Assembly (NCBI GenBank): GCA_003139095.1
Contig: PLHW01000073.1
Location: 14,384-78,383 of the forward strand
DNA from: Acidobacteriaceae bacterium
GTDB taxonomy: Bacteria; Acidobacteriota; Terriglobia; Terriglobales; Acidobacteriaceae
Length of the DNA: 64,000 bases
Reading direction: 5' to 3'
The notes under the pieces were generated by a model that saw only the letters and a list, made by a program, of their open reading frames with translations, was not told the DNA's origin and did not search any database. Of this stretch, positions 1-64,000 are shown one piece after another (the first letter of the stretch is position 1; every line of letters begins with the position of its first letter). Position numbers and translations under genes: made by a program.

Positions 1-697
1 TCACGCCTTCTTTGGCTACCGGAATTATCGGTACGAGCTGCGGCAGGACATCGGGCACTTTGACCCGGGCGAAATGTTCAACGTCCTGCTGGTCGCGGAT
101 GAGCACGGCTAGGTTGAGGCTGAGGTTTGAGATGTGCGGAAAGGGTCTGCCAGGATCGAACGCCAAAGGAGTCAGCGTAGGAAAGACTGTTTCGGAAAAA
201 TACTTGTTAACGTTCGTCCGTTGTACCGATGTCAGCTGAGAATAATCCACGACGCACAAACCAGCCTTCTTAAGGGCCGGGAAGAGTTGCCGGCGCAAAC
301 ACTCGTGTGCGGCTTTGAACAGGTCCGAAGCCTTTTCACGGATCGCGCCCAACTGTTGTTTGGGCGTCATACCATCGGGATCGCATTCGAGTACACCGCT
401 CTCCACTTGCCGCTTAAGACCGGCTACCCGCACCATGAAGAACTCATCCAGGTTTGAGCCCACAATAGAGAGAAATTTCACTCGCTCAAGCAGGGGATTG
501 TGCTGGTCCTGGGCCTCCTCCAGCACTCGTCTCTGGAACGCGAGCAGGCTGAGTTCCCGGTTAATGTAAAGTCTTGAATCGTCCAGAGAACATGCGCCGC
601 GCGAGCCCGTTCGGTTGGATTCTTCTTGCCGTGGTTTGGCGGCCCGTCGCGAAACCCGGTGCTTGATCTTGGTGGCGGGAGTGTGCTCGGCGGACAT
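1..697 (-). CDS. ppk1: Polyphosphate kinase 1, N-terminal part (cut by window edge)
   Basis: Translating the minus strand from the ATG at 697-695 gives 232 residues running off the left edge. After a basic, poorly conserved leader of about 45 residues comes the typical PPK1 N-terminal domain: YINRELSLLAFQRRVLEEA, then NPLLERVKFLSIVGSNLDEF and FMVRVAGLK, continuing to the PTLTPLAFDPGRPFPHISN segment that starts the head domain. PPK1 makes inorganic polyphosphate reversibly from ATP; the catalytic His residues lie beyond the window. It is divergent from pstS, which suits a phosphate-related pair. The plus-strand reading frames over this stretch are shadows. Family assignment is firm; the C-terminal two thirds cannot be checked. 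Confidence 0.93.
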   Translation of the reverse strand, partial: MSAEHTPATKIKHRVSRRAAKPRQEESNRTGSRGACSLDDSRLYINRELSLLAFQRRVLEEAQDQHNPLLERVKFLSIVGSNLDEFFMVRVAGLKRQVESGVLECDPDGMTPKQQLGAIREKASDLFKAAHECLRRQLFPALKKAGLCVVDYSQLTSVQRTNVNKYFSETVFPTLTPLAFDPGRPFPHISNLSLNLAVLIRDQQDVEHFARVKVPDVLPQLVPIIPVAKEGV

Positions 698-758
698 CGG
701 AATCGTTAAGAGTATACCGATTAAGCCCACCCGCTGAGCCTGAGATGAATCAGTCGCC

Positions 759-818
759 CTGTCAGACCATAGCGGCCTGACAGCGTTGTTAAGCGCAAAT
801 ATAAAGCACGATTGTTAA
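759..818. promoter_or_regulatory. Divergent ppk1/pstS control region with inverted and direct repeats
   Basis: The 274-bp space between the divergent starts holds a perfect inverted repeat, CTGTCAG (759-765) and CTGACAG (777-783), and two exact TTGTTAA copies (786-792 and 812-818) in AT-rich DNA. CTGTCA is the half-site of the enterobacterial Pho box, but there the half-sites are direct repeats, so assignment to PhoB is only a guess from the neighbouring phosphate genes. Confidence 0.35.
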
Positions 819-971
819 AGGGGGATTAATTCTCTTTCAGTTCGTGCGCAACTGTCCACTATTGCTCAGACCGACGGAATTGAGGATGAGAGAGTGATTC
901 GCTGGAGCTCTTAATCCAAGGAACTCGACCGGCTCGGTCGCGACCCGCTCCCGCACTGACAGAGGCGCATT

Positions 972-2027
972 ATGAAGTTTAGTTTTCTCTCCGTTCCGTT
1001 CTTCGCCGCTATCGTCCTAACTGGCTGTAACTCCGGGACACCGACGACCGTAGCCGCCCGCAATAGCACTCAGCTTACCGCCGCTGGCAGTTCGTTCGTT
1101 TATCCCGTCATGATGCGCTGGGTCCAAGCCTATGGACAGGACCATCAGGGATTACAGATCAATTATCAATCGATTGGCAGCGGCGGAGGCATCGAGCAGC
1201 TCAAGAACGGGATGGTGGATTTTGGCGCGTCCGACGCCGCGCTCGATGACGAAAAGCTGAAGGAGATGCCTGCTCTGGTGCAGATCCCGGAGAGCGCTGG
1301 ACCGGTATGCATAACTTATAACTTGGAACAGCTCAAAGTGCCCCTGAAGCTGAGCGCAAAAACACTCTCGGGTATTTATCTCGGCACCATCAAGAATTGG
1401 CAGGATGCTGCAATCAAGAAGGACAATCCGGGAGTAAATCTTGCCAAGCAGGGTATCGTCGTGGTGTATCGCACCGACGGCAGCGGCACCACGAACATCT
1501 TCACGACTTATCTTGCCGCCGTCAGCCCCAAGTGGAAGAGCCAGGTCGGCCAAGGCCTCTCCGTAAGCTGGCCAATCGGAATAGGGGGCAAAGGGAGCGA
1601 GGGCGTGACGGGCGTGGTGAAGCAGAGTTCCGGCGCAATCGGGTATGTGGAGCTGACTTACGCCGAGGAGAACCATCTTCCAGTCGCGCAGGTCCAGAAC
1701 TTGGCGGGCAAATACGTGAGCCCGACGGCTGCGGGAACGAGCGCCGCTATCGATGCGTTTTCCGGCGAGCTATCGAAAGACGTGCGCACGCCCATCGTGA
1801 ATGCTCCGGCGTCGGCGCCGGATGCTTATCCCATCAGTGGCCTCACCTTCTTGCTTGTGCCAAAACAGGCAAAAGATGCCAATAAGGCAGGGGAGGTTAA
1901 GGGCTTCGTCCAGTACATCATCACGGGCGGGCAGGACCCCGCGGAGCAGTTGCATTATGCAAAGCTACCGGCGTCTCTGCAGCAGATCGATGAACAGCTC
2001 TTGCAGCAGGTACAGGGTGGATCATAG
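972..2027 (+). CDS. pstS: Phosphate ABC transporter substrate-binding protein PstS
   Basis: This 351-residue protein starts with a lipoprotein signal peptide (hydrophobic stretch, lipobox LTGC with Cys at about residue 19), so it should be anchored outside the cytoplasmic membrane. It has PstS hallmarks: AAGSSFVYPVMMRW near the start, GSGGGIEQLKNGMVDFGASDA, and the phosphate-contact segment YRTDGSGTTNIFTTYL. It would capture phosphate for a PstCAB permease, but no pstC, pstA, pstB or phoU follows; the next gene is convergent. An isolated pstS facing ppk1 may be a high-affinity capture gene beside the polyphosphate store. The length is normal for the family. Confidence 0.93.
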   Translation: MKFSFLSVPFFAAIVLTGCNSGTPTTVAARNSTQLTAAGSSFVYPVMMRWVQAYGQDHQGLQINYQSIGSGGGIEQLKNGMVDFGASDAALDDEKLKEMPALVQIPESAGPVCITYNLEQLKVPLKLSAKTLSGIYLGTIKNWQDAAIKKDNPGVNLAKQGIVVVYRTDGSGTTNIFTTYLAAVSPKWKSQVGQGLSVSWPIGIGGKGSEGVTGVVKQSSGAIGYVELTYAEENHLPVAQVQNLAGKYVSPTAAGTSAAIDAFSGELSKDVRTPIVNAPASAPDAYPISGLTFLLVPKQAKDANKAGEVKGFVQYIITGGQDPAEQLHYAKLPASLQQIDEQLLQQVQGGS

Positions 2028-2105
2028 AGAGCACTTCAGGATTCGGCGGGCTATCAGGTTCTTAGGGCCGGAGGCCTGAACGTGAGTATCTCTGGCACGC
2101 GTGTT

Positions 2106-3671
2106 TCATGGCGTGCTAAGGAACTTCGGCAGATTTTCTGCTGCGCGGCCCATGGAGCGAGCAAGGCTTAGTTTAGCGACGTTGTGGGAGAACACGCTGT
2201 TGATGTAGTCAAGCTCAGCGCCCGCCAGCGCTTCCTGCGACTGAACCAGTTCTACACTGTCGGCCACACCTGCCTCCACACGCTGCCGCGTGAGATCGAG
2301 AGTCTCCCTGGCGACCCGCGCATTCCTCTGCGCCACCTCAACCTCGCTCGTTGCCGCCTCTAAGTCGAGATAGACTTTTCGAATGTCTCCCTCTACTTGC
2401 AGTTTGAGATCTTCGAGTTCGGCACGTCTTTGCGTTAAAGTGGCGTCGGCTTGCTCGATGTCGCCCTCCGTTCGGCCACCCTCCCAAATTTGGAAGCGCA
2501 GTGTCCCAGTGACCGAGAACGTTCCGTGAGATTGGGACGGATTGGTTCCGATCACTCCATAATCGGTGTTCACCGCAAGCGAGGGCAGTCGCTCTGAGCG
2601 CGCGCCAGATCGCGCGAGATCGGCGGCCCGGACTTGAGCCGCGGCTGCCCTTAAATCCGGACGTTGCTCGAAGGCCTGTCTGAACGCCTCTTCCAGGGTA
2701 ATCGGCGGCGCAGCCGAGAAAGGAACGTCATCGGAGAGGTCGTACTGATCGTTAGGCGGCAAACCGGTCATCCGCGCCAGGTTGATCTTCTGCTTCGCAA
2801 GATCGTTCTGCAATGAAGTTACTCGCTGCTGTTGGGTAAGCGCTTGCACTTGGCTGCGATCGACATCGACCTGTGCCACCACTCCTACAGCTCGTTGCTG
2901 TGATGCTTGTTTGTAAAGAGCGTTTGCTGTGTCGAGTTGAGCAAGAGCTGATTGCACTCTGGCTTTGTCGGCAATAACCAAAAGATAAGCTCCCCCAACG
3001 GCTAATACCACGAGATCGCGAGAATCTTGAGCCGAAAGTTGGTTTGCACGGAAGCTTTCATTGGCCGATTTGTAGTTTTTCCACTCGGTAAGATCCACTA
3101 CGGTTTGTGCGAGACGGGCTCTCAAGTCAATATAGTTGTAGGGCCCCAAAACCGTTGGCAAATTGAATCCTGGAATCTTCTTCAGGCCCTCGGCTGCCAG
3201 GCTGGTCTGCTGCACGGTTTCGGCCAGATCGCCAGTAAGGTTGGGGAGAAGTACGCTGCGCGCCACGCGCGTTTGCCCATGCGCTTGACGCACAGCTTGG
3301 GCGAGCCCAACTGCTCCCAGATTGTACTCAAGGCCGCGGCGGATGGCGTCTCGCAAAGACAGCTTGCCGGAAAACGGCATGGTGGCGATACCAGACGTAC
3401 TTCCCGAGTAAGCCCCTTGAACCTGAATCGTGGGATTGAGTGTGTTGACGGTGGTCGCTACGCCCGGAGTGGAGGACTGTGTTGCCGTCACCGAGCCGCT
3501 CTGTGCGGTTCGGCCGGACAGCGGCAACTGCGTTGCTTGCGCGCCTTGGGATTGCCCAGGCGGCGTCTGGGCCGACGCATTTCCGCCTGCGATGCACATG
3601 CTGAGCAGGATCACTGTCGCGCTCGTCTTCAGCTGTCTCGGCAGCGTGGCCACTTTCTTCTTCTTCCTCAT
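2106..3671 (-). CDS. TolC-family outer-membrane efflux protein
   Basis: About 521 residues from the ATG at 3671 (MRKKKK); a TTG 30 bp further upstream overlaps the permease stop but has no ribosome site. A basic N-terminus and hydrophobic segment ending NASA form a signal peptide. The rest has the two-fold outer-membrane-factor pattern: LSLRDAIRRGLEYN near residue 105, long helical segments, and the second half starting EEAFRQAFEQRPDLRAA. It should form a trimeric channel for a tripartite exporter. Only 26 bp separate it from the permease upstream, so they look like an operon. It is a paralogue of the TolC gene at 20584, but its partner here is an ABC-2 permease rather than an MFS pump. Confidence 0.88.
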   Translation of the reverse strand: MRKKKKVATLPRQLKTSATVILLSMCIAGGNASAQTPPGQSQGAQATQLPLSGRTAQSGSVTATQSSTPGVATTVNTLNPTIQVQGAYSGSTSGIATMPFSGKLSLRDAIRRGLEYNLGAVGLAQAVRQAHGQTRVARSVLLPNLTGDLAETVQQTSLAAEGLKKIPGFNLPTVLGPYNYIDLRARLAQTVVDLTEWKNYKSANESFRANQLSAQDSRDLVVLAVGGAYLLVIADKARVQSALAQLDTANALYKQASQQRAVGVVAQVDVDRSQVQALTQQQRVTSLQNDLAKQKINLARMTGLPPNDQYDLSDDVPFSAAPPITLEEAFRQAFEQRPDLRAAAAQVRAADLARSGARSERLPSLAVNTDYGVIGTNPSQSHGTFSVTGTLRFQIWEGGRTEGDIEQADATLTQRRAELEDLKLQVEGDIRKVYLDLEAATSEVEVAQRNARVARETLDLTRQRVEAGVADSVELVQSQEALAGAELDYINSVFSHNVAKLSLARSMGRAAENLPKFLSTP

Positions 3672-3697
3672 GGGCAATGGACCGTGCCTTTCCGTTC

Positions 3698-4606
3698 TCA
3701 ACTAAGTTGCTTGCGAAAACGCCAAACGCTGAGCGAAACCAGGACGATGGTAAAAATCGACAACGCCAGGAAATTGGGCCATAGCGCGACGATCCCACTT
3801 CCTTTGAGCATGCCGCCGCGGACGATGGTCGCGAAATGGTGAATGGGATTCAGGATCGTAAAGGGCTGCATCCATCGCGGCATCGCTTCGACAGGATTCA
3901 GAGCTCCTGACAGAGAGGACAATGGCGGATTGATGAAAAACGCAGTCAGCTGCGCCTGCTGGGCCGACTTACTGAAAGTTGCAATCACCGTGCCCAGACT
4001 GATCCCGGACAAAATGCACAGCATGCCGCCAAACAAGACGTAAGGCAAGCTGCCATGAAACGGGATGTGGAACGCGATTTTGAGTGTCGCAACGCACATC
4101 AGCATCATGATGCAGAGCAAGGTAAACAGTGGCACGATTTTGGCGATGATGATTTCAGATGTGCTGGCTGGAGACATGAGCAACTGCTCCATGGTGCCAG
4201 TTTCGCGCTCTCTCACCATGGCCGCGGATGCAACCAACGAACTGTTCATAATCAGCAAGAGACCGAAAACGCCGGTCGCAATGAACCAGGAATCAATCAG
4301 GCCCGGGTTGTAGAGGAAAGCCGGCATCAGTTGCACTTGTCCCCGGCGACTGATCTCGGACGCAGCAACCTGCTTAAAGCTGGGATGAATGCCCATGCTC
4401 TGCAGCCCGGCATTGTAAGTTTGAATGATGCCTTCCGCATAGGCTTGGCTAATGGTGGCAGTATTCGCGTTCGTGGCATTTAGTAGGAACTGGACGGTGG
4501 TGGAGTGTCCGCGATGCAAATCCCGCGCATAGTCGTAGGGTACCCGAAGAAGAACTCCCTCGCGAGAGAGGAGCCATTCCGGCGGCCGGGGACGTGGCGC
4601 TACGCG
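3698..4606 (-). pseudogene. ABC-2 type permease, 5'-truncated
   Basis: The minus frame is open from 4606 (just inside a TGA at 4609-4607) to the stop at 3698, about 302 residues. It reads as the C-terminal three quarters of a DrrB/YbhR-type ABC exporter permease: periplasmic segment with VPYDYARDL and NATNANTAT, then RERETGTMEQLLMSPAS and five or six hydrophobic helices ending at RKQLS. The family normally has about 370 residues with a first membrane helix before this point; that part is missing. The only usable start inside is a TTG at 4519, within the conserved domain and without a ribosome site. Homology stops near 4560-4575, where phospholipase-like sequence begins on the other strand. 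I call it a remnant, though a fusion across the junction is not excluded. Confidence 0.75.
4560..4594. other. Junction of two 5'-truncated, head-to-head genes
   Basis: The permease homology (minus strand) and the phospholipase-D-like homology (plus strand) both begin abruptly here, with no promoter or ribosome site between them. Neither gene has its 5' end. A deletion, an inversion end-point or an assembly misjoin would each produce this. Confidence 0.65.
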
Positions 4607-5379
4607 TCATGGCCAGCATGCCCACGATCGCCGGTGTTTACCGGTTGGACCAACTGATTGCCGCGATTGCCCGGCGTTCGATATGGCTGACAGATCCCTA
4701 CTTCGTAGGAACAACGTCTTACGTGGAAGCCCTGAAGGCTGCGGCGAACGATGGCGTGGATGTAAGGCTCCTGGTGCCACGGGCTAGCGATATTCCGATG
4801 ATGCGTGCGGTGTCGCGAGCTGGGTTCCGCGGACTCTTGGAAGGAGGGGTAAGGATATTTGAATGGACTGGTTCCATGGTGCATGCCAAGACGGCAGTCG
4901 CAGATGGCCGCTGGGCGCGGGTGGGTTCGACTAATCTCAACCTGGCCAGCTGGATGGGAAACTGGGAACTGGACGTGATCGCGGAGGACGAACGGTTTTC
5001 ACAAAAGATGGAGAATATGTATTTGCAGGACTTGGCCCATTCGATCGAGATTGTTCTGCGAGACAAGAACCGCGTACGCCCAGCAGTTGAGCGAACGGGG
5101 AACGGGCCTCCACAGAAAACCGCATCCGGAAGCGCCGGGCGTGCTGCCGCCGGAGTTCTTCGGATCGGCAACGCAGTGGGAGCGGCTATCACCAGTCATC
5201 GGGTCCTGGGCCCGGCTGAAGCCAGAATCATGTTTATCGTGGCCTGTTTTCTATTGCCACTGACGGTGGTCGCGATTCTCTGGCCTCGAGTGGTTGCGGT
5301 TCCGATTGCAGTATTGGGTGGGTGGTTGGCAATTTCGCTGCTCGTAAGAGCCTATCGGCTGCGTGCTAGGCGCAACTGA
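4594..5379 (+). pseudogene. Phospholipase D/cardiolipin synthase-like protein, N-terminal half missing
   Basis: From GTG 4594 this encodes 261 residues; the frame is open further upstream through the antisense of the permease remnant. The visible part is the second PLD half: [29 protein letters not shown], then one HKD motif [20 protein letters not shown] (H-x-K-x4-D) at about residues 97-116. Two hydrophobic helices follow near residues 210-255. Cardiolipin synthases of this type need two HKD motifs and have 450-500 residues; the first HKD motif and the N-terminal membrane part are absent. With one motif it could act only as a homodimer, so a non-functional remnant is more likely. The downstream end is intact and lies about 260 bp before the tRNA-derived att site. 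Confidence 0.75.
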
Positions 5380-5537
5380 TAGCAGACTGATGGTTCCCCA
5401 CGCTGATCTATTTCTTGTATCGTTCGAAGTTCGGCGCTGTTCTCACGAGGAACGTCTGAGGCCCAAGTCAGCGCAAGGATCTTACAACAGGCCCTCGGAA
5501 GTAGGCTGATCCGCCACTATCAGCCCTTGGCCCAAAG

Positions 5538-5559
5538 TTGGTGTCAAATTTGGTGTCAA
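5538..5559 (+). repeat. Two direct repeats of TTGGTGTCAA beside the att remnant
   Basis: TTGGTGTCAA occurs at 5538-5547 and 5550-5559, exact copies with a 12-bp period, about 80 bp before the tRNA fragment. The arrangement resembles integrase arm-type binding sites at the end of tRNA-integrated elements; this is inference from position. Confidence 0.5.
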
Positions 5560-5562
5560 GAC

Positions 5563-5601
5563 CGGCTATTTTTCCGGGTTTTTCCGGCATAGCCGATTTT
5601 T
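5563..5601 (+). terminator. Possible rho-independent terminator
   Basis: A perfect 7-bp inverted repeat, CGGCTAT (5563-5569) and ATAGCCG (5589-5595), is followed by A and a run of six T. The loop of 19 nt is long and itself contains repeated TTTTTCCGG, so this may instead be part of the recombination region. Confidence 0.4.
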
Positions 5602-5637
5602 TGGCCCTTTGCCGTCAATAACTTACACTTTCTACAG

Positions 5638-5686
5638 TTCCATGGCATGGAAGAGGTCGTCGGTTCGATCCCGACCAGGTCCACCA
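5638..5686 (+). other. 3' half of tRNA-Ala(GGC): att remnant of an integrated element
   Basis: Reading plus: TTCC, anticodon loop ATGGCAT (anticodon GGC), GGAAG, variable loop AGGTC, T stem GTCGG with loop TTCGATC and CCGAC, acceptor strand CAGGTCC, discriminator A and encoded CCA (5684-5686). The 5' half (acceptor, D arm and the outermost anticodon-stem base) is absent, so this cannot be a working tRNA. Identity switches at the anticodon stem, a usual crossover point for tyrosine integrases. Because the 3' part is on the plus strand, the element would lie to the left, with the intact tRNA-Ala and probably the integrase beyond the window edge. The 386-bp gap 5380-5765 holds nothing else recognisable. 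Confidence 0.78.
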
Positions 5687-5765
5687 AATCTTCTGGTTTC
5701 CTCCATGTTGTGCTGACTACGGAGCACCAGGAAGTACCGGATGAAGTTGGGGCTTTGCCGCCAGA

Positions 5766-8684
5766 TTACTGCAACTTCCCGTACTCCGCTTTGGCTTCTT
5801 TCAGGATGGGGATATCCGGATCGGCGTCCTTCCAGAGCGTGAGGAAATCTTTGTAGGCGGCGAGCGCCCGACTGCGGGCGGCGTCGGCATCCACTCCCTG
5901 CGCGGTTCTCGCCTGCAGTGCGTTCGCACGAGCCACTCCCAGATGCGCTAACGCTCCCGTCCAGCAGTTCCAGACGATGCCGCTGTGGTCGAGAATCTTC
6001 TGAAACTCGGCGGCGGCAGCACTGCCCTGTCCGGCTGCCAAGTATGCCTCTCCTCGTACATACACGTGATAGAGACAGGAAACATTGTTGACGAACGTAA
6101 TTTGCCCCAACTCGATGCCGGAAGCAGCTTGCGGGGCATTCAGGGCGGACGCCGGGTTCTTTTTGTTCAGCGCCAATTGCGCCTGAATCGCGGGCAGCCA
6201 AAGCGACTGCATTTGGGTGTTCAGGGGGAAGCGCCTCCCTAAGTCCTGGGCCAGGGATTCGGCTCGCGCCGTATCGCCCGCCATGGCAAACGCCAGCGCG
6301 GCTTCAACCTCGACGCCCTGAATCGCGGGAGCAAGCTTCAAAGCCTCGGCCGCTGCCTGCCGCGCTTCTGTCGCGTTGCCGTAAGCGGCCTGTTGTAGAG
6401 CCGCATTCGCCTGCCATATCGCCCCGCCTTCTTTGTTGTCCGCTCGTATGGCGGAGTCCACCGCCTGCTTGGTCAGTTCCCGCGCTTTCGCCAGATGACC
6501 GCCGTACGCCTCGGTGTCCGATGCCAACGCAAAGCCCTCGTTCTCGTAATCGGGCTTCCCCGCATACCACTGTTGTTGTTCCGCCATCGACCTCGAGTCT
6601 GCGCCGACAAAGGCAACGGCGTAGAGAGCATTGTGGAGTATGTCGCTATCGGCTTTTCGCGCTTGCCCTTCCTGGATAATCTGCCGGGTTTCCTCGATGC
6701 GCTCCAAGGCAAGCGTGTAGTTGGCGAGATTCCCGTAGTTCAGTAACCGGTCCGGTGCCAGGCGCAAGGCTTGCTTTGTGATCTCCGTGGCCTTCTCATA
6801 TTGCCCCAATGAGGCGAGCACTCCGCCCAGATTGCCGTAAGCCCCGGGTCTCTGGGGGTAGCTCTCAATGAACTCCTGGTACGTCTCCGCGGCTTTATCC
6901 AGTTCTCCAGTTACATCCCGATAGTAGTCGGCGGTGATCGCCAGCCTTTCCCGTTCGCTGGCATGTTCCCGCAACTGGAATGCCTTGGTCAGGTACTCGC
7001 TGGCCCGCCCCATCTCGCCCAGATTGGAGTAGTCGACACCCAGTGCCGCGTAGCCCATGGCAAAATTCGGATCAAGCTCGATGGCGCGTTGATCGTACGA
7101 TAGGGCTTCGGAGACGGCGCTTTTTTCGCGATAGGCCTTCCACCCAAGGCTCAACGCTTTCAGAGCCTCCAGCGAAGGCGTGGTCGCCTGTTCCAGCGGT
7201 ACGCTAAACTTCTGCACCGTAGCCAGCGATTCTCCTAACTCACTGCGCAGCTTGGAGGCCGCCTCGCCCAGCGTGTCCAGCACCTTCTCCTTGGACGCCG
7301 CCGTCACCTGCTCCTGCCCCAGCGTCTCTCCGCTCTGGCAATTCACCGCCTTTAGCCCCAGCACATATTCACTGCCCAGACTGCCAATCGCTCCGGTAAT
7401 GTAAGCTTTGCTGGCCGCCCGCAGGCAGAGCTCGTGAGCTACCTCGGGCGTCAGCTTCGCGTCCGCCGGACGGGTCATCAATTTCAAGGTCTTTGCGACT
7501 TCGCTGTCGGAGAGCACATTCAGGAAAGGCGATTGCTCTAGCGATACCGTGAGCGCCATCTTCAACGTGTCGTCGAAGATCGCATCGCCCGTGCTATTGG
7601 CAAAATCTCCAAGAACGATGGTGTCCTTATCGGTTAGCCGCTTGCTTTGCTCATGCGACCGATAGTAAAGTGCGCCCGCGATCATCAAAGCGACAAGCAG
7701 GACGGGAACGGCAATCTTCCAGAGCTTCGCAACTCGAGTCGCCGTCGTTCTTGGCCCGGATACTGTGCTTGAGTTTGCCGCCGCACTCCGTCCGCTCTCC
7801 GTGTCCCGCTTCACCCTTTGCAAATCCGTTCGCATATCGGACGCGTGCTGGTAACGCAGCTTGCGGTCCTTCTCTAGAGCCTTGTTGATGATGTCTTCCA
7901 ACTTGGCAGGTATGTCGGGATTCATCCGCACCACGGGAACTGGGTCGCGTTCCAGAATCGCGTTAAAGATCACCGCCGAACTCTCGCCCCGAAATGGCAA
8001 CTGGCCCGTCGCCATTTCGTAGAGGACAGCTCCAAATGAAAACAGATCGGTGCGGGCATCCAGCTCTTTCGCACGCGCCTGCTCGGGCGACATATAGGCG
8101 ACCGTGCCCAGCGCGCTGCCGGGACTCGTCAACTGCTCCTCGGACTCGACGGTCGGGGCACTCATGGCAGCGCTCTGCGGTTTGAGCAAGACCTTGGCCA
8201 GCCCGAAATCCAGAATCTTGGCGTGCCCGCGCTCCGTGATGAAAATATTCGCGGGTTTGATGTCTCGGTGGACGATCCCTTTCGCGTGTGCGGCATCGAG
8301 GGCATCGGCGATCTCGATGGCGAGCGCTAGAATCACTTCGGTTTCCAGCGGACGACCTGCAATACTCTGCTTTAGCGTCATCCCATCCAGAAACTCCATT
8401 ACCAGGAAGGGCTGCCCATCTTGCTGCCCGATTTCATGAATAGTGCAGATGTTGGGATGATTCAGTGCGGAAGCAGCTTGCGCTTCTCGCTGGAAACGAG
8501 CCAACGCTTGGGGGTCTTTGGCTACTTCTTCGGGCAGAAACTTCAGCGCGACAAATCGGTGGAGGGCTAAGTCCTCGGCCTTGTAGACGACGCCCATGCC
8601 GCCGCCGCCAATCTTCTCGACGATGCGGTAGTGGCCCAGTTCACCGCCGACGAGTGTATCCTGGCCTGGGGGACGACTGGCCAT
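5766..8684 (-). CDS. Serine/threonine protein kinase with transmembrane segment and TPR sensor part
   Basis: 972 residues from the ATG at 8684 (a GTG 12 bp upstream is possible). The N-terminal kinase domain (about 18-275) has the glycine loop [20 protein letters not shown] with the ATP-binding Lys, [16 protein letters not shown] and MSPEQ. A juxtamembrane stretch leads to one hydrophobic helix near residues 325-345 ([16 protein letters not shown]). The outer part begins with a domain rich in [22 protein letters not shown], seen in many acidobacterial kinases, and continues as TPR-like helical pairs ([38 protein letters not shown]). Likely a receptor-like Hanks kinase; the substrate is unknown. 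It stands alone, with repeat-bearing spacers on both sides. Confidence 0.9.
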
Positions 8685-8915
8685 GGGGAAAAGCACCCTT
8701 TCCCCTCACCTCACCGAACCATTCTAGGCCGTGGGCGGTGACAGAATCGACAAGAAAGCGAACCCCAGCCTTGCAGCGGCATGGGCCGCCGATTGCTGTT
8801 GAAATATCGTCAGTACACTATTGTCGGAAACTTGCCCCGTAGCGATAACGATGCCGTCGCGCATCCCAGTCTCGCTGGGTTGTCCTAACTCATTGATTTA
8901 TAAATACTTTACTTC

Positions 8916-8977
8916 TAACTCCTTATTCCTCAAAGACCTGGCGCTTTTGCCCGCTAGGTCTTTGATTCTAAGAGACC
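8916..8977. repeat. Dispersed TCTTTG/AAGGAGTTA repeat, copy 1, within the 8697-9087 spacer
   Basis: The spacer between the divergent kinase genes (391 bp) has no gene. On the minus strand 8942-8916 reads GCCAGGTCTTTGAGGAATAA then GGAGTTA, matching the copy at 26086-26112 with one difference over 27 bp. A second, plus-strand unit (GCTAGGTCTTTGATTCTAAG) lies at 8953-8972, so the two units face each other. Further copies are at 25887-26112 and a degenerate one is near 20525. Confidence 0.7.
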
Positions 8978-9087
8978 GCACCAAGGGGGGTATGATTACC
9001 ATCCAGTAAACACCCTCCCATGATTCCCATTTCTGCCCTCTTCACGTAGACTGCCGCTGAGCGTTTTCTCAACGCGACAGTTTGCCT

Positions 9088-11874
9088 ATGGCCCGCTGCA
9101 ACTCCTGCCATGTCGAAGTTCCGCCCCTGGCACGATTCTGCTCCTCGTGTGGCAACGTAATCTCGACCGACGATGTCGCCACGCAGTTAAGCGACGCGCC
9201 CGCGCTCAGCCCCGACCAGATTCCAACGCTAGTCTCGTCGCAGCCGCTGCCCGCATCACCGCGCCCTTCGCGCGCGCCCTCCGGTTCTCCATCAAAGACA
9301 AGTCATCCCATTTCTTCGTCCTCCGACGCGCTGCTGAATCACGGCAGATTTCTTCCGGGCTCGTTGGTCGCGGATCGCTACCGCATAGTCGCACTGCTCG
9401 GGCGAGGCGGCATGGGCGAGGTGTACCGCGCGGACGACCTCACGCTCGGTCAGCCGGTCGCGCTCAAGTTCCTGCCCGAAGAGGCCAGCCACGATCCGGC
9501 TCTGCTCGACCGGTTTCGCGCCGAAGTCCGCATCGCGCGCAAGGTCTCGCACCCGAACGTCTGCCGTGTTTACGATGTCGGCGAAGTCGACGGCTCGACC
9601 TACTTCACCATGGAGTATGTCGACGGCGAAGACCTGGCCTCGCTGTTGCGCCGCATCGGGCGCCTGCCCAACGACAAGGCATTGGATATTGCGCGCCAGC
9701 TTTGCGCCGGACTCGCCGCTGCGCACGCCAAAGGGGTTCTGCACCGCGACCTGAAGCCCGCCAACATCATGCTCGACGGCCGCGGCCAAGCCATCATTAC
9801 CGACTTCGGCCTCGCCGCTCTCGCCGGTCAGGCGCACGGCGCGGAGACGCGCAGCGGCACTCCAGCCTATATGGCGCCCGAGCAACTCTCCGGCCAAGAG
9901 GTGACCGAGAAGAGCGATATCTACGCGCTCGGCCTCGTGCTCTACGAACTCTTCACGGGCAAGCGCGCGTTCAGCGCTGACAATCTGGCCGATCTCGTGC
10001 GCTCGCGGGCAGCGGGTGTTGTCAGCCGGCCATCGTCGTTCGTAAAGGACCTCGATCCGCTCGTCGAGCGCGTCATCCTGCGCTGCCTGGAACCGGATCC
10101 GGCAAAACGCCCGGCCAACGCGCTTTCCGTGGCTGCGGCATTGCCCGGAGGCGATCCGCTCGCGGCGGCGTTGGCTGCCGGAGAGACGCCGTCTCCGCAG
10201 ATGGTCGCGGCGGCGGGCGCGCATGAGGGCATGAATCCGAAGCTCGCGTTTCTCTGTCTTGCGGCTTGTGTTCTTGCACTCGCAACTTGCGTGTACCTGA
10301 TTACGCGGACCGACGGATTGTCGCGTCTTCCACTCGATCAGTCTCCCGACGTGCTGACGTACGATGCGCGCGAGATCGTCGCCAAACTCGGCTACGATGC
10401 CAAGCCGGTTGACTTGGCGATCGACTTCGACTACGACTTTGACTTTGTCCGATGGGCGGAGGCGAATGACAAGTCTGCGAATTGGAACAGGATTCTCGGA
10501 GAACAGCCGCCGGTTTTGCGCTTCACCTATCGCCAAAGTCCGCGCTACCTGTTCCCGGATGAGTTTCAGCGGTCCATGACTCCCGGGATCGTGACGTTCA
10601 CCGATCCTCCGACCACGCAGGCGGGCATGATCAACCTCATGCTCGATCCCGCCGGGCGCCTCCTGTACTTCCAGGCGCTGCCGCCGGAGCTGGACGAAGA
10701 CTCGAGTGCGGCGAAGCCGGTCGACTGGACGCCATTGATGGCGGCCGCGGGGATCGATCTTGCGAAGTTTCAACCCGCCACACCGCAATGGACTTCGCTG
10801 GCCAACTCCGACACGCGGGCCGCCTGGACGGGTTCGTGGCCGGGCAGCGAACGCCCGCTGCGGATTGAAGCCGCCACCTGGCGCGGCAAGCCCGTTTTCT
10901 TCCAACTGGTCGGGCCGTGGACGCGGCCGACGCGCCAGCGTCCCGACGAGCCTACCCGGGCCAGAAAGATTTCACAGATCGTCGAAGCCATATTGTTCCT
11001 CGTTGTGGTGATGGGCGCCGCCGCGCTCGCCCGCCGCCATATCAAACAGAATCGAGCCGACAAGCAGGGCGCTTTCCGCCTCGCGATCTTTGTCTTTGTT
11101 GTGCAATTGGCAATCTGGATCTGCTACGGCCACTTCGTGCCCGATTTGGACAACATGCTGGGCATGCTTGGCATTTGTGTCAGCACCGCGCTTTTCATGT
11201 CGGGTTTGTCGTGGGGGCTTTACATGGCGCTGGAGCCGTTTGTGCGCAAGCTGTGGCCGCAGACGATCATCTCCTGGACTCGTCTGATCGGCGGGCGGTT
11301 TCGCGATCCGCTGGTCGGCCGCGACATTCTGTTCGGCATCATCCTCGGCCTGACGTGGGTGGTGATTTACGGAATCCGCCTGAGCTATGGCGTGGCGCGC
11401 CTGGGCATTTCGCCGCAGTTGCTGTCCACCGATTCCCTGCTCGGCCTTCGCAGCACACTGGGCGCGTGGATCGTGCAAATGCCCGGCGGTATTCAGGGAA
11501 CGCTATTTTTCTTTTTTATACTGGTGGCGTTGCGTTATCTGCTGCGCAATCCATGGGCCGCGGCAGTCGGCTTCGTGGCGATCTTTACCGTCTTAAAAAC
11601 TCTACCCAGTGAACATCCCGCGCTGGAAGCGACAGGCGCCCTCCTGATCTACGGAATTGCGGCGGTGGCGCTGGTGCGCTTCGGACTGATCACGCTGGGC
11701 GTTGCGGTTTTCATCGCCAACACAATGTTAAATGTGCCGGTCACGTTCGACTTCTCGCGCTGGTACGCACCTTTCGCAATGAGCATTCCGATTGTCATTC
11801 TGGCGCTGGCGATCTGGAGTTTTTCCACGGCGCTCGCCGGGCAAAAGCTGATCAAAGCCGAAATACTGGAGTGA
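9088..11874 (+). CDS. Serine/threonine protein kinase with N-terminal zinc ribbon and polytopic membrane C-terminus
   Basis: 928 residues from ATG 9088; an in-frame TTG 6 bp upstream is less likely. A zinc-ribbon-like CNSCH...CSSCGN pair lies in the first 25 residues, followed by a Pro/Ser-rich linker. The kinase domain (about 95-350) has [39 protein letters not shown] and MAPEQ. One membrane helix follows near 385-405 (LAFLCLAACVLALATCVYLI), then an outer domain of about 220 residues, and from about residue 635 several hydrophobic helices to the C-terminus. This architecture (zinc ribbon, kinase, sensor, multi-pass tail) is familiar in Acidobacteriota but its ligand is unknown. It faces away from the TPR kinase at 5766. 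Confidence 0.9.
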   Translation: MARCNSCHVEVPPLARFCSSCGNVISTDDVATQLSDAPALSPDQIPTLVSSQPLPASPRPSRAPSGSPSKTSHPISSSSDALLNHGRFLPGSLVADRYRIVALLGRGGMGEVYRADDLTLGQPVALKFLPEEASHDPALLDRFRAEVRIARKVSHPNVCRVYDVGEVDGSTYFTMEYVDGEDLASLLRRIGRLPNDKALDIARQLCAGLAAAHAKGVLHRDLKPANIMLDGRGQAIITDFGLAALAGQAHGAETRSGTPAYMAPEQLSGQEVTEKSDIYALGLVLYELFTGKRAFSADNLADLVRSRAAGVVSRPSSFVKDLDPLVERVILRCLEPDPAKRPANALSVAAALPGGDPLAAALAAGETPSPQMVAAAGAHEGMNPKLAFLCLAACVLALATCVYLITRTDGLSRLPLDQSPDVLTYDAREIVAKLGYDAKPVDLAIDFDYDFDFVRWAEANDKSANWNRILGEQPPVLRFTYRQSPRYLFPDEFQRSMTPGIVTFTDPPTTQAGMINLMLDPAGRLLYFQALPPELDEDSSAAKPVDWTPLMAAAGIDLAKFQPATPQWTSLANSDTRAAWTGSWPGSERPLRIEAATWRGKPVFFQLVGPWTRPTRQRPDEPTRARKISQIVEAILFLVVVMGAAALARRHIKQNRADKQGAFRLAIFVFVVQLAIWICYGHFVPDLDNMLGMLGICVSTALFMSGLSWGLYMALEPFVRKLWPQTIISWTRLIGGRFRDPLVGRDILFGIILGLTWVVIYGIRLSYGVARLGISPQLLSTDSLLGLRSTLGAWIVQMPGGIQGTLFFFFILVALRYLLRNPWAAAVGFVAIFTVLKTLPSEHPALEATGALLIYGIAAVALVRFGLITLGVAVFIANTMLNVPVTFDFSRWYAPFAMSIPIVILALAIWSFSTALAGQKLIKAEILE

Positions 11875-11916
11875 GCGCCCCCGGAACGGCCATGTTTGCG
11901 TTGGCCCAGTCGCACG

Positions 11917-12645
11917 CTACGATGCCCACCCGAAATACACGGCCACTACTCCAAACGTGTCAATGAATCCATGCGCCAGGATGCAGACCCACAAGTTCCG
12001 TCCCGACAAAATGTACGCCGCCCCAAGCACCAGCCCCGCCATTCCTGAATCCACAATCCCTGCCGGACCTTTGTAGTAGTGCCCGTATCCAAAGAGCACG
12101 GACACAATCAGAACGCCTGTCCAGTACGCGGCCTTCGATCGACTGCCCACGTCCGCCGCCCGGTTGACGAGATAGCCCCGGTATCCAATTTCTTCTCCGA
12201 ACGCCGCGAACGTCCAGACCAGTCCCAACCAGCGTAACGCTACCCAAGCATGGCCGGTGATTTCATTCATGCCACTGGGTGCAATCGCCGGAGGCCAGAC
12301 GCGCGCAGTAAGCGGATCTATCGCCAGCGCACTGAGTAAAATTCTGGCCGCTGCCGCAGCTAAGGCAATCAAGACGGTGCGCCGCCACGCGACCGGCCAG
12401 CGCAGGCCCATGGCAGCCCAGCCTCCGTCGCGCAGCCGGAATGAAACCATTCCAAGCACAAACAGGATGGGCACCTCGTTGGGAATCACTCGAAACACAT
12501 TGTGCCCGATTACAATCGCGCTTCCGAGAAGAAGCTCGAGCAGTGAGAGCCCGCGTTGGCCGGGCGAAAGCAAGAGCGGCCCTGACACACTCGACGGCTC
12601 CCTCTGTCGAATAAGAGGCTCGGTAACTTTGATTGCTTCACCCAT
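11917..12645 (-). CDS. CPBP-family intramembrane metalloprotease (CAAX protease-like)
   Basis: 242 residues with about six hydrophobic helices. The family motifs are present: EEIGYRGYL (EExxxR) near residue 150, FGYGHYY (FxxxH) near 190, and HGFIDTFG close to the C-terminus. The ATG at 12645 is preceded by GGGGAAG at a good distance. It is the last gene of a minus-strand set after padR and the HAAS protein, 24 bp behind the latter. CPBP proteins cleave prenylated proteins in eukaryotes or act in peptide and membrane stress processes in bacteria; the substrate here is unknown. PadR control of a membrane protease suggests an envelope-stress role, by inference. Confidence 0.88.
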   Translation of the reverse strand: MGEAIKVTEPLIRQREPSSVSGPLLLSPGQRGLSLLELLLGSAIVIGHNVFRVIPNEVPILFVLGMVSFRLRDGGWAAMGLRWPVAWRRTVLIALAAAAARILLSALAIDPLTARVWPPAIAPSGMNEITGHAWVALRWLGLVWTFAAFGEEIGYRGYLVNRAADVGSRSKAAYWTGVLIVSVLFGYGHYYKGPAGIVDSGMAGLVLGAAYILSGRNLWVCILAHGFIDTFGVVAVYFGWAS

Positions 12646-12669
12646 AAGTCTTCCCCTGACTTTGCTGGA

Positions 12670-13287
12670 TCACTTTTGCCGCAATGCTCGTGAGCGGCGG
12701 TATTGCCGCGCAGACCAGAGGGCAAAATGCGTGGTCAGCATTAGGAGCCCAAAGCCCAACGACAATCCGACGGGTACGATCGTCCAGCCCAGCAGTTCCC
12801 GCGCCCCCGCCGGCGGAGCGCCGAATCCGAGTCGAACCGAGTACGTGACGTCCCCGCTGTGGCGCCAAATCCATAGACCCGCGGCGTCCGGGTGAAACGG
12901 TTTCAGAAGAGCCACGAGGAAGAAACTGATTCCAGCCCCATATCCGATGACCGACAGGAGTAAGACGAAAAATCCGGCGACGCTCATGCCCGCCCATCGG
13001 AATAGGCTGGCCAAAACGCTCGCCGGCGACCGGTTGACTTCGGCCCGCACCAAAACCGCGTCCGTCACGTATTCTTGCGCCAGTTCTTCTGGATTGCCCA
13101 GCGCTGCCAGTGCCGCATCCACGCCCGCAACCGTCAGTTCTCCGCCCATTGCAGCCTTGTCTGCGATGTGGCTGCGCAGTTCCTCGAGGATTTCGCCAAT
13201 CTCCTCCGGCTTCAAACCTCCGAGACTCTCGCGCAGCCGGTTCAAATAGGCGTCAGTCTTCATTTGTGCGTCGCTTGCCACTGTCAT
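12670..13287 (-). CDS. HAAS-domain membrane protein, PadR partner
   Basis: 205 residues. The N-terminal about 75 residues are a helical HAAS/DUF1700-type domain (YLNRLRESLGGLKPEEIGEI, LRSHIADKA, ALAALGNPEELAQEYV). After a short linker come two or three hydrophobic segments (VAGFFVLLLSVIGYGAGISFFLVAL; WTIVPVGLSLGFGLLMLTTHFAL) and a basic tail. Its ATG overlaps the padR stop (ATGA), so the two are translationally coupled. HAAS proteins are regularly encoded right behind PadR repressors and are thought to link them to a membrane module, here perhaps the CPBP protease. Confidence 0.82.
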   Translation of the reverse strand: MTVASDAQMKTDAYLNRLRESLGGLKPEEIGEILEELRSHIADKAAMGGELTVAGVDAALAALGNPEELAQEYVTDAVLVRAEVNRSPASVLASLFRWAGMSVAGFFVLLLSVIGYGAGISFFLVALLKPFHPDAAGLWIWRHSGDVTYSVRLGFGAPPAGARELLGWTIVPVGLSLGFGLLMLTTHFALWSARQYRRSRALRQK

Positions 13288-13658
13288 TTGTGCCCCTTTC
13301 CGAGCGGACCCAGCAGCTTGCCCATGCTCGATGAGAACCGCGCCCAGATCGCCGCCATCTCATGCGCACGCTTTTTTCCTGCCGCCGTCAGCGCATAGTA
13401 TTTCCGCGGATGCCCGCCGTCGGACTCCACCCACTCGCTGCGCACCAGGCCGAGCGCCTTGAGCCGGCTCAGCAAGGGATAAACCGTTCCCTCGGACACG
13501 ATTAAGTCGGAATCGCTCTCCAGGCGCCGCAGGATCTCCAGCCCATAGAGCTTTCCCTCCCACAACGCCGCCAGGATCGCCAGTTCAAGGCATCCCTTGC
13601 GGAGCTGCACCTCCCACTTGTCGGGAGATTCCGGTTCAGGCACTGCCGGCAGCTTCAT
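13284..13658 (-). CDS. PadR-family transcriptional regulator
   Basis: 124 residues from the ATG at 13658. The frame is open for 23 more codons, but these run through the operator and contain a Gly run, so the inner start is preferred. It carries the PadR winged-helix signature: LELAILAALWEGKLYGLEIL, EGTVYPLLSRLKALGLVRSEW and GGHPRKYYALTAAG. PadR proteins are usually autorepressors released by small hydrophobic or phenolic compounds or antibiotics. A matching palindrome lies just before the start codon. The stop codon overlaps the HAAS start, forming the operon padR-HAAS-CPBP. Confidence 0.92.
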   Translation of the reverse strand: MKLPAVPEPESPDKWEVQLRKGCLELAILAALWEGKLYGLEILRRLESDSDLIVSEGTVYPLLSRLKALGLVRSEWVESDGGHPRKYYALTAAGKKRAHEMAAIWARFSSSMGKLLGPLGKGHK

Positions 13659-13664
13659 GGCTGC

Positions 13665-13685
13665 ATATCTTGTAATACAAGGTAT
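13665..13685. promoter_or_regulatory. PadR-type operator
   Basis: A 21-bp palindrome lies 6 bp before the padR start codon: outer arms ATA/TAT, inner arms CTTGTA (13669-13674) and TACAAG (13676-13681) around a central A. It fits the PadR half-site pattern and its place over the ribosome-binding region suggests autorepression. Confidence 0.72.
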
Positions 13686-13780
13686 CGTGTTGTCAAGAGA
13701 AATCCCGCCCCCACCCCCTCCGGACATTTACAATAGGATTTTCAACGCGTAATCTGCCCCGGAGCTGAAAACTGTTTTCC

Positions 13781-14533
13781 ATGCCCCACGACAAATCCCC
13801 ATCTCCCGACGAACGCTTGCAGCAGGAATTCAATGGCTGGGCCGAACGCGGCGAAGGCCCGAAGATGGAGAACCATCATCTCGATATCACCGAGAAAACG
13901 CTGCGCCGCATGGAGTTGCGGCCGGGGGAACGCGTGCTCGATCTCGGCTGCGGGTCCGGCTGGGCGACGCGGCTTTTAGCGCGCCTCGTCGGCGAGGGCC
14001 CGCAGGGCTTCGGCCAGGTGGTTGGGCTTGACATCTCCGACGAGATGATTCGCCAGGCTCGCGCGGCTTCAAAAGATTTTGAAAACGTAATGTACGTACA
14101 GGGATCGGCGGCGCAAATTCCGTGGGAGGAGAACTTCTTCGACAAGGTTCTATCGGTCGAATCGTTTTATTACTATCCCGATCAGGAGCGCGCGCTGGCG
14201 GAGTTGTTCCGCGTGATGGCTCCGCATGGACGCCTCTTCATCCTCATCAACCTCTACAGAGACAATCCGTACTCGCTGCAATGGGTGCCCAAGCTCAAAG
14301 TGCCGGTGCATGTTCGGTCGGCCGAAGAGTATGCCGCTCTGCTGAAGGCGCATGCGTTTGAGAAAGTCGAGTATGCGCAGATTCCCGACGACACGCCCAC
14401 GCCGGAGAATTACCAGACCACATCGTTCCACTCCCTGGACGACATGAAGGCCTTTAAGCGGGTGGGTGCGTTGCTGCTGATGGCGTCGAAGCCCGATGTG
14501 CGGAATCCAGCGCCGGGGTACACGATTTATTAG
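13781..14533 (+). CDS. Class I SAM-dependent methyltransferase
   Basis: 250 residues. Motif I of class I methyltransferases is clear ([18 protein letters not shown], about residues 47-64), followed by [25 protein letters not shown] and the post-motif segment [20 protein letters not shown], which resembles the UbiE/Methyltransf_11 group. The substrate cannot be told from sequence. It is divergent from padR with a 122-bp spacer, and about 100 bp upstream of nuoB. Its last residues (PGYTIY) show no membrane segment, so it is cytoplasmic. Confidence 0.88.
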
Positions 14534-14574
14534 CTGCGGGCTTCGGGCCTTTGAGCCAGCAAAGTCGCTGCGCT

Positions 14575-14588
14575 GTGACCGCCATCAC
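14575..14588. promoter_or_regulatory. CRP/FNR-type site GTGA-N6-TCAC before nuoB
   Basis: GTGACCGCCATCAC, centred 53 bp upstream of the nuoB start. The same palindrome stands before hypC, hypD, both crp genes and the multiheme cytochrome operon. Outer bases are T and T (TGTGA...TCACT). Confidence 0.55.
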
Positions 14589-14634
14589 TCGCGGGCGTAT
14601 GATGTTTTGGTTATCCTTTACCGCAAGAGGCCCC

Positions 14635-15195
14635 ATGAGCTGGCTGCAAAATAAATTCGAAAAGAATTTCATGATCTCGACCGTGGACTACGTCTTCAAC
14701 TGGGCGCGCAAATCGGCGCTCTGGCCGATGACGTTTGGCCTGGCGTGCTGCGCCATCGAGATGATCGCGTCGTCCACCGCGCGCTTTGACATCGCGCGCT
14801 TCGGCTCGGAGGTCTTCCGCCCCAGCCCGCGCCAATCCGACCTGATGATTGTCTCGGGCACCGTGACATTGAAGATGGCGCCGATCGTAAAGCGCATTTA
14901 CGACCAGATGCCGGAGCCGAAGTGGGTCATCTCGATGGGCGCGTGCTCTTCGGTCGGCGGCCCGTTCAATACCTACGCCGTGCTGCAAGGCGTGGACCGC
15001 ATCGTCCCGGTCGATGTCTACGTGATCGGCTGCCCGCCGCGCCCGGAGAATCTGTTCTACGCGCTGCTCAAACTGCAAGACAAGATCGACACCATGTCGC
15101 TAGCCAAGCGGCCCACCGAAGTGCGCCTCGATGAAAGCATGATGGAAAACTTCAAGCGCCAGGTGATGGTAGCGCAGACGATGCAGCCGAAATAG
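14635..15195 (+). CDS. nuoB: NADH-quinone oxidoreductase subunit B, orphan
   Basis: 186 residues from ATG 14635, chosen because the family begins near MSWLQNKFE and AGAGG lies before it; 28 upstream codons in frame have no homology. All four ligands of the N2 [4Fe-4S] cluster are present: the Cys pair at about 38-39 ([10 protein letters not shown]), the Cys in [10 protein letters not shown] and that in [11 protein letters not shown]. NuoB passes electrons to quinone at the junction of the complex I arms. No other nuo gene is adjacent, so it either completes a nuo operon encoded elsewhere or is an extra copy. A GTGA-N6-TCAC palindrome sits in its promoter region. Confidence 0.94.
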
Positions 15196-15240
15196 TGGTG
15201 CCGAGGTTAGACTTCACTTTCTGACTTCGGAAAGACTCCC

Positions 15241-15717
15241 ATGGGGATCGCGAAGATCATCGCAATAGCGGTGCTGTGTTCTTCGTCCAGTGTCCTCGTC
15301 GCCGGGCAAGCGTCGCGCGAGGCGTCGGCAGCGGAAAAGACAATCACGGATACACTCCACCAAATGTACGAGGCCGAAAAGCGGAAAGATCTCAAGTTCG
15401 TTTTGGCCCATCTTGCTGATGACTTCGCCGAGATTGCCGGCGACGGAGGCATCTATCACCGTGCGGATATCGAAGCTGGCTGGTCCGACGTCGTTCTAAA
15501 CGACTACAGGTTGTCAGAGTGTGTCTTCAAGCTGATGGTCCAGAATGCGGCTTATTTGACTTGCGAATTGGAGGTGGATGCCACCTACAAGGGCCAGCCT
15601 TTTCCTCAGCGCTTCCGCTTGACGACGGTGTGGACCCGCCAAAAAAGTGAATGGTTGATCAAACTGGAGCAGGGAACGATTATCCCCGAACCCGCGAAAA
15701 ATGCCCTGCCAAAGTAG
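15241..15717 (+). CDS. Exported NTF2-like/DUF4440-type protein
   Basis: 158 residues with a signal peptide (MGIAKIIAIAVLCSSSSVLVAGQ). The rest has the size and pattern of a cone-shaped SnoaL/NTF2-like fold: an amphipathic helix EKTITDTLHQMYEAEKRKD, then DDFAEIAGDGGIYHRADIEAGW, and beta-strands ending TTVWTRQKSEWLIKLEQGT. No catalytic residues can be assigned. It lies 45 bp after nuoB and 17 bp before the Rieske gene, so the three may be cotranscribed. Confidence 0.7.
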   Translation: MGIAKIIAIAVLCSSSSVLVAGQASREASAAEKTITDTLHQMYEAEKRKDLKFVLAHLADDFAEIAGDGGIYHRADIEAGWSDVVLNDYRLSECVFKLMVQNAAYLTCELEVDATYKGQPFPQRFRLTTVWTRQKSEWLIKLEQGTIIPEPAKNALPK

Positions 15718-15734
15718 AATCGGAACCGTCGGCG

Positions 15735-16064
15735 ATGGAAATTTTGGAGTTTGAGATTGTGCCGGACTTTATTCGACTTACGACCCAATCGGAACTACCC
15801 GCAAACAACGAAGTCAAGGAACTCCCCTGCGGCGACAAACTCGTCTGCGTCGCCAACGTCAACGGCGAAATTCACGCTATGGAGAACACCTGCCTGCACC
15901 GCGGCGGCCCGCTCGGCGCCGGCGTAATCGAGAATGGCAAGGTGGTCTGCCCCTGGCACGGCTGGGAGTGGGACCCGAAGACTGGCCAGGCGCACGCGCC
16001 GGGGGCGAAGGTCGCGGTGTATCCGGTGAAGATTGAGGGCGGGGAGGTACTGATCGAAATCTGA
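15735..16064 (+). CDS. Rieske [2Fe-2S] ferredoxin-like protein
   Basis: 109 residues from ATG 15735; the frame extends 28 codons upstream, but those overlap the preceding gene and look unrelated. Both Rieske motifs are present: CLHRGG (C-x-H) near residue 60 and CPWHGW (C-x2-H) about 20 residues later, then the typical ending AVYPVKIEGGEVLIEI. No membrane anchor is seen, so it resembles soluble Rieske ferredoxins (NirD or dioxygenase type) rather than the bc1 subunit. It sits behind nuoB and the NTF2-like gene; its redox partner is not identifiable. Confidence 0.9.
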   Translation: MEILEFEIVPDFIRLTTQSELPANNEVKELPCGDKLVCVANVNGEIHAMENTCLHRGGPLGAGVIENGKVVCPWHGWEWDPKTGQAHAPGAKVAVYPVKIEGGEVLIEI

Positions 16065-16085
16065 CGTGTGAGTGAATTAGTCGAG

Positions 16086-17369
16086 TTAGCCCAGTACCCT
16101 CAGAAACTTCTCCTGCTGTTCAAATCCCGGAAAGACCGCTTTCAAATCCTTGTTCCCCAAATACTGCGAGACCGCCTCGCTAAGCACCAGCCGGAAGTCT
16201 GTAGTCACGGCCAGATCGCGGCCCTCATAGAGTTGGGATTGGTCAAGCCCCGGCCAGCGCCCATAAACTTTCCCGCCGCGCACCGGACCGCCCAGCACGA
16301 ACATCACGTTCGCGTGGCCGTGGTCGGTGCCGCGGTTGCCATTCTCGCGGGCGGTACGGCCGAACTCAGACATCGTCACGACCACCGTGTCTTCGCCGAG
16401 GTCGCCGAGGTCATTCCAGAAGGCGGCAATCGATTGCGAGAAGTCGCCGAGAACGTTCGCAATTTGTCCCTGCGTGTTGCCTTCGTTGACGTGATGGTCC
16501 CAGCCGCCGATATCGGCAAACGCAACCTGCACGCCGAGGTTTGCCTTGATCAGTTGCGCCAGTTGTCGCAGGCTGTCGCCGAAGCGTCCCTTGGGATAAT
16601 TAGCGCCGGCGGCGGGCGTGTATTTTGCGGGGTCGGCGGTGCGCAGCATTTTTACGGCATCGAATGTCTCCTGCCCGGTGCCATGCATGACCGCGTCGAC
16701 GGAATTTTCGTACATTGCTTCGAAGGTATTCGAGATCGGCGTGGCTTTTGGATTTTTGCCGCCAATGGAAAAGTCGTTCAGGTTGTTGAGCGCGATCGCT
16801 GGCTCTTTGCCGGAGAGAATGCGCGGCAGCGACGGCCCCAGCGCAATTGCGCGGAAGGCGGAAGCATCGGCCGGCAAGGTTGACTTCCCGGATGCGGTCA
16901 CGGCTGCTGCTGCCGGATATGGCAACTCGTGCAGGCAGCGATTCAGCCAGCCGTCATCGGTGGCTTTGAGGCCGGGCGTGCCCGACTCCATGAAATCCTG
17001 CGCGTCGAAGTGCGAGCGCGTCGGGTCAGGAGACCCCGAGGCATGTACGATCGCGAGATGCTTCTCGTTCCACAGCGGCTCAAACGACGCCATCGCCGGA
17101 TGCAGGCCAAAAAATCCGTCGAGATCGAGCACGGATTTCTTTGGAATGTTGATGGTCGGCCGCATCGCATAGTACGCCGCCTCGCCGTGAGGCACGACGA
17201 TGTTCAGCCCATCCGCCGCCCCGCGCTGAAAAATGACGACGAGCCGCTTCGTGCGCACTCCGGGATCGGCAGCGCCAAAAGCCGCGCGCGTTAAGAAACT
17301 CGGCAGCGCCGCTGTGCCCACCGCGGCCAGCGCGCCATTGCGAAGGAAAATTCTGCGAGTGATGGACAT
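16086..17369 (-). CDS. DUF1501-domain protein, Tat-exported
   Basis: 427 residues. The N-terminus (SITRRIFLRNGALAAVGTAALP) is a twin-arginine signal, as usual for this family. The body has DUF1501 features of the alkaline-phosphatase/sulfatase-like fold: KRLVVIFQRGAADGLNIVVP at the start of the domain, SFLTRAAFG before it, GGWDHHVNEG with the metal-like His pair, and TVVVTMSEFGRTARENGNRGTDHGHA. DUF1501 genes almost always sit next to DUF1800 genes in Acidobacteriota and Planctomycetota, as here. The function is unknown; export and handling of a periplasmic cofactor or polymer has been suggested for the pair. Confidence 0.9.
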   Translation of the reverse strand: MSITRRIFLRNGALAAVGTAALPSFLTRAAFGAADPGVRTKRLVVIFQRGAADGLNIVVPHGEAAYYAMRPTINIPKKSVLDLDGFFGLHPAMASFEPLWNEKHLAIVHASGSPDPTRSHFDAQDFMESGTPGLKATDDGWLNRCLHELPYPAAAAVTASGKSTLPADASAFRAIALGPSLPRILSGKEPAIALNNLNDFSIGGKNPKATPISNTFEAMYENSVDAVMHGTGQETFDAVKMLRTADPAKYTPAAGANYPKGRFGDSLRQLAQLIKANLGVQVAFADIGGWDHHVNEGNTQGQIANVLGDFSQSIAAFWNDLGDLGEDTVVVTMSEFGRTARENGNRGTDHGHANVMFVLGGPVRGGKVYGRWPGLDQSQLYEGRDLAVTTDFRLVLSEAVSQYLGNKDLKAVFPGFEQQEKFLRVLG

Positions 17370-17386
17370 AAATAAAACCAGTCTTC

Positions 17387-17458
17387 AGTTGTCAGTTATC
17401 AGTTGTCAGTAACCCAGATGGCTGGAACTGATAACTGAAAACTGAAAACTGACAACTA
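17387..17458. repeat. CAGTTGTCAG-type repeat tract forming an inverted repeat
   Basis: Between the DUF1800 and DUF1501 genes the left side has AGTTGTCAGTTATCAGTTGT and the right side carries the inverse units ACTGATAACTGAAAACTGAA followed by AACTGACAACT. About 10 degenerate units are arranged head to head, able to form a long hairpin. Similar tracts are at 38188 and 40465. Confidence 0.75.
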
Positions 17459-19507
17459 TCTTTTCTGAAACTCTGGCGACCCCAACAGCAATCCCTCAAT
17501 CGCGCCCGCATTCGGCGGACGCAATGGATCATCCAGTCGCCGCTGGCTGATCTTCGGGTCTTCGAGCTGCTTGCTGATCGTCGTGTGCGTCTGCCGCGAG
17601 ATGTCTCCCGACAGCAACGACGCTTCCATGCGCGCCAGCACCTCGTTGGCGTCGGTCGCGCCGCGCGCCGGTCCGGATGCATCCAGCGTTACGCCGCGCA
17701 CTTTGCCTCCCGCCAGCGCGAGCGCAAAATTCATCCGCCCGAGGAGCGCCGACGAATTCACCCAAGTTTCGGCCTTCATTGAGTAGCCGGTCGGCGGCAT
17801 CATGCCATAAAGTGGCATGCCCATGTTGTTGAGTGTGCCCACCAGTTGCCGCGCGTCGTCCACCTGCGCGCCGCTCGCGCGCACCGCCGAGGCCACGAAC
17901 TCAAACGGCGTTTTCACCTTGGCGCGATATGTTTCCGGCGCCCAGAATTCGGGCGACTTGAACATGGTGCGCAGCACTTCGCGAATGTCGCCGTTCTTCT
18001 TGAGAAAAGTTTGCGCCATGCGATCGACGAGCGCGGGCGGCGGATCGTCCGATACAAAGCGCATCGCGAGCTTCCGCGAGATAAAGTGCGCGGTCTGTGG
18101 ACTGCGGGCGAGCAGGTGCAGCACCTGCAAGCCCTCTTTCTCGCCGCTCGGTTTGATGCGATGTCCCAGGACGAACTTGTCGTCGGGTTCGTGCATGCGC
18201 GGCTCAAACTTGAAGCCGCCGCCTTTGTTGGGCTGTTCGATCGTCCATCCCGTAAAAACCTTCGCCACTTCAGTCACGTCTTTTTGCGAGTAGCCGCCAT
18301 TCACGCTGAGCGTGTGCAGTTCCATCAGTTCGCGGCCATAATTTTCATTCAATCCGCTGGCTGGTTTTGCTTTGGCTTTGCCCTTGGCTGGCGGGGCAGG
18401 CGGGTGCACCAGGCGGCCACGCTGATCGCGCGCCTGTGGCGGAATTCCCAGCGCAACATCGGAGTGCGGGCCAACGCTCAGCCAATTGTCCAGATAGAAA
18501 AGCATGGCCGGACTTTTGGCGGTGGCAACCAACAGGTCTTCAAATTTTCCCAGCACGTGCGGCCGGATCGCGTCACGCTCGTAGCTCGTCAACAAAAAAC
18601 GGTCCGCGCCCTTGTTAATAAAAACGTTGAAGTGGTTGAACCAGAAGTCGGTCATTACTTCTTCAAGCTGGCGCCCGCCGTAGATGGCGCGCAGCATCTT
18701 GGCCTGCATCAGTTCATCCACCACTACCTGCTCGGGGTTGTTCATCGCCAGCATAGTTTCTTTCTGCTGGCCGTTCATGCCGCCCATGAGCGCATCAGCT
18801 TTGGGGCCCTTTGCGCGATTGGCGATGACGCGCTGCTCGTCGGGCGAGAGCTTGAGAAAAGCGCGGAAGCGCTCCTCGGGCGGAAGGTCGAGCAACTCAA
18901 TGAGCTTGATGTTGGCGGCCTGCATGGCCTCGCGCTGGCGCTCGTAAGCGGCATCGGCGAGCATGTCGTTCGAATCGGCCCGCGCCTCGCTTCCAGTTAC
19001 CGCCCCCGTTTCGCCCGACGTGCCCGCAGCTGACGCGCTCTGTTTCACGCTCTTCGGCGCCGGCTCCGGTTTTCGGTCTTGTTTATCTTCGTACTTCTGG
19101 ATTTGCGCCTGATACACCGCGCGCCGCACCGGATCACGCGGCATCGGGACTTTGCCCTCAGCCACCTGCTTGATGATTTCGTTGTTGGGAAAGTTCTCTA
19201 CGATCTGGCGCGTGTCCATGCGCAGCGTGCCGAATGCGGCCAGCCGGGCGTCCAGAGCAGAGTCGTCAATGTTTTCGGGATGGAGTTGCAACTCGATCCA
19301 TTTATCAACGCCGATTTGCGCGACGCGCTCCACCTCGTCCGGACGGGGGCCAAAGGTCAGGCGATTGAGCGCATGGACAGCCCGTTTCCGCTCGTCTATT
19401 GTTCCGGACGACGCAGTTTTTTTCTTCGCGAGAGCCGTTACCGCAAGGCCGGAGAGGAGCAAGGCAGCCGCTGCCAACGCCAGGTATTTCCGGAATGGCA
19501 TTGCCAT
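17456..19507 (-). CDS. DUF1800-domain protein, exported
   Basis: About 683 residues; the start is taken at ATG 19507 (AAAGG just before it), although ATGs at 19522 and 19501 are possible. A basic, hydrophobic signal (FRKYLALAAAALLLSGLAVTALA) is followed by the DUF1800 opening AVHALNRLTFGPRPDEVERV. Other family segments are MLRAIYGGRQLEEVMTDFWFNHFNVF, LGKFEDLLVATAKSPAMLFYLDN, GLNENYGRELMELHTLSVNGGYSQKDVTEVA with VFTGW, and a late segment with NNMGMPLYGMMPPTGY. It is transcribed just before the DUF1501 gene, its usual partner. A Pro/Ala/Ser-rich stretch around residues 160-190 is probably a linker. Molecular role unknown. Confidence 0.88.
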   Translation of the reverse strand: MAMPFRKYLALAAAALLLSGLAVTALAKKKTASSGTIDERKRAVHALNRLTFGPRPDEVERVAQIGVDKWIELQLHPENIDDSALDARLAAFGTLRMDTRQIVENFPNNEIIKQVAEGKVPMPRDPVRRAVYQAQIQKYEDKQDRKPEPAPKSVKQSASAAGTSGETGAVTGSEARADSNDMLADAAYERQREAMQAANIKLIELLDLPPEERFRAFLKLSPDEQRVIANRAKGPKADALMGGMNGQQKETMLAMNNPEQVVVDELMQAKMLRAIYGGRQLEEVMTDFWFNHFNVFINKGADRFLLTSYERDAIRPHVLGKFEDLLVATAKSPAMLFYLDNWLSVGPHSDVALGIPPQARDQRGRLVHPPAPPAKGKAKAKPASGLNENYGRELMELHTLSVNGGYSQKDVTEVAKVFTGWTIEQPNKGGGFKFEPRMHEPDDKFVLGHRIKPSGEKEGLQVLHLLARSPQTAHFISRKLAMRFVSDDPPPALVDRMAQTFLKKNGDIREVLRTMFKSPEFWAPETYRAKVKTPFEFVASAVRASGAQVDDARQLVGTLNNMGMPLYGMMPPTGYSMKAETWVNSSALLGRMNFALALAGGKVRGVTLDASGPARGATDANEVLARMEASLLSGDISRQTHTTISKQLEDPKISQRRLDDPLRPPNAGAIEGLLLGSPEFQKR

Positions 19508-19633
19508 ACGCCTTTGCCTCATGCAGAGTGAACCCCGTTGGCAGGAAAGAGTTGCGAGGAAAATCAAGGTGAAACCCGCCGCTTCTGCCTTGAGTCTCCC
19601 TTCAGGCGGGAGCCCATAACGTCGCGAACGAGG

Positions 19634-20305
19634 TCAGGTTTTCAACTTGGAGAGGTAAGAATGTTCGCTGCGAGACTGGTGTGCGTGGCCCTCGACAAAC
19701 TTGAGAAATTCGCGCAAGTGTTCTTTCTGCGAAAGCTCGGCCCTCGAAAACTGCACGTGTACGCCAAACGATGGCGTGACGCGCGTGGCCACGCCGTTGA
19801 TGACCACGCCCTTTACCCAGACCTGCCCGTTCGCCACCCACAGTCCGATTTCCAGCGCTTTATTCGCAGGCACGCCGCGCGCCGTCTCGACCAGGCAGCC
19901 GCCGCGGCCCACGTTTACCAGGTTGCCCCACACGGGCTCCGGCACGTCTTCAACATGAATCTCTACGGCCACGTTGCAGTGAATCCGTGTAAACCGGCGG
20001 CGGTCGGTGGCCATGGGTTGAGCGAACAGTTCAAAGGGCGGCGTTTCCGCGATCGGTTCGGGCGGCTCGAACTGGACCGGCTTCGAGGCGTCCTCCGCCG
20101 CGCTGCCGGTATGCTTTTGCTCACGCTTGTGAATCGCCGCGTCCTTAATTTTGCGCATCGCCTCCAGCAAGGCTGCGGTCCGGTGTTCCGGAGAAACATC
20201 GCGGTAGGTTTGCAGCAGAATGGGAAGATGGCTTACGAGGTCGGGATCGGTCAGGAGCCGCGTCCAATCCGACCCTTCGGGCGATGGTTTCGTAGGTTCG
20301 CTCAT
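19634..20305 (-). CDS. PilZ-domain protein
   Basis: 223 residues from ATG 20305 (a GTG 6 bp upstream is an alternative). The first 95 residues are a helical, charged region. The C-terminal half is a PilZ domain with the c-di-GMP signature DRRRFTRIHCNVAVEIHV (RxxxR) and, about 30 residues on, NVGRGGCLVE (D/NxSxxG-like). It should bind cyclic di-GMP in the cytoplasm and act on motility, secretion or matrix formation. No cyclase or phosphodiesterase is encoded nearby. It is transcribed toward the DUF1800 gene and divergent from the efflux operon. Confidence 0.87.
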   Translation of the reverse strand: MSEPTKPSPEGSDWTRLLTDPDLVSHLPILLQTYRDVSPEHRTAALLEAMRKIKDAAIHKREQKHTGSAAEDASKPVQFEPPEPIAETPPFELFAQPMATDRRRFTRIHCNVAVEIHVEDVPEPVWGNLVNVGRGGCLVETARGVPANKALEIGLWVANGQVWVKGVVINGVATRVTPSFGVHVQFSRAELSQKEHLREFLKFVEGHAHQSRSEHSYLSKLKT

Positions 20306-20524
20306 ACGCACGACTTCCCTCAGCCTAAGCCGCAGGGCAGCTGCTCATTTCCATTAGGTTGGACTTCGGTGCGCTGATTCACAAGATGACAAAAGTCATG
20401 CGGCTGACGGCTGCCAGTGGCGGCGCAATGATTGTCATCGTCGCGGACTTCCTCGCACTCCATTTATGTTCTTGCTCTATGATGGCGGTTCGACAATTTG
20501 CATCACCCAGGCGAAAAAATGAAT

Positions 20525-20570
20525 CCAAAGGACTTATTATTTTGGCTTCAGGTCTTGCCTGCTAAGGAGA
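20525..20570 (+). repeat. Degenerate copy of the TCTTTG/AAGGAGTTA repeat
   Basis: Just before the tolC-like gene, AAAGGACTTATT (20527-20538) is identical to part of the copy at 25887, and CAGGTCTTGCCTGCTAAGGAG follows in the place of the second unit. The GTCTTTG core has decayed to GTCTTG. The AAGGAG also serves as ribosome-binding site for the gene at 20584. Confidence 0.45.
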
Positions 20571-20583
20571 GAGTAGAAGTTCC

Positions 20584-22065
20584 ATGGGTTTACTCACGCT
20601 GAAGTGCCTAATGCGGCGTTCCTGGGCATGGATCTTTACCGCCGCACTGCTCATCTTTCCGGGGACGCTGCGGGCGCAAGGCACGTCTGTCGCAGCCGCG
20701 CCCAGCCCGTCATTGCCAAACCAAGTACCAACTTCGGCGCAGAACCCCATCTACGGCAGTGTTGCCGATGAAAAGCCGACTCCGGGAGTGCTGTCACTTA
20801 CGTTCCGTGATGCGATCGAGCGCGCCCTGCGCCAGAATCTGGCCGGCCTCTTATCGCAATACAACACCATTGAAGCGCGGGGAGAAAAGTGGAAGCAACT
20901 CAGCGATCTGCTGCCCAACGTGACGGGCGACATCCAGGAGGCGAGGGAGACGGAAAGCCTGGTGGCGCTCGGATTTGGCAGTCTTGGTAGTCATAGTCCG
21001 TTCGGAAACGTGCCCCCGAAGATCGGCCCGTTTTCCTACTTCGACGCGCGCGCGTCGGCCACGCAGCGGGTGTTCGACTGGAAGGCAATCGAGCAATATC
21101 GGTCGTCCGTGGTTGGCGAAAGCATAGCCCGCCTGAATTTGAAGGATGCGCGCGATCTGGTCGTGCTCGCAACGGGCAACGCTTACCTCCAGGCCATCGC
21201 CGGCGCGGCGCGCGTGGAGACCGCGCAGGCGCAGGTTGACACCGCGAAGGCGCTTTACGATAAGGCGGTCGCGCAGCAGCACGCGGGGGTGGCGCCGGCC
21301 ATCGACACGCTGCGGGCGCAGGTCGAATATCAGTCGCGGCAGCAGCAACTGATTGCCGCCACCAATGATTTTGCGAAAGAGAAATTGTCTCTGGCGCGCG
21401 TTATTGGACTCGCGCCGGCGCAGGAGTTTGCGCTCGCCGACAAGGCGCCTTACGAGCCTTTTCCGATTCCGGATCTTGAGACGACGCTGCAACGCGCCTA
21501 TTCCATGCGCTCGGACTATAAAGCGGCGCAGGAGCGCCTGGTCGCGGCCGAACTCGAACATAACGCGGCGATGGCCGGATATTTTCCGACTCTGAATATC
21601 GCCGCCAATTATGGAGAGATCGGCGCAACGCCCGGTAGCGTGCTGCCCACTTACACAATTTTCGGGACTTTGAATATTCCGATTTTCCAGGGCGGTAAAG
21701 TTCACGGCGACATTCTGAAAGCCGATGCCACTCTGCGCCAGGTGCAGGCGCAAATGGCCGACATCAAGGGACAAGTAGAGCAGGACGTACGCAATGCGCT
21801 GCTCGATTTGAAGTCTTCCGCAGAGCAGGTGGAGGTGGCGCAGAGTTCCGTCAATCTGGCCGAGCAGGCGCTCATGCAGTCCCGCGATCGTTTTTCGGCT
21901 GGCGTTACGGACAACCTCGAGGTCGTTCAGGCGCAGGAGGCCCTCGCCTCCGCCCACGAAAGCTTAATCTCGAGCCTGTATCTCAACAATCTGGCCAAAG
22001 TTTCTTTCGCTCGCGCCCTCGGCCGTGCCGAGGAAGGCGTGCGCGAATATCTGAGAGGGAAGTAG
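20584..22065 (+). CDS. TolC-family outer-membrane protein of a tripartite exporter
   Basis: 493 residues; the ATG at 20584 has AAGGAGA upstream. A signal peptide (WAWIFTAALLIFPGTLRAQ) is followed by the first outer-membrane-factor half (LTFRDAIERALRQNLAGLL) and the second (ETTLQRAYSMRSDYKAAQE), with long coiled helices including DVRNALLDLKSSAEQVEVAQ. It forms the outer-membrane channel; the periplasmic adaptor gene follows 3 bp after its stop and the MFS pump after that. It is related to the TolC-like gene at 2106, with conserved segments such as DLVVLA and LLPN-TGD, so the two are paralogues serving different inner-membrane pumps. Confidence 0.92.
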   Translation: MGLLTLKCLMRRSWAWIFTAALLIFPGTLRAQGTSVAAAPSPSLPNQVPTSAQNPIYGSVADEKPTPGVLSLTFRDAIERALRQNLAGLLSQYNTIEARGEKWKQLSDLLPNVTGDIQEARETESLVALGFGSLGSHSPFGNVPPKIGPFSYFDARASATQRVFDWKAIEQYRSSVVGESIARLNLKDARDLVVLATGNAYLQAIAGAARVETAQAQVDTAKALYDKAVAQQHAGVAPAIDTLRAQVEYQSRQQQLIAATNDFAKEKLSLARVIGLAPAQEFALADKAPYEPFPIPDLETTLQRAYSMRSDYKAAQERLVAAELEHNAAMAGYFPTLNIAANYGEIGATPGSVLPTYTIFGTLNIPIFQGGKVHGDILKADATLRQVQAQMADIKGQVEQDVRNALLDLKSSAEQVEVAQSSVNLAEQALMQSRDRFSAGVTDNLEVVQAQEALASAHESLISSLYLNNLAKVSFARALGRAEEGVREYLRGK

Positions 22066-22068
22066 TCT

Positions 22069-23349
22069 ATGGCTGACACGAACACCGCTGTTGACGAGCC
22101 CAAAACCGATACTCCTGCCCCGAACCCGCCGGCTCCGGCGCCGCATCACGATGCGGATGCGGGATACCGGCGTCGGGCGGCCCTGCTCGGAAGCACGCGG
22201 GCGAAATGGGCGATTGCCATCCTCGTGCTGCTGCTGATTGCCGGCGGCATTTATGCGTGGCGTTACTTCTCCAGCTACGAGTCGACCGACGATGCGCAGA
22301 TTGACGGCTACATCAACCCAATCAGCGCGCGCGTGAGCGGACACGTGATGAGCCTCAACGTGAACGACAACCAGTACGTCGAGAAGGGAACGCTGCTGGT
22401 CGAACTCGATCCCGCCGACTACCAGGTGGCGCTGGAAAAGGCGCAGGCCGAATACGCGGACGCGCAGGCGCAGGCCTCGGCGGCAGGGATCAATATTCCC
22501 GTGACCGATGTGAATACATCAAGCCAGGTGGCCAGTGCGCAGGCGGGTGTGGCCAATGCCAAGGCCGGCGTTGCGGGCGCACGCCAGCAGTTCGAGGCCG
22601 CCAAGGCGCAGGTTGCGCAAGCGGAAGCCAATAACGTCAAGGTGCAGGACGATCTGGTGCGCTACAAAGAGCTCATCGATAAAGAGGAGATTTCCGCCCA
22701 GCAGTACGACCAGGCCGTGGCGGCGGCCAAGGCCAGCGCCGCAACGGTTGAGGCGGCGCGCGCCACCGCCGACGCCGCCAGCGCTCAGATCGAGCAGGCG
22801 CAGGGAAAGTTGCTCCAGGCAAATGCGGACCTGCGCTCGGCGCAGACTGCGCCCAAAACCATGCAGGTGATCCGTTCGCGCGCGCAATCGGCGGAGGCGA
22901 ATGCCCAGGAGAAGAAGTCGCAGCTCGATCAAGCGCAGCTGAACTTGCAGTACACCAGGATCGTCGCGCCCGTGACCGGCGTCGTGAGCGGCCGAACCGT
23001 CGATGTGGGGCAGAACGTGCAAATCGGCCAGGAGATGATGAAGATCATCCCGCTCGACGACCTTTGGGTCACTGCCAACTTCAAGGAGACGCAACTGAAG
23101 CACATGCGGGCCGGCCAGTCCGTGGACATCGACGTGGATGCCAATGGCAAGTCGTATAAAGGGCACGTCGATTCCATCGCCGGCGCGAGTGGCGCGCTGT
23201 TCAGCCTGTTGCCACCGGAGAATGCCACCGGCAACTACGTGAAAGTCGTGCAGCGCATTCCGGTGAAGATCGTGTTCCAGCCGGGCGAACTGAAGGGGCA
23301 TGAACTGCGGCCGGGAATGTCGGTCGAACCGAAGGTGTGGATTAAGTAG
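22069..23349 (+). CDS. emrA: HlyD/EmrA-type membrane fusion protein
   Basis: 426 residues with a short cytoplasmic N-terminus rich in Pro and His, one membrane helix at about 45-65 (WAIAILVLLLIAGGIYAWRYF), then the adaptor fold: ESTDDAQIDGYINPISARVSGHVMSLNVNDNQ (barrel-sandwich start), a long coiled-coil of Ala, Gln and Lys from about 120 to 285, and IVAPVTGVVSGRTVDVGQNVQIGQ (second lipoyl half) followed by beta-barrel strands. It links the MFS pump to TolC. It is 3 bp behind tolC; ribosome signal GAGGGA overlaps the tolC end. The EmrA assignment follows from the EmrB-type pump downstream. Confidence 0.92.
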   Translation: MADTNTAVDEPKTDTPAPNPPAPAPHHDADAGYRRRAALLGSTRAKWAIAILVLLLIAGGIYAWRYFSSYESTDDAQIDGYINPISARVSGHVMSLNVNDNQYVEKGTLLVELDPADYQVALEKAQAEYADAQAQASAAGINIPVTDVNTSSQVASAQAGVANAKAGVAGARQQFEAAKAQVAQAEANNVKVQDDLVRYKELIDKEEISAQQYDQAVAAAKASAATVEAARATADAASAQIEQAQGKLLQANADLRSAQTAPKTMQVIRSRAQSAEANAQEKKSQLDQAQLNLQYTRIVAPVTGVVSGRTVDVGQNVQIGQEMMKIIPLDDLWVTANFKETQLKHMRAGQSVDIDVDANGKSYKGHVDSIAGASGALFSLLPPENATGNYVKVVQRIPVKIVFQPGELKGHELRPGMSVEPKVWIK

Positions 23350-23557
23350 CTACGAGCTGCGAGCTATGAGCTGCGAGCTATGAGCTATGAGCAACCACAC
23401 GACCGTTTTGCTCGCCGTTTCTGATGAGCGGGCTGAAAAGGATTAGAGCATTTGGGAGTAGCGGTGAATGGCAAGCAGGAACCGCGAGCTACCACGATCC
23501 AGCTTGCTCGAAGCTCGTAGCTCAAAACTCATAGCTCAAAGTTCAAAGCTCAAAGCT
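23349..23557. repeat. GAGCTATGAGCT-type degenerate tandem repeats flanking the emrA-emrB spacer
   Basis: Directly after the emrA stop, 23349-23392 consists of units close to GAGCTATGAGCTGC (about four). The other end of the spacer, 23510-23557, has the inverse form (AGCTCGTAGCTCAAAACTC, ATAGCTCAAAG, TTCAAAGCTC). The two blocks are inverted relative to each other around about 115 bp of non-repetitive sequence, so they could pair in the transcript between the two genes. Related tracts are near 38240 and 46441. Confidence 0.75.
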
Positions 23558-23558
23558 G

Positions 23559-25157
23559 ATGTCTGCTGCGACCATCACGATGGATCAGGCTGACGCCTGG
23601 CGCCCGGCGGTTAATCCCTGGATCATCGCGCTCGCCGTGACGCTGGCGACGTTCATGGAGGTGCTCGACACGAGCATTGCCAACGTCGCTCTGCCCCATA
23701 TTGCCGGCAGCCTTTCGGCGGGGCAGGACGAGAGCACTTGGGTTCTCACCTCGTACTTGGTCTCGAACGCGATTGTGCTTCCGCTGAGTGGTTGGCTGTC
23801 GTCGATCGTCGGACGCAAGCGCTTCTACATGGGCTGCGTGGCGCTGTTCACCATCAGCTCTTGTCTGTGCGGATTCGCCCCCAACCTCGGCATGCTGATC
23901 TTCTTCCGTATTCTTCAGGGAGCGGGCGGAGGCGGTTTGCAGCCGAGCGAGCAGGCGATTCTGGCGGACACGTTTCCGCCCGCCAAGCGCGGCATGGCGT
24001 TTGCCGTCTATGGCATCGCGGTCGTGATGGCTCCTGCCATTGGTCCGACGCTGGGCGGCTGGATCACCGACAACTTCAGTTGGCGGTGGATCTTCTTCGT
24101 CAACATTCCGGTCGGCATTCTTTCGCTGCTGCTGACGTCGCGGCTAATCCAGGATCCGCCTTACTTCCGGCGGCGGAAGCTCAAAGAGACGCATATCGAT
24201 TACATCGGGCTGGGGTTGGTCGCAGTGGGGCTGGGCACGCTGCAAGTAGTGCTCGATAAGGGCCAGCGCGAAGACTGGTTCGAATCGCACTTCATCGTGG
24301 TGCTGAGCGCCATCTGCATCGCTTCGCTGGTTTGGGTGGTGATCTGGGAGTGGTACCAGAAGGATCCGATCATCGACCTGCATCTGTTCCGCGAGCGCAG
24401 CTTTGCCACCGCCAACTTCCTGATGTTCATGCTCGGGTTCGCGCTGCTGGGCAGCACGCTATTGCTGCCGCTGTACATGCAGACGTTGCTCGGCTACACG
24501 GCCGAGCGCTCGGGAATGGCGCTTTCGCCGGGCGGTTTCACGATCATGCTCGCCATGCCGCTGGTCGGCTTCCTGCTCTCAAGGTATAGTCCGCGGTGGC
24601 TGCTGATGTTTGGGCTTACGGCGCTCGGCCTTTCGCTGTACCACATGACGAGCTTCGACCTGAGCGTGGATTTCCGGACGGTTGCGATGGCGCGCGTTTA
24701 CCAGGCGGTGGGAATGGCGTTTCTGTTCGTGCCGATTAATACCGCGGCATATGCGTCGCTGCCGCGGGAGAAGAACAATGCGGCGTCTGGGCTGATGAAT
24801 CTGGCGCGCAACGTGGGTGGAAGCGTGGGCATCTCATTCGTGACGACGATGCTGGCGCGGCGCGCACAGTTCCACCAGGTGCGGCTGTCGGAGAATCTGG
24901 CCGCGGGGAATCCGCAGTTTCAATCGGCGCTGCGGGGTATGACAGGCATGTTTGCGAACGGAGGGATAGGCGGAGGTTCGGGCGCGGGCACAGCTTCGCA
25001 GCACGCCTATGCGATGGTGCAGGCCAATGTGATCCGGCACGCGACCATGCTCGCCTACATCGATAACTTCTGGATGTTAGGGACGGTAATTTTATGCTTG
25101 ATTCCTTGCGTGTTTCTGATTAAAAAAACCAAGCCGGGTGGAATGGCGGTTCACTAG
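23559..25157 (+). CDS. emrB: DHA2-family MFS drug exporter (EmrB/QacA type)
   Basis: 532 residues, 14 predicted membrane helices as for DHA2 pumps. Signatures: LATFMEVLDTSIANVALPHIAG in helix 1, STWVLTSYLVSNAIVLPLSGWLS, the loop GRKRFYMG, and motif C-like AVYGIAVVMAPAIGPTLGGWIT. It should export hydrophobic compounds by proton antiport and, with EmrA and TolC, move them across both membranes. The 209-bp repeat-filled gap to emrA is unusual inside such an operon. The last residues overlap in sequence with the upstream region of the next gene. Confidence 0.93.
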   Translation: MSAATITMDQADAWRPAVNPWIIALAVTLATFMEVLDTSIANVALPHIAGSLSAGQDESTWVLTSYLVSNAIVLPLSGWLSSIVGRKRFYMGCVALFTISSCLCGFAPNLGMLIFFRILQGAGGGGLQPSEQAILADTFPPAKRGMAFAVYGIAVVMAPAIGPTLGGWITDNFSWRWIFFVNIPVGILSLLLTSRLIQDPPYFRRRKLKETHIDYIGLGLVAVGLGTLQVVLDKGQREDWFESHFIVVLSAICIASLVWVVIWEWYQKDPIIDLHLFRERSFATANFLMFMLGFALLGSTLLLPLYMQTLLGYTAERSGMALSPGGFTIMLAMPLVGFLLSRYSPRWLLMFGLTALGLSLYHMTSFDLSVDFRTVAMARVYQAVGMAFLFVPINTAAYASLPREKNNAASGLMNLARNVGGSVGISFVTTMLARRAQFHQVRLSENLAAGNPQFQSALRGMTGMFANGGIGGGSGAGTASQHAYAMVQANVIRHATMLAYIDNFWMLGTVILCLIPCVFLIKKTKPGGMAVH

Positions 25158-25191
25158 AAGGGTTGCGAGTTCGTTCGCAATGGGGGGTCGT

Positions 25192-25836
25192 ATGTTTCGC
25201 ATCATTACGGTAGAGCGGGAGTTTGGCAGCGGAGGCGGCGCGATTGCGGCGCAGATTGCGAACCGTCTGGGATGGAAACTTTGGGACCGGCAACTGACGT
25301 GTGAGATTGCGGCGCGGGCGAAGGTCACCGAATCGGCGGTGATGATGTGCGACGAGCGGCTGGACAGCCGCTTTTACCGGCTGGCAAAAACCTTCTTTCG
25401 GGGGAGCTATGAGCGCAGCCTTCCGCTGACGGACTCCAAGGTCTTCGACACCGATCTGATGATGTCAATGATGGAGCAGATTTGCGCGGGCATTGCGGAC
25501 GAAGGGAATGCGGTGATTGTGGGGCGAGGCTCGCCGTTCTTCCTGCGCGGACGCGAGGATACCTTCAGCGTGTTCACGTATGCGTCGCGAACTGAGAAGA
25601 TTCGTCGCCTGCTGGCTTTGGGAAAGAGTCAGGAGGAGTGCGAAGACCTGGTGGATAACGTGGACAAGGATCGGATGGCATACATTAAACACTACTTCAA
25701 TGCCGATTGGCCGACGCGCAGCCTTTATCACATGATGATCAATACGGTGATTGGGGACGAGTGTGTGATCTCGGAGATTCTGCATGCGATGGAAACGTTG
25801 AGCGCGCATAAGGGTGAACCAGCGCTGAGACGGTAA
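25192..25836 (+). CDS. Cytidylate-kinase-like protein
   Basis: 214 residues from ATG 25192 (GGGGGG lies 4 bp before it; ATG 25180 is possible). It matches the cytidylate kinase-like family: an N-terminal FRIITVEREFGSGGGAIAAQIANRLGW holds the modified P-loop (EFGSGGG), then LWDRQLTCEIA, NAVIVGRGSPFFL and a C-terminal MINTVIGDECVISEIL. The family is related to Cmk but lacks a proven substrate; several members lie next to transporters or two-component genes. It starts 35 bp after emrB and is probably cotranscribed. Confidence 0.82.
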   Translation: MFRIITVEREFGSGGGAIAAQIANRLGWKLWDRQLTCEIAARAKVTESAVMMCDERLDSRFYRLAKTFFRGSYERSLPLTDSKVFDTDLMMSMMEQICAGIADEGNAVIVGRGSPFFLRGREDTFSVFTYASRTEKIRRLLALGKSQEECEDLVDNVDKDRMAYIKHYFNADWPTRSLYHMMINTVIGDECVISEILHAMETLSAHKGEPALRR

Positions 25837-25886
25837 AGCACTCTTTTCCGCTGGTTACTACCTCGACAACTTATCCCCCCTGGTTC

Positions 25887-26112
25887 GGTCTTTGAAACTA
25901 AAGGACTTATTGGGAGTTTTCCGCTAGGTCTTTGAGTAATAGGGAGTTACGGGATCGAAGCCGAATTTGTTATGTAAGTTACTAATAAATAATGACTTAG
26001 TTTAGATTGTACGATGTTTTGTCTGGGAAAAAGCGCAGTGGTAAATTTGGTCTTTGAAAACAAAGGAGTTAGCGGATTGATTGCCGCCAGGTCTTTGGGG
26101 AATAAGGAGTTA
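25887..26112 (+). repeat. TCTTTG/AAGGAGTTA repeat, copies 2 and 3, in the 25837-26233 spacer
   Basis: The 397-bp spacer has no gene. It contains four units: 25887-25909 (GGTCTTTGAAACTAAAGGAC then TTA), 25923-25949, 26049-26071 (GGTCTTTGAAAACAAAGGAG then TTA) and 26086-26112. Units come in pairs about 36 bp apart, and the two pairs are 162 bp apart. The third unit contains the perfect stem CTTTG-AAAA-CAAAG. Between the pairs lies an AT-rich stretch. Matching copies stand at 8916-8977. Confidence 0.75.
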
Positions 26113-26233
26113 GGTGTCGCCGAGTCCGCGACTTAATCTCTGGCGGGGACAACAGCAAGGGCTTGGCGCATAGCCCCGTCACCACCCAAGCAACACCAAC
26201 ACCAAGCAACACCAGCGGCAAAACTACCCGGGG

Positions 26234-27847
26234 TTATTTTTTCTTTTTGCCGAAGAGGCCGGTTACTTTGCCGAGGGATTTGCCGGCTGAGGTTACATTT
26301 TTGATTTGGTTGCCGGCGAAGGCTTCCAGGTCGGGGATGAAGGTGGGGTTGGAAGTGGTGCCGCCGACGGTCACGGGAATGCCGCCGGAGCCCATACCGA
26401 CAAGTTTGCTGAGGCCGCCGCCGACGGCGCCGCTGAGGTTGGCGATCATTTTCAGGTCAAGCCGCTGGTCGGGGCTGACGGTGCCCGAGCCGGTGGCGGT
26501 GCCGATGGAAGGAATCGCCACGTCGAGTTTGTCGAGCCGGATTCCGTCGTGGGAGTAGCGCACTTCCGAATTCAGTCTCTCGATTTCGGTGTCGTTGCCC
26601 GACTGCCTGCCGCCGAAGCCGGGGATGGCGGAGAGCTTCGAATTGAGATTGAAGCCCTGGAGCCTGGCATTGGACACTTGAATTGCGCCCGTGGCGACGA
26701 CTTTGTCGACGGGACCGACGGCATCAAACGACATATTGAGAGTTCCGCTTTTCAGCTTAGAGCCGGTGGGCAGCGTTACGCCGATTGCAGGGAGGAGGGC
26801 CTGGAGGTCGTCGAGGGGCATGCCCTGGCCGGTGAGCTTGATGTGGATGGAAGTGTTTTCGCCCTGCATGTTGTAAGTGCCGGAGAGGCGCAGGATGGCT
26901 CTGCCGATGGTGACGTCGGCTTGGGTGAGTTGGCCGGTTTCGCTTTGCAAATCGTGAGTGAGACTTAGGAAAACGCGCACGGACTCGGAGGCGGGCGAGC
27001 CTTTGGGCGCGAGCTTGAGGCTGGTGGCGTTCACGGTGCCGTTGGCGGTGGCGATGTGGCCATCGGAATTTACTTTGCCGTCGAAATCGGCGATGCCGGC
27101 GATGCCGGTCTCGGGATTGACGAGCGCGGATTGGGCGAGATCGAGTTGGTGGAGTTGCACGGCGCCATGGAGCGGTGTGAGCGCCGCATCGGAGGGATTG
27201 ATGGGACCGGCGATGGCGTCGAGCTTGAGCGAGCCGACGCCGGGAAGTGCGGCGGAGATGGTGACGGGAAATGGGGTGGTGAAGGAGAAGTTCTTCGCGG
27301 AGACATTCACCTTGTCATAGACGACGGGAGCGCGACGTGGGGGAACGGAGCCGAGGGAGATGGTGGCATCGGCGATTTCGAGTTTGCCGACGCTGAGATT
27401 TTGGGGCGCGGCGGGAATGCCGCCTGGGGCAGGCGCTTTGGGGGCTGCTCCGGATTTATTGGCGAGCGATGAGAAATTCCATTTGCCATCGCGCGTCCGG
27501 AGGAGCGAGATTTGCGGATGATCGAGGACGAGGTGGGTAACGCTGAGCCGTTTGGAGAAAATGAGCGGGAGAAGTTCGACTCCGACGTTGAGAGACTTGG
27601 CCTGGATGAAGGGCGTGCTGCTGTAAATGGGATCGTCGGCGATGGAGAGCCGATTGGCCTGGACGCTGGCGGAGAGAATGCCGAGGCGCAAATTGCCGAG
27701 CGTGACCTGACGGCCGAGCGCGGAACTGAGGTTAGACTCGATTTCGGGGCGGAAGTGGTTGACGTCGATGAGCAGCGGGAGGGCGAGGGCGACGAGGAAC
27801 AGGGCGGCGACGACGATGGCGGCGATTTTGAAAATGTTCTTGCTCAT
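26234..27847 (-). CDS. AsmA-family protein
   Basis: 537 residues. An N-terminal membrane helix (FKIAAIVVAALFLVALALPLLI) leads into the AsmA opening DVNHFRPEIESNLSSALGRQVTLGNLRL. The central part is beta-rich and repetitive; AsmA_2-like features occur later (GTYNMQGENTSIHIKLTGQG, SKLKSGTLNMSFDAVG). The C-terminus is basic (KVTGLFGKKKK). AsmA-like proteins form periplasmic beta-groove bridges that carry phospholipids toward the outer membrane. The gene is monocistronic and divergent from the peptidase downstream. Confidence 0.85.
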   Translation of the reverse strand: MSKNIFKIAAIVVAALFLVALALPLLIDVNHFRPEIESNLSSALGRQVTLGNLRLGILSASVQANRLSIADDPIYSSTPFIQAKSLNVGVELLPLIFSKRLSVTHLVLDHPQISLLRTRDGKWNFSSLANKSGAAPKAPAPGGIPAAPQNLSVGKLEIADATISLGSVPPRRAPVVYDKVNVSAKNFSFTTPFPVTISAALPGVGSLKLDAIAGPINPSDAALTPLHGAVQLHQLDLAQSALVNPETGIAGIADFDGKVNSDGHIATANGTVNATSLKLAPKGSPASESVRVFLSLTHDLQSETGQLTQADVTIGRAILRLSGTYNMQGENTSIHIKLTGQGMPLDDLQALLPAIGVTLPTGSKLKSGTLNMSFDAVGPVDKVVATGAIQVSNARLQGFNLNSKLSAIPGFGGRQSGNDTEIERLNSEVRYSHDGIRLDKLDVAIPSIGTATGSGTVSPDQRLDLKMIANLSGAVGGGLSKLVGMGSGGIPVTVGGTTSNPTFIPDLEAFAGNQIKNVTSAGKSLGKVTGLFGKKKK

Positions 27848-28041
27848 ACAGGCGCAAACGGCCTCGGGTTGAGGAGATCAAAGAATCGCCGGTGCGAGCC
27901 GTTTTCGAAAAGAATCGGGAGGGGCGTACCGGAGTTGCGCAACAGTCTATCAAAAGGGCACGGGTGGGATGGGAGTGGAGTGGGGAGGCGCGGGCGGTCA
28001 GGGTCATCGAATTGCGGCTCGGTATAAGATAGGCGAAACCA

Positions 28042-29304
28042 ATGGAAAAAATTCCTCCAGTGCCCGCTTCTGGAGTCTCCGCCTTGGCGCAAGACGAGGT
28101 GGCGCGTATTGCCGGGTTGCCGGAGGTGCGCGCAACGTTCGGGCGATTCCGCTTTGAAGAGCCGCAGTTCGCGCGATGGCAGATGGACGTGTCGCGGGTG
28201 CCGGCGCCTCCGTTTGGCGAGGGGCAGCGCGGGGAGTGGCTGGCGGAGCGGTTTCGCGAACTTGATTTGGCGGACGTGGAAGTCGACGGAGTGGGGAACG
28301 TCTTCGGGGTGAGTCCGGGGCGCGGGCGGCGATATGTGGCGCTGAGCGCGCACATCGATACGGTATTTCCGGCGTCGACGCCGCTGCATATCAGGCAAGA
28401 GGGAAGCCGGCTGTATGGGCCGGGAGTTTCCGACAACGGGGCGGGAATTACGGCGATGCTGGCGGTGGCGGGGGCGCTGGGCAGCGCGCGGATCGAGCAC
28501 ACGCTGCCGTTTGTTTTTATTGGGAACGTGGGCGAAGAGGGAGAAGGCGATTTGCGGGGGATGCGGCACGTTTTCCAGACGCCGCGATGGGCGGATTCGA
28601 TTGCGTACAGCGTGGTGGTGGACGGCGCGGGCGCGGATACGGTGGTGGCGGAGGCGCTGGGGAGCCGGCGGTTTGAGGTGATTGCTCGGGGACCGGGCGG
28701 GCACTCGTGGAGCGACTTTGGCACGCCCAGCCCGATCATTACGCTGGCGCGGGCGATCCAGGCGCTGAGCGAGACGCCGGTACCGACGTCGCCGAAGACG
28801 ACGTTTAATGTAGGCGTGATTCGCGGCGGAACTTCGGTCAATTCGATACCGGAATCGGCGAGCATGCGAGTGGACCTGCGGTCGACGTCGATGACGGAGA
28901 TTGACCGGCTGGAGCGGGCGATGCGGATTGCGCTGGATCATGCGGTGGACGCGGAGAATCAGCCGGCGGCGGCGCGCAACCCGCGGCGGGCGCAGACGGT
29001 GCAGTACGAGGTGGTGGAGATCGGGAACCGGCCGGCGGGCGAGCTTGCGGCGGATGCGCAGATGATCAAGGTGATACGGGCGGTGGACGCGCAATTGGGG
29101 AACACGGCGCAGATTCAGCGGGCGTCGACGGATGCGAATATTCCGCTGTCGCTGGGGCGCGAGGCGATTGCGATTGGAGGCGGGGGCACGGGCGGCGGGG
29201 CGCACACGTTGCAAGAATGGTTCGACTGCCAGGGACGGGACCTGGGGCTGCGGCGAATTCTGCTTACAATGCTGGCATTGTCGGCGCTCGACGAGAAGGT
29301 GTGA
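28042..29304 (+). CDS. M20-family metallopeptidase
   Basis: 420 residues, no signal peptide. Zinc-site motifs of the M20/peptidase T family are present in order: SAHIDTVFP (H-x-D) near residue 112, GPGVSDNGAGITAML (bridging Asp), GEEGEGDLRG (catalytic Glu pair), a metal-ligand Asp in VVDGAGAD, and a late His in GGGTGGGAHTLQEW. A dimerisation domain lies between (ARGPGGHSWSDFG onward). It probably hydrolyses di- or tripeptides or acylated amino acids in the cytoplasm. It is followed 82 bp later by an amidohydrolase, so both may serve peptide or amide breakdown. Confidence 0.9.
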   Translation: MEKIPPVPASGVSALAQDEVARIAGLPEVRATFGRFRFEEPQFARWQMDVSRVPAPPFGEGQRGEWLAERFRELDLADVEVDGVGNVFGVSPGRGRRYVALSAHIDTVFPASTPLHIRQEGSRLYGPGVSDNGAGITAMLAVAGALGSARIEHTLPFVFIGNVGEEGEGDLRGMRHVFQTPRWADSIAYSVVVDGAGADTVVAEALGSRRFEVIARGPGGHSWSDFGTPSPIITLARAIQALSETPVPTSPKTTFNVGVIRGGTSVNSIPESASMRVDLRSTSMTEIDRLERAMRIALDHAVDAENQPAAARNPRRAQTVQYEVVEIGNRPAGELAADAQMIKVIRAVDAQLGNTAQIQRASTDANIPLSLGREAIAIGGGGTGGGAHTLQEWFDCQGRDLGLRRILLTMLALSALDEKV

Positions 29305-29321
29305 CGGCGCGGGAAAATAAG

Positions 29322-29385
29322 TTCGAGAAGGCCAAGTTTAAAAGAACGAAATTCGGGAAAATCAAATTCGAGAATATTCAGACCG
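29322..29385 (+). repeat. AAATTCGAGAA-type low-complexity tract before the amidohydrolase
   Basis: Degenerate units such as AAGTTCGAGAAGGCC, AAGTTTAAAAGAACG, AAATTCGGGAAAATC and AAATTCGAGAATATT, period about 15-16 bp, fill the space between the two genes. No ribosome site is recognisable in it. Confidence 0.55.
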
Positions 29386-29386
29386 G

Positions 29387-31141
29387 ATGATGCGAACCCT
29401 GATGGTGTTGTGCGCGATGACGTCAATTCTTGCGGCGCAGAATGCCGCTCCCCAGATGAAAGCGGATGTGATTTTTATTCACGGGAACATTTACACGGGC
29501 GTGGAAGAGGCAGTGGCGCGCGGGTCTTCGGCGGCTGGCGCGGCGCATGCTTCCTCGCTGGTGCTGGCGCAGCGGGCGGAGGCGATGGCGGTGCGCGGGG
29601 ACCGAATTGTGGCGGTGGGCGGACGCGACGAGATCGCAAAATGGAAGGGGCCGGAGACGCGGGTGGTGGACCTGGGCGGGCATTTTGTGATGGCGGGATT
29701 CAACGACGCGCATATGCACCTGGCGAGCGCGGGCGCGGAGAGGCTGAATGTGAACCTGGTGGGGGCGAAGACGCTGGAGGAGTTTCGCGAGCGACTGCGG
29801 GCCAAGGTGGATGGGGCGGCGGCGGGGGAATGGATTGTCGGGGAGGGATGGGACGAAACGTTGTGGCCGGTGAAGGCGGTGCCGACGAGATGGGATCTGG
29901 ATGAAGTGAGCGGCGGGCATCCGGTGGTGTTGTCGCGGGTGGATGGACACATGGTGGTGGCGAACACGCGAGCGCTGCAACTGGCGAGCATCACGGTGGC
30001 GACGAAAGACCCGGAGGGCGGGAAGATCGATCACGATGAGGAAGGCACGCCGACAGGGATTCTGCGGGAGAAGGCGCAGGGCGCGGTCTGGGCGGTGGTG
30101 CCGAAGCCGACGCACGCGAAGCGGCGGCAGGGAATTGAACTGGCGTTGGCCGACCTGGCGAGCCATGGGATTACGTCGGCGCAGGATTATTCGTCGTGGG
30201 ACGATTTTTTGGTTTACGAGGAACTGGAGCGGGAAGGGAAGCTGACGGCGCGGATTTCGGAGTGGCTGCCGTTTGACGACTCGATCGCAGAGTTGAAGCG
30301 CAAGCGCGCGGCGCATGCGGCGGGCGACACCATGCTGCATACCGGGATGCTGAAGGGATTCATGGACGGGTCGCTCGGGTCGAAGACGGCGGCGATGCTG
30401 GCGCCGTTCAGCGACGATGCGGGGAATACGGGGATTCCGCAGTACGAACCGGACAAGCTGAACGCGATGACGCGGGAGCGGGTGCTGGCGGGATTTCAGG
30501 TGGGGTTCCATGCGATTGGGGACAAGGGCGTGCAGATGGCGCTGGACGCGTTTGCCGAAGCGGAGAAGGCCGCGAAAGAGGCGGGGGTGAAGGCGGCCGA
30601 TGGGGGAGACGATTATCGGCTGCGGGTAGAGCACGCGCAGGTGACGACGCCGGAGCAGGTGGCGAGGTTTGAAAAGCTGAAGGTGATTGCGTCCATGCAG
30701 CCGAGCCACTTGCTGACCGACATGAATTGGGCGGAGGCGCGGCTGGGAGCGAAGCGGGCGGAGACTTCGTATGCGTGGGCGGAGTTTTTGGGACACGGAG
30801 TGACGCTGGCGTTTGGGACGGATTATCCGGTGGAACCGGTTACGCCGTTTCGGGGGATTTATTGCGCGGTGACGCGGAAGAGTGAGGATGGGAAGAAGAG
30901 TTATCCGGGGCGGGCGTTGACGATGGAGCAGGCGATTGCGGCGTATACGACGGGCGCGGCGTTTGCAGAGTTTGATGAAAAGTCGAAGGGACGGCTGGAG
31001 CCGGGGATGCTGGCGGATTTTGTGGTGCTGGATCGGGACATTACTGCGGTCGGGCCGCGGGAAATTCTGGGGACGAAAGTTCTCCGCACCGTAGTTGGCG
31101 GCAAAACGGTTTGGGAATCTGATGATCGGGTGATCTGGTGA
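29387..31141 (+). CDS. Amidohydrolase family 3 (YtcJ-like), exported
   Basis: 584 residues; two ATGs at 29387 and 29390 are possible. The N-terminus (RTLMVLCAMTSILAAQNAAPQ) looks like a signal peptide, so it probably acts in the periplasm. Metal-binding motifs of the amidohydrolase superfamily are GFNDAHMHLASAG (H-x-H), GFHAIGDKGVQMALD, RVEHAQV and FGTDYPVEP (last Asp). The opening DVIFIHGNIYTG and the closing DITAVGPREILGTKVLRTVVGGKTVW match YtcJ-like members, which act on N-substituted amides; the substrate is unknown. An insertion of about 20 residues (ARGSSAAGAAHASSLVLAQ) near residue 45 is unusual for the family. Confidence 0.88.
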   Translation: MMRTLMVLCAMTSILAAQNAAPQMKADVIFIHGNIYTGVEEAVARGSSAAGAAHASSLVLAQRAEAMAVRGDRIVAVGGRDEIAKWKGPETRVVDLGGHFVMAGFNDAHMHLASAGAERLNVNLVGAKTLEEFRERLRAKVDGAAAGEWIVGEGWDETLWPVKAVPTRWDLDEVSGGHPVVLSRVDGHMVVANTRALQLASITVATKDPEGGKIDHDEEGTPTGILREKAQGAVWAVVPKPTHAKRRQGIELALADLASHGITSAQDYSSWDDFLVYEELEREGKLTARISEWLPFDDSIAELKRKRAAHAAGDTMLHTGMLKGFMDGSLGSKTAAMLAPFSDDAGNTGIPQYEPDKLNAMTRERVLAGFQVGFHAIGDKGVQMALDAFAEAEKAAKEAGVKAADGGDDYRLRVEHAQVTTPEQVARFEKLKVIASMQPSHLLTDMNWAEARLGAKRAETSYAWAEFLGHGVTLAFGTDYPVEPVTPFRGIYCAVTRKSEDGKKSYPGRALTMEQAIAAYTTGAAFAEFDEKSKGRLEPGMLADFVVLDRDITAVGPREILGTKVLRTVVGGKTVWESDDRVIW

Positions 31142-31250
31142 TCGGGTGATCTGAAAACCCGTCCCCGCTTGATTTTGATTTTTGATCACCCGATGGCCCG
31201 GTGGTAGATGAGGCGATCATGAGATGACCCGATGGTCAGATGAGCCGATG
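31126..31250. repeat. GATCGGGTGATC-type degenerate repeats
   Basis: The end of the amidohydrolase gene and the following spacer carry units such as GATGATCGGGTGATCTGGTG, then GATCGGGTGATCTGAAAACC, and further on GATCACCCGATGGCCC, GATGAGGCGATC and GATGAGCCGATG. Part is inverted. Another block of the same kind follows the next gene (31585-31625), so the small gene between is bracketed by the tracts. Confidence 0.7.
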
Positions 31251-31580
31251 AAAGATGAGCCGATCTTTATTGCTGGGCGGGATCGGGAGCGCGACTTTTT
31301 TGTTGGGGCGGGGCTGGCTTTGATTCCAGCAGTGAGTTTTCTGCCTACAGTTACCTATCTGATCGTGTTTCCGCGGGTGGCGCAGGGGCGATTGATGGGG
31401 TGCGCGATTGTTTGTTTTTGCGCGTTGTTGGGCGGGATCGGGCTTTGGAAGCTGGCGCTGGGCGCGGCGGACCGGCCGTGGGGAATCTTCAACATTCTCA
31501 ACATCGCAGCTTTACTGGTGTTGCTGGTGATCGCGGCGTATACGGGGGTGTTTTTGGCATTGCTGACTTTGCGGCTGTGA
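31248..31580 (+). CDS. Small membrane protein of unknown function
   Basis: 110 residues from ATG 31248 (an upstream ATG at 31224 lies inside repeat sequence). Three hydrophobic segments are visible: VGAGLALIPAVSFLPTVTYLIV, LMGCAIVCFCALLGGIGLWKLAL and LNIAALLVLLVIAAYTGVFLAL. I do not recognise the family. Codon use matches neighbouring genes. It is bracketed by GATCGGGTGATC repeats on both sides and is followed by degP. Confidence 0.55.
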   Translation: MKDEPIFIAGRDRERDFFVGAGLALIPAVSFLPTVTYLIVFPRVAQGRLMGCAIVCFCALLGGIGLWKLALGAADRPWGIFNILNIAALLVLLVIAAYTGVFLALLTLRL

Positions 31581-31584
31581 GGTC

Positions 31585-31625
31585 ATCGGGTGACCGGGAC
31601 ATCGGGTGATCTGGTGATCTGAAAA
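31585..31625 (+). repeat. Second GATCGGGTGATC-type tract
   Basis: Units CATCGGGTGACCGGGA, CATCGGGTGATCT and GGTGATCTGAAAACCC follow the small membrane gene. The string GGTGATCTGAAAACCC is identical to one in the tract before the gene. Confidence 0.65.
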
Positions 31626-31811
31626 CCCTCTCTTGCCCAGGCCGCAGGGAATCTTCTTAGCCCAGGGCCCTTTTTTTGCGTCTAAGTGAGTAGAGTGACA
31701 GAGCTGGGCCTGCGGCTGGCGGGCACAGGTATAATTAAGAATTGCGGCGTTTACGCCAAGTCGTTAGTCGGCAGGGCATTATTTCGGCACGTCATTATTC
31801 AGGAGGAAGCA

Positions 31812-33422
31812 ATGGACTCGCGCGCGAGCGCTTTTTGGCTGCGGCTTAAGGCCAACCGGTGGGCTTACACACTTACGATTTTGGCGACCCTTACGCTGGG
31901 CATTCTGATTGGCACGGTAATTTCTTACGGCGTGAAGGGCAAGGAGGGGCCGAAGTCGTCGGACGCGACGCCGCTCCAGGTGCCCGCGCCACAGCAGCTT
32001 TCGAATGCGTTTTCGCAGATTGCGAAACAGCTGGAGCCAAGCGTCGTCAACATCAATACGGAGTCGACGATTAAGAATCCGCATCACCGGAAGGGCATGG
32101 TGCATCCGAACCCGAACCCGGACCAGGATGACAACGGCGAGGGCGATCAGGGCGGAGACCAGGGCGGGCCGTTCCAGGATTTCTTCGACAAATTTTTTGG
32201 CGGGCAGGGCGGCGCGGATGCAGGGACGATTCGGCAGCGGTCGCTCGGGTCGGGCGTGATTGTTGACAGCAAGGGCTACATCGTCACCAACCGGCACGTG
32301 GTGGAGAAGGCGGATCGCATCCGCGTCAAGCTGGAAGGCGAACCGGACGGGACGCCGGGACATGACGCCAAGTTGATTGGCATGGATCAGGAGACCGATC
32401 TGGCAGTGATCAAGATTGAAGTGGACCACGCGCTGCCGACGGCGAAGATTGGCAACTCGGATGGCATGCAGGTGGGCGATTGGGTGCTGGCGATTGGCAG
32501 CCCGTTTGGATTGCAGGAAACGGTGACGGCGGGAATTGTGTCAGCCAAGGGGCGGAATATTGTTCCGGGGCGGCAGTTTCAATCCTTTATTCAGACCGAT
32601 GCGGCCATCAATCCCGGCAACTCGGGCGGACCGCTGGTGAACATGGCGGGCGAGGTGATCGGCATCAACACCGCGATTTTGACGGAGACGAGTTCGTATG
32701 CGGGCGTGGGTTTTGCCATGCCGTCAAACACGGTGGCGCTGGTTTATAACCAGCTGATTGGGCCGGAGCACCGCGTGGCGCGCGGCTCGATTGGGATTGA
32801 GTTTGCGGCGCAGCCGAATCCGGCGATTGCGCGCATTTACGGCGCGGGAGTGACGGTTTCGAACGTGATCTCGGGGAGCCCGGCGGACCAGGCCGGACTG
32901 AAGATCGGCGACACCATCACGTCCGTCGATGGCAAAGACCTGAAAAATGGCGACGACCTGGTGGGCGATATTGCTTCACGCAAACCGGGCAGCAAGGCGA
33001 AGCTGACATTTATACGGAACGGCAAGAAAGAGGAGACGACGGTTACGATCGCCGATCGCTCGAAGCTATTTGCGGCGCGCCTCGGCGAGGAAGACGAAAA
33101 CCAGGGCGAGGAAGAGCCGAAGGTCAGCAAATTTGGCATCACGGTGCAAAACGTTACACCCGAACTGGCCGACCGACTGAATATGGCGGCGGGCAAGGGC
33201 GTGGTAGTGCGCGACGTGAAGCAGGGATCGTTTGCGGAGGACCTGGGACTGAACCGCGGCGACGTGATTCTGGAGGTCAACAAGACGCCAGTGAACAGCG
33301 TGGAGGACTTTACGAAGCTGGAGTCGTCGCTGAAGAGCGGGCAGGATGTGGTGTTCCTGGTGCGGCCGCGGGGATCGCGGGCGCAGGATGGGACGATCTT
33401 TTTGGCGGGGACACTTCCGTAA
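31812..33422 (+). CDS. degP: Do-family serine protease DegP/HtrA
   Basis: 536 residues from ATG 31812 with AGGAGG 6 bp before it. A membrane helix at about 20-40 (TILATLTLGILIGTVISYG) anchors it in the periplasm. The trypsin-like domain has the full triad: His in VTNRHVVEKA, Asp in DQETDLAVIKIE and Ser in NPGNSGGPLVNM. A Gly/Asp/Gln-rich loop (DQDDNGEGDQGGDQGG) interrupts the N-terminal part. Two PDZ domains follow (ISGSPADQAGLKIGDTITSV; VKQGSFAEDLGLNRGDVILEV). It degrades or refolds misfolded envelope proteins. A strong terminator follows the stop. Confidence 0.95.
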   Translation: MDSRASAFWLRLKANRWAYTLTILATLTLGILIGTVISYGVKGKEGPKSSDATPLQVPAPQQLSNAFSQIAKQLEPSVVNINTESTIKNPHHRKGMVHPNPNPDQDDNGEGDQGGDQGGPFQDFFDKFFGGQGGADAGTIRQRSLGSGVIVDSKGYIVTNRHVVEKADRIRVKLEGEPDGTPGHDAKLIGMDQETDLAVIKIEVDHALPTAKIGNSDGMQVGDWVLAIGSPFGLQETVTAGIVSAKGRNIVPGRQFQSFIQTDAAINPGNSGGPLVNMAGEVIGINTAILTETSSYAGVGFAMPSNTVALVYNQLIGPEHRVARGSIGIEFAAQPNPAIARIYGAGVTVSNVISGSPADQAGLKIGDTITSVDGKDLKNGDDLVGDIASRKPGSKAKLTFIRNGKKEETTVTIADRSKLFAARLGEEDENQGEEEPKVSKFGITVQNVTPELADRLNMAAGKGVVVRDVKQGSFAEDLGLNRGDVILEVNKTPVNSVEDFTKLESSLKSGQDVVFLVRPRGSRAQDGTIFLAGTLP

Positions 33423-33434
33423 CTAAGAGAGACT

Positions 33435-33499
33435 CCGGCGAGATTGGCAAACGTGCCCCGGTGGGGGACGATTGGGATAGCTGATCTCGCCGGTTTTTT
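33435..33499 (+). terminator. Rho-independent terminator after degP
   Basis: CCGGCGAGAT (33435-33444) pairs perfectly with ATCTCGCCGG (33484-33493), followed by six T. The enclosed loop contains a smaller hairpin, CCCC-GGT-GGGG. It lies 13 bp after the degP stop. Confidence 0.85.
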
Positions 33500-33594
33500 G
33501 TGCGCGATAGGCGAGGGGCGTGCGTTGGCGCGGGCGCGAGTGGAGTGATATAAAGGCAGGCGCCAGGGCGGGCGAGGGACCGGCAATTTTAACC

Positions 33595-34254
33595 ATGCGA
33601 TTCGGGGAAGCAATTCGGCGATGGGGGCGGGTGGGGCTTCCACTTCTGCTCTTTGTCGCCGCGCATTGCGCGATTGCGCAGACCTCCGATTCGGCGAGCA
33701 TGGCAAAGAGCGGATCGCCGGGACCGGCGAAAAAATCGACCCATCACTCCGGGCATTCGGCAAGCAAGACGGCGGCGCACAAATCCGGGACCACGCATAC
33801 TGGCGTCACGCACAGCACGACGCACACCGGCATGACGCACACCGGCATGACGCACTCGAGCGCTACGCACTCCGGCACGACGCACGTGAGCAAGACTTCG
33901 CGCAGCAAGAAGGGCGCGAAGAATTCAAAGACGGCAGCGAAGCGGGGGCAGCAGATTATTGACGCGGACCGGGCGCGGGCCATTCAGGAGGCGCTGATTC
34001 GAGAGCACTACATGGAGGGCGAGGCTTCGGGCATGTGGGACAGCACGACGCAAGCGGCCATGCAGCGCTACCAGGCGGACCAGGGCTGGCAGTCGAAGAC
34101 GACTCCGGACTCGCGGGCGCTGATTAAATTGGGGCTTGGGCCGAGCACAGATCACCTGCTCAATCCGGAGAGCGCGATGACCTCGGTGCCCGGCGGCGAT
34201 CCCAAAGCACCGGCCAAGCCGGACCCACCTAAGAACGTGCTTCCGCAGCAGTAA
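33595..34254 (+). CDS. Exported peptidoglycan-binding protein with His/Thr-rich repeat linker
   Basis: 219 residues from ATG 33595. A signal peptide (RRWGRVGLPLLLFVAAHCAIAQ) precedes a linker of about 75 residues with repeated His-Thr units (THTGVTHSTTHTGMTHTGMT and so on), containing over a dozen His. After a Lys-rich stretch comes a peptidoglycan-binding type 1 domain: IQEALIREHYMEGEASGMWD, then AMQRYQADQGWQSKTTPDSR and ALIKLGLG. The C-terminus is Pro-rich. Periplasmic cell-wall attachment is likely. The His repeats may bind metal, which is only a guess; they arise from a GC-rich tandem repeat in the DNA. Confidence 0.82.
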   Translation: MRFGEAIRRWGRVGLPLLLFVAAHCAIAQTSDSASMAKSGSPGPAKKSTHHSGHSASKTAAHKSGTTHTGVTHSTTHTGMTHTGMTHSSATHSGTTHVSKTSRSKKGAKNSKTAAKRGQQIIDADRARAIQEALIREHYMEGEASGMWDSTTQAAMQRYQADQGWQSKTTPDSRALIKLGLGPSTDHLLNPESAMTSVPGGDPKAPAKPDPPKNVLPQQ

Positions 34255-34328
34255 CTCTCCGCACCTTTTTCTTCTGAATTCTTCTTCTGAATTCTTCTGG
34301 CAAACGAGATTTTTTGGGCGCAATCTCT

Positions 34329-35063
34329 CTACCCGGTGACGGGCCGCGGGCAGAAGGGGATGGGCTGGCCCTTTACGACGGCGCCGGGATTGGCTTCGAC
34401 GAGCGCGGCGGCGTACTCTGCGCCTACTATGCGGGCGGCTGCGTTGCGGGCTGCGGAGAGGATGGGGACGCGGCGGCGGGCATCGTGGGCGTCGGTGGCG
34501 AGTATGTGGACGGCGGAGCGATCGAGCAGCCAGCGCGCGACGGTCTCCGGACGCTCGCCCCAGAAGCCGGTCAGCGATGAGGCGGTGACCTGGATGAGGC
34601 AGCCGAGTTCGGCGTACTCGAGGACGCGCTGGGGAGTGCGCTGCAGAATCGGATTGCGCTCGGGATGGGTGAGAATGGGGCGCAGGCCGTGATCGCCGAG
34701 GTGGCGGAAGCAGTCGCCGAGTTGCGCGGGAATGCTGTAGTTGCTGAGTTCGATGAGCAAGTAGTTGGTGTCGCCGATCATGTAGTCTTGCGGGCGGTCG
34801 AGGACGCGCTCGAGGTTTTCGTAGGAAAGATGAAAGTCGCAGCCCAGGCTGAACTCGGGCGCGGGGCCAACTTTGGCGCGCAGTTGTTCGACCACGCCTA
34901 ACAGGTAGGGGCGGTCGTAGGCGTAGCGATGGTTGGCGTGGGGAGTGGCCACGATGTGGGTGATGCCGTCGTCGGCGGCGATGCGGCACATTTCGACGGA
35001 CAGGTCCCAGGAAGCGGGGCCATCGTCGACCTCGGGCAGAATGTGGCAGTGAATGTCGATCAT
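34329..35063 (-). CDS. CpsB/YwqE-type PHP-domain phosphatase
   Basis: 244 residues from the ATG at 35063. It shows the PHP metal site of CpsB/CapC tyrosine phosphatases: MIDIHCHILPEVDDGP at the N-terminus, ATPHANHRYAYDR, a Glu and His further in (LIELSNYSIPAQ, PILTHPERNP) and ATDAHDARRRVP near the end. These manganese-dependent enzymes dephosphorylate BY-kinases that control polysaccharide export. No BY-kinase or capsule gene is adjacent. The 74-bp gap to the convergent peptidoglycan-binding gene has a TTCTTCTGAATTC repeat. Confidence 0.9.
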   Translation of the reverse strand: MIDIHCHILPEVDDGPASWDLSVEMCRIAADDGITHIVATPHANHRYAYDRPYLLGVVEQLRAKVGPAPEFSLGCDFHLSYENLERVLDRPQDYMIGDTNYLLIELSNYSIPAQLGDCFRHLGDHGLRPILTHPERNPILQRTPQRVLEYAELGCLIQVTASSLTGFWGERPETVARWLLDRSAVHILATDAHDARRRVPILSAARNAAARIVGAEYAAALVEANPGAVVKGQPIPFCPRPVTG

Positions 35064-35189
35064 GCGGCTACGGGATCATAATCAGTTTAAACCGGGGCGA
35101 GGGTAGGAAATATCGAGACGGAGGAGAACGGGGGGGGAAATCCTTACTTCTTTGGGCTCGGGCGACCGCATCTAATGTTTTGTCCCGGT

Positions 35190-35260
35190 AGTCTTCAGTC
35201 CAGTAATCATCTTCTGTCCGGCGTTCGTTATCCGGTGATCGTTGCCGGGCGATCGTCCGG
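35190..35260 (+). repeat. CCGGTGATCGTT-type degenerate tract
   Basis: The 292-bp spacer before the propeller gene contains irregular units TCCGGCGTTCGTTATCCGGT, GATCGTTGCCGGGCGATCGT and CCGGTAATGTTGTTCCGGC. Apart from this and a G run near 35130 I see nothing in the spacer. Confidence 0.45.
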
Positions 35261-35355
35261 TAATGTTGTTCCGGCAGTTGCGAAATGCGGGGTTCCTCGT
35301 GCACGATGGTATTCTCAACTACGTCGCACATCCGATAAGTGAGGAGCAGGTTCTG

Positions 35356-36534
35356 ATGAGTTTTCAGGGAGCGGCGCGCGCTGCGCTGCGGGGTAAAAGT
35401 TTTGTGCGCGGCACGCTGGTGGCCGCGATGGTGCTCTCGATTGCGCTGTTTGTTTCGTGCCAGGGAAACAAGAAGGTTCCGGTGTTCGGGCAGTCGCAAA
35501 ATGCTTATGTGACGCTGCCCAACAGCGGGTCAGTGCTGCTGGTGCGCATCAACCAGATCACGGGCGCGATTACCTCGGAGTCACAGACGCCCCAGGTGGC
35601 GGGCACTTCGCCGAACGGGGTGGCGCTGCTCGCGAATAAGTTTCTCTATGCGGCGAACTCCCAGGCCAACACGGTTTCCATTTTTAATGTGGCGAGCGAC
35701 GGAACGCTGACGCAGAATGGCACGCCGGTCCCGGATGGCGGCAGCGGTCCGAGCAATGCGGTCATCGATCCCTCCGGCAAATATCTGCTGGTGAGCAACA
35801 GCCTTTCCAGCAATGTTTCCGTGTTTTCCATCGATACCAGCAGCGGCGCGCTGACGGCCGTGGCCGGCTCGCCTTTTTATGCCAATGAGGGGCCGGGCGA
35901 CATTCTGGTGCCGGCGGTGGGGAATCTGGTGTACGTGAGCAACTCGGCGATTGGGACGGTGACGGCGTTTAATTTCAATACGTCAACCGGTGCGCTCACG
36001 CCGGTGGCGCATTCCCCGTTTTATTCCGGGCCGGGCGCGTCGGGGCTGGCGGTGGACGCAACCGGAAGTTTTCTTTATGTGGCGAACACATCGGCGGTGA
36101 ATCCGCAGTCGAGTACGGTTGGAAACATTTCGGCGTACAGCATCAACGCGACCGCGGGCGCGACGTATGGCGACCTTTCTCCGGTGGATGGCTCGCCCTT
36201 CACGGCGATTGCGGGGTCGGGGCCGACGGCGCTGGTCGTCGATCCGAATAACCGGTTTCTGTTTGCGACCACGCCCGGGGCCAATTACAGCATCTGGTGC
36301 TTCACGATCAGCTCCAACGGCCAACTCACCGAGGTGCTGAATTCTCCGTTCAGCGTGGCCGCGGGGGCGCTGTTTGCCATCATCGACTCTAAAGGGAACT
36401 TCTTTTACATCGGCAGCCCGAGCGGGATTCAGGCCTACACGTACGATCAAAATACCGGCCAGCCGAGCGTGATCGAGAGCTCTCCTTTTTCGACGAATGG
36501 GACGCCGCCGGGGAAGATGGTGATTGCGCCGTAG
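35356..36534 (+). CDS. YVTN/lactonase-type beta-propeller lipoprotein
   Basis: 392 residues from ATG 35356; GAGGAG lies 10 bp upstream and the longer frame has no homology. A signal peptide ends in a lipobox-like LFVSCQG. The remainder is a repeated propeller pattern: FLYAANSQANTVSIFNVASD, YLLVSNSLSSNVSVFSIDTS, LVYVSNSAIGTVTAFNFNTS, FLYVANTSAVNPQSS, FLFATTPGANYSIWCFTISS, about 45 residues apart, so six or seven blades. The family includes 6-phosphogluconolactonase-like and YVTN-repeat surface proteins; with a lipid anchor the latter fits better. Confidence 0.82.
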   Translation: MSFQGAARAALRGKSFVRGTLVAAMVLSIALFVSCQGNKKVPVFGQSQNAYVTLPNSGSVLLVRINQITGAITSESQTPQVAGTSPNGVALLANKFLYAANSQANTVSIFNVASDGTLTQNGTPVPDGGSGPSNAVIDPSGKYLLVSNSLSSNVSVFSIDTSSGALTAVAGSPFYANEGPGDILVPAVGNLVYVSNSAIGTVTAFNFNTSTGALTPVAHSPFYSGPGASGLAVDATGSFLYVANTSAVNPQSSTVGNISAYSINATAGATYGDLSPVDGSPFTAIAGSGPTALVVDPNNRFLFATTPGANYSIWCFTISSNGQLTEVLNSPFSVAAGALFAIIDSKGNFFYIGSPSGIQAYTYDQNTGQPSVIESSPFSTNGTPPGKMVIAP

Positions 36535-36579
36535 CCTGAGCCGAGTGTGCTCTCTCGCGCTTTGCGCTCACAGGGGCGA

Positions 36580-36593
36580 GTGACGGTGGTCAC
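36580..36593. promoter_or_regulatory. CRP/FNR-type site GTGA-N6-TCAC before hypC
   Basis: GTGACGGTGGTCAC, extended palindrome AGTGAC-GGTG-GTCACT, centred about 70 bp before the hypC start. Confidence 0.65.
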
Positions 36594-36656
36594 TGTTGGA
36601 AGTGTGCGGGTGGGCGATAACCGTCTGGGGAGAAGTCTGGACCCCTGGAGCACGCC

Positions 36657-36929
36657 ATGTGTCTTGCCATACCGGGAAAGGTTCTGAGCGCTGAAGATCT
36701 CGGATTTGCGCGCACGGGACGAGTTGACTTTGGCGGGACGGTGCGCCAGGTGCGGCTGGACTTTGTGCCGGAGGCCGCGGTGGGAGACTACGTTCTGGTG
36801 CATGTAGGTTTCGCGATCAGCAAGATCGACGAAGAGGAAGCGCGCCGGACCTACGAGGCGCTGGCCGAAATCGGGGTGCTCCAAGAAGAACTCCCACCGG
36901 AGGAAGATCCCGCGGACGCGGCCCGATAA
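36657..36929 (+). CDS. hypC: [NiFe]-hydrogenase maturation chaperone HypC
   Basis: 90 residues, starting MCLAIPGKV, the invariant HypC/HupF N-terminus in which Cys2 holds the Fe(CN)2CO moiety with HypD. It continues with GRVDFGGTVRQVRLDFVPEAAVGDYVLVHVGFAISKIDEEEA, as usual. GGAG is 6 bp before the ATG. It is separated from hypD by 150 bp with its own GTGA-N6-TCAC site, so hypC may be transcribed separately. It would deliver the iron centre to the HoxH precursor encoded downstream. Confidence 0.95.
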   Translation: MCLAIPGKVLSAEDLGFARTGRVDFGGTVRQVRLDFVPEAAVGDYVLVHVGFAISKIDEEEARRTYEALAEIGVLQEELPPEEDPADAAR

Positions 36930-36995
36930 CTGGCGAATGAATCTGCCGGCTTCTGGTTTTCTTGCTTTTGCTTTCCCTCCTAATCACTCAGCCGT

Positions 36996-37009
36996 GTGAT
37001 CTCGATCAC
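36996..37009. promoter_or_regulatory. CRP/FNR-type site GTGA-N6-TCAC before hypD
   Basis: GTGATCTCGATCAC, palindromic out to GTGAT-CTCG-ATCAC, preceded by T. It is centred about 77 bp before hypD and is the second such site within 430 bp. Confidence 0.7.
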
Positions 37010-37079
37010 CGAGTCGATGTTCACCCCGTCCTAGAGTGAAACTCGCGGCCGTTATCGCGGCCCGCTGGAAGCCCGCCGG

Positions 37080-38234
37080 ATGAAGTTTATCGACGAATAT
37101 CGCAACGCAGACATCGCCCGCGCACTGCTGGCCGAGATCGCGCGGACGGTGCGCAAACCCTGGGTGCTGATGGAAATCTGCGGCGGGCAGACGCACACGA
37201 TCATGCGCTACGGGCTCGACGAACTGCTGCCGCCGAACATCGAACTGGTACACGGGCCGGGCTGCCCGGTGTGCGTGACGCCGCTGGAAACGATCGACAA
37301 GGCGCTGGAACTGGCGGCGCGGCCGGAAGTGATTTTGGTTTCGTATGGGGACATGCTGCGGGTGCCGGGCTCGGCGACCGACTTGCTGACCGTAAAAGCG
37401 CGCGGCGGCGACGTGCGCGTGGTGTACTCGCCGACCGAGGCGCTGAAGATCGCGCGGCAAAATCCCGAACGCAAAGTGGTTTTTCTTGCGGTGGGATTCG
37501 AGACAACCGCGCCTGCGAATGCGATGGCGGTGTGGCAGGCGAAGCAGGAAAATATTGGAAATTTCTCGGTGCTGGTTTCGCACGTGCTGGTGCCGCCCGC
37601 GATTCGCGCGCTGATGACCTCGCCCGAATGCCGCGTCAATGGCTTCATCGCGCCGGGCCACGTCTGCACGGTGATGGGCTATAGCGAATACGAATCGCTG
37701 GTGCGTGATTTTCGGGTGCCGATTGTAGTCGGGGGGTTCGAGCCGGTCGATATTCTGGAGGCGGTGCTGATGCTGGTGCGGCAACTGGAGGGGGGCGAGG
37801 CGCGGGCGGACAATCAGTATGTGAGGTCGGTGAACTATCGGGGCAATCTGGCCGCGCAAAAAACGATTCAGGAAGTCTTTGAAATCGCCGACCAGAAATG
37901 GCGGGGGATTGGCGTGATTCCGGCAAGCGGGCTGCGGGTGCGCGACGAATATGGCGACTACGATGCGTCGCGGATCTTTGGGCTGGCGTCGATCAGCGTG
38001 GATGAGCCGGCCGAATGCATCAGCGCGCAGGTGTTGCAGGGACTGAAGAAGCCGACCGATTGCCCAGTGTTCGGAATGCGGTGCACGCCGCAGAATCCGC
38101 TGGGTGCGCCGATGGTGTCATCGGAGGGGGCGTGCGCGGCGTATTACAACTATCGGAGGCACGGAAAACAGTCGCCAGAGAAACAGTTGCCAGTTGTCAG
38201 TTCTCAGTTGTCAGTTAAAAGCGAGAAGAGTTAA
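37080..38234 (+). CDS. hypD: Hydrogenase maturation protein HypD
   Basis: 384 residues. HypD motifs are complete: [20 protein letters not shown] with the catalytic Cys, [10 protein letters not shown], and a C-terminal [4Fe-4S] Cys set ([23 protein letters not shown]). It assembles the Fe(CN)2CO group together with HypC and HypE. The last about 19 codons (after YYNYRRHGK) are encoded by the CAGTTGTCAG repeat tract and are not part of the family, so the original stop has been displaced by repeat sequence. hypE follows after 56 bp of further repeats. Confidence 0.95.
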
Positions 38235-38290
38235 CAATTTGCTGAGAGCTTGGAGCTGAGAGCTTCGAGCTAAGAACTAAAGAGCTAACC
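38186..38290 (+). repeat. CAGTTGTCAG and GAGCT repeat tracts at the hypD end and hypD-hypE spacer
   Basis: CAGTTGCCAGTTGTCAGTTC, then TCAGTTGTCAGTTAAAAG, run through the last hypD codons (38186-38221). GCTGAGAGCTTGGAGCTGAG and AGCTTCGAGCTAAG with AGAGCTAAC follow up to the hypE start. Two repeat classes are thus placed side by side inside an operon. Confidence 0.75.
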
Positions 38291-39352
38291 ATGACGGACA
38301 ACTCCAATTCGCTGGCACAGCTTACTTGTCCGGCACCGCATCCGGCTAAGGACACGATTGTGCTTGGGCATGGCAGCGGGGGTCGGCTTAGCGCGGAGTT
38401 GATGCGCTCGATTTTTCTTCCGGCATTTGCGAATCCAGTTTTGTCCCGGCTTGACGACCAGGCGACCATACTCGTGAAAGGCGCGCGCCTGGCCTTTACT
38501 ACAGACTCCTTCGTCGTCAAGCCGTTGTTTTTTCCGGGCGGAAACATTGGGTCTCTGGCGGTTCATGGGACGGTGAACGACCTGGCGATGGGCGGGGCGA
38601 AGCCGCTCTTTCTGAGCGTGGCTTTCATCATCGAAGAGGGCCTGTCGATGGAGGTGCTGCGGCGAGTGGTGCATTCGCTGCGCGATGCGGCACGGGATGC
38701 GGGCGTCGAAATCGTGACCGGGGACACCAAGGTAGTGGAGAAGGGAAGTGGCGACGAACTCTTTATTAATACGAGCGGGATTGGGCTGGTGCCCGATGAT
38801 CTCGAACTCTCGGCGAACCGGGCGCGGCCGGGGGATAAAATTCTGCTGAGCGGCTCGATCGGCGAGCACGGAATCGCGATTCTGGCGCAGCGCGAGGGGT
38901 TGGAGTTTGAGTGTCCGATTGTGAGCGACAGCGCGGCGCTGCACACGCTGGTGGCCGCGATGCTTGACGCGAGTCATGAAATTCGCGTGCTGCGCGATCC
39001 GACGCGGGGCGGCGTTTCGAGTACGCTGAACGAAATCGCCGAGCAATCGCGGGTGGGCATTCGGCTGGAAGAGAGCGCGATTCCGATTCGCGAAGAAGTG
39101 CGCGGGGCGTGCGAAATGCTGGGGCTTGACCCGCTCTACGTGGCGAATGAAGGTAAACTGATTGCGGTAGTTGCGCCGCAGGCCGCCGATGCGGTGTTGC
39201 GGGCGATGCGCGAGCATCCGCTGGGGCGGGGAGCGCAGATTGTGGGCACGGTGGTGGAATCGGATGCGCCCATCGTGACGATTCGGACGGCGCTGGGGAC
39301 GTCGCGCTGCGTGGATATGCTGGCCGGGGATCAGTTGCCGCGGATCTGCTGA
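38291..39352 (+). CDS. hypE: Hydrogenase maturation protein HypE
   Basis: 353 residues. PurM/AIR-synthase-like ATP-binding fold: VLGHGSGGRLSAELM at the start, LAFTTDSFVVKPLFFPGGNIG, VHGTVNDLAMGGAKPLFLS and TGDTKVVEKG. It ends in LPRIC; the C-terminal Cys is the residue that is carbamoylated by HypF and dehydrated to thiocyanate, the source of the CN ligands. Its ribosome site is weak and lies in repeat sequence. It is followed after 21 bp by hypA. Confidence 0.96.
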   Translation: MTDNSNSLAQLTCPAPHPAKDTIVLGHGSGGRLSAELMRSIFLPAFANPVLSRLDDQATILVKGARLAFTTDSFVVKPLFFPGGNIGSLAVHGTVNDLAMGGAKPLFLSVAFIIEEGLSMEVLRRVVHSLRDAARDAGVEIVTGDTKVVEKGSGDELFINTSGIGLVPDDLELSANRARPGDKILLSGSIGEHGIAILAQREGLEFECPIVSDSAALHTLVAAMLDASHEIRVLRDPTRGGVSSTLNEIAEQSRVGIRLEESAIPIREEVRGACEMLGLDPLYVANEGKLIAVVAPQAADAVLRAMREHPLGRGAQIVGTVVESDAPIVTIRTALGTSRCVDMLAGDQLPRIC

Positions 39353-39373
39353 GCTGGGTTTTCCAAATAAGTT

Positions 39374-39778
39374 ATGCACGAGATGGGGATCGCCAATTCG
39401 ATTCTCGACGGTGTGGCTGCGGAGTTGAGGCGGCGGCCCGGCGCGCGGGCGATCAAAGTGGGAGTGCGGATCGGGCAATTCGCGGGCGTCGATCCGGATG
39501 CTTTGAGGTTCGCATTTGAGGCGCTCACCATCGACACCGATTTTGCCGGGCTCCAGCTTGATGTGGAGTACACCGCGGGCCGAAGCCGGTGCCATGATTG
39601 CGGACAGCAGTTTGAAATCAGCAATTACGAGTTGCTCTGTCCGGCATGCGGGAGCATGGTTATCGAACGCATCAGCGGCGATGAACTAGAATTTAAATAC
39701 CTGGAAGTTGAAGAGTTGGGTGACGCGGAACAGGCATCCGCGAGTGGGGACTGCGGGAGCGAACGGGAGGTCAATTGA
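39374..39778 (+). CDS. hypA: Hydrogenase nickel-insertion protein HypA
   Basis: 134 residues starting MHEMGIANSIL; the N-terminal amine, His2 and Glu3 form the nickel site. A zinc site of two CxxC pairs follows (RCHDCGQQF and LCPACGSM, about residues 74-95). The C-terminal about 20 residues (DAEQASASGDCGSEREVN) extend beyond most HypA proteins. With HypB it inserts nickel into the large subunit. hypB starts 1 bp after its stop. Confidence 0.95.
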   Translation: MHEMGIANSILDGVAAELRRRPGARAIKVGVRIGQFAGVDPDALRFAFEALTIDTDFAGLQLDVEYTAGRSRCHDCGQQFEISNYELLCPACGSMVIERISGDELEFKYLEVEELGDAEQASASGDCGSEREVN

Positions 39779-39779
39779 T

Positions 39780-40460
39780 ATGGAACGCGTTGCGATGGAA
39801 GGAAAAGTTCTGAGCGAGAACGCCCGCGTGGCGGCCGAACTGCGTGAGCGTTTCCGCGAGCACCGCGTGTTCGTCGTCAACCTGATCAGCTCGCCGGGAT
39901 CGGGCAAGACCACGCTGCTGGAAAAAACGCTGGAGAAGTTGCCCGCGGGGAGCCGCGTTGCCGTGCTGACGGGCGACCTGCAAACGGAGAATGACGCGAA
40001 CCGGCTCAAGCGGTATGGGTATCCCGTGAAACAGATTGTGACGGGGGGCACGTGCCATCTGGATGCGCGGATGATTGAGAAGCACATTGCCGATTGGAAC
40101 CTTGATGAGATCGATGTGCTGATCGTGGAGAATGTGGGCAACCTGGTGTGCCCGTCGAGCTATGACTTGGGCGAGGCGGCAAAGATCGTGCTGCTCAGCG
40201 TGACCGAGGGAGAAGACAAGCCGCTGAAATATCCGTCGATCTTTTTTAAATCCGAACTGATGGTGCTGACCAAGACCGATCTGCTGCCCTACGTGCCGTT
40301 CGACGCGACGCTGGCGCTGGAAAATGCGAGGCGGGTGCATCCTGAGATGGAAGTTGTGAAGGTGGCGAGCCTCGGGGGCGACGGACTGCGCGAATGGATG
40401 AACTGGCTGGAGCAGCGCAAGCAGAAGCATTTTGCGGAACTGGCGCAGCCGGTGGGCTAA
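39780..40460 (+). CDS. hypB: Hydrogenase nickel GTPase HypB
   Basis: 226 residues from ATG 39780; the longer frame overlaps hypA and has no homology. GTPase motifs are clear: Walker A SSPGSGKTTLLE, GDLQTENDANRL, the GGTCHLD nickel/zinc site with Cys and His, VENVGNLVCP and TKTDLLPY. It lacks the N-terminal CxxCGC motif and the His-rich tail known from some HypB proteins, so it resembles the minimal form that relies on HypA or SlyD for nickel storage. It supplies the energy for nickel insertion. Confidence 0.95.
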   Translation: MERVAMEGKVLSENARVAAELRERFREHRVFVVNLISSPGSGKTTLLEKTLEKLPAGSRVAVLTGDLQTENDANRLKRYGYPVKQIVTGGTCHLDARMIEKHIADWNLDEIDVLIVENVGNLVCPSSYDLGEAAKIVLLSVTEGEDKPLKYPSIFFKSELMVLTKTDLLPYVPFDATLALENARRVHPEMEVVKVASLGGDGLREWMNWLEQRKQKHFAELAQPVG

Positions 40461-40462
40461 GC

Positions 40463-40531
40463 ATCTCCGACTAAACTGATAACCGACAAGTGAAAACGAC
40501 AACTGAAAACTGACGACTAAGGACTAGAACC
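40463..40531 (+). repeat. ACTGACAACTGAAAACTG-type tract between hypB and hoxE
   Basis: Units AACTGATAACCGACAAGTG, AAAACGACAACTGAAAACTG and ACGACTAAGGACTAG fill the spacer; the same class as at 17387 and 38186, here in the inverse orientation. Confidence 0.65.
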
Positions 40532-40534
40532 AGC

Positions 40535-41146
40535 GTGTCGTTCGTCACGGCAGTGGTGTGCGCGCAGTCACAGCATTTTGCGGGCGAGTTTCATAAACTC
40601 TTGCTTACGGCCCTTGCCGCGAAAGAAGGAAAGTTGCCGGTAACGCCCGATCCCAACCGCCCTGCCCCGCCCAGTGCCGATAAGCGCTGGAAGTTAGTCG
40701 AAGCCACCATGCGCCGCATGGGCAATAGCCCGCGCGGACTCATCGAATCGCTCCATACCGTACAGGAAGTTTTCGGGTATTTGGATCTGGATGCGCTGCG
40801 CTTTGTGGCGCGCGCGTTGCGCGTCCCCCTGAGCCGCGCGTACGGCGTAGCGACGTTCTATCACTTTTTTTCGCTGCGGCCGCCGGGCGAGCACACGTGC
40901 GTGGTGTGCATCGGGACGGCCTGCTACATCAAAGGCGCGCCGCAGTTGCTGGCGGCGATCAAGCAGGAACTGGGCGTGGTGCCCGGGCAGACTACGGCGG
41001 ACGGGAAAGTTTCGGTGCTCGGGGCGCGATGTCTTGGATCGTGCGGGCTGGCGCCGGCGGTGGTCTACGACCGGGATGTTGCTGGCAAAGTGACTCCGCA
41101 GGCGTTGCGTGACCATCTGGCGAAATGGAAATCTCATGTCTCCTGA
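40535..41146 (+). CDS. hoxE: NAD-linked hydrogenase diaphorase subunit HoxE
   Basis: 203 residues from GTG 40535 (AAGGA about 11 bp upstream; the true start is uncertain since the first 45 residues are not conserved). From about residue 52 it follows the NuoE/HoxE thioredoxin-like fold: [28 protein letters not shown], then the four [2Fe-2S] ligands in [13 protein letters not shown] and [17 protein letters not shown]. It belongs to the diaphorase part HoxEFU that passes electrons between the hydrogenase and NAD. Its end overlaps hoxF by 11 bp. Confidence 0.93.
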
Positions 41147-42860
41147 AGAACTGGAACAGATAGCCGAAGCCGAGCGCGAACGCCAGGCGAAGTTCAAGCA
41201 CAGAATTAAGGTGTGCATGGCAGCGGGGTGCGTCAGTTGCCAGAGCGAAGGCGTGAAGGCCGCGCTGGATAAGGAAGTGGCGGCGCGGCAGGCAGCGGCG
41301 GGCGGGGGCGAATGCGATTGCGAGGTAAAGTGCGTTGGCTGCATGGGCTTGTGCGCGGGCGGGCCGCTGGTGGCGGTCGGAGATAGCGCGCTCTACCAGC
41401 ACGTGACGCCGGAAGATGCGCCGGCGCTGGTGGAGAGCGTGGGCGGCGCGCCCGTCAGCAGGCTGGTTTGCCCGACCGATGTGCCGTTCTTCCAGAAGCA
41501 AAAGAAAGTTGTGCTGGAAAACTGCGGGAACATCGATCCCGAGCGGATTGAGGACTACATTGCGGCGGGCGGCTACACCTCGCTGATGCAAGCGCTGGGC
41601 GACATGACGCCCCTACAGGTGATCTCGGAAATCACGCGCAGCGGTTTACGCGGGCGCGGCGGCGCCGGGTATCCCACGGGGCTGAAGTGGAGCACGGTTT
41701 CCAAAGCGCCGGGCGAGAAAAAATATGTTGTCTGCAATGCGGACGAGGGCGATCCCGGCGCGTTCATGGATCGCAGCGTGCTGGAAAGCGATCCGCACCG
41801 CGTGCTGGAGGGCATGCTGATTGCGGCGTTTGCGGTGGGCGCGAACGAGGGCTACATCTATGTTCGGGCCGAGTATCCGCTGGCGATCAAGCGGCTGCGC
41901 ATCGCGATCAAGCAGGCGGAGCGGCTGGGCCTGCTGGGCAACAACATCTGCGGCAGCCGGATGAGTTTCCACCTCGATTTGCGGCTGGGCGCGGGCGCAT
42001 TTGTGTGCGGCGAAGAGACGGCGCTGCTGGCCTCGATCGAAGGGCGACGCGGCATCCCACGGCCACGGCCACCATATCCTGCGATGGAAGGCCTGTTCGG
42101 TCAGCCGACGCTGATTAATAATGTGGAAACTTTTGCCAGCATTGCGCCGATTATTCGCCATGGCGGCGAGTGGTACGCGCAGATCGGCACTGAAAAAAGT
42201 AAGGGGACGAAGGTGTTTGCGTTGGCCGGCAGCGTGAACAACACGGGGCTGGTGGAAGTTGCGATGGGCACCACGCTGCGCGAAATGGTGTATGAAATCG
42301 GCGGGGGCATGGCCGAAGGGCGCCAGTTTAAAGCGGTACAGACGGGCGGGCCTTCGGGCGGTTGCCTGCCCGCGCAGTTTCTCGATATGCCGGTGGATTA
42401 CGAAAATCTGGCGCGGGCCGGTTCGATCATGGGATCGGGCGGCATGATCGTGATGGACGATACCGCCTGCATGGTGGATGTGGCGCGCTTCTTTATGGAT
42501 TTCTGCATGGGCGAGTCGTGCGGCAAGTGCGTGCCGTGCCGCGTCGGCACGTATCACATGCATGGATTATTGAAGAAGATCACGCAGCGGCGCGGCTCGA
42601 CCGCCGATATCACGCAGCTCGAGGAACTCTCCGATCTGCTGAAAAACACCAGCCTGTGCGGGCTGGGACAATCGGCTCCGAATCCCGTGCTCAGTACGCT
42701 GCGCTATTTTGCCGAAGAATATAAGGCGCACGTGGAGGAGCATCGCTGTCCGGCGGGCGTTTGCAACAGTGAAAATGGAGACGACGCTGCAAATGAACCA
42801 CCCAATCCCGATGCGCCGGTTGCGATTGACCTCGGCTCCGGCAAAGGAGGCGACCAATGA
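41136..42860 (+). CDS. hoxF: NAD-linked hydrogenase diaphorase subunit HoxF
   Basis: 574 residues from ATG 41136. An N-terminal thioredoxin-like [2Fe-2S] domain ([14 protein letters not shown] ... [12 protein letters not shown]) is fused to the NuoF-like part, the usual HoxF arrangement. NADH- and FMN-binding segments are [17 protein letters not shown] and [14 protein letters not shown]; the [4Fe-4S] ligands are in [16 protein letters not shown] plus [15 protein letters not shown]. It oxidises or reduces NAD(H) in the cytoplasm. Genes hoxE-F-U-Y overlap one another, so tight coupling is expected. Confidence 0.96.
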
Positions 42861-43576
42861 TTCGCGCCTCCACCATCAAGACACTCAAGATCGATGACCG
42901 CGATTTTAGTGCGCGCCATGATGAGACGATTCTCGATGTGGCGCGGCAGAACGGCATCTTCATTCCGAAAATTTGCGATCTCAAGGGACTGTCGCCGGTG
43001 GGCGCGTGCCGACTATGCCTGGTCGAGGTGAAGGGCTCAAACCGGCTGCTGCCGGCGTGTTCCACGCTGGTGGAAGAGGGCATGGAGGTTACGACCACGA
43101 CCGAGCGGCTGCAGCGCTATCGGCGGAACATCCTCGAGTTGCTCTTTACCGAGCGGAACCATGTGTGCTCGGTGTGCGTTTCGAACGGCCACTGCGAGCT
43201 GCAAACGCTGGCGCAGAAGCTGGACATCACGCACGTGCATTTCCGTTACCGCTATCCGAACCTCGACGTCGACGCGTCGCACGACCGCTTTTCGGTGGAT
43301 CACAACCGGTGCATTCTGTGCTCGCGGTGCGTGCGCGTTTGCGACGAGATCGAAGGCGCGCACACCTGGGACTTCATGGGACGCGGCATTGAGTCGCTGG
43401 TCATCACGGATCTGGCCGAGCCCTGGGGAACGTCGGAAACGTGCACGGGTTGCGGCAAATGCGTGCATGTGTGCCCGACCGGCGCGCTCTTTGAAAAAGG
43501 CAAGTCGGTCGCAGAAATGCTCAAGCGCCGCGAGTTCCTACCCTACCTGACGCAGATGCGCGAGGAGCATTCGTGA
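42857..43576 (+). CDS. hoxU: NAD-linked hydrogenase diaphorase subunit HoxU
   Basis: 239 residues, ATG overlapping the hoxF stop. It resembles the NuoG N-terminus. Iron-sulfur ligands in order: [2Fe-2S] in [18 protein letters not shown] and LPACST; the His-containing [4Fe-4S] site [15 protein letters not shown]; two ferredoxin-type [4Fe-4S] motifs [13 protein letters not shown] and [15 protein letters not shown]. It wires HoxF to HoxY. All ligands appear present. Confidence 0.96.
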
Positions 43577-44106
43577 GCAAGTTGCGCCTGGCAACGGTGT
43601 GGCTGGATGGATGCTCGGGCTGCCACATGTCGTTTCTGGACCTGGATGAACGGCTGTTGGCGGTGGCGGAGAAGGCCGATCTGGTGTACTCGCCGCTGGT
43701 CGATCAGAAAGAGTTTCCGGCGGGCGTCGATATCGCGCTGGTGGAGGGCGCGGTCTCTTCCGAGGACGATCTGCACAAAATTCAGGTGGTGCGCGCGCGC
43801 ACGAGGATTCTGGTGTCGCTGGGCGATTGCGCCGTGACGGCCAATGTGCCGTCGATGCGCAACAAGTTCCCGCTCCAGATGAGCCTCGACCGCGCCTACA
43901 AGGAAAATGTGACGCTCGATCCGGGGACGCCGACGCAAGGCGTGCCGGCGCTGCTGGAAAAAGTTCGGCCGATTCACGAAGTCGTGCCGGTCGATGTCTT
44001 TATTCCCGGGTGTCCGCCCTCGGCCGACACGATTTTTTACGCGGTTTCCGAGTTGCTCGAAGGCCGGAGCCCGGACCTGAGCCCCCGAACGCGTTTTGGA
44101 GCGTGA
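43573..44106 (+). CDS. hoxY: NAD-linked hydrogenase small subunit HoxY
   Basis: 177 residues, GTG start overlapping the hoxU stop. It carries the proximal-cluster ligands of group 3d small subunits: [16 protein letters not shown] near the N-terminus, [12 protein letters not shown], and [11 protein letters not shown]. No Tat signal, so the enzyme is cytoplasmic. The stop codon lies within a 13-bp tandem duplication. A gap of 89 bp, unlike the tight spacing before, separates it from hoxH. Confidence 0.95.
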
Positions 44107-44120
44107 CTTTGGAGCGTGAC
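44095..44120 (+). repeat. 13-bp tandem duplication over the hoxY stop
   Basis: TTTGGAGCGTGAC occurs twice without gap (44095-44107 and 44108-44120). The first copy contains the hoxY stop codon TGA. Confidence 0.85.
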
Positions 44121-44195
44121 CAGGGAGTTCGCTGACGTGAAGTGAAAGTCCTCAACGGCGCCTCCGCCGCTTAGGCCGCAACATTCAGGAGTGAC

Positions 44196-45638
44196 GTGCC
44201 CGACGAGCCAACAACCCGCAAGACCATTCTGATCGATCCCGTCACCCGCATCGAGGGCCACGCCAAGATCACGCTGCATCTGGACGCGCACGGGCGCGTC
44301 GCCGACGCGCAACTGCACGTCACGCAATTTCGGGGCTTCGAGAAATTCTGCGAAGGGCGCCCCTTTACGGAGATGCCGTCGCTGATGGCGCGCATCTGCG
44401 GCATCTGCCCTGTAAGCCACCTGATCGCATCGGCCAAGGCGTGCGACGCGCTGATGGCGGTGCGCATTCCGCGGGCGGCCGAAAAACTGCGCCGCATCTT
44501 TGGGCTGGCCCAGGTGCTCCAGTCGCATGCGCTCAGCTTTTTTCATCTTTCGTCGCCCGATTTCATTCTGGGCTTCGACTCCGACCCGGCGCGCCGACAC
44601 ATCTTTGGAGTGGCCGCGGAATCGCCCGAGATTGCGCGGAACGGCATTCGTCTGCGGCAATTCGGCCAGCAGATCATCGAGCGGCTGGGCGGCAAGCGCA
44701 TTCATCCCGCGTGGGTGGTGCCGGGCGGCGTCAGCGAACCGCTCTCGGTGGCCAACCGCGACGCCATTCTCGTTGCGCTGCCGGAGATGCTGACGATCGC
44801 GCAACTCACGCTGGAGTGGTTCAAAGGCGTGACCGAAAACTTTCGCGAGGAGATCACCTCGTTCGGCAATTTTCCCACGCTGTTTCTCGGCATCGTCAAA
44901 GACGACGGGGGCCTGACTTTCTACGATGGCAAAATCCGCATTGTGGACGCGGGCGGCTACGTCGTTGCCACCGGGCTCGATCCCGCGACTTACAACGATT
45001 TTCTCGGCGAGAAAGTTGAGCCCTTTACTTATCTCAAGTCCACCTACTACAAGCCGAAGGGTTATCCCGAGGGCATTTACCGCGTGGGCCCGCTCGCGCG
45101 CTTGAACATCGCCGACCGCTTCGGCACGCGGCGCGCCGACCAGGAGATGGCCGAGTTCCACGAGATCCAGCGCACGGCCGTGCTCAGCTCGTTCCACTAT
45201 CACCACGCGCGGCTCATCGAGATTCTCTATTGCGTCGAGCGCATGCAGCAGTTGCTCGACGATCCCGAAATCCTGTCGAAACATGTGCGCGCCATCGCGC
45301 GGCCGAACAGCGAAGAAGGCGTAGGCGTTGCCGAAGCGCCGCGCGGCACGCTCATCCACCACTACAAAATCGACGATCACGGCTCGATGCGATGGGCCAA
45401 CATGATCATCGCGACCGGCCATAACGGGCTGGCCATGAACCGCAGCATTCTCCAGGTGGCGCGGCACTTTGTGCATGCCGAGCGGCTCGAAGAAGGGATG
45501 CTCAACCGCGTCGAAGCCGTCATCCGCGCCTATGATCCTTGCCTGAGCTGCTCGACCCATGCCGACGGGCGGCTGGCACTTGCCATCCAGCTCGTTGCGC
45601 CGGACGGTGCGGTGATCGACGAACTTCGGCGGAAGTAG
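44196..45638 (+). CDS. hoxH: NAD-linked [NiFe] hydrogenase large subunit HoxH
   Basis: 480 residues from GTG 44196 with AGGAG 4 bp upstream. It has both nickel-ligand motifs: [10 protein letters not shown] (residues 66-75, Cys68 and Cys71) and DPCLSCSTH (447-455, Cys449 and Cys452). After His455 there remain 25 residues ([10 protein letters not shown] onward), the extension cut off by the maturation protease after nickel insertion. The sequence [18 protein letters not shown] opens the protein as in other group 3 enzymes. With HoxEFUY it would couple H2 to NAD(H), direction depending on redox state. Confidence 0.97.
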
Positions 45639-45702
45639 GCACACGACTCGTTCCCGCGAACACGAGCGATCGCAACCTAACCCCACTACAATTTATAAAT
45701 CT

Positions 45703-46149
45703 GTGCGCGCATCTCTTATCCTCGGCTATGGCAATCCGCTGCGGTCCGACGACGGGGTCGCATACAAAGCGGCAATTGCGCTCGAATCCGAACTCTCTTC
45801 GGCTGAGGTTTGCGTCGTGGCCGCGCACCAGCTTCTTCCGGAGCACGGCGAACTTGCCTCGCGCGTTGCGCGCGTGCTCTTCCTCGATGCTTCGCACGGG
45901 GGCGTGCCGGGAGAAATTCGCTGCCAAGCGATTCTGCGCGACCCTTATTTTCAGCCGGGGACACTGACGCACGATCTCCATCCTTCGGGCGTACTGGAAC
46001 TTGCCTCGCGCTATTTTCACGCTGAGCCGGAGGCGTGGCTGCTGACGCTGACCGGCGCAAATTTCGAACTGGGAGAAAGCTTTTCGGCGGCCGTTGCGGC
46101 GGCGTGTCCCGAGTACCTCGATCGCATTCGCGCCTGGGCGCGGGGTTGA
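45703..46149 (+). CDS. hoxW: Hydrogenase maturation protease HoxW
   Basis: 148 residues from GTG 45703; no good ribosome site is visible. It has the HyaD/HoxW-family start LILGYGNPLRSDDGVAYKAA with a nickel-sensing Asp, and a second acidic site in VLFLDASHGG. A His-containing segment (THDLHPSGVLELA) follows. It should cleave HoxH after His455. It is 64 bp behind hoxH and ends the hyp-hox gene set before a strong terminator. Confidence 0.9.
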   Translation: MRASLILGYGNPLRSDDGVAYKAAIALESELSSAEVCVVAAHQLLPEHGELASRVARVLFLDASHGGVPGEIRCQAILRDPYFQPGTLTHDLHPSGVLELASRYFHAEPEAWLLTLTGANFELGESFSAAVAAACPEYLDRIRAWARG

Positions 46150-46392
46150 TAGGCCTGCCGAATGGCCGACTCCGAAGCTACATTGCGGCGCGTGCCACCC
46201 GCGGTCGCACTCGAAAGGCCCGTGCCGACCGTTCAGGCCGACCGTCATCGCTGGTCGCGTACAAAATCCGGCCTAAAATCAGCGGCTTATCGTTCTGGCA
46301 CTTTCGTGGAATTCGATTAGCACACGCGGGCCATTTGCAGAAAGTGGACATAGTCCTACATTCCTATTGAGCAGTTCTGGGGGAGGGCTGCC

Positions 46393-46436
46393 CGGGCGTC
46401 CTGGATTCGAAAGAATCCGGACGCCCGTTTAATTTT
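46393..46436 (+). terminator. Rho-independent terminator closing the hox operon
   Basis: CGGGCGTCC (46393-46401), a bulged T, GGATTC, loop GAAA, GAATCC, then GGACGCCCG (46419-46427) form a nearly perfect 15-bp stem, followed by TTTAATTTT. The T tract is on the plus side, so it ends transcription from hoxW. The rest of the 370-bp spacer 46150-46519 shows no gene. Confidence 0.88.
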
Positions 46437-46440
46437 GGGG

Positions 46441-46500
46441 GAGCCGCGAGCTACGAGTTTCGAGCCGCGAGCTTTGAACCACGAGCCACTGGCCTGCGCT
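46441..46500. repeat. GAGCCGCGAGCT-type degenerate tract
   Basis: Units GAGCCGCGAGCTACGAGTTT, CGAGCCGCGAGCTTTGAACC and ACGAGCCACTGG follow the terminator. The class matches that at 23349 and 38240. Confidence 0.65.
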
Positions 46501-46519
46501 CGTGTCTTCGATGGCCGGG

Positions 46520-46981
46520 TCAGCGGCGAAATTTGCCCATCCATTCCGCGTGGGCCAGGACGTGCCCTTGCATGGCGCGCTCCACGTCGCTTTTAGTTGC
46601 GCCGGGCGCGAGGCCGAGAGCGCCATCTAACGCGTACAACTTGAAAAAATAGCGGTGGGATTTGCCGGGCGGCGGGCACGGCCCGTTGTAGCCGACCCTG
46701 CCGAAATCGTTTCGGCCCTGGCGGGTTCCGTCGGGCAATTGTTCTTTCTTCTCAACTCCGCCTGGCAACGCGTGCCCTCTCGCCGGAATATTGAAGACGA
46801 CCCAATGCACCCAGGTTCCGGCGGGGGCATCGGGATCGTCGACAATCAATGCCAACGACTTCGCCGCGGCGGGCGCGTCGCTCCATTCGAGCGCGGGAGA
46901 TCGGTCCTCACCTTTGCAGGTGAATTGCTCGGGGATGTCGGCTCCGTTGGAGAAATCGGAAATTCGTAAGGTAAATGCCAT
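46520..46981 (-). CDS. YbhB/YbcL-family (PEBP, Raf-kinase-inhibitor-like) protein
   Basis: 153 residues from ATG 46981, which has AAGGAG at 6 bp. PEBP motifs: LALIVDDPDAPAGTWVHWVVFNIP (DPDxP and anion-binding His), NDFGRVGYNGPCPPPGKSHRYFFKLYALD. The frame is open upstream; from ATG 47134 it would gain a plausible signal peptide (LQICLLLCMAIASLAVPAKA), which would make it periplasmic like YbcL rather than cytoplasmic like YbhB. The ribosome site favours the short form, but the hydrophobic leader is suggestive. The biological role of bacterial members is poorly known. Confidence 0.87.
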   Translation of the reverse strand: MAFTLRISDFSNGADIPEQFTCKGEDRSPALEWSDAPAAAKSLALIVDDPDAPAGTWVHWVVFNIPARGHALPGGVEKKEQLPDGTRQGRNDFGRVGYNGPCPPPGKSHRYFFKLYALDGALGLAPGATKSDVERAMQGHVLAHAEWMGKFRR

Positions 46982-47145
46982 CGCGGCTCCTTTCGCTGCG
47001 CCAAAGGCTTTCGCTGGCACAGCTAAGCTAGCGATCGCCATGCAAAGCAGCAAACAAATTTGGAGGGAAGAACAGAGGGAACAACGGAGGGACGAAGCAA
47101 CGGGCGAGCGGAAACTGGCCGGGGGACGGCGCATTTGGAGCCTGC

Positions 47146-47958
47146 CTAATTCGTTGAGATCGTAAAATTCACGGTGATGCGGGCCTGGGTTTCGACGGGT
47201 TGACCGTTCTGGAGATACGGTTTGAAGTGCCATTGTTTTACGGCTTCGCGCGCGGCCGCTGCCAGAATGTCGGGCCCGCTTAGAATGCGCAATTCCTGGA
47301 TCGTGCCGTCGCGCGCAATCAGGGCTTGCAGCGTCACCGCGCCCTGCACCTTCATTTGCCGTGCTAGAAGAGGATAGTCCGGGGGCACGCTGACCGTCAC
47401 ATTTTGCGCGGCTTGCGGCGAGACCTGCACTCCGGCGCGCAATGCCGAAGACGCCGTTGCGGGCGGCGCCGTCCCGCTCGCGGCGGCTGCCGAACCCGGC
47501 GCTCCCGAGCCAACGTCTACATGAATTGCGGTGCTGCCCGCCGGAACTTTGACGCTGCGGTTTCCCGCCACCACTTCCACCTGGAGCGGCGGCAGGGCGG
47601 CCCGTTCTGTGGTCGCTGTGAAGGGAACATCTGGCGCAGCGTTATTCACGGGCTTTCGCTCCACCACCACGGGAGCGTGCGGGGTCGGCACTTCCGCCGC
47701 CACCGCCTTGGCTTTTCGGAGCGCGGCGGCCTCGGCCGTCTCGGCGCGGGGCGGAAACCAGAAATCCCAGTCCCGGGCAATTACGGCCACCAGCGCCACC
47801 AGCAGAATTCCGAGCGCCAGTAACATCCGCTTGCGCTGCGTCTCCGGGTCCGCCATTGGCGGCATCGGTTCCGGAACGGGAATCGGGTGGTTCACGCGCT
47901 CTAAGGGCGCTTCGAATTGGCTGTTGTCGTGAAGAATGGGCACAGGTGCTTTCCCCAT
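47146..47958 (-). CDS. tonB: Energy transducer TonB
   Basis: 270 residues from ATG 47958. A short cytoplasmic N-terminus, one membrane helix at about 45-62 (MLLALGILLVALVAVIARDW), a Pro/Ala-rich periplasmic spacer, and a C-terminal TonB domain (PPDYPLLARQMKVQGAVTLQA, GTIQELRILSG, AAREAVKQWHFKPYLQNGQPVETQARITVNF). It should energise outer-membrane TonB-dependent transporters with ExbBD, which are not encoded here. It is divergent from the first crp gene and shares a spacer containing two CRP-type palindromes. Confidence 0.88.
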   Translation of the reverse strand: MGKAPVPILHDNSQFEAPLERVNHPIPVPEPMPPMADPETQRKRMLLALGILLVALVAVIARDWDFWFPPRAETAEAAALRKAKAVAAEVPTPHAPVVVERKPVNNAAPDVPFTATTERAALPPLQVEVVAGNRSVKVPAGSTAIHVDVGSGAPGSAAAASGTAPPATASSALRAGVQVSPQAAQNVTVSVPPDYPLLARQMKVQGAVTLQALIARDGTIQELRILSGPDILAAAAREAVKQWHFKPYLQNGQPVETQARITVNFTISTN

Positions 47959-48065
47959 AAACCTGGTTTGGTTCAAAAAACCGACAGCTAAGTATGCCCG
48001 GAAAACCGCGCATACGCCAGTAAATACGCGGGTTCCGTATCCCCCGAAAGCGCCATAAGACAGCC

Positions 48066-48081
48066 TGTGATTGGCATCACA
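48066..48081. promoter_or_regulatory. CRP-type palindrome between tonB and crp
   Basis: TGTGATTGGCATCACA, a perfect palindrome (TGTGAT-TGGC-ATCACA) equal to the classical CRP consensus TGTGA-N6-TCACA. It is about 115 bp from the tonB start and 133 bp from the crp start, so it may serve either gene. Confidence 0.7.
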
Positions 48082-48084
48082 ACT

Positions 48085-48099
48085 ACTTGTGCCACAAGT
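48085..48099. promoter_or_regulatory. Second palindrome in the tonB-crp spacer
   Basis: ACTTGTG-C-CACAAGT is a perfect 15-bp palindrome. A related one (TGCCACA-ACCGG-TGTGGCA, 48961-48979) lies before the second crp gene. The binding protein is unknown. Confidence 0.45.
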
Positions 48100-48136
48100 C
48101 ACCGCCGCAAGTTAGGCCGGGCCGCACACTGATTGC

Positions 48137-48150
48137 GTGATACTCGTCAC
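48137..48150. promoter_or_regulatory. CRP/FNR-type site GTGA-N6-TCAC before the first crp gene
   Basis: GTGATACTCGTCAC, followed by A, centred about 63 bp before ATG 48207. Probably autoregulatory. Confidence 0.65.
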
Positions 48151-48206
48151 AGGGAGTGCGGACCGCGAACACGCTACTTCCCAACGAGGTCACAAAGGGG
48201 TGTGAG

Positions 48207-48929
48207 ATGCTCTCACCATACGGACTAGACATTATCGAAAGTTGTCTTACCTGCAAAATGCGCGCTGAACGGCTGTTCTGCGATCTACCGACGGCGGCGC
48301 TGCAATCGTTCGAGAGCATCAAATACGCCACTGCCTACCCCAAGGGCGCGGTTCTCTTCGTCGAAGGCCAGGCCCCGCGCGGCATTTTCGTCCTGTGTAA
48401 AGGGCGCGTGAAACTTTCGATCTGTGCGAGCGACGGCAAAACTCTCATCCTCAAAATCGCCGAACCGGGCGAAGTTCTCGGGCTGAGCGCCGCGGTCTCC
48501 GGCAAGGCCTACGAATTGACCGCTGAAACCATCGATCCCTGCCAGGTCAACTTCGTCAAGCGCGATGATTTTCTCCGCTTTCTAAAGGAGCATAGCGACG
48601 CCTGCTTCAAGGTCGCCGAGCAGCTCAGCGAGAAATACAACGTCGCGTGCCATGAAGTCCGGTCGCTCGGCTTATCTCATTCGGCCGCCGAAAAACTCGC
48701 GAAGCTGCTGATCGAATGGAGTTCGCGCAACGGCGAGTCGCAGAAGCAGGAGCCACGCTTGAAACTGGCGCTGACGCACGAAGAGATCGCGCAGATGATC
48801 GGCACGTCGCGCGAGACGGTGACGCGCCTCTTCGCCGATCTCAAAAAGCGACAGATTCTCCAGACCAAAGGCTCGACGCTCGTCATCCGCAACAAGGCTG
48901 CGCTGCGCTCGCTCGCCACCACCGGCTAG
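48207..48929 (+). CDS. Crp/Fnr-family transcriptional regulator with N-terminal Cys cluster
   Basis: 240 residues from ATG 48207 (AAGGGG 7 bp before). Cys13, Cys16 and Cys25 (ESCLTCKMRAERLFCDLP) form an FNR-like N-terminal cluster; further Cys occur in FVLCKGRVKLSICASDG, so an iron-sulfur cofactor is possible. The cyclic-nucleotide-fold beta-barrel (YPKGAVLFVEGQAPRGIFVL) is followed by the dimer helix and a winged helix with LTHEEIAQMIGTSRETVTRLF. The recognition helix RETVTR matches the CRP type (Arg-Glu-x3-Arg), predicting GTGA half-sites. Such palindromes precede this gene, its truncated paralogue, hypC, hypD, nuoB and the cytochrome operon. Confidence 0.93.
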   Translation: MLSPYGLDIIESCLTCKMRAERLFCDLPTAALQSFESIKYATAYPKGAVLFVEGQAPRGIFVLCKGRVKLSICASDGKTLILKIAEPGEVLGLSAAVSGKAYELTAETIDPCQVNFVKRDDFLRFLKEHSDACFKVAEQLSEKYNVACHEVRSLGLSHSAAEKLAKLLIEWSSRNGESQKQEPRLKLALTHEEIAQMIGTSRETVTRLFADLKKRQILQTKGSTLVIRNKAALRSLATTG

Positions 48930-48960
48930 GAGCGGCGAGAGCCGATTCCGGAAGCTAACC

Positions 48961-49009
48961 TGCCACAACCGGTGTGGCAAGGGTCACCATTTTGGGTGAC
49001 TCGAATCAC
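48961..49009. promoter_or_regulatory. Palindrome pair before the second crp gene
   Basis: TGCCACA-ACCGG-TGTGGCA (48961-48979) is followed by GTGACTCGAATCAC (48996-49009), the CRP/FNR-type site, centred about 56 bp before ATG 49059. A further stem GTCACC/GGTGAC (48983-49000) overlaps the latter. Confidence 0.65.
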
Positions 49010-49058
49010 TGTTTATCCTCCCCGCTTGCGCGTATCAACATTCAGGAGTGAATTTTAT

Positions 49059-49550
49059 ATGTCGCAGAGCTGCCTTGACTGTCCGCAGCGTCCGGATCGT
49101 GTTTTCTGTGATTTGGCGCCGGATGCGCTCCAGGAATTCGACGGCATCAAATCTCTCCATGTCCATCCGCGGGGCACCATCCTGTTCCGGGAGGGCCAGC
49201 CGGCGCGCGGGGTATTTTTGCTCTGCGAGGGGCGGGTGCGGCTCACGGTGTGCTCCGAGAGCGGTCGGCGCATGACTTTGCGCGTGGCCTCGGCGGGCGA
49301 AGTCCTCGGCTTGAGCGCCACCCTGGCCGGCGGATGTTACGAAGTGACGGCCGAGGTTTTGGAGCCGTTGCAAGCCGCGGAAGTGCGGCGCCGCGACCTG
49401 CTGAGTTTTCTCCGCGAGCATGGCGAAACCTGCATGCACGTTGTGCATCTGTTGAGCGAAGACTTGCACATGGCCTATGATCGGGTTCGCACGGTCGGCC
49501 TGGTGCGCACGCGGCATAGTCATCCGCACGGCCCGGTTCTGACTCACTGA
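49059..49550 (+). CDS. Crp/Fnr-like sensor protein lacking the DNA-binding domain
   Basis: 163 residues from ATG 49059 (AGGAG 10 bp before). It is a clear paralogue of the preceding regulator: Cys5, Cys8 and Cys17 (SCLDCPQRPDRVFCDL), HPRGTILFREGQPARGVFLLCEGRVRLTVC, GEVLGLSATLAGGCYEVTAEV and the dimer helix up to RVRTVGL. It then ends in RTRHSHPHGPVLTH where the paralogue continues into the winged helix. No helix-turn-helix remnant is visible in the next 300 bp in any frame I read. It may dimerise with the full-length protein or act as a stand-alone redox or ligand sensor; a recent truncation is the alternative. Confidence 0.88.
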   Translation: MSQSCLDCPQRPDRVFCDLAPDALQEFDGIKSLHVHPRGTILFREGQPARGVFLLCEGRVRLTVCSESGRRMTLRVASAGEVLGLSATLAGGCYEVTAEVLEPLQAAEVRRRDLLSFLREHGETCMHVVHLLSEDLHMAYDRVRTVGLVRTRHSHPHGPVLTH

Positions 49551-49591
49551 GGCTTGGGGAAAGTGATTGCCGGGTGCTAGCCGAAGGCCTG

Positions 49592-49630
49592 CCGAGCTTG
49601 GCTCGGCTTAGACAAGGCGGAGCTTTGTCC
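49592..49630 (+). repeat. Double-hairpin element, copy 1
   Basis: GCCGAG-CTTGG-CTCGGC (49592-49608) is followed by GACAAGGC-GGA-GCTTTGTC (49612-49630, one G-T pair). A second copy with compensating changes lies at 49688-49724. The 320-bp spacer 49551-49870 holds these and the palindrome at 49762. Confidence 0.6.
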
Positions 49631-49687
49631 CGAGACGCCCACTAATTCACTAATCCCAAAAGTGACTTCCAGAGATACCGAAAAACC

Positions 49688-49737
49688 AGCCGAGTTTCGC
49701 TCGGCTTGGAGGGGGCGGAGCCCCATTTCCACATGGG
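49688..49737 (+). repeat. Double-hairpin element, copy 2
   Basis: AGCCGAG-TTTCG-CTCGGCT (49688-49706), then GGGGC-GGA-GCCCC (49712-49724), and CCCAT-N6-ATGGG (49722-49737), which overlaps the second stem. The GGA loop and the GCCGAG stem are shared with copy 1 while the second stem differs on both sides. Confidence 0.6.
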
Positions 49738-49761
49738 TGCGACCCCCGGCACCTCCTTTAT

Positions 49762-49775
49762 GTGACCCGAGTCAC
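49762..49775. promoter_or_regulatory. CRP/FNR-type site GTGA-N6-TCAC before the multiheme cytochrome operon
   Basis: GTGACCCGAGTCAC, palindromic as GTGAC-CCGA-GTCAC, preceded by T. It is centred about 102 bp before ATG 49871. Confidence 0.65.
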
Positions 49776-49870
49776 GTCCGGAGGTGCGCTGACTCACTGC
49801 CCCTTGGTGCATTCACCCCGCAAGATGATGTGTTATTCAACACCACAGTTCATAAACGGGGAGGTACGGC

Positions 49871-51916
49871 ATGGCAGGATGGGCAGGCAACAGGGCCGTC
49901 AGGAGGCTCGCCTGGGCCGCTCTGTTCCTATTTCTGGCCACTGCGGGCGCTGCCCCTGCCGCCGACGTCTCCAACGACGACTGCCTCGCCTGCCACGGCG
50001 ATAAGTCCCTTACTACCACCAAGGGCGGCAAAACCGTCTCCCGCTTCGTCGATGCCAAGAAGTTCAAGTCTTCCGTCCATGGCCCGCTCTCCTGCACCAA
50101 CTGCCATGCCGATCTGGAGGGCAAGGAGCTTCCCCACAATGCCCCCCTGGCCCGGGTTGAGTGTGGAACCTGCCACACCGAAGAGTACAAGCAGCACTCT
50201 AACTCATTGCACGGCAAGGCGATCGCCCGCGGCGACACGCTGGCACCTCACTGCGTGGACTGCCACGGCAATCACGATATCGTTCCAGTCAAGGATAAGA
50301 ACTCGGCTGTCGCCCCTCTGCGCATCCCCTTCGTTTGCGGCCGCTGCCACCGCGAAGGCACGCCGGTGCAGATGAACCGGAACATCGACCAGCACAATAT
50401 TCTGGAAAACTACTCGGAGAGCATCCACGGCGAGGCAGTGCTCAAGAAGGGCCTGATCGTGGCCGCGACCTGCGCCTCCTGCCATACACCGCACAACATC
50501 CTGCCGCATACCGACCCCAACTCGTCGATTAACCGGCGCAACATCGCGGCCACCTGCACCAAGTGCCACGCCCAGATCCAGGAAGTCCATCGCAAGACGA
50601 TCCGCGGCGAACTCTGGCAGAAAGAGGCCAACACCCTCCCTGCCTGCATCGATTGCCATCAGCCCCACAAGGTACGCAACGTGTTTTACACGCAGGGTAT
50701 GGCCGATGCCGATTGCATGCGCTGTCATGCTAACCAGAGCTTGAAGGCCGCGGACGGGCGCGCAATGTTTGTGCAGGCTGCCGACGTCGCCGGCTCGCGC
50801 CACGCCAAAGTGGCTTGTAGCCAGTGCCACTCGGAGGTCAACGCCTCGCGCGTGCGCCCCTGCGAAACCATCACGCATCCGGTCGAGTGCAGCAAGTGCC
50901 ATGAAGAGGTCGGACAGCTCTACCAGCGCAGCCGCCACGGCCAGTTGCAGGCTTCCGGCGACCACAATGCTCCCAACTGCAAGGACTGCCACGGGAGTCA
51001 TCATGTCCTCGGCAAGCACGATCCCGAGTCCGTCAGCTTCCCCACGAATGTGCCGACGCTTTGCGGCGGCTGCCATCGCGAGGGGCAGAAGGCTGCGGTG
51101 CGCTACACCGGCCGCCAGCACGAAATTATTCAGCACTACACGGAAAGCATCCACGGCCAGGGGCTGAACAAGAGCGGGTTGACCGTGACAGCGACTTGCA
51201 CCAGTTGCCATACCGCACACTTAATTCTGCCGCGCACCGATCCCGATTCCAGCGTGAACCCGAAGAACGTGCCCGCCACGTGTGGGGCCTGTCATCACGG
51301 AATTCAGGAGCAGTTCATCCAGAGCGTCCACTCCGCCTCGGTCACCAAGACTGACAAGCCTCTGCCCGTTTGTAGCGATTGCCACACGGCTCATTCGATT
51401 CGCCGCACCGACGAGGCCGGATTCAAGCTCGACATCATGAACACCTGCGGGCGCTGCCACGGCGAGATTGCGAAAACTTATTTCGAGACCTATCACGGCA
51501 AGGTTTCGCGGCTTGGATATACCAACACTGCCAAGTGTTACGACTGCCACGGCTCGCATGACATTCTGCCGGTGACCGATCCGCGCTCGCACCTGAGCCG
51601 CGCCAACGTGGTGGCGACTTGCCAGAAGTGCCACTCGAACGCCACGCGGCGATTTGCCGGCTATCTGACCCATGCCACGCACCACGACCCGAAGAAATAT
51701 CCATTTTTGTTCTGGACGTTTTGGGGAATGACCGCGCTGCTACTTTCCACATTCGTTTTTGGAGGGATTCACACTTTGCTGTGGCTGCCGAAAGCTCTTG
51801 AAATGCGCCGTGAACTACGCGCCGAAGAAGCCGCTGCCCACGCCGCTGGTTCGCCGGCGGCCTCGGACGGCAACTCACCCGACGGCGTCAGCAAGGATGG
51901 AAACCATGGCAACTGA
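49871..51916 (+). CDS. Multiheme c-type cytochrome with 19 CxxCH motifs
   Basis: 681 residues. A signal peptide (VRRLAWAALFLFLATAGAAPAAD) precedes 19 CxxCH heme sites, from DDCLACHGD near residue 38 to TCQKCHSN near 590. The sites come in repeated blocks such as YSESIHGEAVLKKGLIVAAT-CASCH-TPHNILPHTDPNSSINRRN-CTKCH, each about 60-100 residues, so the protein grew by internal duplication. A membrane helix near 605-630 (FWTFWGMTALLLSTFVFGGIHTLL) anchors the C-terminus. It probably carries electrons across the periplasm between a membrane cytochrome b and a partner. The next gene, a cytochrome b, overlaps by 11 bp. Confidence 0.93.
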   Translation: MAGWAGNRAVRRLAWAALFLFLATAGAAPAADVSNDDCLACHGDKSLTTTKGGKTVSRFVDAKKFKSSVHGPLSCTNCHADLEGKELPHNAPLARVECGTCHTEEYKQHSNSLHGKAIARGDTLAPHCVDCHGNHDIVPVKDKNSAVAPLRIPFVCGRCHREGTPVQMNRNIDQHNILENYSESIHGEAVLKKGLIVAATCASCHTPHNILPHTDPNSSINRRNIAATCTKCHAQIQEVHRKTIRGELWQKEANTLPACIDCHQPHKVRNVFYTQGMADADCMRCHANQSLKAADGRAMFVQAADVAGSRHAKVACSQCHSEVNASRVRPCETITHPVECSKCHEEVGQLYQRSRHGQLQASGDHNAPNCKDCHGSHHVLGKHDPESVSFPTNVPTLCGGCHREGQKAAVRYTGRQHEIIQHYTESIHGQGLNKSGLTVTATCTSCHTAHLILPRTDPDSSVNPKNVPATCGACHHGIQEQFIQSVHSASVTKTDKPLPVCSDCHTAHSIRRTDEAGFKLDIMNTCGRCHGEIAKTYFETYHGKVSRLGYTNTAKCYDCHGSHDILPVTDPRSHLSRANVVATCQKCHSNATRRFAGYLTHATHHDPKKYPFLFWTFWGMTALLLSTFVFGGIHTLLWLPKALEMRRELRAEEAAAHAAGSPAASDGNSPDGVSKDGNHGN

Positions 51917-52802
51917 TCTCGGCCTTCCGATCCAGACGCCTTTGCCGGCCCCCGAACGCCGCATGCAACTGCGGCCCGAGCGCGAGTTCGTGCGCTTCAC
52001 GCGGCTGCAACGCGCGCTGCATGCCTGCATGATCGTCAGCTTCATCAGCCTGGCGACGACGGGCATGACGCTCAAGTTTTCTTACACCGGATGGGCGGTC
52101 ATCGTCTCGCATATTTTCGGGGGATTCCAGACGGCGGGCTACATTCACCGCACCGCCGCGGTGCTGATGTTTGGCGTGTTCTCCACGCACGTCTACAGCC
52201 TGATTCAGCTGAAGAAGAAAGAGCGCAAATCGTGGCTCGCGCTGATCTTCGGGCCCGATTCCATGATGCTCAATCGCCAGGATCTCGTTCAGTTCATCGC
52301 TACCATGAAGTGGTTCATCGGGCGGGGTCCGCGGCCACAATACGGCCGCTGGACGTACTGGGAAAAATTCGATTATTTCGCCGTGTTCTGGGGCATCGCG
52401 GTCATCGGAACCACCGGCTTGACGTTATGGTTCCCGGTTTTCTTCACCAGGCTGCTGCCGGGATCGTTCATCAACATCGCCACCATCATTCACAGCGACG
52501 AGGCTCTACTGGCGACCGGCTTCATCTTCACGGTGCATTTTTTTAACACGCACCTGCGGCCGGAAAAGTTCCCGATGGACACCGTTGTTTTCACCGGCCA
52601 CATGCCGCTCGCCGAACTCAAGCGCGACAAGCCGCTCGAATACGAAGCCCTCGTCGCCAGCGGCCAACTTGACGAACACATGGAAGAGCCGCAACCGGAA
52701 ATCGTGGTACGCACGATTCGTGGTTTTGCCTGGGTGGCGCTCGGCATCGGTTTCAGCGTGGTGATCTGGATTATTTACGCCATGATTTTTGCGTATCGCT
52801 AA
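51906..52802 (+). CDS. Di-heme cytochrome b membrane subunit
   Basis: 298 residues from ATG 51906, overlapping the previous gene. Four or five membrane helices hold paired His residues: RLQRALHACMIVSFISLATTG, YIHRTAAVLMFGVFSTHVYS, and HSDEALLATGFIFTVHFFNTH, the pattern of quinone-reacting cytochrome b subunits (FdnI/HyaC type). It has no heme c. It probably exchanges electrons with menaquinone and passes them to the 19-heme protein. The same domain occurs fused to the multiheme protein encoded next, where the helices and spacing correspond (for example FTYAEKAEYWALVWGVFVM against WTYWEKFDYFAVFWGIAVI). Confidence 0.88.
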   Translation: MATDLGLPIQTPLPAPERRMQLRPEREFVRFTRLQRALHACMIVSFISLATTGMTLKFSYTGWAVIVSHIFGGFQTAGYIHRTAAVLMFGVFSTHVYSLIQLKKKERKSWLALIFGPDSMMLNRQDLVQFIATMKWFIGRGPRPQYGRWTYWEKFDYFAVFWGIAVIGTTGLTLWFPVFFTRLLPGSFINIATIIHSDEALLATGFIFTVHFFNTHLRPEKFPMDTVVFTGHMPLAELKRDKPLEYEALVASGQLDEHMEEPQPEIVVRTIRGFAWVALGIGFSVVIWIIYAMIFAYR

Positions 52803-52815
52803 AGGAGTCGTCACC

Positions 52816-54921
52816 ATGACGGCAGCAAGAAAACTCGGATTGCGCCTCGGCCTCACGATGGCCTTCACTCTGCTCTGGGCTTTGCCGGCCCTTGCCGGCG
52901 ACCAGGACTGCCTGGCCTGCCACGGCGATCCGGGAATGAAATCCGAGTCGGGCAAGAGTCTGCACGTCGATCCCGCCAAACACAAGTCCAGCGTCCACGG
53001 CGATCTCGGATGCACCACCTGCCACGAGGGAGTGAAGGAGTATCCGCATCCGAAGAACATGAAGATGCCGACTTGCGCGACGTGCCACTCCGACGAGACG
53101 GCGCAGGTTCCGCAAAGCGTGCACTCCATTCTAGGCAAAGCCGCCTGCGCCAGTTGCCACGGCAAAACGCACGAGGTGCAGCACGCCGATAAATTAGTTC
53201 CGCAGCAATGCGCGACCTGCCACGAAGACGCCGTACACGGCTACGAGCAGGGCGTTCACGCCATCGCCCGCAAAGATGGCGACAAGCAGGCGCCGACTTG
53301 CCTGGCGTGCCACGGCAGCCCGCACCAGATTCTCGCCGCCGACGATCCGAAGTCGCCTGTTCACCACAACAATATTCCCGCCACCTGCGGCACATGCCAC
53401 GGACAGAAATTCGTGATGGCGGGCGCCGGCCAGAGTACCCAGGAGTATTTGTCCTATCAGCAGAGCGTGCACGGGCGCGCCGTGGCCAACGGATCCACCA
53501 AGGCTGCCGTCTGCACCGACTGCCACGGCGTGCACAAAATCCTTCCCGCCAGCAACGATAAGTCCTCCATCTTCAAGTTCAACGTTCCCACCACCTGCGG
53601 CAAGTGCCATGAATCGATCAAGGCCGAGTTCATGCAGAGCATCCATGGACAGGCCATCGCGCGCGGCAATTCGCTGGCTCCCGTGTGCACCGACTGTCAC
53701 GGCATTCACTCCATTAAGTCGCACCTCGATCCGAACTCCCCGGTAAACGCGCAGAACCTCGCCCGGCTGACTTGCGCCCGCTGCCATGAAGGCGTACGGC
53801 TGTCGCAGGAAATCGGCGTCGCAGGCTCCCGCGCCTCGACTTATCTTGAGAGCTATCATGGCCTGGCGAACGAGCGCGGCTCGCAAATCGTCGCCAACTG
53901 CGCCAGTTGCCACGGTTCGCACTACATTTTGCCGTCGAGCGATCCGCGCTCCACCATCAACGCGGCCAACCTGGTGCGCACTTGCGGCCAGTGCCATCCC
54001 GGCGCCTCGGAAAAATTCACGCTCGGCAAGATCCACGTGGACGCGCCGCTCTCCGCCGACATCGGCAGCAAAGCGGTGCGCTGGATCCGCAGCTTTTACT
54101 TGCTGATGATCTTTGGCGTGATCGGCGGCATGTTGCTGCACAATCTCATCATCTGGCGGCGCAAAGCCATTCTCCGCCGCGACGCCTATCCGCGAATCGT
54201 CACCCGCATGAACGCCAACCAGCGGTGGCAGCACCTCACGCTGCTGCTCTCGTTCTTCACGCTGGTGATCACCGGCTTCGCGCTCAAGTATCCCGATTCT
54301 TTCCTCTCGCTGATCCCGGGCATGGGCGAGCGCGTGCGCCCAATCATCCATCGCATCGCCGGAGTCATCATGATCGGCGCGGGCGTTTACCATCTGGTTT
54401 ACGCGGCGCTCACTCGCGACGGCCGCAAACTGATCCTCGACCTGCTGCCGGAGCCGAAAGACGCTACCGACGTTGTGGGCGTTATGCGCTACTATCTCGG
54501 GCTCGGCGGTTCCAAGCCCGAATTCAAACGCTTCACCTACGCCGAAAAAGCCGAGTATTGGGCCCTGGTTTGGGGCGTATTCGTCATGGCCGCCACGGGC
54601 ATTGCCCTCTGGGGAAAGGTCGTGGTCGGCCATCTCTTCCCGCGCTGGTGGCTCGATGTCGCCACCGCCGTCCATTTCTATGAGGCGATTCTCGCTACGC
54701 TCGCCATTATCGTGTGGCACTTCTATCAGATTTTCCTCGACCCCGACGTGTACCCGATGAATTGGGCCTGGTGGGATGGCAAGGTTTCCGCGCACCACTA
54801 CAGCGAAGAGCATGGCCTCGACAGCGCGACCCTGCTCGCAGCCGAGTCGCATGCGGCCGGCAACGGCGATTCCGCGCCCGGCGCCGAAAACGAGACGTCC
54901 GAGAAGCCTACGCGTCATTGA
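52816..54921 (+). CDS. Fusion of a 13-heme cytochrome c and a cytochrome b domain
   Basis: 701 residues from ATG 52816 with AAGGAG upstream. A signal peptide (LGLTMAFTLLWALPALAGD) is followed by 13 CxxCH sites between about residues 32 and 400, in repeats such as YQQSVHGRAVANGSTKAAV-CTDCH-GVHKILP. From about residue 415 it continues into membrane helices with His pairs: NQRWQHLTLLLSFFTLVITG, HRIAGVIMIGAGVYHLVYA, and VHFYEAILATLAIIVWHFYQ. The membrane part is homologous to the separate cytochrome b just upstream, so this gene is the fused form of the same two-part device. It should take electrons from or give them to the quinone pool. Confidence 0.93.
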   Translation: MTAARKLGLRLGLTMAFTLLWALPALAGDQDCLACHGDPGMKSESGKSLHVDPAKHKSSVHGDLGCTTCHEGVKEYPHPKNMKMPTCATCHSDETAQVPQSVHSILGKAACASCHGKTHEVQHADKLVPQQCATCHEDAVHGYEQGVHAIARKDGDKQAPTCLACHGSPHQILAADDPKSPVHHNNIPATCGTCHGQKFVMAGAGQSTQEYLSYQQSVHGRAVANGSTKAAVCTDCHGVHKILPASNDKSSIFKFNVPTTCGKCHESIKAEFMQSIHGQAIARGNSLAPVCTDCHGIHSIKSHLDPNSPVNAQNLARLTCARCHEGVRLSQEIGVAGSRASTYLESYHGLANERGSQIVANCASCHGSHYILPSSDPRSTINAANLVRTCGQCHPGASEKFTLGKIHVDAPLSADIGSKAVRWIRSFYLLMIFGVIGGMLLHNLIIWRRKAILRRDAYPRIVTRMNANQRWQHLTLLLSFFTLVITGFALKYPDSFLSLIPGMGERVRPIIHRIAGVIMIGAGVYHLVYAALTRDGRKLILDLLPEPKDATDVVGVMRYYLGLGGSKPEFKRFTYAEKAEYWALVWGVFVMAATGIALWGKVVVGHLFPRWWLDVATAVHFYEAILATLAIIVWHFYQIFLDPDVYPMNWAWWDGKVSAHHYSEEHGLDSATLLAAESHAAGNGDSAPGAENETSEKPTRH

Positions 54922-55106
54922 GCGGAGAAAAAGTAAGACGGAATTAGGAAAGTGGGGAAGAATCAGGAAACTGCGGGAAGAATTACACTCTGTGTCTGAG
55001 ACATGAAATGCTGCAAGCCGAGAACTCCGGCGTCGCTGCCGGTGCAGGAATTTTCTGATATAAGCTTTTAGTTCCTCATAAATTGATCCGGAGGTTGAGT
55101 CCTACC

Positions 55107-56639
55107 ATGCCCGAAGATAGTTCGAGCGCTCCGCTGCCCGTCGCCGGCCTGGCCCGCATCGCCAATCTCATCCGTAATCCCATCTCCATCGTGGGACTCG
55201 CTCTCGCCGTCGTCGCCCTCGGCAACATACTGTTCTTGTTTTTCATCGACGTCACCTCGCCCCACCCCAGCCCTTATGTGGGCATTCTCGCCTACATGAT
55301 TGCCCCCGGCTTCCTGGTACTCGGGCTGGCGCTCGCCATCTTTGGCGCTTTCTACTATCGCCGCAAGCGCCTGGAGTCGGTCGGCGTTGCTCCCTACGTG
55401 CGTCTCGATTTTTCCGATCCTTCGCAGCGTGGGGCAGTTGCTTTCTTTCTCGCCTTCATGATCGTATTCGTCGGCATGAGCGTCGTTGGCAGTTACAAGG
55501 CCTACAACTTCACCGACTCGGTTGGTTTTTGCGGACAGCTTTGCCACTCGGTCATGAATCCCGAGTTCGTCGCCTACCAGCAGTCTCCCCATGCGCGTGT
55601 GGCCTGCGTCGATTGCCACGTCGGGGCCGGCGCCACCTGGTACGTCAAATCGAAACTTTCTGGCGCCCGTCAGGTTTTCAAGACGGCGCTCAACACGTTT
55701 CCGCGGCCCATTCCAACTCCCGTCCAAAACCTGCGCCCCGCTTCGGAAACGTGCGAGGCGTGTCACTGGCCCAAAAAGTTTTTCGGAGCCCAGCTAAAGG
55801 TTTTCAACCACTACAACAGCGATGAAAACAACACCCCCCTGCAAATCCGCCTCCTGATCAAGACCGGCGGCGGCGATCCCTCAGCGGGCGAACCCGAGGG
55901 GATTCACTGGCATGTGGACCCCGCCAACGAAGTCACTTACGTCGCCAGCGATGAGGAGCGCCAAGTGATCGCCTACGTGCGGGTCAAGAACGCACAAGGC
56001 GCCGTTACCGAGTATTACGCCAAAGACTCCAAGCTCACCAAAGACGAGATTGGCAAGGCCGTCAAACGCCGCATGGATTGTGTCGATTGCCACAACCGTC
56101 CCACCCACATTTACACGTCCCCAGAGGTCTCCGTGGATCGCTCCATCACTGCGCACCACCTCGATATCTCGCTGCCCTTCCTCAAGCAGCAAGCCGTGGC
56201 GGCGCTCACCGGCAAATACGAAAACACCGATGCTGCTATGCAGGGTATCGCCAAAACCATTGGCGATTTTTACGCCACCAAGTACCCTGACCTGAGCAAG
56301 ACCCGGCAGCCCGAGATTCACGGCGCCATTGATGAAGTCCAGAGCATTTACAAGCTGACCTTTTTTCCAGAAATGAAAGTGGACTGGCGGACGCATCCCA
56401 ACAATATCGGCCACTTGTACTTCAATGGCTGTTTCCGCTGCCATGACGACAACCACGTCAGTGCGGAGGGAAAAGTCATTCCCAAGGATTGCAACCTCTG
56501 CCACACCGTCCTGGTGGAGCAGGAGAAAACCGTGAACCTCGCCTCACTGCCCGGCGTCCAGTTCAAGCATCCAGTCGATCTCGGCGATATGACGGCTGTG
56601 ACCTGCACGGACTGCCACACGGGCGGGGTGAGCCCGTAG
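55107..56639 (+). CDS. NapC/NirT-type heptaheme cytochrome c
   Basis: 510 residues from ATG 55107; GGAGG lies 12 bp before. Three hydrophobic segments lie in the first 140 residues (IVGLALAVVALGNILFLFFI; MIAPGFLVLGLALAIFGAFYY; GAVAFFLAFMIVFVGMSVVG). The first heme site is FCGQLCHSVMNPEF, a CX3CH rather than CX2CH form, and like NrfH it has a Met three residues after the His. Six CxxCH sites follow (CVDCH, CEACH, CVDCH, CFRCH, CNLCH, CTDCH). It may oxidise menaquinol. It lies 185 bp behind the fusion gene, with an own possible promoter. Confidence 0.9.
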   Translation: MPEDSSSAPLPVAGLARIANLIRNPISIVGLALAVVALGNILFLFFIDVTSPHPSPYVGILAYMIAPGFLVLGLALAIFGAFYYRRKRLESVGVAPYVRLDFSDPSQRGAVAFFLAFMIVFVGMSVVGSYKAYNFTDSVGFCGQLCHSVMNPEFVAYQQSPHARVACVDCHVGAGATWYVKSKLSGARQVFKTALNTFPRPIPTPVQNLRPASETCEACHWPKKFFGAQLKVFNHYNSDENNTPLQIRLLIKTGGGDPSAGEPEGIHWHVDPANEVTYVASDEERQVIAYVRVKNAQGAVTEYYAKDSKLTKDEIGKAVKRRMDCVDCHNRPTHIYTSPEVSVDRSITAHHLDISLPFLKQQAVAALTGKYENTDAAMQGIAKTIGDFYATKYPDLSKTRQPEIHGAIDEVQSIYKLTFFPEMKVDWRTHPNNIGHLYFNGCFRCHDDNHVSAEGKVIPKDCNLCHTVLVEQEKTVNLASLPGVQFKHPVDLGDMTAVTCTDCHTGGVSP

Positions 56640-56644
56640 GGAAA

Positions 56645-56736
56645 GGTCAAGGTGTGAAGGTTTCAAGGCTTCAAAGCGAAATCCCATCAAGATTTCATGA
56701 AACCTTGCAACCTTGAAACCTCACGCCCCTCCGGCG
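56645..56736. repeat. Inverted AAGGTTTCAAGG repeat tract
   Basis: GTGTGAAGGTTTCAAGGCTTC on the left and CTTGCAACCTTGAAACCTC on the right are inverted copies (core AGGTTTCAAGG/CCTTGAAACCT) between two convergent genes, with CATCAAGATTTCATG between. It may act as a bidirectional terminator. Confidence 0.6.
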
Positions 56737-56756
56737 AAGGCGCTAAAGAGAAAATC

Positions 56757-57902
56757 TCAGAAGTTGGCGGGCAAGCCGTCGCCATCGGCGCGCGTGATGT
56801 GAAACAACGGCTGGTTTGTTTCCAGCGGCTGTAACATTTCCGACAATTTCCTGGACGCGGCGAAGACGAAGGTCGAAGGGCCTTTCAAAAATCCTGCCTG
56901 CTCGAAAGCGCCGCGCCAGGCTTGATGGTTTTGATTCGACACAATCAGATCGACTCCATCTTTTTCCAGCGCACGAACCGCTGCGCGCACGACTGACAAC
57001 ATGTTCTTCGGCGAGGCCCAGCAATCCACAACGGAGCCAACCCGCATCTCCCCGAATTTCGCATCTTTGCGCCGGATTCCGACAACGGTCCACCCGATTG
57101 CCGCGCCCTCGTGGCTCACGCGCAAACGGCGCGTAGTCGCGGTGTGCTCGGGGTAAAGAATCCGTAACGTGTTCGCGTCTCTCACTGCGGCGAAGCTGAC
57201 GGTCTCTTTCGCCTGCGTCCAGAGTTCATCGGCCCAATCGGAGAAGGTGGCGATTTCGTCGACGGCGAAATCCGGCCCCGCGTTCGGTCGTCCGGCTCGC
57301 ACGCTGGCGGCTGCTTGCGCCGACCTGATCGCGATCCATCCCAATCCAGTCGCGGCTGCGATATCCATCAGCATTCGGCGCCCACGCGCCTTGCGCAGAG
57401 CATGCATCTCGCGCAAAAACTTTGCCGGATGCATGACGCGGAAATAGAAGGGAATTGCGCTCAGGGTGAATCCGAGGGCCTTGAGCATTTTGGCGATGGG
57501 CGTGTCCGCTCCGCCCATGCCGAGCGCGTAGAGAAGAGGCTGCCGGGCCAGTGCGTCGCGCGCCAGCAGCACCCCCACGCTCGCGTATTTCCGGTCGACG
57601 ATGCCTTCGGAAAGCGGGTGATGATAGCAGGCAATTCGCTCGAGGCCCTTGCCGCGAATGAAAATCATCTGCTGCGTCAACGCGTAAGTTCCGCGCACCG
57701 ATGGCTTCTCGCCCGGCGAGGCGTCGACGGCCACGTAGAACTCGTTCCAGACAGGGCTGTTGCCGACGGGCGGAAGCCAGCGCGGGACGGCGCTTTGCGA
57801 GAAAACGAGATTTGGATCGCCCGAAGATTTCTGCAACCGGCGATTGAAATCCTGCACCGCCGATTCGTGTTCCGGGCGATATGGCTGGATAACGATAGCC
57901 AA
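56757..57902 (-). CDS. GNAT-type acyltransferase, two domains
   Basis: 381 residues. The N-terminal part starts VIQPYRPEHESAVQDFNRRLQKS, a pattern common in GNAT-fold proteins of polysaccharide clusters, with GTYALTQQMIFIRGKGLER and SEGIVDRKYASVGVLLARDAL. The C-terminal part has LRVSHEGAAIGWTVVGIRRK and KNMLSVVRAAVRALEKDGVDLIVSNQNHQAWRGAFEQAGF, a second GNAT-like half. The acceptor is not known. It starts 2 bp after the acyl carrier protein stop, so it may transfer an acyl group carried by that protein. Confidence 0.68.
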   Translation of the reverse strand: MAIVIQPYRPEHESAVQDFNRRLQKSSGDPNLVFSQSAVPRWLPPVGNSPVWNEFYVAVDASPGEKPSVRGTYALTQQMIFIRGKGLERIACYHHPLSEGIVDRKYASVGVLLARDALARQPLLYALGMGGADTPIAKMLKALGFTLSAIPFYFRVMHPAKFLREMHALRKARGRRMLMDIAAATGLGWIAIRSAQAAASVRAGRPNAGPDFAVDEIATFSDWADELWTQAKETVSFAAVRDANTLRILYPEHTATTRRLRVSHEGAAIGWTVVGIRRKDAKFGEMRVGSVVDCWASPKNMLSVVRAAVRALEKDGVDLIVSNQNHQAWRGAFEQAGFLKGPSTFVFAASRKLSEMLQPLETNQPLFHITRADGDGLPANF

Positions 57903-57904
57903 AA

Positions 57905-58171
57905 CTATCTCGGAGAGGTTTGAAGTTTGGTTTGAATCAGCGCCGCAGTCGTGCCCAGCGTTTTCATCTGGTCGATCTCTTCGGGAGAAAGTTGCAAGCC
58001 GAATCGTTCCTCCAGCGCGAGGACCAGGTTCAAATGTTGCACCGAGTCCCAGGTGTCGACGGTGTCGGGAGAGGAATCAGCAGTGAGCTTCGCCACGGCG
58101 ACTCCGAAGATGTCGCTGGCAATGCCTTGCACTTCATCGAACGTGCTCAAATCGCTTCCCTCGTTTGCCAT
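57905..58171 (-). CDS. Acyl carrier protein
   Basis: 88 residues from ATG 58171 (a TTG 6 bp upstream is possible). The phosphopantetheine site is DTWDSVQHLNLVLALEERFG with Ser near residue 47, and SPEEIDQMKTLGTTAALIQTKL completes the four-helix fold. It is a stand-alone carrier, different from the fatty-acid ACP context. Flanked by an FkbH-type protein and an acyltransferase, it most likely receives the glyceryl or another group loaded by the FkbH protein. Confidence 0.9.
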   Translation of the reverse strand: MANEGSDLSTFDEVQGIASDIFGVAVAKLTADSSPDTVDTWDSVQHLNLVLALEERFGLQLSPEEIDQMKTLGTTAALIQTKLQTSPR

Positions 58172-58186
58172 CGGCAAAAAATCTCG

Positions 58187-58240
58187 AACCGCAGAGTGCG
58201 CTGAGGACGCAGAGAACTGGTCAATGTTTCTCTGCGAACT
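58187..58240. repeat. CGCAGAGGACGCAGAG-type repeat between fkbH-like and ACP genes
   Basis: ACCGCAGAGTGCGCTGAGGA and CGCAGAGAACTGG carry the GCAGAG unit; TTTCTCTGCGAAC is its inverse. The unit resembles intergenic repeats seen in related genomes. Confidence 0.55.
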
Positions 58241-58257
58241 TAATGCTCACTCCGCGT

Positions 58258-60153
58258 TTACCGCGTGGTCGCCGTTTCTGTCACGTTCAGCTTAATCCAC
58301 TCCGGGCTTGCCAGCTTTGAGGATTTCAAGTCGAGCACCCACAGAGTACCGCTGTCGTTGGTCTCGCCGGGCGCAAATCCGTGCTCGCGATAAAAATCGC
58401 GCGCCGGCGCATTCTTTTTCGTGGGCAGGAACCACCCGATGAGACGCTGACAGCCGCGCTCCGCGGCGCTTTTGGCGATGTGCGCGAGCAGCGCCGTCTC
58501 CACTGTCCGTCCGATTACGCGGCAGCTCAAGAGGAACGTATCGACCTCACACTGCTGGCCGTTGTCGTGCGTGATCGCGACGCCCACCAGTCCGTGGTCG
58601 CCAAAACGGTCGCGCACTTTGATGGAGAAGATGTGCCAGTCCGCGCGTTTGGCCATCTCCGCAATTTGGGCTTCACTGTAACGCCGCGTCGTCACGTTGA
58701 ACTGATTGGTCTTCTGCGTAAGTTGCGCGACGCGCGCCAGCGTCAAATCGCTGACTGGGTCGAGATCCGCTTCCTGCTCCAGATAGCGGAAAAAATCTTC
58801 CTTCGATTGGAATTTTTGTTCGGCCGTGGCGCGCTGGCGCTGCTCGGCGTACATGGCGGTGCGCTGCTGATCCTCCGCCGACAACGCGAGGCGCTCGAAG
58901 GCCGCGCAATCGCGCACGGCCGTGGCGTATTCCAGCGGATTCGCGGAAATTTCGATGACGGTGATTTCCGGCAGCGCGGCGCGAACCTGCTCGCGCTCGA
59001 ACGGATTGTCGTCGAGAAAGGCGAGCGCATCGATTCCAATGTTCAACTCTTGTGCAATCTCGCGCAGGTTCTGCGACTTGTCGCTCCAGTTGATCCGCAT
59101 TGCCGCAAAATCTTTCGCCCGCACGAGCATTCCGGGATGCGTTTCGAGCGCTTCCATCGCGTCGTCAAGGTTGTTTTTGCTGCAAATCCCCAGCAGTATT
59201 CCCCTGCGTGCCAGGTCGAGCATCGCGCGCTGAAGGGCCTGGAACGCGGCTCCGGGATATTCCGCGCCGACTTTGATCCCCGCCATGCCGTCTTCGCCGA
59301 TGATGCCGCCCCAGAGCGTGTTGTCGAGATCGACGACCAGGCATTTGGCGGTGCGGCCGGTAAGCGGCACGATAAAACGCATCCACTCGCGCGCCATGTG
59401 GAGCAGATGATCGGCTGCGATGGGCAGACGCGCCATCAGCCATTTACGCTCGTCATGCCAGTGCGCGCTGCCGTAGCGCGCGACCAGCGCGTCGTAGTCG
59501 AGCACGTATACGCCGCGCACTTCGGAGGCAATGCGGCGCAGTTCGCGGTTGATCTGGCGGGTGAGGCCGGATTGTCCCGTTTCGCTCTGGCTGTCGAGCA
59601 CGCCAAAGCTCGGATGCATGGGGCGTTCGAGCGAATGCAGGATGAGCGCGGCCTGGCTGTGCGCGCGGAATGAATTCACCCACTGCTCATAGTTGTGCAC
59701 GACGCGCTCCGCGGCCTGTTGCGCGGATTCGGGCGTCATGTCGGAAAATCCGCGGGCAAGATCGGGCGCTACATCCTCGCTGCGAACCGCGAGTGCGACC
59801 GCGTTCGGCGCGAAGCGGTAGAGAGAACTGTCGGCGTCGACGATCTCCTGCACGTAAGTGTTGAAGTCGCCGAGATGAATTGCGAGATCGATTCCGCAGG
59901 CGAAAGCTTCGGCGCGCAGCAGCGGCAGAATGGGCTCGACCGTGAACGAACGCAGAATGGCGAGCTTGAATTTCGAGAGCGGAAGTTTTTCGCGCAGTTG
60001 GTCGAGGCGTGAGCTGACAAAACTGGCCGTCGCCGAACTGGCCTCGCGCCGCCAGAGTTCGCGCAGTGCGCTGGCCGCGCGATCGAAGTTGCCATCGGCG
60101 ATGTGCTGGTCGATTTCTGCGCGCCGATTGGCTGGATTGTGGTCTGCCGACAT
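58258..60153 (-). CDS. FkbH-type HAD-IIIC phosphatase/transferase
   Basis: 631 residues. The HAD-IIIC centre is CLVVDLDNTLWGGIIGEDGM near residue 275, with ICSKNN and AFLDDNPFERE as motifs II/III. A GNAT-like domain closes the protein (FNVTTRRYSEAQIAEMA, DTFLLSCRVIGRTVETALLAHIA, REHGFAP). The N-terminal about 260 residues are a SGNH-like domain (LAILRSFTVEPILPLLRAEA). FkbH proteins take 1,3-bisphosphoglycerate and load a glyceryl group on an acyl carrier protein, as in glycerate-derived polyketide starters, and related proteins occur in surface-glycan clusters. The ACP gene follows directly. Confidence 0.9.
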   Translation of the reverse strand: MSADHNPANRRAEIDQHIADGNFDRAASALRELWRREASSATASFVSSRLDQLREKLPLSKFKLAILRSFTVEPILPLLRAEAFACGIDLAIHLGDFNTYVQEIVDADSSLYRFAPNAVALAVRSEDVAPDLARGFSDMTPESAQQAAERVVHNYEQWVNSFRAHSQAALILHSLERPMHPSFGVLDSQSETGQSGLTRQINRELRRIASEVRGVYVLDYDALVARYGSAHWHDERKWLMARLPIAADHLLHMAREWMRFIVPLTGRTAKCLVVDLDNTLWGGIIGEDGMAGIKVGAEYPGAAFQALQRAMLDLARRGILLGICSKNNLDDAMEALETHPGMLVRAKDFAAMRINWSDKSQNLREIAQELNIGIDALAFLDDNPFEREQVRAALPEITVIEISANPLEYATAVRDCAAFERLALSAEDQQRTAMYAEQRQRATAEQKFQSKEDFFRYLEQEADLDPVSDLTLARVAQLTQKTNQFNVTTRRYSEAQIAEMAKRADWHIFSIKVRDRFGDHGLVGVAITHDNGQQCEVDTFLLSCRVIGRTVETALLAHIAKSAAERGCQRLIGWFLPTKKNAPARDFYREHGFAPGETNDSGTLWVLDLKSSKLASPEWIKLNVTETATTR

Positions 60154-60203
60154 TGTTTCAGCGTCTATTGTGAACCCACCTTAACGTCGCCAAAAACGCG
60201 ACG

Positions 60204-61292
60204 CTAGGATGGGGCGCCCCCACTCTTGTGGATGCTTTTGCTCTTGTTGATTCCCATGCGTCCTGTGTTTGCCATGCGGGCCAATGGCGTTTCTGACTTC
60301 AACCAGAATTTGAGATCGAAGTACAGCGGGTAGAGAAAACTCATCAGGCGCACGGCCAGCGACGGCCGCAACTCGTCCGGCGGTGTGGTCAGCGCATATC
60401 CGGTCGCTCGCAGCAGGTCGGCCTGGATGCTCTCGATGTCGCGCACCTCGCCGGCCGTGAAGTTCGTCTTCCAGCGCCCAATTGTCTGCGCCTCAGCCTC
60501 CTTGCCATCGCCGCGAAACGAAGAATTTGGATCGTGCACCGAACCGAGCGCCACTTGCTGGATGTGATCATAGTCCAAGTCCTGCTCGATGAACTGGCCG
60601 ATCTGGGCCAGCGTTTCGCGCGGATTGCGTACCACATCCTCGTAGTGAACTTCCATGTAGTCGCCGCCCATCGCACGACCGTAGCGGCGGCCTTTGCCGA
60701 CAATCCAGCGCCAGAAAATGGCCGGCACAATGCAGGCGCGGCTGCGGTCCCAGCGGAAAGGACGGATCCATCCGATGCGGTGCAGGGACGCGGTGACGTC
60801 GCGCCCGTCGCGGATGATATGAATGATGAGCGCGTCGGGCACCAGGCGCTTGATCAGCGGCAGATTGAGCAGGTGCAGCGGAGTGCATTCGGCCCAGCGC
60901 GGCACGCCCTGTCGGCGCGCCATGGCCTCCATCACGATGCGCAAGAAGTCGCCGGCATTGCGGCAATCGTTCATGACGCGCTCGTCGACGTCTTCGCGCT
61001 TGAGCCCAGTGCGCTCGAAAAGATTGCTCTTGTAGTAGGTATCGAGCAACTTGCGGCGGTTGGCGCGCCGCGCGAGATTGCCAAAGCGCACGCCGAGCAG
61101 GTTGAACGTGTTGCTCTCGGCGAAATAGACGGCGAAGCCTCCGCCGGAAAGAAGCGTGTGATAGAGAAACTTCGTCCCCGAGCGTCCGCAGCCTAAGACG
61201 AACACGGGCGCCAGCGAGCGCGGAGTGGAGGGGGGCGCTCCAGGCGACGCAGCGCGCGCCTGCACGTCCGGCGTCTTGGTCGCGGTGTTCAT
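60204..61292 (-). CDS. Sulfotransferase family protein (second of a tandem pair)
   Basis: 362 residues from ATG 61292, overlapping the stop of the previous gene (ATGA). PAPS-binding motifs: FVLGCGRSGTKFLYHTLLSG near residue 35 (5'-phosphosulfate loop) and IIHIIRDGRDVTASLHRIG near 150 (3'-phosphate site). Other conserved parts are MEVHYEDVVRNPRETLAQIG and IGRWKTNF. It should transfer sulfate from PAPS to a carbohydrate or lipid hydroxyl group. It is a paralogue of the next gene upstream, about 35-40% identical by eye over the motif regions. Confidence 0.88.
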   Translation of the reverse strand: MNTATKTPDVQARAASPGAPPSTPRSLAPVFVLGCGRSGTKFLYHTLLSGGGFAVYFAESNTFNLLGVRFGNLARRANRRKLLDTYYKSNLFERTGLKREDVDERVMNDCRNAGDFLRIVMEAMARRQGVPRWAECTPLHLLNLPLIKRLVPDALIIHIIRDGRDVTASLHRIGWIRPFRWDRSRACIVPAIFWRWIVGKGRRYGRAMGGDYMEVHYEDVVRNPRETLAQIGQFIEQDLDYDHIQQVALGSVHDPNSSFRGDGKEAEAQTIGRWKTNFTAGEVRDIESIQADLLRATGYALTTPPDELRPSLAVRLMSFLYPLYFDLKFWLKSETPLARMANTGRMGINKSKSIHKSGGAPS

Positions 61293-62344
61293 GATGGTTT
61301 GGAGTGCGACGCCATCCCGGCGACCGGCGCCGGTTCTTCGATGAGTTCGAGCGCCGACATGTTGGCCAGTCGCCCAACCGGCGTATTCACTTTGAGCCAC
61401 AGTTTGCTGCTGAGGAATGCGGGATACACCGCGCTCATGATGGAGTGGCGCGGACTGATGCGGCGCTGGTTTGCCGGAAGCGAAAGCTGGTAGCCGTTTT
61501 CCTCGAGGCAGTCGCCGACAGTGCTTTCGATGGCGGCGACGTTGGCGGGCGAAAGCCGCTCCTTCCAGCGGCGCAGAGGATTGATTTTTTCTTTGGCCGC
61601 TTCTTCCTTGAAGGACGAATTTGTTTTGGAGAGGCTGCCGAGGGACGCCTGCTGCACGCGATCGTAGTCAAGATCGTGATCGATGAAACCGCCCAATCGG
61701 CCTAGTGTTTCGCGCGGATTGGTAATCAGGTCCTCGTAGCGAATCTCGATGTAATCGGCGGGAAACAGGCATCCGGCCTCGCGCCCATGGTGCACCATCC
61801 ACTTCCAATAAAGCGCAGTCGCAACCAGGCTACTGGTTTCGTCGCGGTCCCATGGCAGTGGCGCGAAGCCGCGCATTTTTTTGAGCGAGAGCGCGATGTC
61901 GCGTCCGTCGCGAATGATGTGCACCAGCAGTGCATTCGGGATGTCTTTTTTGACGCGCCGGAAATGGAGAACGTTGTCGGGATCGTAAAACGCCCAGCGC
62001 TGGGCGTTCTGCTGCCCGGCGACCGTATCGAGCACCACGCGAATGAAGTCTCCTCCGGTGCGACACTCGTTTTCGATGCGCGGAGAAAAATACTCCGGGC
62101 CCAGTCCCGTGCGGCGGAAGCCCTTGCTGCGCAGCCAGGTTGCGACGATCTTTTCGCGGTGTGCGCGGCTCGCCATCGCCCCATAGCGGGCGATCAGAAC
62201 CTTGTAGATCGGCAAATAGCCGCGGTAGATGGCAAAACCGCCGGACGACAGCAGCATGTCATAAAGCAGGTTTGTGCCGGAGCGATGGCAGCCCATCACG
62301 AAGACAGGGAAATGCTTGCGATCACTTGGATTAGGCGTCGGCAA
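61289..62344 (-). CDS. Sulfotransferase family protein (first of a tandem pair)
   Basis: 351 residues; start taken as TTG 62344 because a stop lies two codons upstream and no earlier ATG exists. Motifs: FVMGCHRSGTNLLYDMLLSS near residue 16, LVHIIRDGRDIALSLKKMRG near 143, and IEIRYEDLITNPRETLGRLG. It would use PAPS as sulfate donor. It is first in a five-gene minus-strand operon (two sulfotransferases, FkbH-type, ACP, GNAT). The substrate is unknown; two different paralogues suggest two positions or two acceptors. Confidence 0.87.
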   Translation of the reverse strand: MPTPNPSDRKHFPVFVMGCHRSGTNLLYDMLLSSGGFAIYRGYLPIYKVLIARYGAMASRAHREKIVATWLRSKGFRRTGLGPEYFSPRIENECRTGGDFIRVVLDTVAGQQNAQRWAFYDPDNVLHFRRVKKDIPNALLVHIIRDGRDIALSLKKMRGFAPLPWDRDETSSLVATALYWKWMVHHGREAGCLFPADYIEIRYEDLITNPRETLGRLGGFIDHDLDYDRVQQASLGSLSKTNSSFKEEAAKEKINPLRRWKERLSPANVAAIESTVGDCLEENGYQLSLPANQRRISPRHSIMSAVYPAFLSSKLWLKVNTPVGRLANMSALELIEEPAPVAGMASHSKPS

Positions 62345-62568
62345 GGGTCACAGAAAATCTTAACACGCAGCGTCGGGGCGACGGCTTGAAAGCCTTATGA
62401 ATCCAGTGATTACCGAAGTCACCTAAGGTGCGCGCCGTGCCCTGGCATAGCCCCCGCTCGCCGCGTGCTATAGTTTCGGAATGAGGGCTTCCCGCTTATG
62501 ATGGCCCGCAATCGTTCGCGTTGCGGCCGCCGGCGTCCGGGTGCGCGAGGTCTGGGGAGCAGCCGCTG

Positions 62569-63966
62569 ATGGCCTCTGCGGCGGATTACGGTCCCTTTTG
62601 GGGGCGCGCGCTGCTCGCCGCCGCCTGCCGAATGCGTGGAGCGGACCTGCTCGGGAAACTCAAAGAAATTGAGAGCGCACCTTTCCGCTCTCCTGATGAA
62701 ATCCGTGAGCAACAGTTCCGCGACCTGAGGGCGATTCTAGCCCACGCCGAAGCTCACGTGCCTTACTACCGCGCACTGTTTCGCCGGTTGGGTATGAAGA
62801 GCCAGGATATTCGCACATGGGACGACTTCAGCCGGATTCCCATCCTGACCAAAGACATCATTCGCGAGAACCAGCCCGACTTGGTGCGCGAAGATGTGCC
62901 CCTCAAAAGTTTGTGCCCGCACTTCAGCGGCGGTTCGACCGGCGTGCCGCTGAAATTTTTTCGCAGCCGCGAGTATATGCTGGCGAGCGATGCCGGCACT
63001 TATCGAAATCTCACCCAGTGCGGCTGGCATCCGGGCGAGATGATTGCGTTTTTCTGGGGCGGCAACGACAAACTGTATGCCATGTCGCGCCTGGAATTTG
63101 AAGTGCGCCAGATCATCCGCCGCCAGTATCAGTTCGATCCGTTCTTTGCCGGCGAGAAGGACATGGCAAACTGGGAGAAAATTTTCGCCCGCATTCGCCC
63201 CCGCGTGATCCTCGGATATGCCTCGACCATCGCGCGGTTTGCCTCATTTCTGGAAAGTAAAGGCAAGACCATTGGCGGGGTCAAGGGCGCATTCACCACC
63301 GCGGAAAAGCTATACCAGCCGCAGCGCGAAGCCATCGAACGGGTTTTTGGGTGCAAGGTTTTCGACAGCTACGGCTCCAGCGAAGTGCAGAACATTGCCG
63401 CTGAGTGCGCGCTTGGCAGAATGCACATCAACGCGGACTTTGTTGCCATCGAAGAGGACAAGGCGGAGGGCGACGCGCCCAGGCCCTTCCTGCTGACGTC
63501 TCTTCAGAATTACTCGATGCCTTTTATTCGTTATCGCAACGAAGACTGCGGCTATCTCTCCTCCGACATTTGCTCGTGCGGAAGTAATTTCCCGCTTATG
63601 CGGCTGGAAATTGCCCGCACCAGCGACAATTTCCTCTTCCCCGGCGGACGCGTTGTGCACGGCGAATTTTTCACCCACCTGATGTACGGCAGCGACGGCA
63701 TCGTAAACTTTCAATTTCACCAGACCGCGATCGACGAGATCGATTTGTTGATTGTGCCCGGACCCGGCCACGCCGCGGAGCGGCAGGCCAAGATACAGGA
63801 TTCGATTCGACAGATTCAGGCGGTGACACCCGAGCATCCCGTGCGCGTGAATGTGCGCGAAGTGGATACGATCGCCCTCTCTTCCGCCGGCAAGCATCGC
63901 TTCACGCGCTCCGATGTCAGCGCCGACGCTGCCGTCGAGCGTGAGACAGCGAGATCGAATTCTTGA
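62569..63966 (+). CDS. CapK/phenylacetate-CoA-ligase-like adenylating enzyme
   Basis: 465 residues from ATG 62569 (GGGGAG 10 bp upstream). It belongs to the AMP-binding PaaK/CapK group: the ATP loop HFSGGSTGVPLKFF, AFTTAEKLYQPQREAI, DSYGSSEVQNIAAEC, and the Cys-containing segment GYLSSDICSCGSNFPLM. CapK-like members sit in polysaccharide and natural-product clusters and activate a carboxylic acid. It is divergent from the sulfotransferase operon across 224 bp, so it may supply an activated acid for the ACP encoded there. Confidence 0.88.
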   Translation: MASAADYGPFWGRALLAAACRMRGADLLGKLKEIESAPFRSPDEIREQQFRDLRAILAHAEAHVPYYRALFRRLGMKSQDIRTWDDFSRIPILTKDIIRENQPDLVREDVPLKSLCPHFSGGSTGVPLKFFRSREYMLASDAGTYRNLTQCGWHPGEMIAFFWGGNDKLYAMSRLEFEVRQIIRRQYQFDPFFAGEKDMANWEKIFARIRPRVILGYASTIARFASFLESKGKTIGGVKGAFTTAEKLYQPQREAIERVFGCKVFDSYGSSEVQNIAAECALGRMHINADFVAIEEDKAEGDAPRPFLLTSLQNYSMPFIRYRNEDCGYLSSDICSCGSNFPLMRLEIARTSDNFLFPGGRVVHGEFFTHLMYGSDGIVNFQFHQTAIDEIDLLIVPGPGHAAERQAKIQDSIRQIQAVTPEHPVRVNVREVDTIALSSAGKHRFTRSDVSADAAVERETARSNS

Positions 63967-63968
63967 AC

Positions 63969-64000
63969 ATGACGGAAAACTCTCTTCCCACTCACGCCTT
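63969..64000 (+). CDS. Start of a further gene, cut by the window end
   Basis: An ATG 2 bp after the CapK-like stop opens a frame reading MTENSLPTHA to the window end. No function can be inferred; the tight spacing suggests cotranscription with the CapK-like gene. Confidence 0.4.
   Translation, partial: MTENSLPTHA

Follow-up and report, generated by a model that had tools for sequence, protein, structure and literature searches.

A full-length FNR-like regulator gene, here called LONG, is followed in the genome of an Acidobacteriaceae bacterium (assembly GCA_003139095.1) by a second gene of the Crp/Fnr superfamily, SHORT, whose product stops before the DNA-binding domain. This locus raises the question of whether SHORT is a decayed copy or a working protein and, if it works, what such a subunit may be for. 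We analyzed a stretch of 64,000 nucleotides (contig PLHW01000073.1, positions 14,384 to 78,383), referred to below as the window, together with related genomes. A preliminary description of the window had regarded SHORT as an intact gene that could tune a regulon through heterodimers incapable of binding DNA. Our data indicate that SHORT, rather than being a decayed gene, probably acts as a built-in brake, since it is kept in dozens of species at least, counted on the best matches from 300 family genomes, and lies behind LONG's own type of control site.

SHORT, LONG, and their neighbors

The reading frame, ribosome site, and palindrome of SHORT named in the preliminary description were all found (Table 1). 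SHORT starts 132 bp downstream of LONG. Both proteins share 48% identity across 146 aa, comprising the Cys cluster, barrel, and dimer helix, after which SHORT stops; its reported end before the winged helix was confirmed in this way and by Pfam. The sole Pfam domain of SHORT above cut-off was cNMP_binding (8.1e-18), and PF00027 scored 64.6 bits against a curated cut-off of 27.5, which places the protein among the Crp/Fnr superfamily sensors. The C-terminal HTH_Crp winged helix of Crp/Fnr transcription factors was absent from SHORT in the Pfam scan. Three MAFFT modes aligned the dimer helix of SHORT to those of E. coli FNR and LONG without gaps. SHORT is, consequently, a Crp/Fnr sensor domain with a dimer helix and without a DNA-binding domain. 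AlphaFold2 monomer models of SHORT, made with 4 and 6 rows, had a mean pLDDT of 45 and 40, and the fold was assigned from sequence matches to solved chains, e.g., DNR.

The start of LONG was set at the conserved MLSPYG, within a longer mechanical ORF (48156–48929). Pfam assigned to LONG both cNMP_binding and HTH_Crp_2. Its recognition helix reads TSRETVTR in the window and [TS]SRETVTR in 46 of the 48 LONG proteins compared; we take it for a CRP-type helix, which recognizes GTGA. LONG is probably a gene switch for oxygen-free respiration. The three genes downstream of SHORT (49871..54921, + strand) probably constitute the neighboring regulon. An inverted element resembling GCCGAG..GCTCGGCTT is repeated within the intergenic region between SHORT and the cytochrome genes (49590–49720); by eye, it was missing from the 160 bases 3' of SHORT in five relatives.

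Table 1. Positions of the features discussed; numbering is that of the window unless a locus is named.
Feature	Position	Strand	Basis or remark
GTGA-N6-TCAC, tandem form, ahead of hypD and the hyp-hox NiFe hydrogenase genes	36996..37009		
GTGA-N6-TCAC, distal site 5' of LONG	48067..48080		
GTGA-N6-TCAC, proximal site 5' of LONG	48137..48150		
LONG, full-length FNR-like regulator (Cys cluster, barrel, dimer helix, HTH)	48207..48929	+	
Weaker upstream half of the SHORT tandem operator, GTGG-N6-TCAC	48974..48987		22 bp from the perfect site
SHORT operator GTGA-N6-TCAC, GTGACTCGAATCAC	48996..49009		
-10-like hexamer TATCAA	49033..49038	+	Places the SHORT operator at about -42, class II position
Ribosome site AGGAG of SHORT	49044..49048	+	Sequence; 10 bases 5' of ATG
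SHORT, sensor-only Crp/Fnr protein	49059..49550	+	ATG start, 163 aa ORF
Cys C5, C8, C17 (Cx2Cx8C) of SHORT	49071..49109	+	Sequence
Dimer helix of SHORT, within the best conserved segment	49422..49502	+	Alignment, conservation
15-residue basic tail of SHORT with conserved RxR, replacing the winged helix	49503..49547	+	Alignment
GTGA-N6-TCAC ahead of the multihaem cytochrome genes	49762..49775		
Multihaem cytochrome gene	49871–51916	+	Pfam-scanned neighbor
ORF without Pfam match	51759–52802	+	
Multihaem/cytochrome b561 protein gene	52789–54921	+	
SHORT2, second sensor-only Crp/Fnr family	L057 5864–6391	+	Own genome G000:C9; also L061–L082, L029
SHORT3, third sensor-only Crp/Fnr lineage	L058 5204–5698	+	Own genome G000:C17; also L084, L086; distantly L083

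Conservation of the tandem

One search covered 41 genomes (own genome and 40 relatives). Orthologues of SHORT with 72–75% identity were found beside LONG in five other species of the genus, all with the gene order TonB, LONG, SHORT, and multihaem cytochrome genes; about 4 kb were inserted ahead of the cytochrome genes in two of them. At locus L118, the region between SHORT and the cytochrome genes (10275–13997) encodes two further proteins, a decahaem cytochrome of the DmsE type and, below cut-off, an outer-membrane protein resembling MtrB/PioB; they hint at possible extracellular electron transfer within the LONG/SHORT regulon.

Wider profile searches drew on 250 genomes from the class and on 300 from the family. 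All SHORT/LONG pairs read among the matches listed belong to one acidobacterial family. Three short frames (<215 aa) from other families, among the class matches listed, are no SHORT copies: in G130, a contig end cuts the copy where the HTH begins, the gene of G252 is of full length, and that of G162 has its HTH in another frame.

Intact SHORT was present in 47 of the 55 loci read. The remaining eight comprised one gene cut by a contig end (L157), two with a broken frame (L159, L160), a truncated full-length paralogue that is not SHORT (L163), and four loci with a full-length gene and no SHORT (L042, L122, L161, L162). The 47 intact proteins end 1–30 residues past the dimer helix (median 15), and none of them has a winged helix or HTH. 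Full-length versions in the place of SHORT, which would have spoken for a lineage-specific truncation, were thus looked for among these 47 and not encountered. A full-length LONG-type gene lies directly upstream on the same strand, at a distance of 99–357 bp, for 42 of the 47 genes, representing 24 genera; the conserved short paralogue beside the long one, suggested as a check in the preliminary description, therefore exists. No adjacent full-length gene was seen for L138 and L149 (completeness of the MAGs, 67% and 74%) and for L152 and L158 (97% and 99%). L037 was also scored as lacking the upstream gene, though LONG exists there, interrupted by N. The LONG row of L038 is interrupted in the same way, and the set of 48 LONG rows omits L038 and L133.

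LONG genes without SHORT were counted inside the genus, where ten relatives (G015 and nine others) have LONG alone in the loci read; SHORT, if a brake, is therefore dispensable. Next to LONG, G015 has a multihaem cytochrome gene. At the loci L044–L051 and L056, the gene next to LONG encodes a radical SAM protein and lies behind a tandem operator with sites 22 bp apart (9/9). For the one radical SAM protein scanned, the nearest model was AhbD heme b synthase, just under the model cut-off. By eye, a reading frame resembling HemA often came after the radical SAM gene at these loci. Judging from these matches, anaerobic heme synthesis probably belongs to the LONG regulon.

Selection and origin of SHORT

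The dN/dS values of SHORT were 0.084–0.137 (15 pairs, six species), indicating purifying selection, and those of LONG were 0.006–0.045 (10 pairs, five species; L037 and L038 left out, G015, which has no SHORT, included); these ratios are rough because most pairs are close to saturation at synonymous sites. The mean pN of SHORT was lowest in the dimer-helix segment (alignment columns 116–150, 0.092), followed by the N-terminus (0.121), the barrel (0.149), and the tail (0.359).

The faster evolution of SHORT (dN/dS of about 0.1) and the frame-broken short genes at the two related loci L159 and L160 would agree with decay of a duplicate. Against it stand the purifying selection, the kept promoter, and the end point shared by the 47 intact genes. 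Moreover, when the three forward frames were searched over ≤600 bases 3' of SHORT, a profile derived from the HTH of LONG detected no remnant of this domain (0/47, best E 1.2), whereas it recovered 47 of 48 full-length genes in the control. In broken full-length Crp/Fnr copies, by contrast, the HTH was recognizable in another frame, as on contig C63 of the own genome (by eye) and in G162 (profile). The earlier view that SHORT does not look like random decay was upheld by the selection, the promoter, and the missing remnant, and a pseudogene was ruled out by the selection, the common end point, and the missing remnant. SHORT is almost certainly a conserved, functional, operator-bearing sensor-only protein.

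A clade of SHORT and LONG alone was rejected (AU p 0.002), which argues against decay too; SHORT is, therefore, no recent copy, and a recent truncation of LONG was ruled out. A single SHORT clade was not rejected (AU p 0.154). In the tree, five of the 29 SHORT rows were outside the main SHORT branch, their position being unresolved, and the gene upstream of SHORT in G262 was outside the main LONG clade. SHORT and SHORT2 formed one side of a branch with a support of 78/39. Judged by trees with few columns and weak support in places, SHORT appears to form an old lineage of its own.

Operators and promoter

Seven GTGA-N6-TCAC palindromes were counted in the window against 0.58 expected and a maximum of four among 100 shuffles. 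No FNR-type site, TTGA-N6-TCAA, was present in the window; GTGA-N6-TCAC occurs instead. Two of the seven sit near hypD of the hyp-hox hydrogenase genes, and the seventh is at 14575. The two palindromes ahead of LONG, 70 bp apart, were also found in 5/5 genus relatives with SHORT, and the proximal one suggests that LONG may be autoregulated. In the own genome, the tandem operator TCAC-N8-GTGA-N6-TCAC had 50 occurrences compared to one for the reversed control pattern; by this count, the predicted Crp/Fnr regulon is large.

The palindrome was located upstream of 46 of the 47 SHORT genes, L158 being the exception, which agrees with the intact promoter palindrome and ribosome site noticed at first. 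A second TCAC, half of a weaker tandem site, lies 12 bases upstream of the palindrome in 44 of these 46 promoters. The best -10-like box (offsets 18–29 tried) starts 22 or 23 bases past the palindrome in 42/46. In an unselected count over the 46 promoters, TA was at offset 22 in 29 and at offset 23 in nine, compared to 0–6 promoters at each of the remaining offsets from 12 to 32 and 12 promoters at offset 33. When the -10-like box is taken as the -10 element, the SHORT operator is centered at -41.5 or -42.5, where CRP and FNR act as class II activators. SHORT is, probably, a member of the regulon controlled by LONG. Since the full-length paralogues L059 and L060 also carry the recognition motif of LONG, we infer the identity of the operator binder from position.

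By eye, the start codon follows just 6–8 bases after the -10-like box in SHORT promoters of other genera (e.g., L124, L125, L137), a spacing that suggests leaderless transcripts there; the window has a ribosome site instead.

Key residues

The N-terminal C5, C8, and C17 were kept in 40–43 of the 47 SHORT proteins, several rows having lost N-terminal Cys, and C125 was present in 47/47. The cluster ligands of E. coli FNR are Cys20, 23, 29, and 122. The Cys122-equivalent position was Cys in 45/48 LONG proteins and in 2/47 SHORT proteins. By hhalign, the Cys of LONG is opposite FNR Cys122, which gives LONG the Cys122 equivalent of a [4Fe-4S] FNR, as in E. coli; three MAFFT modes placed it three residues away and speak against this assignment. 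The four Cys ligands of a [4Fe-4S] FNR were not found in SHORT, where the fourth position is mostly lost and the spacing is Cx2Cx8C. The idea of a normal FNR cluster on the three N-terminal Cys of SHORT is weakened, because the fourth ligand is lost and several relatives lack N-terminal Cys.

At the position of FNR D154, Ala was found in 46/47 SHORT and 48/48 LONG proteins, with three MAFFT modes agreeing across the helix. The FNR I151 position was Leu (43) or Val (4) in the 47 SHORT proteins and Tyr in 48/48 LONG proteins; the two interfaces are, therefore, not identical. Asp154 keeps apo-FNR monomeric. The D154A variant of E. coli FNR is reported to be permanently dimeric, and other family members to be typically dimeric (PMC4214427). 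With Ala at this position, LONG and SHORT would be expected to dimerize with or without a cluster. The lost Cys122 ligand together with Ala at 154 predicts that SHORT dimerizes without FNR-like sensing.

SHORT shares the sensor barrel, dimer helix, and CxxC with E. coli FNR and with the P. aeruginosa DNR sensor construct 2z69. It differs from E. coli FNR in the absence of an HTH and a fourth Cys, in Cx2Cx8C for Cx2Cx5C, and in Ala for Asp154, and the sites here are GTGA-N6-TCAC and not the TTGA-N6-TCAA of FNR.

The tail had been described as His-rich. This holds for the species of the window (4 His in 15 residues) but not for the family, in which the tail is Arg-rich with a conserved RxR (R150 in 44/47, R152 in 46/47); a His-rich metal-binding tail as a family trait was thus ruled out.

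Other sensor-only lineages

Two more sensor-only lineages, SHORT2 and SHORT3, sit just 3' of a tandem operator (TCAC-N8-GTGA-N6-TCAC) in the own genome, on G000:C9 and G000:C17, respectively. SHORT2 has no Cys cluster, occurs in 24/24 genomes of the genus, and ends in the conserved tail SAHPGRPRHRPLDEQLN. It lies near a gene for a Ser/Thr kinase with PEGA domains and near TonB_C/receiver-like genes (one genome scanned, L063), and the palindrome was found upstream of it in 17/24, in 13 as a tandem. The SHORT3 palindrome lies 64–89 bp ahead of the start in 4/4 rows, one of them a distant match. With a SHORT2 profile searched against 120 family genomes (E ≤1e-35), the matches listed were SHORT2-like and SHORT rows and no LONG row. 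A common origin of SHORT and SHORT2 may be considered on weak tree support (78/39). As a tentative and somewhat doubtful extension, the GTGA-N6-TCAC regulon might own a set of three lineages of DNA-binding-free sensor subunits, each of which could feed a separate signal into full-length Crp/Fnr proteins by subunit exchange, forming a combinatorial damping network.

Proposed role of SHORT and alternatives

We propose, at about even confidence, that LONG activates SHORT and that SHORT:LONG mixed dimers with one DNA-binding domain damp the regulon. LONG, FNR-like with a CRP-type recognition helix, would bind GTGA-N6-TCAC about 41.5 bases before the transcript start of SHORT and activate it. SHORT would pair through its retained dimer helix, the cluster not being needed with Ala at 154, and pairing with LONG would give dimers with a single DNA-binding domain and a poor hold on the palindrome. 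Such negative feedback could limit or sharpen the expression of cytochrome, hydrogenase, and similar genes.

DNA-dead heterodimers would agree with the helix being retained, with an Ala at D154 that permits dimers, and with the operator before SHORT. The tandem in 42/47 loci, the purifying selection with the lowest change in the helix segment, the operator spacing, and the Ala at 154 count for a brake, as do the recognition helix of LONG, the heterodimers reported for FNR paralogues in Herbaspirillum (PMC5934665), and the two further lineages sharing the tandem operator. On the other side, the kept dimer helix fits SHORT homodimers equally well, four SHORT genes have no full-length neighbor, LONG occurs without SHORT in genus relatives, and the conserved RxR would be superfluous for a simple dominant-negative protein; the recognition motif shared by L059 and L060, the divergent upstream gene of G262, and the different residues of LONG and SHORT at the I151 position also count against it.

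With RxR conserved in the tail and LONG missing at some loci, the partner of SHORT may also be another protein than LONG. SHORT could act as a homodimer whose RxR tail binds RNA, DNA, RNA polymerase, or a signaling protein, i.e., as an effector of the regulon and no brake. We regard this as rather unlikely: RxR is the most conserved feature past the helix, and SHORT2 has a conserved tail of its own and sits by a Ser/Thr kinase gene, away from LONG, but SHORT stays in tandem with a full-length gene over 24 genera and the tail is variable outside RxR.

It is improbable that the SHORT:LONG heterodimer serves as an activator of another kind, in which a single DNA-binding domain, together with the basic tail lying on the second half-site, alters operator choice. 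The main SHORT operator keeps both half-sites exactly in 46/47, and no link emerged between SHORT and any promoter class in which a half-site is degenerate, even though the tail is located where the DNA-binding domain would begin, SHORT operators have a weaker upstream half, and heterodimeric Fnr co-activation was proposed for Group III promoters of Herbaspirillum (PMC5934665).

A sink that buffers the same signal (cluster, O2, NO, or other ligand) with no contact with LONG has little probability. Such a role would explain the kept barrel and the mostly kept N-terminal Cys; however, the Cys122 position is not Cys in 45/47 SHORT proteins, and several rows have lost N-terminal Cys, yet retain the helix and its Ala. 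That SHORT is a decaying duplicate of LONG can practically be dismissed on the evidence for selection, promoter, end point, HTH remnant, and phylogeny given above.

Comparison with known systems

TrlR of Agrobacterium is a LuxR-type protein, which SHORT is not; no LuxR-family autoinducer-binding domain was found in SHORT, cNMP_binding being the only Pfam domain above cut-off. TrlR is described as a truncated TraR, dominant-negative via inactive heterodimers, and like SHORT it is a copy of the sensor and dimerization parts of an activator without the DNA-binding domain (PMC6341043). In contrast to SHORT, an old lineage with no HTH remnant, trlR is described as a one-base frameshift allele on pTiR10 and pTi15955 (PMC6341043). 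CerN of Cereibacter sphaeroides is reported to lack the HTH, to bind full-length CerM, and with ligand to weaken DNA binding of CerM; unlike SHORT, it is a LuxR homologue that counteracts CerM repression and acts with homoserine lactone (PMC11655674). The proposed inactive heterodimer would liken SHORT to these antagonists.

Within the Crp type, CrpR1a of Riemerella anatipestifer is reported, in the section available, to be functional without an HTH (PMC13277301). Unlike in SHORT, its HTH is in a small overlapping downstream ORF, with a fused form in some strains, and that section describes no tandem full-length partner such as SHORT has in LONG (PMC13277301). A split of this type, with the HTH in a downstream small ORF, was found at 0/47 SHORT loci. 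The FNR paralogues Fnr1 and Fnr3 of Herbaspirillum seropedicae heterodimerize through the dimer helix, according to the part of the article consulted; unlike SHORT, they are proposed co-activators, and no copy without a DNA-binding domain is described in that part (PMC5934665). No DNA-binding-free FNR paralogue beside its activator came up in searches of the open-licence PMC literature. The principle is known for the LuxR proteins TrlR and CerN, and its conserved Crp/Fnr version appears new.

Among bacteria, dominant-negative partners that lack a DNA-binding domain have been known from single cases, those found being the frameshift allele TrlR and CerN. If the proposed brake is true, subunit exchange would be a designed part of oxygen and redox control in a major soil phylum, and LONG and SHORT would represent a clean two-gene feedback module.
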